A DNA stretch of 43,848 bases. Origin: Rubripirellula sp. (lineage in GTDB: Bacteria > Planctomycetota > Planctomycetia > Pirellulales > Pirellulaceae). Each line of letters starts with the position of its first letter. Positions within the stretch are counted from its first letter, which is position 1. The stretch spans positions 1 to 43,848 of the forward strand of contig JAAXIK010000111.1 in NCBI GenBank assembly GCA_012270385.1, read 5' to 3'. Positions 1-43,848 of this stretch are shown piece after piece. A program made the position numbers and the translations under genes. A model generated the notes under the pieces. The model did not search any database. It was not told the origin of the DNA and saw only the letters and a program-made list of their open reading frames with translations.

Positions 1-90
1 CTAGTCGGCGCGGAAGTAATTGAAGAAGTGTGGAAAGACCGTGGCAAAAGTGACGTGGGTGAGAAAGCGCCAGCTGTTGCCGCGACCTAA
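1..90 (+). CDS. sdhA: C-terminal tail of probable succinate dehydrogenase flavoprotein subunit (partial)
   Basis: The window opens inside a reading frame that runs to a TAA at 88-90 and gives a 29-residue tail ending in KAPAVAAT. The tail has no diagnostic motif. The sdhA call rests on position: it is on the same strand and 112 bases upstream of a clear sdhB, and in many bacteria the flavoprotein gene directly precedes the iron-sulfur subunit gene. The Ala/Pro/Lys-rich end fits a poorly conserved protein terminus. It could be another gene; the sequence upstream of the window would settle this. Confidence 0.5.
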   Translation, partial: LVGAEVIEEVWKDRGKSDVGEKAPAVAAT

Positions 91-202
91 TGAATCAGTA
101 ATTTGTACGGCGATTTCATGACCGGAATTGCCGAATTAATAGCCTTGTTTTCGTGGATGGAGATGATCCATCGCGATAAGAATTAAGAATCAGGAACGAA
201 AA

Positions 203-1057
203 ATGATCGCTCCAGAACCCGCCGCTAAAACCCGTCCAGATTCGATCACCGTTCGTGTTAAGCGACAAGATGGGCCGGGCAAGAATCCTTATTGGGAGAC
301 CCATAGGATCCCTTACGAACCTGAATTGAATGTCATTTCGATTCTGCAACGGCTAGCAGCAAACGGGGTGACGATTGAAGGCAAACGGGTAGCGCCGGTT
401 GCTTGGGATTGTGGTTGCCTAGAAGAAGTTTGTGGTTCCTGCACAATGCAGATAAATGGTCGTGTTCGACAGAGTTGTAGCGCATTGGTGGACCGATTAA
501 TTGAAGAGTCGGGCACGACTCTCGTCCTTGAGCCGATGAGTAAGTTTCCAGTCGTCCGAGACCTTGTCGTAGATCGTCAGAGACTATTCAGGGGACTGAC
601 TCGGGTTAAAGCATGGGTTCCCGTCGACAGCTATTACGACATGGGCCCTGGTGAAAGGCAGCTTAGATCTTCACAGGAACAAAACTACCCCCTTAGCCAA
701 TGCATGAGTTGTGGATGTTGTGTGGAGGCATGTCCTCAATACACAAAGGTTGAGGTGGAGAGGTATACAGATGAATCAGATGAAGCGTATGAGAGACGTA
801 AGATGGAAGCTTACGATAAAGCCTTCCTAGGTCCGCAAGCTATTTCACAAGCTGTCTTATTCAATAATCATCCCACGGGTAAAGCTCTTGCTGGTGAAAG
901 AATGGAGGCACTTGTCGGGCCCGGTGGGGTGCAAGCCTGTGGAAACGCTCAGAATTGTGTTTCTGTCTGTCCAAAGGAAATACCTTTGACGACTTCGATT
1001 GCAAAGGCGAGCCGAGCTTCAACCGTTCACGTCATCAAGAAGTGGTTCGACAAATAA
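203..1057 (+). CDS. sdhB: Succinate dehydrogenase / fumarate reductase iron-sulfur subunit
   Basis: This 284-residue protein is the electron-transfer subunit of complex II; it carries electrons from the flavoprotein to the membrane quinone site. All three iron-sulfur cluster motifs are visible. The N-terminal plant-type ferredoxin domain has Cys72-x4-Cys77-x2-Cys80-x11-Cys92 for the [2Fe-2S] centre, with an extra Cys70. The C-terminal domain has Cys167-x2-Cys170-x2-Cys173-x3-Cys177, and Cys246, Cys252 and Cys256 complete the [4Fe-4S] and [3Fe-4S] ligands. The length is slightly above the usual 230-260 residues because of the N-terminal extension and an acidic/basic insert near residues 185-205. 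The ATG follows AGGAACGAAAA, a reasonable ribosome binding site. It probably belongs to an sdhCAB operon whose first genes lie outside the window. The downstream gene is convergent, so sdhB is the last gene of its unit. Confidence 0.95.
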   Translation: MIAPEPAAKTRPDSITVRVKRQDGPGKNPYWETHRIPYEPELNVISILQRLAANGVTIEGKRVAPVAWDCGCLEEVCGSCTMQINGRVRQSCSALVDRLIEESGTTLVLEPMSKFPVVRDLVVDRQRLFRGLTRVKAWVPVDSYYDMGPGERQLRSSQEQNYPLSQCMSCGCCVEACPQYTKVEVERYTDESDEAYERRKMEAYDKAFLGPQAISQAVLFNNHPTGKALAGERMEALVGPGGVQACGNAQNCVSVCPKEIPLTTSIAKASRASTVHVIKKWFDK

Positions 1058-1146
1058 GCACCTTCTTGTCGACAGGTAGCATTCAATGTCGGATTCCATG
1101 TTTTGCTGAATAGCTAATGAGTACAAGTGCTATTTAGTTTAAATGA

Positions 1147-1602
1147 TCAGGCATTGGATTTCGATAACAGTGGGGTGGAGTGGATCATGAGTTTCTTGTG
1201 ATCCCGTATCACTCGCATGAATTCGCGTTCGTGGACGGGTTTTTTCATATAGTCGTGAATGCCCATCGCCTGACATCTGTCTCGTAGAGATGAATCATCC
1301 GATGCGGTTAGTGCCACCACTGTTGGTCGGTGTTTCTTCTCCCACTGATTTACGACTTCAAGTATCTCCAAGCCATTGCCATCGGGCAGCATCAAATCCA
1401 ACAAAATCAGATCCGGGGTTGGGGCTTGAGAGTAAATCGTCTCGCATTGAAGGAATCGATTTGCCTGCTTAACGGTTCTCATGAGCGTCAAGCGATGGTG
1501 AACTTGACTACGACGCACTGCAAATATGGTCATTTTTGCGTCGGTTAGGCCATCTTCAACCAACAGAATCTCCATTGGTTTTGTTTTGAGTTCGTTGATC
1601 AT
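1147..1602 (-). CDS. Stand-alone response regulator receiver-domain protein
   Basis: The 151-residue protein is a single CheY-like receiver domain with no output domain. The fold landmarks are in order: the acidic pair Glu16/Asp17 in ILLVEDG, the phospho-acceptor Asp69 in LILLDLMLPDGNG, Thr99 in VALTASDD and the conserved Lys121 in MKKPV. The loop between helix 1 and strand 3 is longer than in CheY, as in the Rcp1-like regulators that pair with phytochrome-type or hybrid kinases; that resemblance is an impression from sequence. No histidine kinase lies in the window, so the partner is unknown. The start at 1602 lies 4 bases after the stop of the upstream minus-strand gene and directly behind GAAGGA, suggesting translational coupling. 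Met10 is an alternative start but has no binding site. Confidence 0.88.
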   Translation of the reverse strand: MINELKTKPMEILLVEDGLTDAKMTIFAVRRSQVHHRLTLMRTVKQANRFLQCETIYSQAPTPDLILLDLMLPDGNGLEILEVVNQWEKKHRPTVVALTASDDSSLRDRCQAMGIHDYMKKPVHEREFMRVIRDHKKLMIHSTPLLSKSNA

Positions 1603-1606
1603 TCCT

Positions 1607-2083
1607 TCAATACCTGATCAAGTACATGAGAGCGCTGTTGGGCGGGAAAATTTTTGATGCTTGCTCAAACAAACCACCTTCCATCCTTAGCATAGCATTC
1701 AGTGGATGCATTTGTTTTATTATTTCAACTTCTTTCCCCGTAGAACTTAGAGATAGTCGCGTCGAATCGTTCAGGACGATGATGAAATTCCGCTCAGAAA
1801 ACAGGTGAAAAGTGGGAGTGTGTAAAACCAGCTCATTGCAGATTGTTTCGCCACGATCCGCATGGTGAAAGTAAGTCACAATAAAAACGGGTGAGTTACC
1901 CGGATTATTGTTGACAATTAAACGATAGATTGCCACATTCTTGAGCAGCGGTTGTTGGTTGATAATTAGCAACGCAGACACTCTTATCTTATCTGTACTT
2001 TTCAATTCCAATCCCTCTCCGATTTTTCGTTGGAACATGTAGTTTTGGCTCTCTGTTCTTGCGGAGGGGTGAAAACCCATCAT
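1607..2083 (-). CDS. Hypothetical protein upstream of the receiver-domain gene
   Basis: I do not recognise this 158-residue frame. It has no signal peptide or membrane helix. The composition is mixed alpha/beta with several short hydrophobic strands (for example VSALLIINQQ and NFIIVLND) and no obvious motif. Its stop lies 4 bases before the receiver-domain start on the same strand, so the two are probably co-transcribed; a small sensor or binding domain acting with the regulator would fit but is inference. The ATG-ATG start lacks a clear Shine-Dalgarno sequence, and part of the frame is shadowed by a short opposite-strand frame. I think it is more likely real than not because of the coupling and because the frame fills the space exactly. 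Confidence 0.5.
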   Translation of the reverse strand: MMGFHPSARTESQNYMFQRKIGEGLELKSTDKIRVSALLIINQQPLLKNVAIYRLIVNNNPGNSPVFIVTYFHHADRGETICNELVLHTPTFHLFSERNFIIVLNDSTRLSLSSTGKEVEIIKQMHPLNAMLRMEGGLFEQASKIFPPNSALMYLIRY

Positions 2084-2143
2084 GGTCTTTGTTGGAGAGT
2101 TGTATGTTTAGTGGGATCAGATAGCGATTGTCATAAAGGAACA

Positions 2144-2193
2144 CAGAATTCATGACTCTTGCAATGAATTAAAGTCGCTAACAATGAATTCTG
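2144..2193. repeat. 10-bp perfect inverted repeat with a third internal copy of its core
   Basis: CAGAATTCAT at 2144-2153 is exactly complementary to ATGAATTCTG at 2184-2193, separated by 30 bases. A further ATGAATT lies between them at 2164-2170. It sits about 60-110 bases upstream of the minus-strand gene at 2083, so a regulator-binding site is as likely as an RNA hairpin. Confidence 0.4.
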
Positions 2194-2431
2194 AATGAGG
2201 AACATGGGGGTTGGCCTTGACGGACTGTGCCGGCGAAACAAAAAGTTCGCGTACACGGATGACACTCCCTTTTTTATTTCGCACTCTAGTTTGAATAGAA
2301 CGATTTTCCCAGGTTCGTTGGGAGTCGTGGGATAACTTTATCGAAGCTGCAGATGAGACGGCGGTTTGTTGCTCGACTTCGATATTTCTGAAAGAGTCAA
2401 GGGCTATCCTGTCTCAGGAACGGATGAGGCG

Positions 2432-2494
2432 CCGAGACTTCCTGAAAACTAGGTTCTCCTAAGACCTTTCCAAAGACACACGAGGAAATCTCGG
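2432..2494 (+). promoter_or_regulatory. Possible structured leader ahead of the kinase gene
   Basis: CCGAGACTTCC (2432-2442) pairs with GGAAATCTCGG (2484-2494) with one mismatch. The enclosed segment contains a smaller AGGT/ACCT pair. The outer stem closes 63 bases upstream of the GTG start at 2558. A structured 5' leader is possible, but I recognise no known riboswitch class. Confidence 0.3.
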
Positions 2495-2557
2495 GGTGGA
2501 TTGCGAGTCAGTAAAAATTGGGCAAACAGAGGTTGCAAGTGATGAGAGAGGAAACTG

Positions 2558-3760
2558 GTGCAGCCACCAAAGAAAGACAATGAACTGCCGAGCACCGATA
2601 TAGCTGATTCGGCGATTAGCAGCGGTGACCATTCAAACCTATCGAGCGCCTACCAAAGACTGATTGGTGAAGAGAAAATTAGTTGGACTGGGTACCATCA
2701 CATGCTCAAGTTACTCGGGCGTGGTGGTCAGGGTGAAGTTTATCTGACGGAGCATCTCGGTACAGATGGATTTACCGTGCCGGTTGCGATGAAATTTTTT
2801 TCGCCGAAACGGTATTCAGATGTGGATGCGTACACGCAGGCAATGGAAAGAGTCGCCAGCATCGCTTCTCGTGTTGCAGTGATACAGCATGATAATCTGA
2901 TAGATGTTCAGAATTTTTTTGAACGCAATCGGATACGAATCATGATGATGGAATGGGTGGACGGGTTCGATCTCCGTGCTCTGATGAATGTTGGTTTGCT
3001 ACGCACTCTGGAAAAATGCGTTTCTCGTGATCGTTGGTGTTACATCAATGACGTCATTTTGACTGAAGGAGTTCAGCAATCTAGATTCAAGCCTGGCATT
3101 GCCGTAGCTATCGTGAGAGATGCTCTTGCAGCGCTCGCGGCACTCCATCGTGAGGGGATTGTGCACGGCGATATTAAGCCAGCGAATATCATGCTGAAGC
3201 GCAGTGGACATGCGAAACTCATTGATATGGGTTCAGCAATGGATTACCGAAACCCCCCAGAGGAGCATGAGTGCACGCCGATGTACGCACCGCCTGAGTT
3301 ATTGACACATCGGCAAGTATCACCTCAGAGTGACCTAGCGAGTCTTGGATATGTCCTCCTTGAGTTGCTGAGTGGAACCAATCCTTTCGCTGGGCAAAAA
3401 GGACTGTCATCTCTACTTAACTTTAAAAATGAGCTCCCATCACGACTTGGTGAAATATTACCCACGGAGGGTCTTCGTAATGAATTGCTGATTAAGTTTC
3501 TTATGGGCTTGATTTCGCCCGACCCTCGATCACGTTTTGCAAATGCCGAAGCAGCAGAAATGGTCGAGGAGGGTGCTGCAGCGTTTCATAGGCAATTGGT
3601 TTTAGGTGATATGGCAACTGAGTACGATAATGACATAAGGATTTGGCTGGAAGAACTCAGATCTTTGGAAATAGAAGCTCGTTCAAGAAAAGAACAAGAG
3701 ACACAATCAGCGATGATTGATGATGATCTAGCTTCCGATTTTAGTGGGTTATGGGAATAA
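2558..3760 (+). CDS. Serine/threonine protein kinase (Hanks type)
   Basis: The 400-residue protein is a eukaryotic-like protein kinase. The glycine loop is LGRGGQGEVY (about residues 53-62), the ATP-binding lysine is Lys79 in VAMKFF, and the catalytic loop is HGDIKPAN with Asp205, Lys207 and Asn210. The metal-binding motif is DMG (223-225) instead of DFG, and the P+1 region has APPE (244-247) instead of APE. HGD for HRD means the kinase lacks the arginine that usually senses activation-loop phosphorylation, so it is probably constitutively competent. No transmembrane helix or sensor domain follows; the C-terminal 60 residues are charged and probably helical. The GTG start is preceded by GAGAGAGGAAACTG, a good binding site. 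The stop overlaps the start of the next gene by one base (TAATG), indicating an operon. Confidence 0.92.
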   Translation: MQPPKKDNELPSTDIADSAISSGDHSNLSSAYQRLIGEEKISWTGYHHMLKLLGRGGQGEVYLTEHLGTDGFTVPVAMKFFSPKRYSDVDAYTQAMERVASIASRVAVIQHDNLIDVQNFFERNRIRIMMMEWVDGFDLRALMNVGLLRTLEKCVSRDRWCYINDVILTEGVQQSRFKPGIAVAIVRDALAALAALHREGIVHGDIKPANIMLKRSGHAKLIDMGSAMDYRNPPEEHECTPMYAPPELLTHRQVSPQSDLASLGYVLLELLSGTNPFAGQKGLSSLLNFKNELPSRLGEILPTEGLRNELLIKFLMGLISPDPRSRFANAEAAEMVEEGAAAFHRQLVLGDMATEYDNDIRIWLEELRSLEIEARSRKEQETQSAMIDDDLASDFSGLWE

Positions 3761-4557
3761 TGAATCAACAACACTTAGAAGTAGCCATCGAGGCAGCACG
3801 AGCTGGAGCTAGGGAATTAATGGCACGACGTGACGCCCGGGTCGTGAAGGAAAAGCAACCGAAAGATTTGGTAACGGATGCGGATTTGGCTTCACAGTCT
3901 GCGATACGTGAAATTCTGATCAGTGCGTTCAGTGATTACGCATTCGTTGGCGAAGAGGAGGGTGAGGATAAACCACCTCAGGCAGTACGTGATGGTGATA
4001 TCGATGCACCGCCTTGTTGGGTTGTTGATCCTCTAGATGGTACCGTGAATTATGTCCATCGTTTGCAGTCGTTCGCGGTATCCATCGGGCTTTATCATGG
4101 TGGTAAGGCTCGACTCGGCGTAATTTATGACCCCGTGGGTGATGAGCTATTTACTGCTGTACATGGTCAGGGGGCTCATTGCAACCAGCAAGCAATTTCA
4201 GTTAGTCAATGTGATGATATTGATAACGCCCTCGTTGCCTGCAGCTTCCCAGCTGGTGTGAAAGGTGGAGATCCTGAAGTAAGTCGATTCGTCAAGATTT
4301 TAGAATCGTGTCGATCTCTACGGCGACTTGGATCATGCGCTTTGAATATGTGTTACGTCGCATCGGGTCGTCTCGATGCTTATTGGGCCACGAGTATCGC
4401 GCCGTGGGATTGCGCGGCGGGTGTTGTGATTGCTCGTGAAGCAGGTGCGGAACTTTCCGCATATGATGGAGGCCCCTTCGATGACTGGTCACCTCGATTC
4501 TGCCTGAGCTCTACGGTCAAGCTACATGATCAGATGACGAAAAGATTAAGTCTATAG
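3760..4557 (+). CDS. Inositol monophosphatase family protein
   Basis: The 265-residue protein has the full set of metal-binding motifs of the lithium-sensitive phosphatase superfamily: LVTDAD (Asp40), GEEEG (Glu66/Glu67), WVVDPLDGT (Asp90, Asp93) and APWDCAAG (Asp217). Family members hydrolyse inositol monophosphate, fructose-1,6-bisphosphate or 3'-phosphoadenosine 5'-phosphate; sequence alone does not choose among them, though CSFPAG and the spacing look like the inositol-phosphatase branch. An in-frame ATG at 3751 would give three more residues, but the ATG at 3760 overlaps the kinase stop as TAATG and is the natural coupled start. Coupling to the kinase is the only contextual clue and does not define the substrate. 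Confidence 0.9.
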   Translation: MNQQHLEVAIEAARAGARELMARRDARVVKEKQPKDLVTDADLASQSAIREILISAFSDYAFVGEEEGEDKPPQAVRDGDIDAPPCWVVDPLDGTVNYVHRLQSFAVSIGLYHGGKARLGVIYDPVGDELFTAVHGQGAHCNQQAISVSQCDDIDNALVACSFPAGVKGGDPEVSRFVKILESCRSLRRLGSCALNMCYVASGRLDAYWATSIAPWDCAAGVVIAREAGAELSAYDGGPFDDWSPRFCLSSTVKLHDQMTKRLSL

Positions 4558-4606
4558 TTGATCAGTTATCCAGGGAGAGATCGGTTTTACAGGAGCATTT
4601 TTTCAG

Positions 4607-5203
4607 ATGCAGTTCGAACCCAGCGTAATGCCACCTCGCGATGTCTATCATTGGATGACGAGGTTAATTAATCCTCGCCCGATTGCTTGGGTGTCGTCGA
4701 TTTCCAACCAGGGTATTCCAAACCTGGCACCTTACAGTTTTTTTAATGGTGTGGGGTCTACTCCTCCGACTCTTTTATTCTGCCCCGCGAACAGACGTGA
4801 TGGTTCGCCGAAAGATACACTCGCTAATATCCAGCAGGTTGGTGAGTTTGTTGTCAATATTGTCACATTACCTTTGGCAGAAGCGATGCATAAAACCGCT
4901 AGCGAGCTGGATCCAGAAATTGATGAGTTTGATTTTGCTTCCCTTGAGAAAAGAGATTCTTCAAAGGTTAAGGTGCCTCGCGTTGCCGCTGCATTAGCTG
5001 CATTTGAGTGTGAGGTGATGCAAATTCACTCGCTTGCTTCGGGACCGGGGGCAGCGAATATCGTTGTTGGACGAATTGTTGCTTTCCATGTTTCGGATAG
5101 CCTGTTGAATGATGATGGTCAATTTAATTCTCAATCTCTGAACACCATTGGGCGAATGGGTGACTTGGATTATTCGACCACTGATGTACGTTTCAGTATC
5201 TAA
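4607..5203 (+). CDS. Flavin reductase-like / FMN-binding split-barrel protein
   Basis: The 198-residue protein matches the flavin reductase-like fold that binds FMN. The N-terminal stretch contains NPRPIAWVSS, then NLAPYSFFNGVGSTPP and the RRDGSPKDTLANI loop, a combination typical of the branch of this family that uses NAD(P)H to reduce free or bound flavin. The mid-protein EFVVNIV strand and the C-terminal ARI/GRM-type barrel segment are also present. The exact partner oxygenase, if any, is not visible nearby. It starts 49 bases after the phosphatase stop. GGAG lies 12 bases from the ATG, a little far but usable. The gene ends just before a perfect terminator hairpin shared with the convergent DUF1571 gene. 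Confidence 0.85.
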   Translation: MQFEPSVMPPRDVYHWMTRLINPRPIAWVSSISNQGIPNLAPYSFFNGVGSTPPTLLFCPANRRDGSPKDTLANIQQVGEFVVNIVTLPLAEAMHKTASELDPEIDEFDFASLEKRDSSKVKVPRVAAALAAFECEVMQIHSLASGPGAANIVVGRIVAFHVSDSLLNDDGQFNSQSLNTIGRMGDLDYSTTDVRFSI

Positions 5204-5208
5204 TAAAA

Positions 5209-5237
5209 AAAGCTTGCACGGTGACCGTGCAAGCTTT
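5209..5237. terminator. Perfect 13-bp-stem terminator between convergent genes
   Basis: AAAGCTTGCACGG (5209-5221), a TGA loop and CCGTGCAAGCTTT (5225-5237) form an uninterrupted 13-bp stem. On the minus strand the hairpin is followed by a run of T from the A-rich block at 5204-5211, so it is a canonical intrinsic terminator for the DUF1571 gene. On the plus strand it lies 5 bases after the flavin-reductase stop and has a shorter T run, so it may act in both directions. Confidence 0.9.
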
Positions 5238-5265
5238 GCGAATTTGGGACTCTGCGGAATTCCTA

Positions 5266-6138
5266 CTACTTGGAGTAGAAGTTGTATTCTTCGTTGTGAG
5301 GATCGAAATCCTTGTTGGTCAATCCAACATTTACTTGCAGGTTTAAGTAGTTGTACTCTTCCAAGACCTCGAGAGGAGCTTCTGCCGATTCTGGCCAGTC
5401 ATAAGCGATGTAACGAATGGGAAGGTTCAGCTTATCGTCGATGAAAACCTGAGCCTTGTAAAATTCTAGATCGGGGTGCTGGGTAGGTTGCATGACTTCC
5501 AAGACGGTGCACTCCGTATCTTTGACCCGTGCATTCATTCGGAAGTCACACCGAACGTCTGAGAAGCGTTTCGAAGTCTCTCCGCGTTCAATTAGCTTGA
5601 CGATAAGGTTCTCTACACCAATCTCAGTGATTGGATATCGCTGGCCACGCATCGCAAGCATGCCTGCTGGATCTAATGAGATGGTAGGAAGAAACTTTCC
5701 CTTGAAGCCGCCTTCGTGGGCGATCATTTCCCCATCGTTTTCGTTTTCAACATAAATGACTTCTCGTCCTGCTACAGAGGATGGTTTAAGAAAATGCAGA
5801 TAGACGCTGAGGGGTTGGATAATCCTTCCATCCTTTACTTTTCGGTTCCGAACTTTGAGCTTCGCAAATTCATGCTGGCTCAGTTCTCCATCAATTCTCT
5901 CGCGCTTGACCAAAATGGCGGTGTAGTCCTCGACTCCTGTGCGACAATCACGCAGCCCTGACCTCGCTAAATCCAGGGCTCGGTCGAGACTATGAATAGG
6001 GGTCGGCTCCAGCCGAGCATCAGAGATTTTTGCTTCAGGCTTCGTGGCACCTGTCTGTTGCCCCTGAGCTGTTCCCGTCAGTGAACAGGCTAGGCAGAGT
6101 ATTAAAGATGTGATGAGTTCGTAGCGAGTTTTGATCAT
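5266..6138 (-). CDS. DUF1571 domain-containing exported protein
   Basis: The protein has the layout of the DUF1571 family, which is common in planctomycetes and of unknown function. The frame extends upstream to 6285, but I place the start at the ATG at 6138: it is preceded by GGAAG at good spacing and begins a clean signal peptide (MIKTRYELITSLILCLACSL, then a small-residue cleavage zone ending AQGQ). This gives 290 residues. After the signal comes the domain with DYTAILVKRERIDG, a beta-rich core with LHFLKPSSVAGREVIYVEN, and a C-terminal strand/helix ending shortly after NKDFDPHNEEYNFY. These hallmarks suggest a periplasmic lipocalin/LolA-like binding fold, but that is inference. It is transcribed alone and ends at the terminator at 5209-5237. 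Confidence 0.8.
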   Translation of the reverse strand: MIKTRYELITSLILCLACSLTGTAQGQQTGATKPEAKISDARLEPTPIHSLDRALDLARSGLRDCRTGVEDYTAILVKRERIDGELSQHEFAKLKVRNRKVKDGRIIQPLSVYLHFLKPSSVAGREVIYVENENDGEMIAHEGGFKGKFLPTISLDPAGMLAMRGQRYPITEIGVENLIVKLIERGETSKRFSDVRCDFRMNARVKDTECTVLEVMQPTQHPDLEFYKAQVFIDDKLNLPIRYIAYDWPESAEAPLEVLEEYNYLNLQVNVGLTNKDFDPHNEEYNFYSK

Positions 6139-6826
6139 GACAACTTCCGTGTTGAGAATCCGCATATAAGAGACGTCCCGTGTCTCGAGGTAAATAGAGA
6201 TATCGCCACTCTTCACAGACACTTTGATTAGTTTGTTCCACACTCGTATGACCAATCCAATCGGTGCAGGTGTTACTTCCTCCACGTCTATTCATCACAT
6301 TGCAAATTATGTTGAACGGAATCGAGTTTTACTGGATTGGTCTTTCTGAAAGGGGTGTGAAACTGGATTCCCACGTTTCACATTGGCTTTGAGGTAGTGA
6401 GTCAGTCTGTTTTTGTTCAAAAATCACGCAGATTCTAGTGATCGACTGAAGTTATGAGGATCAGATTAACGGGCCACGCGGTTAACATCGTGTTGTGGTA
6501 TCGCGGTTAACCCTTCCGAAAGTGAGCAATGTGCCGTTTAGGAGGTTTAGCCGAGTGTTCGGTAGTTCCATCGAGAGCGAGGATATATGAATAACCCCTC
6601 CATCAAGAAATCCATGAATTAATCTTCCTTGCTTTCCGATTCAAACTAAGCCCACGCAGGTGTCAATTTTGATTGGACGGAATTGCGACTAACTCACATG
6701 ATTGATTAAGTGATCCGCAGCAATTTGCTTTAAGTTTATTTTTCCAATCTGCTTGATTTTTAGAACCGAGTATCCAACCTGATTAGCCCCCATTGTCCCG
6801 TAAGATTGTTTCAAAGGTGAGTTGTT
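6139..6826. other. Long divergent intergenic region with a pair of direct repeats
   Basis: No coding frame is supportable in these 688 bases between the DUF1571 start and hemQ. CGCGGTTAAC occurs twice (6477-6486 and 6502-6511), with start points 25 bases apart, and each copy carries a palindromic GTTAAC core. The 3' part (about 6700-6790) is T/A-rich and probably holds the hemQ promoter; I cannot define its boxes. hemQ has AAAGGTGAG as its binding site. Confidence 0.5.
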
Positions 6827-7684
6827 ATGAGTTCATCCCCTCAAGGTCGACCCGCTCCTGGACGTCCCCCGGTGTCGCTTCCGGAGCCTTCCGTCATACC
6901 CACAAATGGTTGGCACTGTGGACATTACTTTTATCGATTTTGTCGTGAGCGTATTAACGGAAAGCTGACCGGTAAGATGTGTGAGCAACTGGTTAACGCT
7001 CTTCATCCTTCAACGGAAGCGAGTCCAGAAAGATTGGCCGCGTACTGGACTAGTGGGCATAGGGCAGATTTTTGTGTCATGGTGATGGATCCAGACCCAG
7101 CGAAGGTTGATGGTATTCATCAAGCAATTATGGCACCTGGCTTGGGGGCTTTCATTGAGCCCACATGGTCGTTTGTCTCGATGAGTGAGGTCAGTGAATA
7201 TGTTCCTACGATCGAACGATTCCGAGAGCGATTGATTGCGGATGGTGCTGACCCTGCATCCCCAGAGGTGGAAGCAAAGGTTGCTGCTTACGAACGTCGA
7301 CTTCCGATGATGAATGAGCAGCGACTCAGGCCAGAGATACCAGATTGGCCTGCTGCTTGTTTTTATCCAATGAATAAAAGCAGGGTAGTCGGTGCGAACT
7401 GGTTTTCTGAACCATTCAGTCGACGTAATTCAATGATGGCCGAGCACGCCCAGAGTGGTATCGCCTTCGCTGGGAAGGTCAGCCAAGTGATTACGGTAGG
7501 TGTCGGACTTGATGATTGGGAGTGGCTAGTAACTCTGTGGGCGCGAAATCCTGAACACTTACGAGAGATCGTCTACAAGATGAGGTTTGACGAGGCGAGT
7601 GCCAAGTACGCTGAATTTGGGCCCTTTTACGTAGGGTATAAATCCACAGCGGAAGAGATTCTGAAGCACTGTCGTTTGATGTAG
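6827..7684 (+). CDS. hemQ: Coproheme decarboxylase (HemQ/ChdC, chlorite dismutase family)
   Basis: The 285-residue protein fits the peroxide-dependent coproheme decarboxylase that makes heme b from coproheme in the coproporphyrin-dependent pathway. The C-terminal domain shows the family signature: Tyr180 in YPMNKSR (the catalytic tyrosine and following lysine in characterised enzymes), His207 in MMAEHA as the axial heme ligand, Gln220 in GKVSQVI (glutamine where true chlorite dismutases have arginine), then LDDWEW, YKMRFDEASAKYAEFG and PFYVG. The N-terminal 25 residues are Pro-rich and probably disordered. Gln220 and the YPMNK motif argue against a chlorite dismutase. No other heme-biosynthesis gene is adjacent. 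It supplies the type of cofactor that the several cytochrome-like proteins further along would need, though c-type heme is attached by other machinery. Confidence 0.9.
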   Translation: MSSSPQGRPAPGRPPVSLPEPSVIPTNGWHCGHYFYRFCRERINGKLTGKMCEQLVNALHPSTEASPERLAAYWTSGHRADFCVMVMDPDPAKVDGIHQAIMAPGLGAFIEPTWSFVSMSEVSEYVPTIERFRERLIADGADPASPEVEAKVAAYERRLPMMNEQRLRPEIPDWPAACFYPMNKSRVVGANWFSEPFSRRNSMMAEHAQSGIAFAGKVSQVITVGVGLDDWEWLVTLWARNPEHLREIVYKMRFDEASAKYAEFGPFYVGYKSTAEEILKHCRLM

Positions 7685-7772
7685 GGATGACTCTGAATTC
7701 CGCGGTGAACAGATTGAGATGGATGCAGCTTAAGGCAGGTTTTGCTTGCGCGTAAAGAAAGACATGGTGTGA

Positions 7773-8516
7773 TCATCTCCAGCAAAGGATTTGGTGTTGG
7801 TTAGCCTGAGTCGATTGTTGCCAATCTCTCTGTGGTTCGGGGAAAGCATGAAGTGGAAACCGGCTCTCTGTTTCAATCGAGAAATTCGCTTCGGTAAGAA
7901 TTTTCTCGATCCTTCGACAATCGTTGCGATCTAGCAGTCCTGCGTTACTGTGCACCTCGATGTAAGCAGAATCTACGTTTTTCAACAAAGGAAAAATATC
8001 GCGAAGTACTGCTTCTTCCATCCCTTCGATGTCCAGTTTCAGGAAAGAGACTTTTTCCTCGCTCAAATAAGGCCCCAGTCTTTCGCAACGTACCACAGAT
8101 AAGTCAGAGTCCTCTCGATCTCCCCATTCAGGTCGCAGTGAATTTCCCCTCGAATCGGCTCCATGTCCGATTTGGCCAAAAAGTTCCCCTTCACCCGATT
8201 GGTCACTGATTGCCGTGCAAAAGCATTGCACTCCAGGTAGATCATTCTTGATCACGTTTTTTTGAAGCAACGCAAAAGCATACGGATCCGGTTCGAAGCA
8301 GATGATTCTGCATGTTGGCCATCGATACTTCCACTCGAGAATGGATACGCCGATGTTGGCGCCACAATCGATGATTAGCGGGACCTAGTCAGCCGGGGTG
8401 AAGAACGTTGGAAAGTCGTCGGCTGCCCGTAGCATTGACTCGGTTGCCTCCTCGTTTTCATAAAAAAGTTTGAACCCTTTGAAGTGGGTTTGGCGGATGG
8501 CGATTTTTAAAGCTCC
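7773..8516 (-). pseudogene. FkbM-family methyltransferase, broken by an in-frame TAG
   Basis: Reading the minus strand from just after a stop at 8517-8519 gives GALKIAIRQTHFKGFKLFYE, then PAD, a TAG codon at 8385-8387, and then without a frame change VPLIIDCGANIGVSILEWK and the rest of an FkbM-type SAM-dependent methyltransferase: the glycine motif DCGANIG, the acidic FEPDPYAF, SFLKLDIEGMEE, and the usual C-terminus ending QHQILCWR at 7773. The stop replaces the residue directly before the SAM-binding strand, and a CAG-to-TAG change would explain it. No ATG start is in frame before the 5' stop, so the N-terminus is also lost or frameshifted. A downstream TTG at 8270 could express only a fragment lacking the SAM site. 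FkbM enzymes O-methylate sugars or small molecules. A sequencing error cannot be excluded. Confidence 0.8.
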
Positions 8517-8702
8517 CTATGCTTGAACACCTACGAAGAAGATTTCAATCTTCAAAAATTCGTTGTACCTAAGGTGACAGGGTTTGCAACCGGAAGTCCG
8601 GTGATAGCCAGCTTTTTTAATTTGCTGCTATTTTCTCGCCAAACTCCCCGCGTATTTTTGTTCATTGTGAATCTCACGAGCCAGAGACTTTGGAGAACGT
8701 AT

Positions 8703-9524
8703 TTGAAATATTTGCTGCTATGGATCACGACCATTTGTGTTGTCCATTTTCTTGATTTACAGGACGATGCTCTGCCTAAAGCAGAAGGTGGCTTGCTGAT
8801 TCGAAACTTGAACCAAGCACAGTTGATTGACTTTAATGATTTTCGAGCGGCAGGAGTGGTAAGTAATCCGGACATTGATCAGCTGGATTCTTCTATTTGG
8901 AGAATCCAAGGTTTATCCGATGGGGTAGGGCAGTTTGGAGGAAACTACTCTTCTGGTGATTGGGTAAGAGGCGCCGTTCGCAAGGGCGTGCGGATCGGTG
9001 GCATCTATGCATTCGATCTGTCGTTTAATAACGCTTTGGATTGGGCACTTGGTTTTCAACCAACAGGTAGCGACTTAAGTGCAGGCAGCCTCGCAATAAG
9101 GATCGTCAATCAAACGAGTTATACAGTGGACAAACTCATTGTTGGGTTTGATCTACTGTTTAGAAATAACGAAGAAAGATCCACAAAGATTAGTTTGAGC
9201 TATGGGCCTGATGATATTCACTTCCTAAGTATTCCGAATGCAGCATGGGTATCCGAAGATGCATCGGTAGATGGAGCTTGGTGGGAACGTAAAAGCTGTG
9301 AGTTTGAGCTTGATCAATTGGTTGTGCCTTCAAACGGTTCCTTTTACTGCCGTTGGCAAATCGAGGATTTTGCGGGCAGCGGGCGTCGTGATGAGATTGC
9401 CATTGATAATGTGAGTATACAATTAGCAAGTACGACTGAGACCGTTCCGGAGCCTGAAAGTCTGGTTTGGGGAATCGTGCTGGCTGGGGTATTAGTCGGC
9501 GCAATCCGAGCCAGGAAGAAATAG
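8703..9524 (+). CDS. PEP-CTERM-anchored exported protein of unknown function
   Basis: The C-terminus is VPEPESLVWGIVLAGVLVGA followed by IRARKK: the Pro-Glu-Pro motif, a single membrane helix and a basic tail of the PEP-CTERM sorting signal that exosortase recognises. The open frame extends to a TTG at 8523, but I place the start at the TTG at 8703 because GGAGA lies 7 bases upstream and the following residues (KYLLLWITTICVVHFLDLQ) form a good signal peptide. That gives 273 residues. The body is beta-rich with many Gly/Ser/Asn, as expected of a surface protein (for example IRNLNQAQLIDFNDF, DEIAIDNVSIQL). This resembles the lectin-like or choice-of-anchor body seen in many PEP-CTERM proteins, which is only a structural impression. 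No exosortase gene is in the window. The gene is divergent from the broken FkbM gene. Confidence 0.7.
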   Translation: MKYLLLWITTICVVHFLDLQDDALPKAEGGLLIRNLNQAQLIDFNDFRAAGVVSNPDIDQLDSSIWRIQGLSDGVGQFGGNYSSGDWVRGAVRKGVRIGGIYAFDLSFNNALDWALGFQPTGSDLSAGSLAIRIVNQTSYTVDKLIVGFDLLFRNNEERSTKISLSYGPDDIHFLSIPNAAWVSEDASVDGAWWERKSCEFELDQLVVPSNGSFYCRWQIEDFAGSGRRDEIAIDNVSIQLASTTETVPEPESLVWGIVLAGVLVGAIRARKK

Positions 9525-10172
9525 GGGCAACGCAATGCTGAGTCTAATTTTCTCGTCGCACGGCTAGACGAAGCTCAAAATAAAAGGATCTCAGTAGCCA
9601 CCAGTCGTTCTCCGATTCGGTAAACACTCACGTGTGCAGGCAGTCCCTACTGTTGTCAGAAACTTTGAGATCGGTGTCCACATGACCCTCGATCTTTCTT
9701 CCCCCAAAATTGGAGCCCTCCGATTGGAGCCTCCGGCGGGTTTCAGAACCCCTTCCGTGTCCCGTTTCGACGCGCAGATCGACCCTTGCGGAAACCATAG
9801 CAGCTCTGTAGAGGGGTGTGATCTGTCCTTTGTAGAGGCCGATTTGGCCGTCACAATCGATTTTGGTTGACCTACAAAAATCAATGCGATAACCTCGGCT
9901 CAAGAGAAAATGTCGATCAGGGCTTTATTTCAAGCTACAATGGTCGAGATACCCCCCGAAAATCCTCTATCCTTTTATGCTTTAGAGGCCTACCTAAAGC
10001 TTCTTCCGGTTCCGATGCAGGGATCGAGATGAAGTGTAATTGAGATCCGCAGCCCGACCTAGCGTGGAAGTGTCCAAAGGTTTTTGGATGGAGATGCGGA
10101 GAACTGAATAACCGAACACCACAAGTTTGTTATTCCACAACGGAATCAAAATTATTCTTGGAGATCAGAGAT
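9525..10172. other. Gene-poor region with overlapping short open frames and a small tandem repeat
   Basis: No gene is confidently supportable in these 648 bases. Short open frames overlap on both strands between about 9590 and 9900 (78-97 codons) and I could not decide whether any is translated; none resembles a family I know. ATTGGAGCCCTCCG (9709-9722) is followed at once by a near copy, ATTGGAGCCTCCG (9723-9735). The segment 9600-9870 is richer in C on the plus strand than its neighbours. The last 100 bases should hold the promoter for the DUF1501 gene. Confidence 0.45.
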
Positions 10173-11477
10173 ATGAGTTGTCAGGGCAATCCTTTTGGTC
10201 GTCGCGGCTTTCTAACAGCCGGTGCGTTTGGTGGTCTGGGTATCTCTTTGCCACAGCTCTTGTGGATGCAGCAGTCCGCTGCAGAACAAAAGCACTACGA
10301 CTTCATTGAGGCTAAAGCAAAGAGTGTGATCCACGTTTATCTGCCAGGCGGTATGGCTCATCAGGAAAGCTGGGATCCAAAACCTTATAGCCCTCTTGAG
10401 TATCGCGGCGAGATGAAGCCTGTGAAGACCAACACAGGTGAGATCTTCTGTGAGTCCATACCTAAACTCGCATCGATCGCGGATCGTCTTTGTGTCATTC
10501 GATCCATGACACACGGCGAGGCTGCCCATGAGCGTGGGACACACAATATGTTTACGGGCTACAAGCCAAGTCCTGCATTAAAGTATCCAAGCTTTGGTGC
10601 CGTAGTGAGTCACGAGTATGGCCCTCGAAACAATCTTCCTCCTTATGTTTGCATTCCTAATCAACCCAATGAGTTCGCGGGCACCGGTTATCTAAGTTCA
10701 TCCTACGGACCGTTTTCACTTGGTAGCGATCCGGCTTCAAGTGGATTCAAGGTACGTGATTTGGATCTTTACGGGGGCATGGATGAAGAACGATTCATGC
10801 GTCGCAGATCTGCGCTGACAACCGTCAATAAGCACTTGGGGTCAATGACCAACGCGGATAGCGTCCTCGCGATGGATACTTTTTATGACCGCGCTTACAG
10901 TTTGCTGAGTTCTCCTGAAGCCAAGGCAGCATTCGACCTCACCAAAGAAGATCAAAAGGTCAAAGACGCTTATGGTGTCAACCAAGCCGGGCAGAGAATG
11001 CTGATGGCTAGACGTCTTGTGGAAGCTGGGTGTCGTCTAGTGACTCTGACCTACGGTGGTTGGGATATGCATAACGGTATCACCGCGGCCATGAATCGAA
11101 CAATGCCGCCTCTGGATCAGGCACTGCATCAACTCATTACGGACCTTGAGCAGAGAGGAATGCTGGATTCCACTCTAGTCATGGTAAGCAGCGAGTTCGG
11201 GAGAACGCCCAAGATTAACAAAGACGCGGGTCGCGATCATTATCCTAAAGTCTTTAGTGTGATGATGGCTGGTGGTGGTATCAAAGGAGGCACGATCTAC
11301 GGTGCGTCCAACGCGACAGCTTCCGAGCCAGAGTTCGATCCCGTCTCACCTGAGGATTTGGCAACCACCATGTATCGTCAGTTGGGAATTGTCGCCGATA
11401 AAGAATTGATGGCTCCTGGCGATCGTCCTATTGAAATCGTTGATGGCGGCAAGGTGATCGAAGACATCATTGCCTAG
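10173..11477 (+). CDS. DUF1501 domain-containing protein with Tat signal
   Basis: DUF1501 proteins belong to the alkaline phosphatase/sulfatase-like superfamily and are greatly expanded in planctomycetes; their substrate is unknown. The frame opens at a TTG at 10158, but the ATG at 10173 has GGAG 9 bases upstream and begins a twin-arginine signal: Arg10-Arg11-Gly-Phe-Leu followed by a glycine-rich hydrophobic stretch (TAGAFGGLGISLPQLLW). The 434-residue protein shows the family landmarks VIHVYLPGGMAHQESWDPK, SMTHGEAAHERGTHNMFTGY, GGWDMHNGI, and VSSEFGRTPKINKDAGRDHY near the C-terminus. These His/Asp-rich segments correspond to metal-site regions of the superfamily. It should fold in the cytoplasm and be exported by Tat. 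It is the first of four consecutive genes for exported proteins; the next starts 73 bases downstream. Confidence 0.93.
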   Translation: MSCQGNPFGRRGFLTAGAFGGLGISLPQLLWMQQSAAEQKHYDFIEAKAKSVIHVYLPGGMAHQESWDPKPYSPLEYRGEMKPVKTNTGEIFCESIPKLASIADRLCVIRSMTHGEAAHERGTHNMFTGYKPSPALKYPSFGAVVSHEYGPRNNLPPYVCIPNQPNEFAGTGYLSSSYGPFSLGSDPASSGFKVRDLDLYGGMDEERFMRRRSALTTVNKHLGSMTNADSVLAMDTFYDRAYSLLSSPEAKAAFDLTKEDQKVKDAYGVNQAGQRMLMARRLVEAGCRLVTLTYGGWDMHNGITAAMNRTMPPLDQALHQLITDLEQRGMLDSTLVMVSSEFGRTPKINKDAGRDHYPKVFSVMMAGGGIKGGTIYGASNATASEPEFDPVSPEDLATTMYRQLGIVADKELMAPGDRPIEIVDGGKVIEDIIA

Positions 11478-11550
11478 CATTTGGATAATTTAATTTTAGT
11501 AGGGCCGGCTTTTTGTTGGTCCGTAGTCCATTAGCGCAACAAAAAACTTC

Positions 11551-13974
11551 ATGACTATGCGATCGAATTTGCATCTGCCCAGTGCATTAATTGTTCTTCT
11601 GCTTATGTCGTCCTCCGTTTTTGGGTACCGCCCTGAGATCGTTAGTTCGACTCCGCGTGGTATGCAGAGAGGTACAACACAGAAAGTGGTGATTCAGGGT
11701 GTCAGGTTAACAGACAGCCGGCAACTCATCCTGGATAAGCAGGGTATTAATGTGCTTAGTCTGAAGCCCCTTGATGATAAAAAAGTCGAGGTGGAGCTTG
11801 AAGTACCAGAAACAACAAAGCCGGGTTTGTATCCGCTGAGGATAGCTGCTGAAACGGGACTTAGTAACGTTCTGATGTTCAGCATAGGAGCTTTACCGAC
11901 CATTGATGAGGCAGAGCCCAACAGCGATTTTGCGTCCCCCCAGATCATCGAGAATAATGTCACGATTGAAGGGGCAGTTGCGAGGGAGGATGAAGATTAT
12001 TTTGCTGTAGAGTTAAAGCAGGGAGAGCAGCTTACGGTCGAGTTGGAAGGCGTTCGAATCAAAAAAGGACGCAGTAATCCTTTCTTTGATCCCTATGTAG
12101 CGATTCTCAATTCGGAACGATTCGAGTTGGCCACTAGCGATGATGCCCCTCTGCTTCAACAGGATTGTTTATGCTCCATCAAGGCGCCTGCTGATGGGAA
12201 GTACTTGGTTCTGGTCCGAGATAGTTCCTTCGGTGGCAATAATGATCGATATCGGATTCATATTGGATCTTTCCCCAGACCGATTGCTGTTGTCCCTGCT
12301 GGTGGCGCACCCGGCGAAGTCATCGATATGACCTTCATTGATTCTTTGGGGGAGGCATGGGTTGAAAAGGTTCAATTGCCCAGTGAAGAGTCTGATGCCT
12401 TCCCTCTTGTTGTTGAAAATGAGAAAGGCGTTGCACCGTCACCGAATTTCATACGAGTCAAAGCACAGGGTAACGTGCTGGAAGTCGAGCCGAACAACTC
12501 TTTCCGAGAGTCCACAACTGGGACATTGCCTGCGGCCTTTTCGGGGATTATTGGTGATTCCGGAGACTATGACTTTTTTAGTTTTGAAGCAAAGAAGGGG
12601 CAGACCGTTCGCTTGAAGTTGTTTGCTCGCAACATCCTCAGATCCCAGTTAGACGGGGTTGTGAATGTTTATAACGCAAGTGGTAGTCGGGTAGGCGGGA
12701 ACGATGACTCGGGTGGACTTGATAGTTCGCTCGATTACAAAATCCCCGCGGATGGTGTTTATCATGTTGGAATCAACGATCATCTCCGTAGCGGGGGACC
12801 GGGTTTTAGCTACCGCCTAGAGGCCACTCTGGTGGAACCTGAGTTGGTTTTGACTCTGCCGGATAGAACCCGTTACGTCGCTACTCAGATCAACGTAGCT
12901 CAGGGTAATCGTACCGCTGTGATGCTCAATGCGTCTCGAAGGGGCGTCGGGGGAGCGATTGATTTGGAATGTCTGAATCTTCCTGAAGGCGTTGAGCTCA
13001 CTCCTATACAAATGCCCGCTAATCAGAGCACGGTTCCTTTTCTCCTCTCTGCATCCAAGGAGGCGCCTTTGGACGGTCGGCTCGTTAATGTGGTGGGACG
13101 CATTCCCGATAATCCAATTGAAGGTCGTTTTTCCCAGCAGCATCAAATGTTGATTGGCCTCAATAACAATGTGGTGAATGATTATTACGCCGATCGAGCA
13201 GCCATCGCAGTCATCAAAGCGATGCCATGCACTATTGAGGTCGTTGCACCTAAGGTTCCAATTGTTCGAAATGGATCGATGGGCTTGGTTGTTAAAATCG
13301 ATCGTGGAACGCTCGACGCGGATGTACCCATTCGCCTGCTCTATAATCCACCAGGAATTGGTTCTAGCGGCAGCATCAAGATTCCCAAAGGGCAGAATGA
13401 AGCAGTGATCCCGTTGACTGCAAATGGATCTGCCGCGATTGGGCAATGGCCAGTCATCGTTTACGCATCAGTGGCAGGTAACGAGATCGCAAGTGAACCT
13501 GTAATGCTCGACATTCAGGACAAGCTCTTCAATTTCACTTTTCCCAAGACATCTGCTGAGTTGAGTAGTGAGTCAGCGGTTTTAGTTGATGTGGAAGTGA
13601 TGAGAGAATTTACAGGAGAAGGTGAGATAGAACTCTTGGGTCTACCGGCCGGTGTTGTGTGTGAGCAAACCAAACAAGCTGTCACTAACGAGACTGAGCA
13701 GTTGGCTTTTAAGGTGAAAATTGAAGAGAAGGCACGCGTTGGTCAGCATAAGTCAATCGTTGCAAGGGCAACAATCACAAGTCCCGACGGGAAGATCACA
13801 CAAACCTTGGGCACAGGAATTTTACAAGTTGATAAGCCCTTGCCTGCACCGGTTGTGAAGAAAGAGGAAGCAAAACCCAAGGAAGTGGCCAAGGCTCCGC
13901 CTAAACCTGTGCAAGAGAAGCCGCTAAGCCGTCTCGAGCAGTTGAGACTTCTCAAAAAACAGCAATCAGAGTAA
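11551..13974 (+). CDS. Exported protein with two PPC (bacterial pre-peptidase C-terminal) domains
   Basis: The 807-residue protein begins with a signal peptide (SALIVLLLMSSSVFGY) and an IPT/TIG-like beta domain at about 28-112 (PEIVSSTPRGMQRGTTQKV). Two PPC-type modules follow: one at about 128-245, starting DEAEPNSDFASPQII and containing EDEDYFAVELKQGEQ, and one at about 310-430, starting LEVEPNNSFRES and containing GDYDFFSFEAKKGQT. PPC domains are beta-jellyroll modules attached to secreted enzymes, usually implicated in protein or glycan contacts. The remainder is beta-sandwich-like, and the C-terminus has a Pro/Lys/Glu linker and a short basic helix (LSRLEQLRLLKK). No catalytic motif is visible, so it is probably a structural or binding component. 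The ATG has no strong binding site; ATG at 11557 is an alternative. It lies between the DUF1501 and DUF1549/1553 genes, an association I know from planctomycete genomes. Confidence 0.85.
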   Translation: MTMRSNLHLPSALIVLLLMSSSVFGYRPEIVSSTPRGMQRGTTQKVVIQGVRLTDSRQLILDKQGINVLSLKPLDDKKVEVELEVPETTKPGLYPLRIAAETGLSNVLMFSIGALPTIDEAEPNSDFASPQIIENNVTIEGAVAREDEDYFAVELKQGEQLTVELEGVRIKKGRSNPFFDPYVAILNSERFELATSDDAPLLQQDCLCSIKAPADGKYLVLVRDSSFGGNNDRYRIHIGSFPRPIAVVPAGGAPGEVIDMTFIDSLGEAWVEKVQLPSEESDAFPLVVENEKGVAPSPNFIRVKAQGNVLEVEPNNSFRESTTGTLPAAFSGIIGDSGDYDFFSFEAKKGQTVRLKLFARNILRSQLDGVVNVYNASGSRVGGNDDSGGLDSSLDYKIPADGVYHVGINDHLRSGGPGFSYRLEATLVEPELVLTLPDRTRYVATQINVAQGNRTAVMLNASRRGVGGAIDLECLNLPEGVELTPIQMPANQSTVPFLLSASKEAPLDGRLVNVVGRIPDNPIEGRFSQQHQMLIGLNNNVVNDYYADRAAIAVIKAMPCTIEVVAPKVPIVRNGSMGLVVKIDRGTLDADVPIRLLYNPPGIGSSGSIKIPKGQNEAVIPLTANGSAAIGQWPVIVYASVAGNEIASEPVMLDIQDKLFNFTFPKTSAELSSESAVLVDVEVMREFTGEGEIELLGLPAGVVCEQTKQAVTNETEQLAFKVKIEEKARVGQHKSIVARATITSPDGKITQTLGTGILQVDKPLPAPVVKKEEAKPKEVAKAPPKPVQEKPLSRLEQLRLLKKQQSE

Positions 13975-14084
13975 CGCTCTGTAACCTAACCTTAATATCC
14001 GAACAAAGTCGCATTCCTTACGAGAGAGTCCCGTAGGAAACGATTAGACAACGAGAGTTCCAAGAACTGAGGGTTCGAATAATC

Positions 14085-16547
14085 ATGCGTTTTCAATCGC
14101 TGATGACACTATTATTGATTCTCACATTAGTGAATAAGACTGCATTTTCTGCAGAACCAGAGCCCGCAGCGGCTACCAAGTCAACACCTCCGACAGGTGC
14201 TGGGCTGAAGCTAGCGGTTTTCCCTGCGTCTATCGATTTGACCACAGCCAGGGATTACCAAACATTCATTGCAACGGTGACCCGAACCGATGATGTAACG
14301 ATTGACGTGACCACGAAGGCAAATTGGACTCTCACTACCGAAGAGTTATGTAGGATCGAGGGTAATCAACTTTTCCCCATCAGTGACGGGGAAGCCGAGT
14401 TGATTTGTGATTACGCAGGAAAGCAGATCCGCGTACCGATCAAAGTGGAGCATAGTGCGGAAAAACTCCCATTGTCCTTCGAAAAAGACATTGTTCCCAT
14501 TCTGACTCGGAGTGGTTGCAACACCGGTAGTTGTCATGGTGCTGCTCGTGGCAAAGATGGGTTTATGATCAGCCTTTTCGGTTATGACCCCAACGGCGAT
14601 TATCATCGGGTGACTCGAGAAATTGGTATGAGACGTATCAATCTCGCTGTGCCTCAGGAAAGTTTGTTCCTTACCAAAGCAGTTGGACAGGTTCCTCACT
14701 CCGGCGGAAAATTATTCGGAGCAGATTCGGTTTACTATGAGATGATTCTGGAGTGGCTGCGCGATGGCGCTCTAGCCGATGAGAAAGCGCCTCCAAAGGT
14801 TAGTAGTCTGGATGTGTTTCCAACCCAAGCCGTCATTGAAGGTAAAGATAGCACACAGCAATTCATTGCAGTCGCACACTACGACGACGGAACCACCCGA
14901 GACGTCACCAACCTTGCAGCATTCATGACTAACAATGAAACATCGGCTGCGATAGATAAGGATGGTTTAGTGACTGCCGGAGCGAGAGGCGAAGCCTTTG
15001 TGATGGCGCGGTTTGAAACCAAAACAGAGGGTCGCCAAGTTTTAGTTCTTCCGGAGGACCTACAGTACGAAGCCCCCGAGATCACTGGTAATTACATTGA
15101 TCAATTAGTCGGAAAGAAGTTGAATCAACTCCGTATTCTTCCAAGCGGTCTATGCACGGATGAGGAATTCCTGCGTAGGTGCACGATCGACATTACCGGG
15201 CAACTCCCCACCGAGGAAGACTACCAAGCTTTCATGTCGGATACCGCAGCTGATAAGCGTGCAGCACTCATCGAAAAGCTCTTGGCACGAAAAGAGTTCA
15301 GTGAAATCTGGGCAATGAAGTTTGCACAACTGCTCATGATTAAGAGTTCTAATCAAGTGAGTTACAAGTCGGCCTTCCTTTACAACCAATGGCTCACAGA
15401 TAACTTCGCCAGGAACGTTCCTCTGGATCAGATGGTGAGGGAACTGTTGGGTGCCACCGGTGGTACGTTCAGCAATCCAGCAACCAACTACTATCAGATA
15501 GAGCGTGATACCCTGAAAAGAGCTGAGAACGTGGCTCAAGTATTCATGGGCATCCGAACTCAATGTGCTCAATGCCATAACCATCCTCTCGATAGATGGA
15601 CTATGGATGACTATTACGGGTTCGCAGCATTCTTCTGCCAAACCGGCACTAAGATCGCCGAAGATTACAGGGAAAAAATCATCTACGACCGCCGAAGTGG
15701 AGAGGTGAAGAATCCTGTTTCCGGTCAAACGATGGTGCCGCAGTTTCTTGGAGGGGAACCTGTGGATACGAAAGGAAAGGATCGGCGCGTCGTCATGGCG
15801 GAATGGCTAACGAGTCCGGAAAATCCATATTTCTCAACAAGCATTGCAAATCGTGTTTGGGCTCACTTCATGGGGGTCGGCACCGTGGATCCCGTTGATG
15901 ATATTCGTGTCAGTAATCCACCTACCAACCCCGAACTTTTTCAAGAGCTCGGGACCAAGCTTTCCGAATACAACTTCGATTTTCGGCAGTTGGTCCGAGA
16001 TATCTGTAATAGTCAAGCCTACCAACGCACCGCTATCGCCAACGACAGCAACCGGACCGACACTCGCAACTATGCCTATGCCGTTGTCAGGCGGATTCCT
16101 GCTGAGATGATGCTGGATTGCGTCAGTCAAGTCACGAACACGAATGAGAAGTTCCGCGGACTACCCCTTGGTGCACGCGCCGTCCAGATTGCAGATGGAC
16201 GTACCAGTACCTATTTCCTCGATACTTTCGGTCGAGCACCTCGGGAGACGGTTTGCGATTGTGAAGCTTCTACCGATCCTTCGTTATCTCAGGCACTGCA
16301 TCTCCTCAACGGGAGCTCAACCAATGGAAAGATAACCCAGGGCAAGGTGGTTACTGAGCTACTAGAGGACTCAACGCCAGAGCAAGCACTCGATCGGCTA
16401 TATGTGCGTTGCCTTTCTCGCTACCCCACGGATACAGAGAAAGCTGACCTGATGGCGGCGATCAATGCCTCACCCAGTCCAAAAGAGGGTTTGGAAGACA
16501 TCTTTTGGGCGATCTTGAACTCACGTGAGTTCGTATTTAACCACTAA
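14085..16547 (+). CDS. DUF1549/DUF1553 domain-containing exported protein with cytochrome-like motifs
   Basis: The 820-residue protein has a signal peptide (MTLLLILTLVNKTAFSAEP), an Ig-like N-terminal region, then SGCNTGSCHGAARGK with Cys145-x4-Cys150-His151, a variant of the c-type heme motif found in this family. A second Ig-like (bacterial Ig domain 2) segment follows at about 245-325. DUF1549 (about 345-535) contains RRCTIDITGQLPTEEDY and a canonical Cys494-x2-Cys497-His498 in QCAQCHNHPLDRW. DUF1553 (about 575-810) contains SPENPYFSTSIANRVWAHF and FGRAPRETVCDCEAS. These domain pairs are characteristic of planctomycetes; their function is unknown, but the two CxnCH sites suggest redox or metal binding in the periplasm. 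The gene is 110 bases after the PPC gene, third of the four-gene run. Confidence 0.92.
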   Translation: MRFQSLMTLLLILTLVNKTAFSAEPEPAAATKSTPPTGAGLKLAVFPASIDLTTARDYQTFIATVTRTDDVTIDVTTKANWTLTTEELCRIEGNQLFPISDGEAELICDYAGKQIRVPIKVEHSAEKLPLSFEKDIVPILTRSGCNTGSCHGAARGKDGFMISLFGYDPNGDYHRVTREIGMRRINLAVPQESLFLTKAVGQVPHSGGKLFGADSVYYEMILEWLRDGALADEKAPPKVSSLDVFPTQAVIEGKDSTQQFIAVAHYDDGTTRDVTNLAAFMTNNETSAAIDKDGLVTAGARGEAFVMARFETKTEGRQVLVLPEDLQYEAPEITGNYIDQLVGKKLNQLRILPSGLCTDEEFLRRCTIDITGQLPTEEDYQAFMSDTAADKRAALIEKLLARKEFSEIWAMKFAQLLMIKSSNQVSYKSAFLYNQWLTDNFARNVPLDQMVRELLGATGGTFSNPATNYYQIERDTLKRAENVAQVFMGIRTQCAQCHNHPLDRWTMDDYYGFAAFFCQTGTKIAEDYREKIIYDRRSGEVKNPVSGQTMVPQFLGGEPVDTKGKDRRVVMAEWLTSPENPYFSTSIANRVWAHFMGVGTVDPVDDIRVSNPPTNPELFQELGTKLSEYNFDFRQLVRDICNSQAYQRTAIANDSNRTDTRNYAYAVVRRIPAEMMLDCVSQVTNTNEKFRGLPLGARAVQIADGRTSTYFLDTFGRAPRETVCDCEASTDPSLSQALHLLNGSSTNGKITQGKVVTELLEDSTPEQALDRLYVRCLSRYPTDTEKADLMAAINASPSPKEGLEDIFWAILNSREFVFNH

Positions 16548-16732
16548 AAAGGCATCGGCAGACTGTCCCAACGAGGGGAAACTCTGCTCTTTACTGGTTT
16601 TTATTACACGCTTTCGGAACTGTAACCTACAGTTCCAAAGCGACTGCGCTCCCGGATCAATCGGGGGAAGCATAATACGTAAAATTGTTTTTGGTCTGAA
16701 CGGGTCAATCCCACGCAATCGACTGATTATTG

Positions 16733-19700
16733 ATGAGATTCATGATGCAGCGTTTCGTTCTTGCACTAACGATCCTTGGTAGCTTGTCTTGTTTGTCCGG
16801 TGCACAGGAAGCAGAAAAATCACCCGCACCGGTGAACTTTGAAGAGCATGTCTTCCCGATTTTTCGGCAGCATTGCCTCCAATGCCACAACGCAAATGAT
16901 GCGGAAGCGGGTTTAGCTCTCGATAGTTTCGGAGCATTGATGGAGGGTAGCGGAAGCGGTGACGTGGTCGCTGAAGGGGATTCGGGTTCCAGTCGCTTGT
17001 ATCTTGTCATGACCCATGATGAAGAGCCTGCCATGCCTCCAGATCAAGATCCAATTCCAGCCGAGCAACTGGATATCATCAAACGTTGGATCGATGGTGG
17101 ATTACTCGAGAATAGTGGTAGTAAGGCCAAAAAACGAAAAGGTCCATCATTGTCGTTTTCTATGTCGGACAGCGGCAAGCCAGACGAGATCATCATGCCG
17201 GACCAAGTCTGGAGAGTTCCAGTTGTCACGTCACAACGCTCCGCTGCCGCGACAGCGATTGCTGCGAGTCCTTGGGCTCCATTAGTGGCAGTTGCAGGAC
17301 AGAAACAGGTCGCTCTCTATCACACCGAATCTAATGATTTGTTAGGAGTCATTCCTTATCCTGAGGGTATCCCGCAGGTTTTGAGATTCAATCGAGATGG
17401 TGGCTACCTACTTGTGGCAGGAGGAACTCATGCCTCGATGGGCACAGCGTCACTTTACGATGTCCGAAATGGACAAAGGTTATTGAGTGTTGGTGATGAA
17501 TTGGATGTGGTATTTGGCGCAGATATTAATGACTCAATGACACGGATTGCTCTGGGAGGCCCCCAGAAAATGGTCCGTATTTTTGATACGGATTCTGGCG
17601 ACGCAGTTTTTGAATTGAAGAAGCACACGGATTGGGTTTATTGTGTCGATTACAGCCCAGATGGAGTTTTGGTTGCGTCTGGTGACCGATCTGGAGGTCT
17701 CCACGTTTGGGAAGCCGAGACGGGTCGGCTCTATTTGGATCTAATTGGCCACAAGGGGGCGGTGAGATCCTTGGTCTGGCGAGCCGATTCAAATGTTCTA
17801 CTGAGTGCGAGCGAAGATGGCACCGTAAAGATGTGGGAGATGAACGCGGGTAATCAACTGAAAAGCTTTAACGCACATTCCGGTGGAGTGACTGGCATTG
17901 CTATGGGTCAGGATGGAAAAATTGTGACCTCCGGGAAAGACCGGACCGTCAAGGTTTGGAATGCTGACGGGAGTGCGGTGGCAACGATGCCTGCCTTCAG
18001 CGAGCCAGCGTTGGAAGTTGCTATCAGCCACGATAGTAGCCGTGTCATTGGGGGTGATTGGAATGGCCGCACCTTAATGTGGCAGATCTCCGATCCAAAA
18101 ATCAACACAGAACTTCTTGCCAATCCGCCCTCTCTCACCCAACAGGTTGCTGCTCAGGACAATCAGGTTCAGCAACTGGCTTCGAGTCGCGAAGACATTC
18201 TGAAGCGACAAAAAGCCGGACAGCAAATCATTGCCGCTTATCTGAAAACAGAGGAGGCATTGGGATCAAAAATCACCGATGCGAAAACCGCAGTCAGCGA
18301 CGCTTCAAGCAAGAAAGTGGAAGCTGAAAATAAGATGAAAGCACTGCAGGTGCAGACGAAGGATTTGAATACCACAACTAGCGGATTGAAAAATAAGATC
18401 GCTGAAATGGAGAAGCAACTCACATCGCTTAAGCAGATGGAGTTGTCGTTGGCTGATAAAGTAAAGCAAGCAATCGTCCGTCGGGATGCCGCGGAGGTAG
18501 ACGCAGCGAAGGCCAAGCAGTTACTTGCTTCTAAACTTAATCAGCAGGAAGAACTCAAGGTCAAGGTGGCGACAACCTCAACAAATCTACTCAAGCAGGA
18601 GATGCAGTTGCTCGCAAAGATTCAGCTCTCGGCGGACGAGCTTGCAGTGGCGCAGCAGGCGCACAAGGCTTTGGTAGAGAAAAGCGATGCGGCGACGAAA
18701 GCGATTGAGCAATCAAAAAAGGTATTGGAAAGCCATGCCAAAAAGATCGCAGACCTGGTCATCAAGCACACCGAACTCGGTAAGGCTTTGATCCAAAACA
18801 ACAACATGCTGACAAACGCAAACGCAGCCAAAACAGAAACAGAATCGGAAATGATCTCGATTCGGGAAAAAATTCAGGCTGAAACGACTGAAGAGGAAAA
18901 GGTCGCTTTGACAGCACAGCTAAAAGCATTAGAGACAGACCTAGCAGAGATCATCAATAAAGTTGCACAGAGCAATGAAGCGATTGGAAGAATTCAGGTT
19001 GAAACCAAAAGTGTAAGTACCGACCTAGCTAAGTCTAAAGCAGCCAAAGGTGAAGAGGATAAGACTTTGCAAAAAACCGTAGCAGAAAACTCTGCAATTG
19101 GTGAGCAAATATCTTCAGCGTTGGCAGTACTTGAGTCTGCGAAGAACTCGCATACTGGTTTGACACAGGAAATGGATGCATTCAAGCAGCAGATGTCCAA
19201 ATCTGATGCGGAGAAATTGAAAGCCGTCTCTACTATCGCCAAGTTGATAGCAGAGCAACAACCCATTGAACAGAGATTGGCCGCGTCGTCCTCAACCGTG
19301 ACTAGCGAGAACGGGAAAATTGATGGCTTTCAACAAGAGATAAAGCAATTGGCAACTCAAAGAAATGATGCCGAAGCTCTCAAACAGAAAACCGTGCAGG
19401 AGTTCGATACCAAGAGCGCTAACTTGGTAAGCATGAAGGAGGAATTGCAAGGTTTACCAGGCATGATCCAAACCTATGCTAAGTCGATGACAGATCAACA
19501 GGCAGCGATTTCATCCCTGCAGACCACTTTGGCGGAGTCCATCACGAAGCGAGAAGCCTCGCAGAAGACTCTTCAGTCGGTTGACCAAGAGTTGGTTTCG
19601 GTTGATTCCGAATTGAACAGTGCCAACCAAAAATTGCGTGCTCTACAAGAAGAATTGGTGGCCTTTGAATCGACATCAAAACGCCTTCGTGACGAAGCGG

Positions 19701-20002
19701 AGAAGGCGGCGTTGATTGCACAGCAGAAGCGTGCTGAGTTAGATCCACTACAGAAGGGAGTGGATGGGCTGGCGACTTCGATTTCGGATCGAGCAAAGCA
19801 AATGGAAACTGCAGCCGCCGAAATGACGCGGATCCAGCAAGAGCTGGCAATGCTCGAGAAAGCCCAACAGGAGGCCAAAGCCGCACAGGAGCAGGCCCAG
19901 AAGAAACTAGATGAAACCAGCGCTGCGTTCGAAGAAATCGAAGCAGCTGAGCAGACAGCGAAAGAGAAGCTCGAGTTTTTCGAGTCAGCTTATGGTGCGT
20001 AG
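16733..20002 (+). CDS. Exported cytochrome c-like + WD40 repeat + long coiled-coil protein
   Basis: The protein (1089 residues from the ATG at 16733; ATGs at 16742 and 16745 also possible) has three parts. After a signal peptide (RFVLALTILGSLSCLSG) comes a planctomycete-type cytochrome c domain with a CLQCH heme motif near residue 50 and the distal MPPDQDPIPAEQLDIIKRWI segment. Next are about five to seven WD40 blades (about 160-460), with typical GH/WD ends such as DGTVKMWE and DRTVKVWN. From about 470 to the end it is an almost uninterrupted coiled coil rich in Gln, Glu, Lys and Ala, over 600 residues. WD40 propellers are usually interaction platforms, and the coiled coil could span roughly 90 nm if fully extended (about 0.15 nm per residue). 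It is the last gene of the four-gene run. The cytochrome domain could tether it to an electron-transfer partner; that is inference. Confidence 0.88.
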   Translation: MRFMMQRFVLALTILGSLSCLSGAQEAEKSPAPVNFEEHVFPIFRQHCLQCHNANDAEAGLALDSFGALMEGSGSGDVVAEGDSGSSRLYLVMTHDEEPAMPPDQDPIPAEQLDIIKRWIDGGLLENSGSKAKKRKGPSLSFSMSDSGKPDEIIMPDQVWRVPVVTSQRSAAATAIAASPWAPLVAVAGQKQVALYHTESNDLLGVIPYPEGIPQVLRFNRDGGYLLVAGGTHASMGTASLYDVRNGQRLLSVGDELDVVFGADINDSMTRIALGGPQKMVRIFDTDSGDAVFELKKHTDWVYCVDYSPDGVLVASGDRSGGLHVWEAETGRLYLDLIGHKGAVRSLVWRADSNVLLSASEDGTVKMWEMNAGNQLKSFNAHSGGVTGIAMGQDGKIVTSGKDRTVKVWNADGSAVATMPAFSEPALEVAISHDSSRVIGGDWNGRTLMWQISDPKINTELLANPPSLTQQVAAQDNQVQQLASSREDILKRQKAGQQIIAAYLKTEEALGSKITDAKTAVSDASSKKVEAENKMKALQVQTKDLNTTTSGLKNKIAEMEKQLTSLKQMELSLADKVKQAIVRRDAAEVDAAKAKQLLASKLNQQEELKVKVATTSTNLLKQEMQLLAKIQLSADELAVAQQAHKALVEKSDAATKAIEQSKKVLESHAKKIADLVIKHTELGKALIQNNNMLTNANAAKTETESEMISIREKIQAETTEEEKVALTAQLKALETDLAEIINKVAQSNEAIGRIQVETKSVSTDLAKSKAAKGEEDKTLQKTVAENSAIGEQISSALAVLESAKNSHTGLTQEMDAFKQQMSKSDAEKLKAVSTIAKLIAEQQPIEQRLAASSSTVTSENGKIDGFQQEIKQLATQRNDAEALKQKTVQEFDTKSANLVSMKEELQGLPGMIQTYAKSMTDQQAAISSLQTTLAESITKREASQKTLQSVDQELVSVDSELNSANQKLRALQEELVAFESTSKRLRDEAEKAALIAQQKRAELDPLQKGVDGLATSISDRAKQMETAAAEMTRIQQELAMLEKAQQEAKAAQEQAQKKLDETSAAFEEIEAAEQTAKEKLEFFESAYGA

Positions 20003-20301
20003 AGGCTAGTTCACTGGCTTGCGTCAATCCGCGGTTGGAGCCATTTCGGGTCGAGGCAGAGGATATCATCCAATCTTACATAGACCCATGCTACCGGATC
20101 GGTAAGGCTTAACCGATCTGGGAGGTTTATGTCGATTTTCGTCCATAAAATCCGTTAGGCGATAGCGATCCGACTGTTTTTCTTGGTCAGCGGAATCTTC
20201 GTGTCTAAAATGGAGCTAGGGCTGATAAACGTGCGATTTTCTGTCAGTTAAATAGGGATCGCTCGGTCGCCTGGTCAACGTACGGCTGTCCCGATCTCAA
20301 G
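20003..20301. other. Spacer between the two exported-protein gene runs, with a 10-bp hairpin
   Basis: No gene is seen in these 299 bases. CCGGATCGGT (20094-20103) pairs with ACCGATCTGG (20112-20121), 10 pairs including one G-T wobble, around an 8-base loop. No T run follows, so it is not a typical intrinsic terminator. It could be a transcript end, an attenuator or a protein site. The promoter of the giant-protein genes probably lies after it. Confidence 0.45.
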
Positions 20302-23300
20302 ATGAGTTGCATGCGACCCTCATTTTCCCCAGCTAAGGCACCAAACACCAAAATCAACCATATCTTTGGTTTTGATTCTGCTAATGCTGGTGGGTTAACG
20401 CGTCGGTTGTTTGCGTGCTATGTGCTCTCGCTGTACTTCTTCTTGATTGCTGCCAAACCATCCATCGGTCAGCCACCTGGAACTCCACCCCCGCAAAATT
20501 TCATCGGTGCTGGCTCAGAAGAGAGCGAAGAGGGTGTGCCGATTCGCGCATTCATGTTTTTGAGTGAATCCGGTAACCCAGTGGTGATGCCCTCTTTAAG
20601 CTGGGAGGAGTTTGATCGGTATTTAAAGCTCGATTCCGGAGTTGAGACCTCCGAACAAAAATACAGTTACCAATCGCTTGAGATTTCTGGCAAGGCGTTG
20701 GAGCAGCGTGCTGAACTCGATATCCGGTTAAAGTTGGTTGTTGATTCGACTGATGGCGGTTGGGTCAACATACCCATTAAGCTCGGTAACTTTCACCAAT
20801 TGGAACCTATATCGCTTGAGCCCGCTGTCGAGGCAATCAGCACGGTTAGCGCGGATAACTCGGGCTATCGGTTACTGGTTAAAAGCGAGAAGCGAGTAGA
20901 AACTACTTTGACGATGAGAGTTTCTGCTCGGATTGATTTCAATGCTAATTCACAGAGCCTCGGTTTCAAGCTACCTAATGTCCCATCGCGTGTTAGCGTT
21001 GAGGTTGCTGATACCACTGCTAATGCGGAGGTTTTAGGTCAGGGCGATGAAATTGTCGAAGTTGAGCGCACTGATGCGAATGGAGTGAAGGTCACTGTCG
21101 AGAGCAGCGGTGGTGACTACATGCTTCGCTGGGGTAGTAATCGGGAGACTGTCGAGAGCAGTCCGATATACGAGTTGGACAGCCGCACTACTGTTCGATG
21201 GGATTCACCTCAGGATCAACCCACAGCTTCTGTGCGATTTGATTTAAATAACCTACGAGGAGCAGTAAAGGAGTTCAGTCTCAAGTTGCCAGTAAATGCG
21301 GTTTTACTTGATGCCCCAGTTGTCTCTGACACCGGACAGGTATTGGACATAGGTCCTGCAATGACGATTTCTGGTGAGCAGATCCGACAGGTTTCCGTAC
21401 CTGCTGAAATAAAACAGCAAAGGCTTGAGTTAAGTTTCGAGTATCAATTGGTTAATGAAACCGCTTCAAGCTCTTCGCCTTTGCAGTTCAGAGTGCCGAG
21501 CATCGTTGGAGCTTTGCGGCATCGTGGCGATTTGGAATTTTCCACACCTGATGAGTATCGACTCCGGTGGAGGTCGACTTCATGGGTGCGGAGTGTGATT
21601 TTTGACTCCTCAGCTGAGTCGGGATCAGATCGCTCCTACCGATTTAACTTTGATCGACCCGGTTTCACGTTGCCTCTCTGGTTGGGAGAAAACGAAAGGC
21701 AACTGAGGATCTCATCAAGATCCGAGCTCACGACAAGGGAGCGTAATGCTGTATTGTGGATGCAGGTTGAGATCACGGGACAGACCGAAGATGGCCTGCT
21801 AAGGTTTGACGACGCAGGATGGGAGGTTCGTGTTGTTGAGTCACAATTGGGGACGCCGCTGGTTACCTTTGAAGATGACGGACTCCGAGTGGTGGATTTA
21901 TCTTCTTTGTCAAACGAAGAGGCTTCGCAGTTAATCTTTCAATTCCATCGTGTCCTCGAAACCTCGACAGAAACACCAACTGTTGACTTGAATATACCTC
22001 GTATTTCGGTATCCAATGCAAGGGAAGTGATAAGGGATTCATCACTCACGCTCGTCAATGATGGAAGAATGGCTTTAGTGGTCGATCTGAAGTCGTCTCG
22101 CGGTCTCTCGCGGTCCTCCTTGATTGAGAATTCGCTAAATCCGAGTAGCGATAGCACCTCATACCAACTGATTGATGGGGTCGATTCCGCCAAGGTGGTT
22201 GGGAATTTGGTGGAACGGCCGACTCAGATTACTTTGACAAGTGACACATTGATTGAGTTGGATGGTGATACACTCAAAACCAATTGTGATTGGGTTGTCT
22301 CCACGCTTGTGGATCTTGAGGGAAGACTGGGTATTCGAATTCCATCTGCAAACAAAAAGTGGGAAGATCAGACTTATGAAAAACACCAACCGGGTTCGGG
22401 AGTAGCGTCGAGTGATCCACTAACGGCTGAACCAAGTGAGTGGTTGGTAACCGTTGACGATTTACCGGCTCGTTTAAATTATCTGGAGGGTGATCGTTAC
22501 ACATTGATATCAGATCGCCTCACGAGCGGCACAATGCGAGTAAGGTTTCGAAACCAGAGAAAGCTAGAAGGTAGTTTTTCCGAGGGTGTTTTTGCCTCCA
22601 TTCCAATGCCTAGGCCAACTGTCTCTGATGTAACGCTTCGTGGCCCCGTAATTGTCAACTTTGAGGGTGATCCTCAGCGAGACTTTGTGTCGATCGATGA
22701 ACCGAGCGCTAAACGCTTGGAACTAGCACAGATACCAAGGGTTCCACTGCGTGCAAGGCTGAGCAACAAGCAGGAGCAGGATAGTGAACTGGAAGTTGGT
22801 CAAACGGTGATCCGGTCTCTTTTGGGTTCCTCCATTCAGCATGACCAATTGTTAACGACTATCGCTGGCGGAGAATTTTATGAGGTCAACCTAACGGTCA
22901 ACCCGTCAGAGGTAACAGTGAAATGTTTTATCGACGGTGAGCCAGTTGCTGTTCGATTGAATCAATCATCATTAATTATTCCATTAAAGAATGATCCTGA
23001 GGAGCAACTGATTGACTTGCGATTATGGTCGCCAGTGGTGACCAATAATTTTATCAATGAGCTCACTCCGTTATTCAATCTTGAAGGATTTGTTAACGGT
23101 GTCTATTGGCAAGTCTTAACCGCTGTCGATTCGCACGTGGTCTGGGCGTCTCACTCATTAGGTAGGTCCATGACGTGGAGATACGATCGCTGGAAACTCT
23201 ATCGAGACGCTAACTACAGTGATGATGCGCTTTTGGATTTAGTTGGGGCAAAGGTAAACCTAATGCCACCCGGTAATCGTTATCTTTATCGTGGCTTCGA

Positions 23301-23667
23301 GACTGGTGCATTTCGTGTGCTCTTGGTATCGAGGGTTGCGCTGTGGATCGTCATCGGTTCAATGGCCATTTTGCTCACGGTCGTGGTAACAAAATTTGGC
23401 TTTTTCAGACATCCCGCAACATTAGTGGCGGCGTTAGCAATTCTCTTGGGGATTTGTGTGGTCGCCCCGGAGGGTGTCATTTTAGCTGGACAATATACGC
23501 TGCTTGCTCTGATGCTCGTCATCGTAATGATTTCAGTGCGACTTTCACTTAGGCCAGAATCTAAGCGCCGCCTATTTGCTAATCCCTCGCGAACGAAGAA
23601 CCAGTCCATCCAAACTTTGGAGTTGGTAACGGACATGTCTGATACCAAAGAAGGCATGAATACGTGA
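20302..23667 (+). CDS. Giant membrane-anchored exported protein of unknown function (single module)
   Basis: I do not recognise a named family. The 1121-residue protein has an N-terminal signal or anchor at about 35-57 (RRLFACYVLSLYFFLIAA, then PSIGQ as a probable cleavage zone). About 940 residues follow that read as alternating beta-strands rich in Ser, Val, Leu, Glu and Asp without cysteine clusters or enzyme motifs. Three membrane helices close the protein at about 1010-1083 (for example LWIVIGSMAILLTVVV), followed by a 38-residue charged tail. The predicted topology puts the long body outside the cytoplasmic membrane. A strand-turn-strand segment VTVKCFIDGEPVAVRL near residue 870 resembles segments in both halves of the next protein. 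The start is uncertain: ATGs at 20302 and 20311 both lack a clear binding site. The stop overlaps the next gene by 4 bases (GTGA). Confidence 0.75.
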   Translation: MSCMRPSFSPAKAPNTKINHIFGFDSANAGGLTRRLFACYVLSLYFFLIAAKPSIGQPPGTPPPQNFIGAGSEESEEGVPIRAFMFLSESGNPVVMPSLSWEEFDRYLKLDSGVETSEQKYSYQSLEISGKALEQRAELDIRLKLVVDSTDGGWVNIPIKLGNFHQLEPISLEPAVEAISTVSADNSGYRLLVKSEKRVETTLTMRVSARIDFNANSQSLGFKLPNVPSRVSVEVADTTANAEVLGQGDEIVEVERTDANGVKVTVESSGGDYMLRWGSNRETVESSPIYELDSRTTVRWDSPQDQPTASVRFDLNNLRGAVKEFSLKLPVNAVLLDAPVVSDTGQVLDIGPAMTISGEQIRQVSVPAEIKQQRLELSFEYQLVNETASSSSPLQFRVPSIVGALRHRGDLEFSTPDEYRLRWRSTSWVRSVIFDSSAESGSDRSYRFNFDRPGFTLPLWLGENERQLRISSRSELTTRERNAVLWMQVEITGQTEDGLLRFDDAGWEVRVVESQLGTPLVTFEDDGLRVVDLSSLSNEEASQLIFQFHRVLETSTETPTVDLNIPRISVSNAREVIRDSSLTLVNDGRMALVVDLKSSRGLSRSSLIENSLNPSSDSTSYQLIDGVDSAKVVGNLVERPTQITLTSDTLIELDGDTLKTNCDWVVSTLVDLEGRLGIRIPSANKKWEDQTYEKHQPGSGVASSDPLTAEPSEWLVTVDDLPARLNYLEGDRYTLISDRLTSGTMRVRFRNQRKLEGSFSEGVFASIPMPRPTVSDVTLRGPVIVNFEGDPQRDFVSIDEPSAKRLELAQIPRVPLRARLSNKQEQDSELEVGQTVIRSLLGSSIQHDQLLTTIAGGEFYEVNLTVNPSEVTVKCFIDGEPVAVRLNQSSLIIPLKNDPEEQLIDLRLWSPVVTNNFINELTPLFNLEGFVNGVYWQVLTAVDSHVVWASHSLGRSMTWRYDRWKLYRDANYSDDALLDLVGAKVNLMPPGNRYLYRGFETGAFRVLLVSRVALWIVIGSMAILLTVVVTKFGFFRHPATLVAALAILLGICVVAPEGVILAGQYTLLALMLVIVMISVRLSLRPESKRRLFANPSRTKNQSIQTLELVTDMSDTKEGMNT

Positions 23668-26600
23668 TCGGTAACGCTGCGTACTTATTGTATTCGCCAA
23701 AGAAACGATGTGGTCTACCACGGAGTGCGGCTTACTTTGCATCTTTTGCCGCACTGTGTTCTATATGGGCAGGCACCGCAACGGGGCAGGAGATATCCAG
23801 CACCCCCGGGTTGAGTGCATCAATTGTTGCTGAGGAGACTGGCAGCGAAAATCTGGTTCCCAACAACGCGGACGCAGAGTCAGAAAAGACGGTTGACAAT
23901 TTAGAAGCTCTACCCGTTGAAACCATTACCTTACCCCTTCCTCGAACACTCCCCGATGGCAGGGGGATCAGACCTATTGCTTTATTTTCCTCCCAAATGG
24001 ATGTTTTGGTATCCAAGGAGTTCCTGCCCGTTGCACTAGAGCAGTTGCGTTCAGCATTTGTTAGCCAGCAAAGTGAATCAAGCGAGTTATTATCCACCCA
24101 GATTAGCTCGTCGCAGTACGTGGTGGAACTGCAAGGGGACCAATTGATCTGCCGTCGTGGATCGTTACGCGTTTCAACGAAATTCGCTCCTCAGACGACC
24201 ATTCCTCTTGGTCGACAGAGTGTAGCTGTGCGCACCGCAGAGGTCAGACCCAACTATGGGCTTGAGGGCAATTTCCCACCGTTTGAATTTGATGCTGACG
24301 GTCGTGCTTATGCCAGCTTTCCAAAATCTGATGAGTCGGATGAAAGCTTTGATTATCTCTGGAGCTGTCGAGGTAAATCCGTAGGGAATTCGACTGACTT
24401 TAAACTGAATCTACCGCTTGTTAAGCAGACGACTATTTTTCTGGCGATTCCCTCGGGTAAGGAATTAAAGGCTCTTAATGCTGTTGCGACTCGACTTGAA
24501 AGTGTTGATCCAGCAATTCTTGAATTGGTAAATAACCAGGAAGTGGGCTGGTACCAAATTGAAGCAGGTGGCGTTGATCAACTTGATTTGACCATTGTAA
24601 ATGATCAGAGTGGGCAAACAGATTCCTTGGTAGTTCGACTTTCACAGATGCAATGTGATTTACGAACAGAGGGGATGAGTTGGACCAAGCGGTTTATCTT
24701 GAAAAAACAGCCTGATATTCCCTTTCCTGATTTGCTCTTTCGAGCACAAGAAATTATCGAAGTGAAATTAGATGGTGAATCAGTTCCTTTTTTGGTTTCG
24801 GATGTCGAAGGAGGTTATAGATATCTCAGCTTGGCGTTTTCTGAATCGGGAAGCCAGAATGCACTTGATTATTCCACTCTCTCGGTTAGCGGGTTTAGTC
24901 CAACCATCGGTTTGAATACATGGATAGATCTGCCAATTCTTGCGATCGAAGATGCACTCAACGTTGCGACCGCTGAGGAAATACAAATTTCTATTTCTGA
25001 TCCTTTTCAATTGGTTGGACTGAATTTGCCAGCTTCTTGGGAGTCTATGGAGGAACAGAGATTGGAGAATGGAAATTCCATCGTTCGTCTATTCGGACCA
25101 CTGAGAGATCATGGGATGGACGAGTTATCCGTTGGAGAACAAGAAGCAGATACTTCAAACACAAGTACAGATGTTGACAGCATCGAAAAATCCGACCCGA
25201 CGATAGATGACATAAGTCTATTGCTTGCGGAAAAACCTGCTGAAAAGATTGCTGAAACCGATATTCGATTTGAAGTAGATAAGAGAAGTTTAAAAGCTTC
25301 AGCGAAGCTGAGTATACCCGTCGATCAACAGCGTGCATTACCCATTGAGTTGGTGATAGAAGATGAATGGGAATTATTAACATTGCGATTCGCCGAATCA
25401 GATCGCCTCATTGCCAAGAGCTTGACCAAATCAACTGATAGGATCATTGAAATTTGGCCGGAGGCGAACGAGTTAACTGACGGAACAGTTGAATTGTTGG
25501 CGGATGGTGAACGCCCTCTTAGATCCTCTGGCAACCAGCTCTCAGTTCCTGCGAGTTGGTTTATCCGTAGTGGTGGTGGGTTCGGCGCGAATGTTCGCAT
25601 CTCAATAACACCAAGCGCTGCTCTCACATGGGATGGAAGCACTGCCCTTCAGCCATCCATCATGTCGTCAATGAAATCAAACGACAATGCACTATTTCAT
25701 GAGCCTATCAATGTGCGAACCCTTTGGTTTGCACCTATTAATGGAAGTCTACCCGCAGTTGACTTGGTGAGTCCGAGTGTAGCATATACTGCATCAACCC
25801 AGCTTTTGATCGGCTATCAAGATGGGCAGTTGACTGAAGAACTGAGGATTTCGATTGAATCTGAAAGCCAGTCTCTTAGTCAGATATTTATCCAAACTGA
25901 GGGGCGGGAAGGCTACCCAGACTATCAATGGAATCTGCAGAAAGAGGATGGTACAGAAGTTGTTCAACTGAATGGTGTGCGTAAGCGTGCTTCGTCTGTT
26001 GGTGATGAGTACGACCTTGATTTGGCGAATCTACCTCTCAAGGATCGATACATTGTTGCTAAACGGGTTCTGCCCGCTTCGGAGGAGATGACCTTATTAC
26101 TACCTACCGTGATAGGTTCAGCAACACAAGATGCTGAGATCCTTCTGCATCCGACTCTCCAACTGGAGAAACAGAGCCAATTATTATCTGTTATTCCAAC
26201 ATCTCGCCAGAAAGATATTCTGGGAAGTGGTACTTTTCCAAACCCCTATGACGCGAACACAGATCGTTGGCTGCGACTTAGATACGATCCTGTCAACCAA
26301 ACAACAATCAGTATTAATACCGCCTCAAATCCCATCACGCCCAACTTGGTGAGATTCGAGTCCATTCGTTGCATTGGATCTGTTAGTGGTACTGATAAGA
26401 TCCAGGCGGACTATCGAATTTATTCCACCACAGATTTTAGATTAGTCATCCCTAGTGATTGCAGATTGATTGATGTACACCGAAACGGCGTATCCATTGA
26501 GGCAGGGATTTCCGAAGCGGGAGAAATTCGCCTTCCTGCCACCTACGAAGAAGATCATATTCGCTTGAACTTCGAGCGTCGTGTACGAGCAAATTGGTTG

Positions 26601-29600
26601 ACGCGATCTTGCGAGATGCCTGAATTCAAATTGGTTGATGCTGTCGTACTTTCATCGCAGTATGACTTTGTTCCGATGCCAGATAGCGCCGTCATCAATC
26701 TTGGGGCAAAGAAAATCATATTTGATTTGCCCAAGGTAATGGAGCTTACTGAGCCGAAGCAAGCCATTTTATTAGGTCACTATGAGCATCTCTTGGCGCT
26801 CGGTTGTTTTGTGGCATTTGGTGTGTTTGGTGCAAGTGTTCTGATCGGTAGATCTTCAACATTAGCTCTGCTGATTGTATTGGTGTTTGCTTTAGCCACC
26901 GGCTTTACATGGTTTGCGCTTTCGATAGCCTTTTACGGATGGATAATCATGCCAATCGTGTCGGGTGGTCTTCTTGCTATAGCTACAAGAGGCTGGTTTA
27001 CCGAAGATTCGGTTTTCATTTCGAGGGAGAATGACCCGCCAACTCAAGAGGATGCCAAGAATACCGATGACTTCTCTGTGACAGATTTATCAGGGCGTGC
27101 CCTCGTTGTGCTGCTGTGTTCTGTAATGTCTGGCGGTGTGATACACGGTCAGGAGTTAGCTGATGACGAGATTCAGACCCCGGACACAGCCGTGAATGTA
27201 CTGGTTCCGGTTGATGCTAGTGGAGCTCGTAAGGGTGACGTGGTCTACGTGCCAAAGAAGCTTTTTACAGACTTGTTTTCGAAAGAATCCGAGAAACAAG
27301 CTAGTACAGTCAGATTTGAGTCAGCTACTTATCGAGTCAATATACAGAGAGAGGCGGATACTTCGAACACGCAAGTAGCATACGGCGAAGTACAAGCGGA
27401 ATACGTCATCATCAACAAGGGTTCGGGTAATAGCCAGGCACTACCTTTACCCATTGATTTTGAAGCGATCAGGCGGATCGAGCTGCTTGGTGAAACGACG
27501 AGAATTTTACCATTTGAGCGAGAGGGACGCTTCCTTCGGCTAGTCACCTCCCCTAACGCTAATCTCTTTAAGATACGGGTTACCTTTAAGCCGAAGCTTT
27601 CAAAGCTGGGTCGATGGGAAAGACTAGAACTTCCAATCCCATCCATTGCGAATTCTCGAATCACTGTTGAGTCAGGTATCCCACTCGATGCTGTTCGTCT
27701 GGGAGGTAGTAACGGTTGGTTGGTAGCGGAAGAAACAAGTCTTTCACGCTCTTGGGTGGATGACTTGGGGCCAACCAACGCCTTAACTTTAGATGTGCGG
27801 GGATTTCTTGATGGTGCTTCTACCGAGAGAAATGAGTTGTCGCGACGGTACTGGGTTAGAGCAGGTGCGCGTGATGTGGTTATTGACTGTGAATTGGATT
27901 TTCCCAATACACCTGCTATCGGGGAAAGCTTCCAATTTGTAGTGCTGGATTCGAGAATGCCGACAATCATCGGCAGTTCATGGCGACTGGTAAGCTCCGA
28001 ACTTTACAGTCCTTCTCGCCGTCTAGTAACCGTGGAGTCTGCGAGTAATCAAGCGGAACCTATTCGATTAGTCTGGAAATTTGAAGTTGATTGGCAAGTA
28101 ATCGAGGAAGAATGGGTTGGACAGATCACCATTCCTGAAGTGATCGCATCCGCTTTAGGAAATAATTCTGATCCATGGGTGGCGCTACAGTGCGAACCTA
28201 ATATGAAGTTGCCGCCAATTTTAAATTCGTCGAGTGAACCCATGGCGGTTGATCAATTTCTAAGTCGCTGGCGCGGATTTCGTGGTTCGATTAGTCGAGC
28301 TTTTGTGCCTGTTGGATCGATTCCGGTAATAGAAGTTCGTCGGAAAATTACCAACGTTGAAAACCTGGTCAGGCAGCATTCTTATCACGCGCACGTGGAT
28401 GATGAGAAAGTACAAGTGCATTATCGATCAGAGTTAATCATCAATGGAAATTCACCTCAACTCCCTCAATTGTTTGTGACGGATAAATTGAGGGTGAATC
28501 GCATAAATATTGACGGTCAGCCAGTTGCACTGCCGTCCAAGGAGCTCAGTAACGGGAGGGGTTACTATGTGCTTCCAGGCATTGGTAAAAAGACAGTTAA
28601 TGTTGATTTATTTGCCGAACAGCCATTAGCCGATGGTAAGCCATTTCAATTACCCGCCGCACATATCGTAGCCAATTCTTCTGCACCGGCTGCTGAATGC
28701 CTGCTGACTTGCATGCCATCTACGAAAATCCTGGAAAAGGATGGTAGCCTTTACCAAGGCGGCGAAGTCCGGCCTGATGAAACATTGCTAGGGTATGGCG
28801 TGCCTTTGGGGGCTCGAGTGGTCGCATCATGGACCCAACGGTTGGCAACAGAGGAATCAGAGGAAGGTTTTTTTGCTAATCAGTGGATTTGTGAGCGAGG
28901 GAATGAGGATTTGACCGTCGATCAGGCAGTATCTCTATCGCGGACTAATCGACGGTGGACCATGCAAGCTGTGTTCAAATTTCGCAATGACAGACCTAGA
29001 GCGATATGGGTAGAAGTTCCAACGATATGGACTGAGGATATTTCTGTGCTTGGAGGAGAAATCCTGCAGAGGGTACCTGCGATCGAGGAATCTCGAACGG
29101 TTTTGGAAATCGGTTTACTTGAGGAACGCGAAGGCCGGCAAGGTTTCAGTTTACAGGGGCGGCTTGATAATCTTGGAACAACTAGGATTGGTGTTCCACG
29201 AATTTCTATGTTGAATATTAGGACTGGTGAGATATATGTGGCAGTTCCTAAACAACTTGACGGTCAAAAAGCGAAGTGGCGTACAAGCGCAGTAGATCGC
29301 GCAAAAATCCCGGATGATCTTGATAGCGGTATTTCTTCGGGGGGCTATCAAGCCTATCGAGCAGTGAATAGTGCTTATTCAATTGATCTGGCGCCTCTAC
29401 CTGACGTTGAGTCAAAACCCAATGTGTTCTGCTCAGATACACATGTGTTCCCAAAAAAAGAGAGTTTATTGGTACTTACACATTGGGATATTTATCCTGG
29501 CAATGAGCAAGCATTTGATGTGGATTTGCCCGAGTCGTGTGAGGTTCTGGCTATATGGTCAGATGGCAGATCGACAAAAAAAGAGGTCACAGAGATCAAC

Positions 29601-30488
29601 GCGAAAAAGGTCTTAAAAATACCTTTTGCTTTGGATCGTTACTCTCATTCGATTCAATTATTAGTTCGCATGAAAACGAAGCCGGAATTTCTTAGTTTAG
29701 AACTGCCGCGTCTCAGGAACCTTGATCCGGAGGTCAAATGGCTAAGCGTGTACAAGAATGACAATCAGAGTGACTATAAAAAGAAAGAAATCGTGATAAA
29801 CAATGATCAGTTGCGACGATCTAGTTTGGCTCGCGCGGTGGTGAATTCGATTGAAGTCATCGTTAATTCCGGACAGTATGGTGAGTCAGAAGTGAAGCCT
29901 TGGTTGTCGAGTCGAGTGCAGAGATATTTACGACTCACGAATCCCGATATTCCCACTCTAACACCCTCTTGGAAACAACAGAATTTAAAGCGACTCTTTG
30001 AACAGGATCAGGATACATCCAACAATACGATTTCTACCGACTGGGATAATCTCGATATGAAAATCCGGGAAATGGTCCACAATTTTTCCCTAAAGGTAGA
30101 GGATTTGGATTCGATTGAATCGGGAGCCCTTTTCCCAGTCCGCGAATTTGATGGTTATCAAACGAGCAAGATTTGGGGTTACGAGAAGCTCGAGTGTAAC
30201 GAGCTTCTCAGGAGTTACCTTACGCGTGAGCATAGTGTTAGCGTAGCGATCCAACCGATACTTGGTCTAAGTCTCTTAGGCTTCATGTTACTTTGGGTAC
30301 AGCGCAATCCGATAACCACGCGAGGCATTGTTGAAAATCCCTCGTTCTGGCTATTTACCCTTGGTTTGAGCTGTTCAATTGTATTGCCGGTGCCGATAGC
30401 TGCCGGTTTAATCCTTATCGCTGTGATCATCCCACTACTTTCCAACTCCAAGTTTATGCAGCGTCTGGCGATCCGATGGCAAAGATGA
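23664..30488 (+). CDS. Giant two-module membrane protein of unknown function, apparent fusion
   Basis: The 2274-residue protein starts at a GTG overlapping the previous stop (GTGA) with GAAGG upstream, so it is translationally coupled. Its first half has a signal peptide (about 20-42, ending GTATGQ), a long beta-rich body and three membrane helices at about 1035-1110. A cytoplasm-sized polar linker follows, then a signal-peptide-like helix at about 1143-1162 (RALVVLLCSVMSGGVIHGQ), a second beta-rich body of about 1000 residues and three helices at about 2190-2265. Both bodies open with a similar segment (RPIALFSSQMDVLVSKEFLP; NVLVPVDASGARKGDVVYVP). Both contain a strand pair around a short Gly turn (DVHRNGVSIEAG; NRINIDGQPVALP) like that in the preceding protein. 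No enzyme motif is visible. A scaffold or envelope role is plausible only by architecture. It is followed 110 bases later by a heme protein gene on the same strand. Confidence 0.8.
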   Translation: MIGNAAYLLYSPKKRCGLPRSAAYFASFAALCSIWAGTATGQEISSTPGLSASIVAEETGSENLVPNNADAESEKTVDNLEALPVETITLPLPRTLPDGRGIRPIALFSSQMDVLVSKEFLPVALEQLRSAFVSQQSESSELLSTQISSSQYVVELQGDQLICRRGSLRVSTKFAPQTTIPLGRQSVAVRTAEVRPNYGLEGNFPPFEFDADGRAYASFPKSDESDESFDYLWSCRGKSVGNSTDFKLNLPLVKQTTIFLAIPSGKELKALNAVATRLESVDPAILELVNNQEVGWYQIEAGGVDQLDLTIVNDQSGQTDSLVVRLSQMQCDLRTEGMSWTKRFILKKQPDIPFPDLLFRAQEIIEVKLDGESVPFLVSDVEGGYRYLSLAFSESGSQNALDYSTLSVSGFSPTIGLNTWIDLPILAIEDALNVATAEEIQISISDPFQLVGLNLPASWESMEEQRLENGNSIVRLFGPLRDHGMDELSVGEQEADTSNTSTDVDSIEKSDPTIDDISLLLAEKPAEKIAETDIRFEVDKRSLKASAKLSIPVDQQRALPIELVIEDEWELLTLRFAESDRLIAKSLTKSTDRIIEIWPEANELTDGTVELLADGERPLRSSGNQLSVPASWFIRSGGGFGANVRISITPSAALTWDGSTALQPSIMSSMKSNDNALFHEPINVRTLWFAPINGSLPAVDLVSPSVAYTASTQLLIGYQDGQLTEELRISIESESQSLSQIFIQTEGREGYPDYQWNLQKEDGTEVVQLNGVRKRASSVGDEYDLDLANLPLKDRYIVAKRVLPASEEMTLLLPTVIGSATQDAEILLHPTLQLEKQSQLLSVIPTSRQKDILGSGTFPNPYDANTDRWLRLRYDPVNQTTISINTASNPITPNLVRFESIRCIGSVSGTDKIQADYRIYSTTDFRLVIPSDCRLIDVHRNGVSIEAGISEAGEIRLPATYEEDHIRLNFERRVRANWLTRSCEMPEFKLVDAVVLSSQYDFVPMPDSAVINLGAKKIIFDLPKVMELTEPKQAILLGHYEHLLALGCFVAFGVFGASVLIGRSSTLALLIVLVFALATGFTWFALSIAFYGWIIMPIVSGGLLAIATRGWFTEDSVFISRENDPPTQEDAKNTDDFSVTDLSGRALVVLLCSVMSGGVIHGQELADDEIQTPDTAVNVLVPVDASGARKGDVVYVPKKLFTDLFSKESEKQASTVRFESATYRVNIQREADTSNTQVAYGEVQAEYVIINKGSGNSQALPLPIDFEAIRRIELLGETTRILPFEREGRFLRLVTSPNANLFKIRVTFKPKLSKLGRWERLELPIPSIANSRITVESGIPLDAVRLGGSNGWLVAEETSLSRSWVDDLGPTNALTLDVRGFLDGASTERNELSRRYWVRAGARDVVIDCELDFPNTPAIGESFQFVVLDSRMPTIIGSSWRLVSSELYSPSRRLVTVESASNQAEPIRLVWKFEVDWQVIEEEWVGQITIPEVIASALGNNSDPWVALQCEPNMKLPPILNSSSEPMAVDQFLSRWRGFRGSISRAFVPVGSIPVIEVRRKITNVENLVRQHSYHAHVDDEKVQVHYRSELIINGNSPQLPQLFVTDKLRVNRINIDGQPVALPSKELSNGRGYYVLPGIGKKTVNVDLFAEQPLADGKPFQLPAAHIVANSSAPAAECLLTCMPSTKILEKDGSLYQGGEVRPDETLLGYGVPLGARVVASWTQRLATEESEEGFFANQWICERGNEDLTVDQAVSLSRTNRRWTMQAVFKFRNDRPRAIWVEVPTIWTEDISVLGGEILQRVPAIEESRTVLEIGLLEEREGRQGFSLQGRLDNLGTTRIGVPRISMLNIRTGEIYVAVPKQLDGQKAKWRTSAVDRAKIPDDLDSGISSGGYQAYRAVNSAYSIDLAPLPDVESKPNVFCSDTHVFPKKESLLVLTHWDIYPGNEQAFDVDLPESCEVLAIWSDGRSTKKEVTEINAKKVLKIPFALDRYSHSIQLLVRMKTKPEFLSLELPRLRNLDPEVKWLSVYKNDNQSDYKKKEIVINNDQLRRSSLARAVVNSIEVIVNSGQYGESEVKPWLSSRVQRYLRLTNPDIPTLTPSWKQQNLKRLFEQDQDTSNNTISTDWDNLDMKIREMVHNFSLKVEDLDSIESGALFPVREFDGYQTSKIWGYEKLECNELLRSYLTREHSVSVAIQPILGLSLLGFMLLWVQRNPITTRGIVENPSFWLFTLGLSCSIVLPVPIAAGLILIAVIIPLLSNSKFMQRLAIRWQR

Positions 30489-30598
30489 TTGGTATATTTA
30501 AGGGGAGCTGGAGACTCTGCTTGGAAGAATTGTGAGTTGGCTCAAGAATGTTCCAGATGGCAAACGTGATGATACTTACCAGAGCTAAGGAGATTCTG

Positions 30599-33508
30599 AT
30601 GAGCTGTCGATTATCGCTTGGTATTTTTCTCGCGCTGTTTCTAGTGGGATTCAGTATCGCAACAGAGCCGGACAACCCACCATCGCTCAGCGAAACGATC
30701 GATTCCTTGGAGATTGAGGATGGATTTCAGATAAGGCTCATAGCACAGGAGCCATTAATCACCGATCCGATCAGTTGTAGATTGGATATGCACGGCCGCC
30801 TCTGGGTGATTGAAATGGCAGATTATCCATCGATGAAAAAAGGTAACGCGACGCCTAATGGAAAGCTAAAAGTTCTCACGGATCTTGATTGTGATGGGCA
30901 ATACGAAAGTGCAACAGTGTTTGCGGGATCGCTTGATTTCCCAACCGGTGTACAGCCATACAAAAACGGCGCAATTGTTACCTTGGCGGGTAAGATTGTT
31001 TTTATCGAAGATAAAGATGGTGATCTGGTTGGAGATGAAATCCATATCTGGTTTGACGGATTTGCTGAACAGAATCAGCAGTTGAGGGCTAATCATCCCA
31101 CTCTTGCTCCCAATGGTTTGATTTATGTAGCGAATGGACTTCGAGGCGGGCAAGTACAAGCTGTACATTCACGATTTGATAAGCGGTCGGAACGCCTAGA
31201 TTTACGCGATGGAGATTTCTTTTTCGATCCAGAGGGAGGAGCCTGGGGCGCTATTGCCGGCAAGAGTCAATATGGATTGACGATTGATGATTTTGGACGA
31301 CGAATAGGATGCAGCAATCGAAATCCTGCGATGCATGCTGCTTTGGATCTAACTGTAATTCAGCGTGATCCATTACTTACTCCCAAGGAGTCAGTGGTAG
31401 ATGTTGCCAAGGTTGGTGTCGATTCAAGGGTTTATCCACGAGGTAACGCTTGGACTACCAGCAACTTACACGGTGGACAATTTAGCGCGGCCTGCGGGGT
31501 CTTCGCGCCGGGATGGATGTCAAATCGAACAGAGAATTTATTTGTTTGTGAGCCGACAGCATATTTAGTACAGCGGCAAACTTTGGTTCGGGAAGGAAGC
31601 CGATGGTTCGCGAGAAGAACCGAGAAGCCGAGTTTTGACTTCCTGACTTCTGTCAGCGATTGGTTTAGGCCAGTGGATCTTTCACCCGGTGTTGGTGAGA
31701 GTTTCTATGTGGTTGATATGGCCAGAAAAGTAATCGAACATCCTGATTTTATGCCTCCAGAGTTGAAGAACCGAAAAGATCAACGAGATGGTAGTCAACT
31801 TGGTCGAATCTGGCAGGTGGTGGAAGGGGAAGAGTGGCCTGAGACGAGCACTGAATTCAATTCCGATATTGCAATTGATTGGTTGCAATCTAAGTCCGTT
31901 TGGCAACGAAGTAGTGCCAGCCAATTTTTCTTGGAACAGGGTGAGAAGTATTCAAAAGCGTGGGAATCTTTACTTACAAATCAATCGGCCGACCAAAGAG
32001 GTAAATCCCGAGCCGCTTTTCTGTTGAACCGTTTTGGTCTCCTCGATCAAAAACATATTGATCTTATGCTCACCGCTGAAAAAGAAGACCTCCGTGTATT
32101 GGGTCTTCACCTTTCGCGTTCGTATGAAGCGTGGATGGCTCACCTACCCGACCTCGTTTTAGATCAAAGCTCTGTGGTCTTATTAGAGTTATCATCCAGA
32201 GTAGCAGGTGCTAGTGAGATGAATCCGATGGTTCGAATACAAGCTTTGACGGATATTGCATTGAATCCGGACGCGGATGAGTTGGTCATGAGTGTGGTCG
32301 GTAGCGTCGCTGCAGATGATGTTCTACCACTCGCTGAGTCTATCTCCAGTCGAGGTGATACAGTTTCAAAAATTTTCTTGCATCTGATCGAACGTTCCGC
32401 GATGAAGGCACCGATTGATGCTACAAATCTTTTAGCTGTTTATCTTAGCGGATGGAATGATTCTGAAGTTCCCGATGGTTCTGTGGCTCCACTTCTTACC
32501 GCTTGGCATCGCGGGTTAAAACGCTCAGGCCAGCGACCCACGGAGGTTTTCAGTAAAGTGTCAGAGCAGCATCGAATCACTCTGCGGGAGATCGTGGAAT
32601 CCAATCGGGCATTGCTAACGATGGAAACCCTATCACCCAGTGTGCGGTCAGATTGTTTGGAACTATTCATTGCGACCGGGAGTGTAGATGCCGCGCAATT
32701 GAGAGATCTAGCTAGTGAGTTGAATGTTTTTGATGTGCGGAAGGTTGCCATCAGCCAGCTTTTGAAAATCGATCCAGAATGGACGAAACTCTTTCTTAGT
32801 GAACGCTGGCTATCTTTGAATGCAAGATTGAGACATGAAGTGATTAGAAGTTCTCTTGCTCGGGACATCGATGCGCTGTGGATTCTGGAACAATTACGTG
32901 ACGATCTACTTCCTAAAAATGCGATAGAACCCAAAATTGCCCAGAGACTGAGAGAGCATCCTAACCGTGAAGTGGCTAGTATGGCCAAGCGACTGCTCGC
33001 TCCGAATGATGATCGCAAGAAGGTGATTGCAGAATATCAAACGGCTATGAATATCGAGGGTGATCCATTCGTTGGTAAGAAGATTTTTTCAGACCACTGT
33101 TCAGCGTGTCATCGGATCGATGGTTATGGCACGAATGTCGGTCCCGACATCAGTGATACAAGAACCAAATCTGCAGAATATTTACTTACTTCAATTTTGG
33201 ATCCTAATGCGGCAATCGACGCCTCGTTCGTCCAAACACAATTGCTTACCACGGATGGTCGTCGCTTTGATGGACTACTGGTAGGCGATGATGCGGAAAA
33301 TGTAACCATCCAACAACAAGGGGGTGAGAAACACATTATTTCGAAGGTCGAAATTGAGCAGGTAAAAAATCCAGGAATATCCTTAATGCCTGAGGGATTC
33401 GAACGAACCATCAGTTCAGATCAAATGCGAGATCTGATTTCTTACCTAAAAAATTGGCGATATATGAAGGTCGATATCCCTGGAGTTTCCCCCGATGAAA
33501 TTAGGTGA
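30599..33508 (+). CDS. PVC-type heme-binding CxxCH protein (membrane-bound dehydrogenase-like)
   Basis: The protein matches the large planctomycete/verrucomicrobial family with an N-terminal beta-propeller dehydrogenase-like domain, a HEAT-like helical middle and a C-terminal cytochrome c domain. The frame runs to 30548, but the ATG at 30599 has AAGGAGA 5-6 bases upstream and begins a clean signal peptide (SCRLSLGIFLALFLVGFS), giving 969 residues. The propeller region (about 30-400) has DPISCRLDMHGRLWVIEMAD and DFPTGVQPY. The C-terminal domain has Cys834-x2-Cys837-His838 in CSACHRIDGYGTNVGPDIS and ends LMPEGFERTISSDQMRDLIS, the standard end of this family. These proteins are thought to be periplasmic sugar or alcohol oxidases using a glucose-dehydrogenase-like fold; substrate unknown. 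It probably shares a transcript with the giant proteins and the following oxidoreductase. Confidence 0.93.
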   Translation: MSCRLSLGIFLALFLVGFSIATEPDNPPSLSETIDSLEIEDGFQIRLIAQEPLITDPISCRLDMHGRLWVIEMADYPSMKKGNATPNGKLKVLTDLDCDGQYESATVFAGSLDFPTGVQPYKNGAIVTLAGKIVFIEDKDGDLVGDEIHIWFDGFAEQNQQLRANHPTLAPNGLIYVANGLRGGQVQAVHSRFDKRSERLDLRDGDFFFDPEGGAWGAIAGKSQYGLTIDDFGRRIGCSNRNPAMHAALDLTVIQRDPLLTPKESVVDVAKVGVDSRVYPRGNAWTTSNLHGGQFSAACGVFAPGWMSNRTENLFVCEPTAYLVQRQTLVREGSRWFARRTEKPSFDFLTSVSDWFRPVDLSPGVGESFYVVDMARKVIEHPDFMPPELKNRKDQRDGSQLGRIWQVVEGEEWPETSTEFNSDIAIDWLQSKSVWQRSSASQFFLEQGEKYSKAWESLLTNQSADQRGKSRAAFLLNRFGLLDQKHIDLMLTAEKEDLRVLGLHLSRSYEAWMAHLPDLVLDQSSVVLLELSSRVAGASEMNPMVRIQALTDIALNPDADELVMSVVGSVAADDVLPLAESISSRGDTVSKIFLHLIERSAMKAPIDATNLLAVYLSGWNDSEVPDGSVAPLLTAWHRGLKRSGQRPTEVFSKVSEQHRITLREIVESNRALLTMETLSPSVRSDCLELFIATGSVDAAQLRDLASELNVFDVRKVAISQLLKIDPEWTKLFLSERWLSLNARLRHEVIRSSLARDIDALWILEQLRDDLLPKNAIEPKIAQRLREHPNREVASMAKRLLAPNDDRKKVIAEYQTAMNIEGDPFVGKKIFSDHCSACHRIDGYGTNVGPDISDTRTKSAEYLLTSILDPNAAIDASFVQTQLLTTDGRRFDGLLVGDDAENVTIQQQGGEKHIISKVEIEQVKNPGISLMPEGFERTISSDQMRDLISYLKNWRYMKVDIPGVSPDEIR

Positions 33509-33579
33509 CGGTCGCATGGTATTTATGTTTTACCCTGTTCATTTACCGCGTCTCGCTCAGTCATTCGAGGAGATTAATA

Positions 33580-34752
33580 GTGAATGACCGAAAATTCAAA
33601 ATGGGCCTAATTGGTGGTGGTGGCAAGGGTTTTATTGGTCGCGTTCATGTTACCGCGGCAACTCTTGATAGAGAAGCTGAACTGGTCGCGGGTGCTTTTT
33701 CGTCGGATCCAAACAAAGCTTTGTCGTACGCTGTGGATTTTGGAGTTCAGAGTGAGCGGGCATATGCAACGTATGAAAAGTTACTCCAACAAGAACAATT
33801 ATTATCAAATTCCGAGAAAGTTGATTTCGTTTCGATAGCAACTCCCAATCACACACACGCGAAAATTGCTGTTGCTGCTCTGCGGTCGGGATTTCACGTG
33901 ATCTGTGATAAACCGATGACCACGAATCTCGAAGATGCCAAGTCACTTGTCGAGGTGGTAGCGGAGACCAATAAGGTTTTTGCTTTAACCCATAATTATT
34001 CTGGCTATCCAATGGTGCGCCAGGCACGGGAGATGATCCGAAACGGTGATCTTGGTGAACTCATTGCAGTTCGTGTGTCCTACAAGCAGGGCTGGATGCA
34101 TGGTATGGATACTGAGGTTATCCCAGAACGTGGAGCATGGAAAAGTGATCCAATGCTCAATGGCCGCGCGGGATCACTTGGTGATGTCGGGACGCACGCT
34201 TTTCATCTTTTGAGATTTGTGACTGGACTCATTCCACTGTCTTTAACCTGTAAAATGTCATCTTATTCCAAGCACCACAATCTGGATGACTATGGACAGG
34301 CAATCATCCAGACCACTGTGGGCGCGACCGGTTCAGTTTTATGGAGTCAGGTTTCGCATGGAAGGCTGAATGACCTTACTCTTCAGGTGGACGGGACGAA
34401 AGGAGCTCTGGAGTGGCATCAAGAGGATCCGAATCGCCTCAGTTATGGCCGATTTGGAAAACCAACCATGACTTACGAGCGTCACCCGGGTGCTGGTTAC
34501 ACTACGGATTCAGCGAGAATGGCTTGCAGATTACCTCCTGGCCATCCAGAAGCCTTTTATGAAGCATTTGCCAATATTTATCGGGACGCATACGTACAGA
34601 TGCGCGAAAGTGACCAATGGTCTAACAAGTCGGTTGATCGAGATGAAAATCTATGCCCGACAGTGGAGGATGGTCTCGAAGGTGTGATGTTCACTCATCT
34701 GTGCCTAGAAAGTGACTCGGAGGAATCGAGTTGGGTGCCATGGAATCTATAG
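33580..34752 (+). CDS. Gfo/Idh/MocA family oxidoreductase
   Basis: This is an NAD(P)-dependent dehydrogenase of the glucose-fructose oxidoreductase / inositol dehydrogenase family. The Rossmann glycine motif is MGLIGGGGKGFIGRVH near the N-terminus. VSIATPNHTHAKIA and the catalytic-lysine motif CDKPM (usual form EKP) follow, and SLGDVGTHAFHLLRF supplies the conserved Asp/His region of the C-terminal domain. The open frame begins at a GTG at 33505 that overlaps the preceding stop, but the GTG at 33580 has GAGGAGATTAATA before it and starts directly at the cofactor domain, so I prefer it (390 residues). No signal peptide is present with this start, so it is cytoplasmic. Family members act on sugars or inositols; following the periplasmic dehydrogenase-like heme protein, a role in the same sugar-oxidation route is possible but unproven. 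Confidence 0.9.
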   Translation: MNDRKFKMGLIGGGGKGFIGRVHVTAATLDREAELVAGAFSSDPNKALSYAVDFGVQSERAYATYEKLLQQEQLLSNSEKVDFVSIATPNHTHAKIAVAALRSGFHVICDKPMTTNLEDAKSLVEVVAETNKVFALTHNYSGYPMVRQAREMIRNGDLGELIAVRVSYKQGWMHGMDTEVIPERGAWKSDPMLNGRAGSLGDVGTHAFHLLRFVTGLIPLSLTCKMSSYSKHHNLDDYGQAIIQTTVGATGSVLWSQVSHGRLNDLTLQVDGTKGALEWHQEDPNRLSYGRFGKPTMTYERHPGAGYTTDSARMACRLPPGHPEAFYEAFANIYRDAYVQMRESDQWSNKSVDRDENLCPTVEDGLEGVMFTHLCLESDSEESSWVPWNL

Positions 34753-34935
34753 GCTAAGCAGAGATTTTGAATCTGTTTCCAACTAAGTAGAGTCATGTTT
34801 ATTCACATTAAGATTTCTCTCAGAGCGGTATCTCATTGAGACGTAGTGAGTGGAAATCCGCGAACGCGATGGTGGAAATTTTGGGATGATTCGCTTTGAC
34901 AGAAATATTCATGGAGAGTGTCAGGAGTTTGTGTT

Positions 34936-35589
34936 GTGAGAAGGAATGAAAGAGTCGAGATTATTCAGCAACGCTTGCAGGCGTTGTATCCGGACCCACC
35001 AATTCCTCTCGATCATCGGGATACTTTTACGCTGCTTGTAGCGGTACTGTTAAGTGCTCAGTGCACTGACAAAAAAGTGAATGAGGTTACGCCCGCCTTA
35101 TTCGCGGCGGCACCTAATCCCAAAAAAATGTTCCGTCTCGGCGCGGACGGTATCTATCCATATATACAGACACTAGGACTTTCCCGCCAAAAATCCAAGA
35201 GTTTGGAGGGACTCTCCAAAAAATTAATTGAGCAGCACGGTGAACAAGTGCCGGGTACATTTGAGGACCTTGAATCGCTGCCAGGTGTGGGTCACAAGAC
35301 CGCGAGTGTGGTGATGGCTCAAGCTTTTGGAGTCCCAGCTTTTCCCGTAGATACTCACATTCACCGTCTAGCTCAACGTTGGGGGCTGACTAACGGGAAA
35401 AGTGTTGTGCAGACGGAAATCGACCTCAAGAAATTATTTCCATCTGAAAACTGGAATACCTTGCACTTACAGATCATTTTTTACGGCAGAGAGTTTTGCA
35501 CTGCGAGAGGATGTGATGGTACTCGGTGCGAACTTTGCCAAGAGCTATATCCTAAAAGACGGAAAGCTGTTGTCTGTAAGAAACCCTAG
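34936..35589 (+). CDS. nth: Endonuclease III (DNA glycosylase/AP lyase)
   Basis: The 217-residue protein excises oxidised pyrimidines and nicks abasic sites in base-excision repair. The helix-hairpin-helix is LPGVGHKTASVV with catalytic Lys121, and the catalytic aspartate is Asp139 in FPVDTHIHRLAQRWGLT. LLSAQCTDKKVNEVTP is the usual N-terminal helix signature. The iron-sulfur loop is unusual: cysteines at 188, 193, 198 and 201 (x4, x4, x2) with a further Cys214, instead of the classical x6, x2, x5 spacing. The frame opens at a GTG at 34918, but the GTG at 34936 has AGGAG 8 bases upstream, so I start there. It is monocistronic and convergent with proB. Confidence 0.92.
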   Translation: MRRNERVEIIQQRLQALYPDPPIPLDHRDTFTLLVAVLLSAQCTDKKVNEVTPALFAAAPNPKKMFRLGADGIYPYIQTLGLSRQKSKSLEGLSKKLIEQHGEQVPGTFEDLESLPGVGHKTASVVMAQAFGVPAFPVDTHIHRLAQRWGLTNGKSVVQTEIDLKKLFPSENWNTLHLQIIFYGREFCTARGCDGTRCELCQELYPKRRKAVVCKKP

Positions 35590-35648
35590 TGCGGCGGTGG
35601 GTTCGTAATTTCTATTAAGAGTGTGAGCTAGGGATTTACTCGGTGGAT

Positions 35649-36797
35649 CTAATCTTGAAGGAGCACCAAGTTGTCACGATGAATCACACATTCATAGGGC
35701 CGGTGTCCGAGAACCTCAGAAATCTGCTCACTCGGCAAACCCATGATTTTTTTGATTTCACTTGAAGGATAATTACTCAGACCTCGCGCAAGTTCTTTTC
35801 CAGTTTGATCCAATATCGCGATTACACTTCCCTCGGTAAAAGATCCAGTCAGTTTAAGGATCCCAATCGCCAGTAAACTGCTTCCACGTCGAGTAATCGC
35901 TGATTCGGCGCCGGCATCAATTGTGATTGATCCGTTTACTTCGGCGGAACTGCCAATCCAACGTTTCCTCCCTTTAATAGATCGCTCTGGAGGCAAGAAG
36001 AGTGTTCCAACGATTTCACCATCCATTATTTTGTCAAGAACTCGATCATCTCGACCAGGGGCTATGATCGTAGGATGGCCGTGTGATGTGGCCGTTTTTG
36101 CGGCTCGTAATTTACTCTCCATTCCACCACGACTTTGATTACTCTTATGAGTTTGTGCCATGGCTAGAATAGAGTCATCAATCTGGGTGACCGTGTCCAG
36201 CTTCTTACTCTTTTCTGAGTCTGGTGGACCGTCGTAGAGACCATCGACGTCCGAAAGCACAATCAATAGTGCTTCTGAAAGTAGTCCTGCCACCTGAGAA
36301 GCGAGGCGATCATTATCCCCGAAGGTTGTCATCAGCTCGGAGACAGCGACAGAATCATTCTCATTAATGATTGCGATAGCTCCAAAGCTGTGAATCTGGT
36401 TAAGTGAGTTTCTAACGTTCAAGTAACCCCCTCTTCGGCGTAAGTCGGTGGCGGTCAATAGTACTTGAGCCGCGTGCCGACCACGTTTCGCGAATGCTGT
36501 CTCGTAGGATTGGATCAAATCCGTCTGCCCGATCGCTGCTACGGCCTGAAGTTGTGCTAAACCACTCGGTCGCTCAGCGAGAGCCAATTTCGAAACTCCG
36601 GCCCCTACGGCACCGCTACTCACCAAAAGCGTCTGCCGCCCAGAATCCGCGATGTGGCACAGTTGCGCCGACAGGCTATCGATCCGCGCATGATCCAAAA
36701 TACCCGTATCCGAGGTAATGACTCTCGTGCCTACTTTGACAACAATGCATTTTGCTTGCTGAATGATATTTTGGCGTATTTCACTTTTTGACGGCAT
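35649..36797 (-). CDS. proB: Glutamate 5-kinase with PUA domain
   Basis: ProB phosphorylates glutamate with ATP, the first and feedback-regulated step of proline synthesis. The amino-acid kinase domain shows VVKVGTRVI at the N-terminus, VSSGAVGAGVSKL, the glutamate-site region INENDSVAVSE with TFGDNDRLASQVA, and LSDVDGLYDG, then GGMESKLRAAKTATSHGHP. A C-terminal PUA domain (about residues 285-365) follows, starting near GSITIDAGAESAI and containing VIAILDQTGKELARGLSNY. The start is ambiguous: a GTG at 36824 adds nine residues, and the ATG at 36797 gives 382 residues, closer to the family norm. Neither has a strong binding site. proA and proC are not in the window. It is divergent from purF, with about 250 bases between them that must hold both promoters. 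Confidence 0.95.
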   Translation of the reverse strand: MPSKSEIRQNIIQQAKCIVVKVGTRVITSDTGILDHARIDSLSAQLCHIADSGRQTLLVSSGAVGAGVSKLALAERPSGLAQLQAVAAIGQTDLIQSYETAFAKRGRHAAQVLLTATDLRRRGGYLNVRNSLNQIHSFGAIAIINENDSVAVSELMTTFGDNDRLASQVAGLLSEALLIVLSDVDGLYDGPPDSEKSKKLDTVTQIDDSILAMAQTHKSNQSRGGMESKLRAAKTATSHGHPTIIAPGRDDRVLDKIMDGEIVGTLFLPPERSIKGRKRWIGSSAEVNGSITIDAGAESAITRRGSSLLAIGILKLTGSFTEGSVIAILDQTGKELARGLSNYPSSEIKKIMGLPSEQISEVLGHRPYECVIHRDNLVLLQD

Positions 36798-37048
36798 GGT
36801 TACTACTAGGTCGGTGAATGCCACTTTTTATAGGGTTTTTTCACCCCAGAACCTTTTTTTCACGATCACTTGGACTGGACCATGGTTCAGAAATTGTCAT
36901 GGGGAATCGACGCGCAGGGAAGCCCGCTGTAAAAACATATCCATCGACAAATCTAGGATTCGGTTTAGCTTACGTCACTTCATGGCTAAAAGCGTAGTGA
37001 ATTCTGATTTTCATACCGAGACATCTTTTTCGACTAGGAAGCAGCATT

Positions 37049-38662
37049 ATGAGCGAACTACATCATGAGTGTGGTGTCGCAGCCATCTATCACCTGTCAG
37101 GGAGGGGTAGAAGTCCAATTTGCACCGGTGACGGACCAAGGCAAATATCACGTCTTCTTCCCAGAATGTTGCTAGATATACAGAATCGTGGCCAGTTAGC
37201 GGCAGGGATGACAACCTATGATCCTGATCGGCCAACACTTCTCGCCAATCGAAAAGATGTGGGTACCGTTTCCGAGGTGTTTCGGCTAAATCATCGGGCG
37301 AAGGCTGAATCATTGATGCGGTCACTGGCAGGTAGAGCGGCAATTGGTCACGTTCGTTATGCGACGTGCGGCCAAGATGATAGAAACTACGCGCAGCCAT
37401 TTGAACGACGACATATTCATAAGAGAAAGTGGTTTAGTTTCTGTTTCAACGGCCAGCTTTCCAATTACAGCATTTTGAAAGAACGCTTACTTGCGGATGG
37501 TGATCATCATCTCGCGCTCGATACAGATACCGAGATTATCCTGCATGAGTTTGGTCGCATGTTGAGCAATTCACGTGGTCGAATTGACTGGATTGATCTA
37601 CTACGGGAGACAACCTCTTCATTTGATGGTGCATACAGCTTGGCTGTCCTTACCGCTGAAGGGGAGATGATTGTTGCTCGCGATCCACTCGGTATTAAAC
37701 CGATGTGCTATGTCAATGATGGGCCATTATTTGCAGCGGCGAGCGAAAGCGTGGCATTGCTGAATCTTGGATTTGATAGTGAGCAGATCAAGTCATTGCC
37801 GCCTGGGCACGCGATCATCATTGATCAAGAAAATGGCTTTCGTTTAGAACGGTATGCACCGGAAGAGGAATCCAAACATTGCTTCTTTGAATGGATTTAT
37901 TTCGCTAATGTGGCCAGTACTTTGGATGAGCAAAGTGTTTATCTAAGTCGTACTAAACTTGGTGAAGAGCTTGCTAAGGCTGAACGAGGACTCGACCTAG
38001 TCAATATCGATCCTGACGACACCATCATCGTACCGGTTCCAGACACCAGCAAGGCAGCGGCAGACTCCATGGCTTACCAGCTATCGATTCCTTGTTGTGA
38101 GGGATTGATCCGTAACCGTTACGCCGGCCGTACTTTCATTGAAGGTGGTCGCGCGCGAAAAGCAAAAGCGGCAACTAAATACACTCCTCTCCGCGAGGTT
38201 CTTGAAGGAAAGCGGGTCATTTTGGTTGAGGATTCCATTGTTCGAAGCACGACGATGAATGTTCTACTGGACCGTATTCGGGAGGTTGGGGGTGCTAAGG
38301 AAATTCACGTTCGAGTAGCGTGCCCACCCATCATTGCTCCCTGTTTTTATGGGATTGATATGAGCACGATCGACCAGTTGATCGCCCCAAAATACTTCAC
38401 TACCAAAGGTATTCTGACTTCTGAAGCCCAGCAGAGGTTGGCGGATGATTTGGGAGCCGATTCACTGCAGTATCTTCCCGTCGATTCCATCTCACGTGCC
38501 ATTGGGAAACCCGCCAGTCATCTTTGCCAAGCCTGTATCACGGGCGAATACCCAACGAAGTGTGGTCAATCGCTTTATCAAATTGCTCTTGATAATCAGG
38601 GGTCGAAGCTGGATAGCAAGCGAACTTACGAGCAGTTGGCAGCAGCAATGGGTGTTTCCTGA
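37049..38662 (+). CDS. purF: Amidophosphoribosyltransferase ([4Fe-4S] type)
   Basis: PurF transfers the glutamine amide nitrogen to PRPP, the committed step of purine synthesis. The short propeptide MSELHHE precedes Cys8, the N-terminal nucleophile of the class II glutaminase domain; [20 protein letters not shown] and [12 protein letters not shown] complete that domain. The phosphoribosyltransferase domain has the PRPP motif [13 protein letters not shown]. Four cysteines match the [4Fe-4S] ligands of the Bacillus-type enzyme: Cys278 in [10 protein letters not shown], Cys432 in PCFYGID, and Cys493 and Cys496 in [12 protein letters not shown]. The sequence between Cys8 and the [10 protein letters not shown] motif is about ten residues longer than usual. 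At 537 residues it is slightly above the family length. AGGAAGCAGCATT precedes the ATG. It stands alone, without neighbouring purine genes. Confidence 0.94.
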
Positions 38663-39073
38663 TTTTTGCTTGCGAGTGAAGGATTCGTGGTGAACAAACC
38701 ATTCACGTTCACAGCAGTGGCTCTCAGGTTGCAGCGTCCATGTCACCACATCGGCATGCCTGAGTAGATCCTGATTTTTGACCAGCCTAAGTGTTGCACG
38801 GATATTAAGTTTTCAATACTTGGGTTCATCGATTCACCGAGAGGCAACCGGAGCACTTGGAGTTCATTACAATTGTTTTCAGTGTGGACCCCGGGCTCCA
38901 AGGGTGTTGAATCTAAATCTGGAACTGGATCGAAGAGTTTCAGAAGATTGGAGGTCGTAATTGTTGCGGGGATCTAATTCCGATTGTGCAGGTATTAGAG
39001 AAGACTAAGAGCCCTGCATGGTCCAGGAGTATGCTACCGGCGAAATGGCACGTATTATTCCCCATGATTTTGG
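38663..39073. other. Intergenic region between purF and glpK
   Basis: I see no gene in these 411 bases. One 60-codon frame at 38778-38960 lacks a binding site or recognisable content. GTGAAC and GTTCAC form a weak 6-bp hairpin about 30 bases after the purF stop. The glpK promoter is presumably here but cannot be placed. Confidence 0.5.
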
Positions 39074-40570
39074 ATGGTTTCTGTGAGCAGCTTTCTGGCA
39101 CTCGATCAAGGTACAACCAGTTCACGAGCACTCATTTTTGATCGCTTTGGCAAAGTACTAGGATCAGCGCAAAAAGAGTTTGAGCAGCATTTTCCTCAAC
39201 CTGGGTGGGTCGAGCATGATGCTACTGAGATATGGGCGACACAGATAAAAGTCGCACAGGATGCAATTCACAACTCTGGTTTGGAATTGAACGAAATTTC
39301 AGCCATCGGGATTGCAAACCAACGAGAAACAACGGTGGTTTGGGATCGATTAAGTGGTGAACCTGTCTGTCCCGCGATTGTCTGGCAAGATCGTAGAACT
39401 AGTAATCGGTGCGAAGATCTCCGTAACCCAAAATTCGAAGCGATGGTTAGGTCCAAGACAGGTTTAACCTTGGATCCTTATTTTTGCGCTACCAAGATTG
39501 AGTGGATTCTCGACCATATTTCAGGAGCCCGTTCAAGAGCAGAGAACGGGGATCTGCTCTTCGGGACAGTGGATAGTTGGCTGCTCTGGAAACTCACCAA
39601 AGGACGCGTTCATGCCACCGACACTACCAATGCATCGAGAACCTTGCTCTGGAATCTAGGTGAGGAGAAATGGGATGATGAACTCCTCAAGACATTTGGG
39701 ATTCCGTCTTGCATGATGCCAGAAGTCAGGCCATCCAGTCATTTGTTTGGTCACAGCGAGGCAAGTGTTTTTGGCATGCCAATTCCGATTGGGGGAATAG
39801 CGGGTGATCAGCAGTCAGCATTATTTGGACAAGGATGCACTCAACCCGGGCTTGCAAAAAACACTTATGGAACCGGCTGTTTCGCGTTGATGCATATCGG
39901 ATCCAAACCGAAGCAATCACTTTCTCGACTGCTCACTACGGCCGCTTGTAGTAATCAAGGGGAAAAGGCGTATGCATTCGAAGGGAGTGTGTTTTGCGGA
40001 GGGTCGGCTGTTCAGTGGCTTCGCGATGGTCTCGGTATCATAAAATGTGCCGCTGATGTGGAGTCCCTCGCCGCCACTGTGGATGATACAGCAGGAGTCT
40101 ATCTAGTTCCCGCATTCACGGGCTTAGGAGCACCCCACTGGGATGCTTATGCCCGAGGAGCAATATTAGGTATTACTCGTGGAACCAAGCAAGCTCATAT
40201 TGCTAGGGCTACATTGGAAGGTATTGCTTTCCAAGTGGCTGAAGTTCTCGAGTCGATGGAAAAAGACACGGGGCAGGCCATTCAACAATTGAGAGTGGAT
40301 GGTGGTGCTTCCGACAATAATCTGTTGATGCAGATGCAGGCAGATTTACTACAGACACCCGTGGTAAGGTCAAATATGACCGAGGCCACGGCTTTTGGTG
40401 CGGCGTTCCTCGCGGGGATGACCTCAGGTGTTTGGCAAGAGACAAGTGAAATCGATGAGATCTATCAAGTGGATCGAATTTTCGAACCACAGGGTAGTCC
40501 TCAAGTGATAAGCGAGCGTCGCGAGAGATGGTCCGAAGCAGTGGGACGTACCCTTCAGTGGGAGAAATAG
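39074..40570 (+). CDS. glpK: Glycerol kinase
   Basis: The 498-residue protein phosphorylates glycerol to sn-glycerol 3-phosphate with ATP. It shows the FGGY-kinase landmarks: LALDQGTTSSRALIFD near the N-terminus, WVEHDATEIW, IGIANQRETTVVWDR followed by IVWQDRRT, the substrate-binding GGIAGDQQSALFGQGC, FTGLGAPHWDAYARGAILG and the ATP-site RVDGGASDNNLLMQMQADLL. Length and motif order match the classical bacterial enzyme. The ATG at 39074 has no strong binding site; a GTG at 39083 is an alternative that would remove three residues. The aquaglyceroporin gene starts 95 bases downstream, so the pair forms a glycerol uptake unit in which the kinase traps the substrate. A glycerol-3-phosphate dehydrogenase is not in the window. 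Confidence 0.97.
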   Translation: MVSVSSFLALDQGTTSSRALIFDRFGKVLGSAQKEFEQHFPQPGWVEHDATEIWATQIKVAQDAIHNSGLELNEISAIGIANQRETTVVWDRLSGEPVCPAIVWQDRRTSNRCEDLRNPKFEAMVRSKTGLTLDPYFCATKIEWILDHISGARSRAENGDLLFGTVDSWLLWKLTKGRVHATDTTNASRTLLWNLGEEKWDDELLKTFGIPSCMMPEVRPSSHLFGHSEASVFGMPIPIGGIAGDQQSALFGQGCTQPGLAKNTYGTGCFALMHIGSKPKQSLSRLLTTAACSNQGEKAYAFEGSVFCGGSAVQWLRDGLGIIKCAADVESLAATVDDTAGVYLVPAFTGLGAPHWDAYARGAILGITRGTKQAHIARATLEGIAFQVAEVLESMEKDTGQAIQQLRVDGGASDNNLLMQMQADLLQTPVVRSNMTEATAFGAAFLAGMTSGVWQETSEIDEIYQVDRIFEPQGSPQVISERRERWSEAVGRTLQWEK

Positions 40571-40578
40571 TCCTTTCG

Positions 40579-40620
40579 ATTCGCCGTAAATTTTGGTCCT
40601 CGGACACGAGGCGGACGAAT
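40579..40620 (+). promoter_or_regulatory. Two-layer hairpin between glpK and the aquaglyceroporin gene
   Basis: ATTCGCCG (40579-40586) pairs with CGGACGAAT (40612-40620) with one bulged A. Inside, CCTCG (40598-40602) and CGAGG (40607-40611) close a GACA tetraloop. It begins 9 bases after the glpK stop and lacks a T run, so partial termination, RNA processing or mRNA stabilisation within the operon is possible. Confidence 0.35.
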
Positions 40621-40665
40621 TACTGTTTGACTATGAGAAAGTAGCTTTCATAACCACAGGATTCA

Positions 40666-41427
40666 ATGATGCATCCCTTTGCTGCTGAATTTATTGGCAC
40701 GATGATTTTGATTTTATTTGGTAATGGTGTTGTTGCTAATGTTTCCCTGAAAAGAACATTCGGTAGTAGTTCAGGGTGGTTAGTCATCTGTGTGGGTTGG
40801 GGTATCGCCGTATTTTTAGGGGCAGTCTGTTCACAAGAGGTAAGTGGTGCTCATCTTAATCCAGCCGTCACTTTAGCCATGCTTCTTGACGCACAGATCG
40901 GTGTAACGGATTCCTTAGGGTATGTTGCAGCGCAGATGCTCGGTGCGGCGGTTGGAGCGGCGCTAGTCTATCTGTTCTATCGAGAACATTTTCACTTGAC
41001 TGATGATCCGGATGCAAAGCTAGGATGTTTTGCTAACACACCCGCAGTGAGAAAATTCCCCCAAGCTTTTTTCTGCGAAGTTGTGGGGACGTTTGCTTTA
41101 ATTCTTCCTGTTTTTCTGATGTCGAAACCCACAATCTTATGGGGTGATGATTCGACAATCACACCACCCGTCATGGGACTAGGAGCGGTGGGTGCACTTC
41201 CTATCGGCCTTTTGGTCTTTGGTATTGGCGTATCATTGGGAGGTACAACTGGTTACGCGATCAATCCGGCACGAGATCTCGCACCTCGTTTGATCCACGC
41301 CATCCTGCCCATTGCAGGAAAAAGAGACAGCGATTGGTCTTATTCATGGATACCTGTAGTGGGCCCATGCGTGGGTGCAGTGATCGCTTTAGCGGTGTAT
41401 CGGGTTTTATTTTTGATTCCAAATTAG
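40666..41427 (+). CDS. glpF: Aquaglyceroporin / glycerol uptake facilitator (MIP family)
   Basis: The 253-residue integral membrane protein is a major intrinsic protein channel with six predicted helices and two pore half-helices. The first NPA motif is Asn65-Pro-Ala in SGAHLNPAVT. The second is Asn200-Pro-Ala-Arg-Asp in GYAINPARDLAPR. Aspartate directly after NPAR is the feature that separates glycerol facilitators from strict water channels, so glycerol transport is expected. This agrees with its place 95 bases downstream of glpK. The start has tandem ATG codons at 40666 and 40669. A small membrane-protein gene follows after 109 bases on the same strand and may or may not share the transcript. 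Confidence 0.95.
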   Translation: MMHPFAAEFIGTMILILFGNGVVANVSLKRTFGSSSGWLVICVGWGIAVFLGAVCSQEVSGAHLNPAVTLAMLLDAQIGVTDSLGYVAAQMLGAAVGAALVYLFYREHFHLTDDPDAKLGCFANTPAVRKFPQAFFCEVVGTFALILPVFLMSKPTILWGDDSTITPPVMGLGAVGALPIGLLVFGIGVSLGGTTGYAINPARDLAPRLIHAILPIAGKRDSDWSYSWIPVVGPCVGAVIALAVYRVLFLIPN

Positions 41428-41536
41428 CATCGCGACGGATGGCGTAAGTTAGCTGCGAGTGAAACATGACTTTTCGCTGGCCAATATAACTAAGACGGGA
41501 CGATTCCCGATCAGACCTGTTTGGACGAATTAGCAA

Positions 41537-41995
41537 ATGAAAGACAGTCTCCGCAACATGGCCTGGATTTTTGTGGGCATTGTCATGGGTAGTATCGTGA
41601 ATCTGTGTTTGGTCAGCTTGGGAATGGTTTTGATACCTCCACCCGCTGGATTGGATCTTTCTGATCCGGAAGTTCTAAAAGACAACATCAAACTGCTACC
41701 GCCAAAGAGTTTTCTCTTCCCTTGGCTGGCACACGCACTGGGGACTCTTATCGGCGCTTTTCTGGTCGCCCGATATGCAGCGATGAAACCTTTTGTCGGG
41801 GCGACTGTCATAGCGGCTTTCTTTCTCAATGGAGGCCTGATGATGGTGTTGTCAGTAGGAGGTCCAAAGTGGTTCATCGGAGCCGACCTCCTTTTGGCTT
41901 ATCTACCGATGGCCTTCATCGGCGGATCTCTGGGGGGCCATCTGCGACGTCAATCACTTAACGCTCATTCCAACACGGGGATGACTCGTCAATGA
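41537..41995 (+). CDS. Small four-helix membrane protein, function unknown
   Basis: The 152-residue protein has four hydrophobic segments: MAWIFVGIVMGSIVNLCLVS near the N-terminus, WLAHALGTLIGAFLVARYAA in the middle, then VGATVIAAFFLNGGLMMVLS and LLLAYLPMAFIGGSLGGHL. A polar loop with DLSDPEVLKDNIKLLPPKS lies between the first two. I know this type as a conserved hypothetical membrane protein in several phyla, with no assigned function. The C-terminal tail is short and polar. It lies 109 bases after the glycerol channel, so a role with that operon is conceivable but not supported by sequence. Confidence 0.75.
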   Translation: MKDSLRNMAWIFVGIVMGSIVNLCLVSLGMVLIPPPAGLDLSDPEVLKDNIKLLPPKSFLFPWLAHALGTLIGAFLVARYAAMKPFVGATVIAAFFLNGGLMMVLSVGGPKWFIGADLLLAYLPMAFIGGSLGGHLRRQSLNAHSNTGMTRQ

Positions 41996-42049
41996 TTTTC
42001 TTGCCATCGATACCGTCTGCAGATCACTCTGAATTACCCGGCTTTGGTC

Positions 42050-42424
42050 TTACTCAAAGGGGTTTCTCTTGGATCGATTTTTAGATGTCCCGGGAAAGAA
42101 ATATTGCCACCACCAAGTATGACCGAACTTTTTGTCAGCGATATAAAAAAGAAATGATGCTCCAATAACGGTGACTAGAAGCGTGGAGAGTACGGACACA
42201 CCCATCCAACCGTGTACGCTTTGGGTGTGTTGAAAAACTTCAAGAAGCGGAATCCCTAAAAGCCAGAACAGGAATATAAAGATTGCAAACACCACGGCCC
42301 ATTGGATGAAACGCTCAACCTTACTTGTCGCAGCAATTTCGGGTTTGGTTCCTTCTTCACCTCCAAAAGAGGATTCATCAAGGGGTACATCGATCAACTC
42401 GGTGTCATTTTCTTGAGGATCCAT
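42050..42424 (-). CDS. Small two-helix membrane protein, function unknown
   Basis: The 124-residue protein has an acidic N-terminal third (DPQENDTELIDVPLDESS), two hydrophobic helices (VVFAIFIFLFWLLGIPLLEV and VSVLSTLLVTVIGASFLFYI) and a basic, aromatic tail (FGHTWWWQYFFP, then KNRSKRNPFE). I recognise no family. The strong charge asymmetry suggests a defined orientation with the C-terminal tail in the cytoplasm by the positive-inside rule. The start ATG lacks a clear binding site. Its stop is 54 bases from the convergent four-helix protein. Confidence 0.65.
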   Translation of the reverse strand: MDPQENDTELIDVPLDESSFGGEEGTKPEIAATSKVERFIQWAVVFAIFIFLFWLLGIPLLEVFQHTQSVHGWMGVSVLSTLLVTVIGASFLFYIADKKFGHTWWWQYFFPGTSKNRSKRNPFE

Positions 42425-42605
42425 AAAGCTATCTGGTCAATCTGGGAGGGATTCTTCGCTGGCTTTGGGCCACGAACGAAGTATACCAGCTCAGTAGCAT
42501 TTCCGCCGCTGGGTGTTGTTTCCGAAGATCAGTATTGAGAGCTTGGCACCCGAAGAGGTGTTACAACCACCTCCAAGTATATGGACAAGCAGCCACTCCG
42601 ACTGA

Positions 42606-42645
42606 GGCTTCCGTGATGATTCTGTAAATCACCATTTCGGAAGCC
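42606..42645 (-). repeat. Inverted repeat spanning the stop codon of the membrane-protein gene
   Basis: GGCTTCCG (42606-42613) and CGGAAGCC (42638-42645) are perfectly complementary; a smaller TGATT/AATCA pair lies inside. On the minus strand the first arm falls within the last codons of the gene ending at 42629, so the hairpin forms at its very end. No T run follows, so it may protect or terminate the transcript only weakly. Confidence 0.45.
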
Positions 42646-42994
42646 AACTTACTCCCTTTTTCGCTTTGATAATCAATCGAAAATAGATGAATCGGGTTGC
42701 AGGTGGCAAAAGGATTGATAGGGAGATCAAAAACCAAGGACTAACTTCTTCCACTTCAAAAGATATAGCACAACCTGCAGTAAGACAGATTGCGAAGATA
42801 CCTATAAAAAAACGCCAGTGGTTAAGCTGATACTGAATGCTGGACTTTTTTCTAGCCAAAAATAGAACAGTCGGCATCATCAGCATGAATCCGATGAATG
42901 GGAGCCAGAAGATCCAATCTGGCCAGTCATTAGGATGTCTCATACCGAGTAGGTTATAGATTTCATCCATCGCTTCGCTCTCACCTGAAACCAT
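42629..42994 (-). CDS. Small membrane protein downstream of tRNA-Leu, function unknown
   Basis: The frame is open to 43093, but that start would lie inside the tRNA terminator hairpin. I start at the ATG at 42994, which has GGAAGAAGCTA before it, giving 121 residues (MVSGESEAMDEIYNLLGMRH). Four hydrophobic segments are visible: WIFWLPFIGFMLMMPTVLFL, HWRFFIGIFAICLTAGCAIS, WFLISLSILLPPATRF and a shorter C-terminal one, so three to four membrane helices are likely. No family is recognised. It is preceded on the same strand by tRNA-Leu and its terminator and followed after 204 bases by another small membrane protein. Confidence 0.6.
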   Translation of the reverse strand: MVSGESEAMDEIYNLLGMRHPNDWPDWIFWLPFIGFMLMMPTVLFLARKKSSIQYQLNHWRFFIGIFAICLTAGCAISFEVEEVSPWFLISLSILLPPATRFIYFRLIIKAKKGVSWLPKW

Positions 42995-43057
42995 TAGCTT
43001 CTTCCAACATCCGGCAGATGCCGGGTAGTCGTGGAGTGATTCGCTACTCTCGTTGCA

Positions 43058-43099
43058 CAAAAAAACGGTGAGATTGGAACGTTCCAAAAACACCGTTTT
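43058..43099 (-). terminator. Intrinsic terminator after tRNA-Leu
   Basis: Read on the minus strand, AAAACGGTG and CACCGTTTT form a 9-bp stem (43091-43099 with 43062-43070), followed by a run of seven T. The loop contains a perfect 14-base palindrome, TTGGAACGTTCCAA, that can extend the fold. It begins 9 bases after the tRNA 3' end. Confidence 0.88.
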
Positions 43100-43107
43100 C
43101 TATTAAG

Positions 43108-43191
43108 TACCGGAGGTGGGACTCGAACCCACATGAGGTTGCCCTCACCGGATTTTGAATCCGGCGCGTCTGCCAATTCCGCCACTCCGGC
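43108..43191 (-). tRNA. tRNA-Leu, anticodon CAA
   Basis: The 84-base class II tRNA has acceptor arms GCCGGAG and CTCCGGT (one G-T pair) with discriminator A. Its D-loop segment is TGGCGGAATTGGCAGACGC and its anticodon stem-loop is CCGGA-TTCAAAA-TCCGG with anticodon CAA (reads UUG). The long variable arm is TGAGGGCAACCTCA, and the T-loop is GGTTCGAGTCC. The 3' CCA is not encoded. A short open frame across it, beginning MAELADAPDSKSG, is the well-known translation artefact of this tRNA. Confidence 0.97.
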
Positions 43192-43848
43192 AAAGTGCGA
43201 AAAACACAGTATATATGGGTACTTTTTAATCTCAAAGAGGACATCGGCAAAAGGTAATGATCATTTTTACGGGTTATTTTGGCTAAACCATAAAACTGGT
43301 GCTCTTTAGCTGCTGGCTTGCTGATCGAAAGGCACTTCGGGTGGTTTTATTTTCGAAGACAGGTCGCGATTTGCCGACACCGTACCACTGGGACGTTTTG
43401 ATGCAAACAAGCAATCCCAAAAACATTGTTTTCCAGAGGTTTGTCTTCTAGGTATCTATGGCTTCAGATTTGTTCTATCAGCAAAAAAGAAGAGCCACTT
43501 ACAGATCAACTTGAACTGACACTTCAGAAACCTTTCAACCCTATGTCAGCGAGGTCAAGAGAAAGTAAGCGGCTACGTGCCGCTGGTGGTCTTGCCTGAA
43601 ACTTCCAAAACTTACCTGATTATCTGTGTACAGAACGCTAACTTCACACCTGTGGTTAATCTTTAGCCACTTGATAATACAAGGTCTGTTCCCAAGTTTA
43701 GCTTCTAGATATTTAGGTTCTTTATTCTGATAAATGCTGTACCGCTATTATTTGGCAAGTTGCTTATCAGAAATGAAGTCGTGCACGGCTTTAACGGTCG
43801 CCGAGAAGCTAGAGCAGCCCTTAGATCTGCAAAATAGCACCCGACTAA
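43192..43848. other. Region with no supportable gene at the window end
   Basis: I find no gene in these 657 bases. A 49-codon minus-strand frame is open to the window edge and could be the tail of a gene outside it, but nothing supports that. AGCGGC and GCCGCT form a 6-bp hairpin near 43570. The tRNA-Leu promoter should lie just above 43191. Confidence 0.45.

Follow-up and report, generated by a model that had tools for sequence, protein, structure and literature searches.

Three homologous modules are encoded by two overlapping genes of Rubripirellula sp., one by gene A and two (B1 and B2) by the single chain of gene B. We favour, with a modest degree of confidence, the explanation that these genes encode three subunits of one Planctomycetota envelope assembly, in which B would be cut at an internal signal and the products would join in a heteromeric scaffold. 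The stretch of DNA analysed here, referred to as the window, comprises 43,848 nucleotides of the contig JAAXIK010000111.1.

Layout of Genes A and B

The open reading frames of both genes were as given in the initial annotation and overlapped by 4 nt, and the same 4-nt overlap was present in 26 of the 40 aligned rows, the window among them. Module B1 was defined as residues 1 to about 1139 of B and module B2 as residues about 1140 to 2274. The features of the two genes are listed below, a slash marking the junction behind a signal helix.

20302..23667, + strand: gene A, 1121 aa; one module with signal peptide, five beta domains and three membrane helices
20392..20469, + strand: residues 31-56, N-terminal signal peptide of A; the conserved Q-PPGT follows
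20650..23238, + strand: body of A, residues 117-286, 287-463, 464-637, 638-827 and 828-979; AlphaFold2 model
23332..23547, + strand: three membrane helices of A, about residues 1011-1082; positive tail predicted inside
23664..30488, + strand: gene B, 2274 aa; modules B1 and B2 in a single chain
23724..23786, + strand: N-terminal signal peptide of B1, about residues 21-41, ending TATG/QE; read from the sequence
24084..26720, + strand: body of B1, borders at residues 141, 320, 524, 703, 892 and 1020; mapped from A by profile only
26790..26981, + strand: three membrane helices of B1, about residues 1043-1106
26982..27086, + strand: linker between B1 and the internal signal, predicted inside; contains the DFS motif of close relatives
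27087..27149, + strand: internal signal-peptide-like helix, residues 1142-1162; predicted cut GVIHG/QELA after base 27149
27300..29780, + strand: body of B2, five beta domains, residues 1213-1386, 1387-1561, 1562-1742, 1743-1916 and 1917-2039; AlphaFold2 model and profile mapping
29781..30158, + strand: pre-membrane stretch of B2, mostly helical; AlphaFold2 model, parts at low confidence
30195..30443, + strand: C-terminal membrane helices of B2, about residues 2178-2260; positive tail predicted inside

Since the signal helix of A starts near residue 31, the true start of this gene may lie downstream of the annotated ATG. A short [DE]FS motif was seen before the internal signal helix both in the window (27069-27077) and in close relatives.

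The layout proposed earlier, namely a signal-like helix running to GQ, a beta-rich body and membrane helices, was found in all three modules. The opening helix ends before GQ at residues 56-57 of A, 41-42 of B and 1162-1163 at the internal site; the N-terminal one of B is visible in the sequence and lies below the threshold of the hydropathy scan. Three C-terminal helices were found in A, three in B1 and two to three in B2. The density of K+R in the first loop, the second loop and the tail, calculated from the rows with exactly three detected helices, was 0.156/0.000/0.186 for A (38/40 rows), 0.185/0.024/0.149 for B1 (29/40 rows) and 0.194/0.030/0.277 for B2 (17/40 rows). This charge pattern places the bodies outside and the tails inside, in agreement with the topology that had been proposed, in which the linker is inside and the second body outside. 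As the linker is inside by this pattern, a signal peptide at this place would have the right orientation.

Homology of the Three Modules

A BLAST comparison of the bodies of A, B1 and B2 detected no similarity between them, the best pairwise E being 0.33. In spite of this, the profile–profile comparison with hhalign aligned the modules nearly end to end: A with B1 at Prob 99.5 over 853 columns (score 224.5), A with B2 at Prob 99.0 over 773 columns (score 179.5) and B1 with B2 at Prob 99.2 over 713 columns (score 190.2). It should be noted that hhalign E-values refer to single pairs, so the weight rests on the reversed-profile controls (n=5), which scored at most 41.7 compared with 180-225 for the real module pairs. 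The 40-row profiles consisted of the 40 fetched family regions, minus L066 and plus the window; the fused gene of L066 was left out of all of them because its protein drew B into an A profile. The rows of L110 and L112 in A4 are partial. We conclude that A, B1 and B2 are homologous, which bears out the description of them as three copies of one module.

A strand-turn-strand segment had also been described as recurring at a similar place in all three copies. Two of its instances do correspond, as FIDGEPV of A (residue 876) is the counterpart of HRNGVSI of B (residue 939), both in domain 5. The third does not: NIDGQPV (B residue 1615) sits in domain 3 of B2, and the aligned B2 counterpart is WSDGRST (B residue 1965).

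Five-Domain Bodies and Their Fold

AlphaFold2 models of moderate confidence were obtained for mature A (pLDDT 70.6, pTM 0.32, from a 14-row alignment) and for B2 (pLDDT 68.4, pTM 0.46, from a 13-row alignment). Both models are mostly beta, with long hairpins every 170-190 residues, five per body. The domain borders of A, read off its model at residues 117/287/464/638/828, map by the A–B2 profile to B residues 1213/1387/1562/1743/1917. The latter are residues 48/222/397/578/752 of the B2 model and fall within about ten residues of that model's own hairpin starts. The agreement of the domain borders between the two structure predictions backs, together with the profiles, the duplication of one module.

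When the bodies were split into five profiles each, the first and fifth domains matched their counterparts at 92-96%. The middle domains matched across positions, with 4/15 same-position pairs below 6% and 18/90 other pairs above 50%; among the reversed controls of the domain profiles, 1/225 exceeded 20%, reaching 46.5%. Either the first and last domains are specific to their position, with a general repeat between them, or the borders of B1 are imprecise.

Foldseek matches were re-examined on the predicted models of A and B2. A Z score of 13.9 was obtained for A residues 61-408 (domains 1-2) against Ost1 (6ezn_A; 308 residues aligned, rmsd 10.8 Å). Among the single domains, A domain 2 matched LTA4H (3fum) with Z 13.5 (164 aligned, 3.5 Å), A domain 1 an M1-family N-domain with Z 12.3 (152 aligned) and A domain 5 the chain 3q7j_A with Z 12.1 (142 aligned, 3.6 Å), while B2 domain 1 matched aminopeptidase N (4qhp) with Z 10.9 (142 aligned, 3.3 Å) and a B2 range beginning with domain 5 an M1 N-domain with Z 10.3. 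As modelled, domains 1, 2 and 5 of A and domains 1 and 5 of B2 thus resemble the N-terminal fold of M1 aminopeptidases; domains 3 and 4 of A and B2 were absent among the M1-N matches listed. The whole-model TM-scores of Foldseek were low among the matches listed, those of Ost1/ribophorin being 0.10-0.17 on the query (A: 0.13-0.17). The top B2 match of Foldseek was an integrin. Integrins and mastigoneme proteins were rejected as relatives at TM-scores below 0.2, and integrins share only the chain of beta domains.

The Internal Signal-Like Helix and Gene-Order Variants

The signal-like helix that had been noted inside B is present at residues 1142-1162 and is followed by the GQ context at 1162-1163. 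In the alignment of the B proteins, B2 is preceded by a hydrophobic helix whose sequence varies but which in most cases closes with small-x-small, often with a following Q; examples of the junction are SA/QE, AASG/QT and LQG/QD. A signal-peptidase-like motif was present after the internal helix in 33 of 39 family rows versus 41 of 333 other C-terminal helices, and the same rule recovered 53 of 76 N-terminal signals. For this count 39/40 rows were used, L079 being left out with a helix below the threshold. The further loci of the genus outside the family set had the motif at 9/9 internal helices versus 6/56 others. In distant genomes it was weaker (6/11 internal helices versus 12/52 others, p 0.06); these counts were made by hand, and the internal helix of L150 was left out on account of its junction, which left 11 of 12, and its four helices were kept among the 52. 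As the motif rule was written after viewing the family sequences and is lenient, some of its sites lying in the linker well past the helix, the motif counts describe more than they test. A possible internal translation start, i.e., a start codon with a Shine–Dalgarno-like site, was found before the internal helix in 8 of 40 rows, a mild excess over the 6.6% of random in-gene zones.

The gene order around this junction was compared in 40 regions of the bacterial family, which had been picked for an A or B match. A and B were adjacent and co-oriented in 39 of them. In the 40th, that of Planctomycetes bacterium CA13 (L066/L113), a member of the family outside the genus, all three modules were joined in a single 3448-aa ORF, and both junctions, that between A and B included, carried a signal-like helix. 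Counting this fused gene, B1 and B2 belonged to one ORF in 40/40 regions. Two distant genomes from other classes of the phylum, L142 and L144, carried three consecutive module genes. Those of L144 encode 1128, 1237 and 1138 aa, the second and third matching best with the B1 and B2 profiles and the third having one C-terminal helix in the scan. Those of L142 encode 1202, 1419 and 1470 aa, the third being ambiguous by profile. Signal-like N-termini were found in all six genes, that of gene two in L144 only on visual inspection. The survey for split versions suggested in the initial annotation has thus found the halves of B as separate genes, and the three-gene versions and the fusion of A with B support the gene merging proposed there. 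Related gene sets occur as three genes, as A plus B1–B2, or as one three-module gene.

Among the 15 other non-family regions, B was fused in nine (ORFs of 1965-3525 aa with provisional starts), ran off the contig end in one, was short in two and was unclear in three. In L138 and L139, B has about 1610 aa and a truncated B2 in which no C-terminal helices were detected; cleavage of the internal signal would therefore release this B2 as a soluble protein.

What is new here is that the internal helix of B looks, in its sequence features, like a cleavable signal peptide. It might instead be an uncut signal anchor, in which case B would stay a single chain that crosses the membrane about seven times and has both bodies outside. 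The constant fusion of B1 with B2 in the family regions agrees with an anchor, hydropathy and charge suit a membrane pass equally well, and the motif is absent from 6/39 internal helices of the family and 5/11 in the distant genomes. Nevertheless, we regard the uncut anchor as possible but rather unlikely, given the enrichment of the motif (33/39 versus 41/333) and the separate genes of L142 and L144, which begin with signal-like N-termini at the same place. Judging by these sequences, B is probably cut into two subunits, so that one continuous multi-module protein may not persist. The earlier proposal that duplication and fusion built a multi-module envelope protein consequently stands for the merged reading frame, which exists, but probably not for the chain, which would be cut again at the internal signal peptide.

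Distribution and Divergence

Of 100 genomes of the bacterial family, 69 gave a match to A and 33 to B with single-sequence queries. Profile searches covered 148 genomes of the class, of which 104 matched A and 118 B2, and 119 genomes of the phylum, of which 32 matched A and 34 B2; as the modules are homologous, a profile match need not be the orthologous module. Plasmid records gave no match to A. A further pair, diverged from the first, is present in some genomes; L149 and L150, for instance, come from the same genome. The genus also has an additional B-like gene that has diverged, with ORFs of 2382 and 2408 aa in the two relatives L154 (G046) and L153 (G092). In the window's own genome (L155, contig C327, 5288-11600), this gene is represented by two ORFs and has an internal signal-like helix too (MGFAQ); as unread bases lie at the break between the two ORFs, the break is probably an assembly gap.

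Among close relatives, B is the fastest-diverging part of the locus. In the comparison of window positions 10158-33508 with L101-L111, its identity to the window was 25-33%, that of A 34-49% and that of the flanks 41-88%. Such fast divergence of B is unusual for an internal scaffold and counts against the scaffold explanation. It would suit surface adhesins or an S-layer-like coat, diverging through phage, predator or surface exposure, as would the large beta-rich bodies and the presence of integrin ectodomains and mastigoneme proteins among the Foldseek matches. We consider a surface role of this kind improbable: the multi-pass C-terminal helical anchors suggest the cytoplasmic membrane, the planctomycete cell-surface signal family was absent when the window proteins were compared with Pfam at E up to 1, the TM-scores of the integrins were below 0.2, and the divergence of A was just slightly above that of the flanking WD40 and DUF7133 genes.

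Relation to Known Families

No Pfam or NCBIfam model reached its cut-off on A, B1 or B2. The earlier statement that the proteins belong to no described family therefore holds for sequence families, whereas their fold is recognisable in structure matches. PF17900, the N-terminal domain of M1 aminopeptidases, gave no match in A, B1 and B2 at E up to 1, nor, at E up to 0.1, in 25 rows each of A and B2. Its beta-saddle fold was found on the predicted models, with Z 10.3-13.5 over about 140-165 residues, in domains 1, 2 and 5 of A and domains 1 and 5 of B2. Compared with the M1-N profile (18 rows from 18 of 20 loci of the same bacterial family), the module domains gave at best a weak match of 33.7% (B1 domain 3), the reversed controls reaching at most 6.7%. 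By eye, 9 of the 15 domain profiles align start-to-start with the M1-N profile, though weakly. A/B differ from PF17900 proteins in their tandem repeats, in the lack of HExxH in the window proteins and of a Pfam match, and in a profile similarity of at most 33.7%.

This likeness would also be expected if the modules were M1 peptidase relatives without activity, binding or guiding the substrates of an enzyme, the modelled domain fold and the weak register of nine domain profiles being in favour of this. The HExxH motif was missing from the A and B proteins of the window, from 39 of 40 A rows (present in one) and from 40/40 B rows, and Pfam showed no peptidase in the A/B proteins; we give this explanation only a slim chance.

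The VIT domain (PF08487) was also considered and rejected, as it had no Pfam match and its best hhalign probability against a 16-row VIT profile (from 16/20 loci) was 3.6%. Profile A8 had no sequence match among PDB chains. In the literature, searched by titles and abstract openings, no paper was found on proteins of the A/B type or on internal signal peptides in planctomycetes.

Neighbouring Genes

In close relatives, the genes follow the order DUF1501, PPC, PSCyt2/PSD1, WD40-PSCyt1, A, B, DUF7133. The DUF7133 cytochrome c gene lies downstream of the pair in 10 of 13 close-relative loci, one of the remaining three being cut at A. Among the 40 family loci, viewed as 20-kb regions that cover a few kb of flank at most, the heme-protein gene follows B in just two, L061 and L062, both from the window's genus. 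The partnership of the modules with the downstream heme protein, as suggested in the initial annotation, is not borne out by this distribution.

In 13 of the 40 family loci, the pair has an inositol monophosphatase as its upstream neighbour, and this gene recurs in 12 of 60 loci. In the window, its homologue (3751-4557) lies 16 kb upstream of the pair, with a protein kinase at 2558-3760, and the genus has perhaps gained a block between the phosphatase and the pair. In 14 of 60 loci, a protein of about 220-310 aa without an NCBIfam match is encoded close to A, on one strand or the other (e.g., L064:3753-4430).

That A and B are part of the surrounding PSCyt/DUF7133 heme-protein cluster and serve its metabolism is very improbable: the gene order from DUF1501 to DUF7133 does recur among close relatives, but the 38 non-genus family loci are without those neighbours in the stretch viewed, the recurrent neighbours being instead the inositol monophosphatase and the protein of about 220-310 aa. 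The A/B pair looks self-contained.

Discussion

In the explanation that we favour, A, B1 and B2 are subunits of a scaffold, each of which would be exported by its signal peptide. Outside the cytoplasmic membrane, the five beta domains of each subunit, similar in kind to those of M1 aminopeptidase N / ribophorin I, would line up in tandem as a rod, held by the C-terminal helices in this membrane with the tail inside. Signal peptidase I would cut B at the internal signal, in the window between G1162 and Q1163, and equal amounts of B1 and B2 would thus arise from one translation product. Together with A, they would assemble on the outer side of the cytoplasmic membrane into a heteromeric scaffold. 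The fusions, as well as the 4-nt overlap through translational coupling of A and B, may keep the subunit ratios and co-assembly fixed. We infer the cleavage, the complex formation and the scaffold role. The fuller picture, i.e., a three-subunit scaffold of 15 ribophorin-I-like domains released from a cellular polyprotein by signal peptidase I, for which evolution has used three genes, two or one, is a tentative one, to which we give somewhat less than an even chance.

The closest functional analogy may be ribophorin I, the non-catalytic, membrane-anchored subunit of oligosaccharyltransferase. In Ribophorin I / Ost1, tandem M1-N-like beta domains are followed by a membrane anchor, and A may share this arrangement. 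Unlike it, A/B have five domains per module, three membrane helices and three modules, and are bacterial; they had no sequence match to PDB chains, and no link to glycosylation was seen. With no sequence tie to ribophorin I, A/B are not assigned to it.

The cytochrome b/c1 precursor fbcH of Bradyrhizobium is a precedent for the proposed cut, as its single gene encodes two membrane proteins that, once exported, come apart at an internal signal sequence. The proteins are unrelated to B, and the two predicted cleavage products of B are homologous to each other.

A/B, with their predicted export, resemble the giant surface proteins of Tuwongella immobilis in being very large and exported; 8 of the 10 longest proteins of that organism (4,016-10,566 aa) are reported to carry a planctomycete signal motif, and the window proteins differ from them in that this signal family is not among their Pfam matches (PMC8567305). 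The same source describes planctomycete membranes as heavily invaginated (PMC8567305), which makes a conserved candidate for a membrane-anchored scaffold worth having. A and B are a very large protein pair without a Pfam or NCBIfam name, the profiles of which find matches in 104 and 118 of the 148 genomes sampled from the class, and the closest folds of the pair include a subunit of the eukaryotic oligosaccharyltransferase. Should B prove to be a precursor, it would offer a clear, testable example of a cellular polyprotein in bacteria whose subunits are homologous, and naturally split and fully fused forms could be compared with it.
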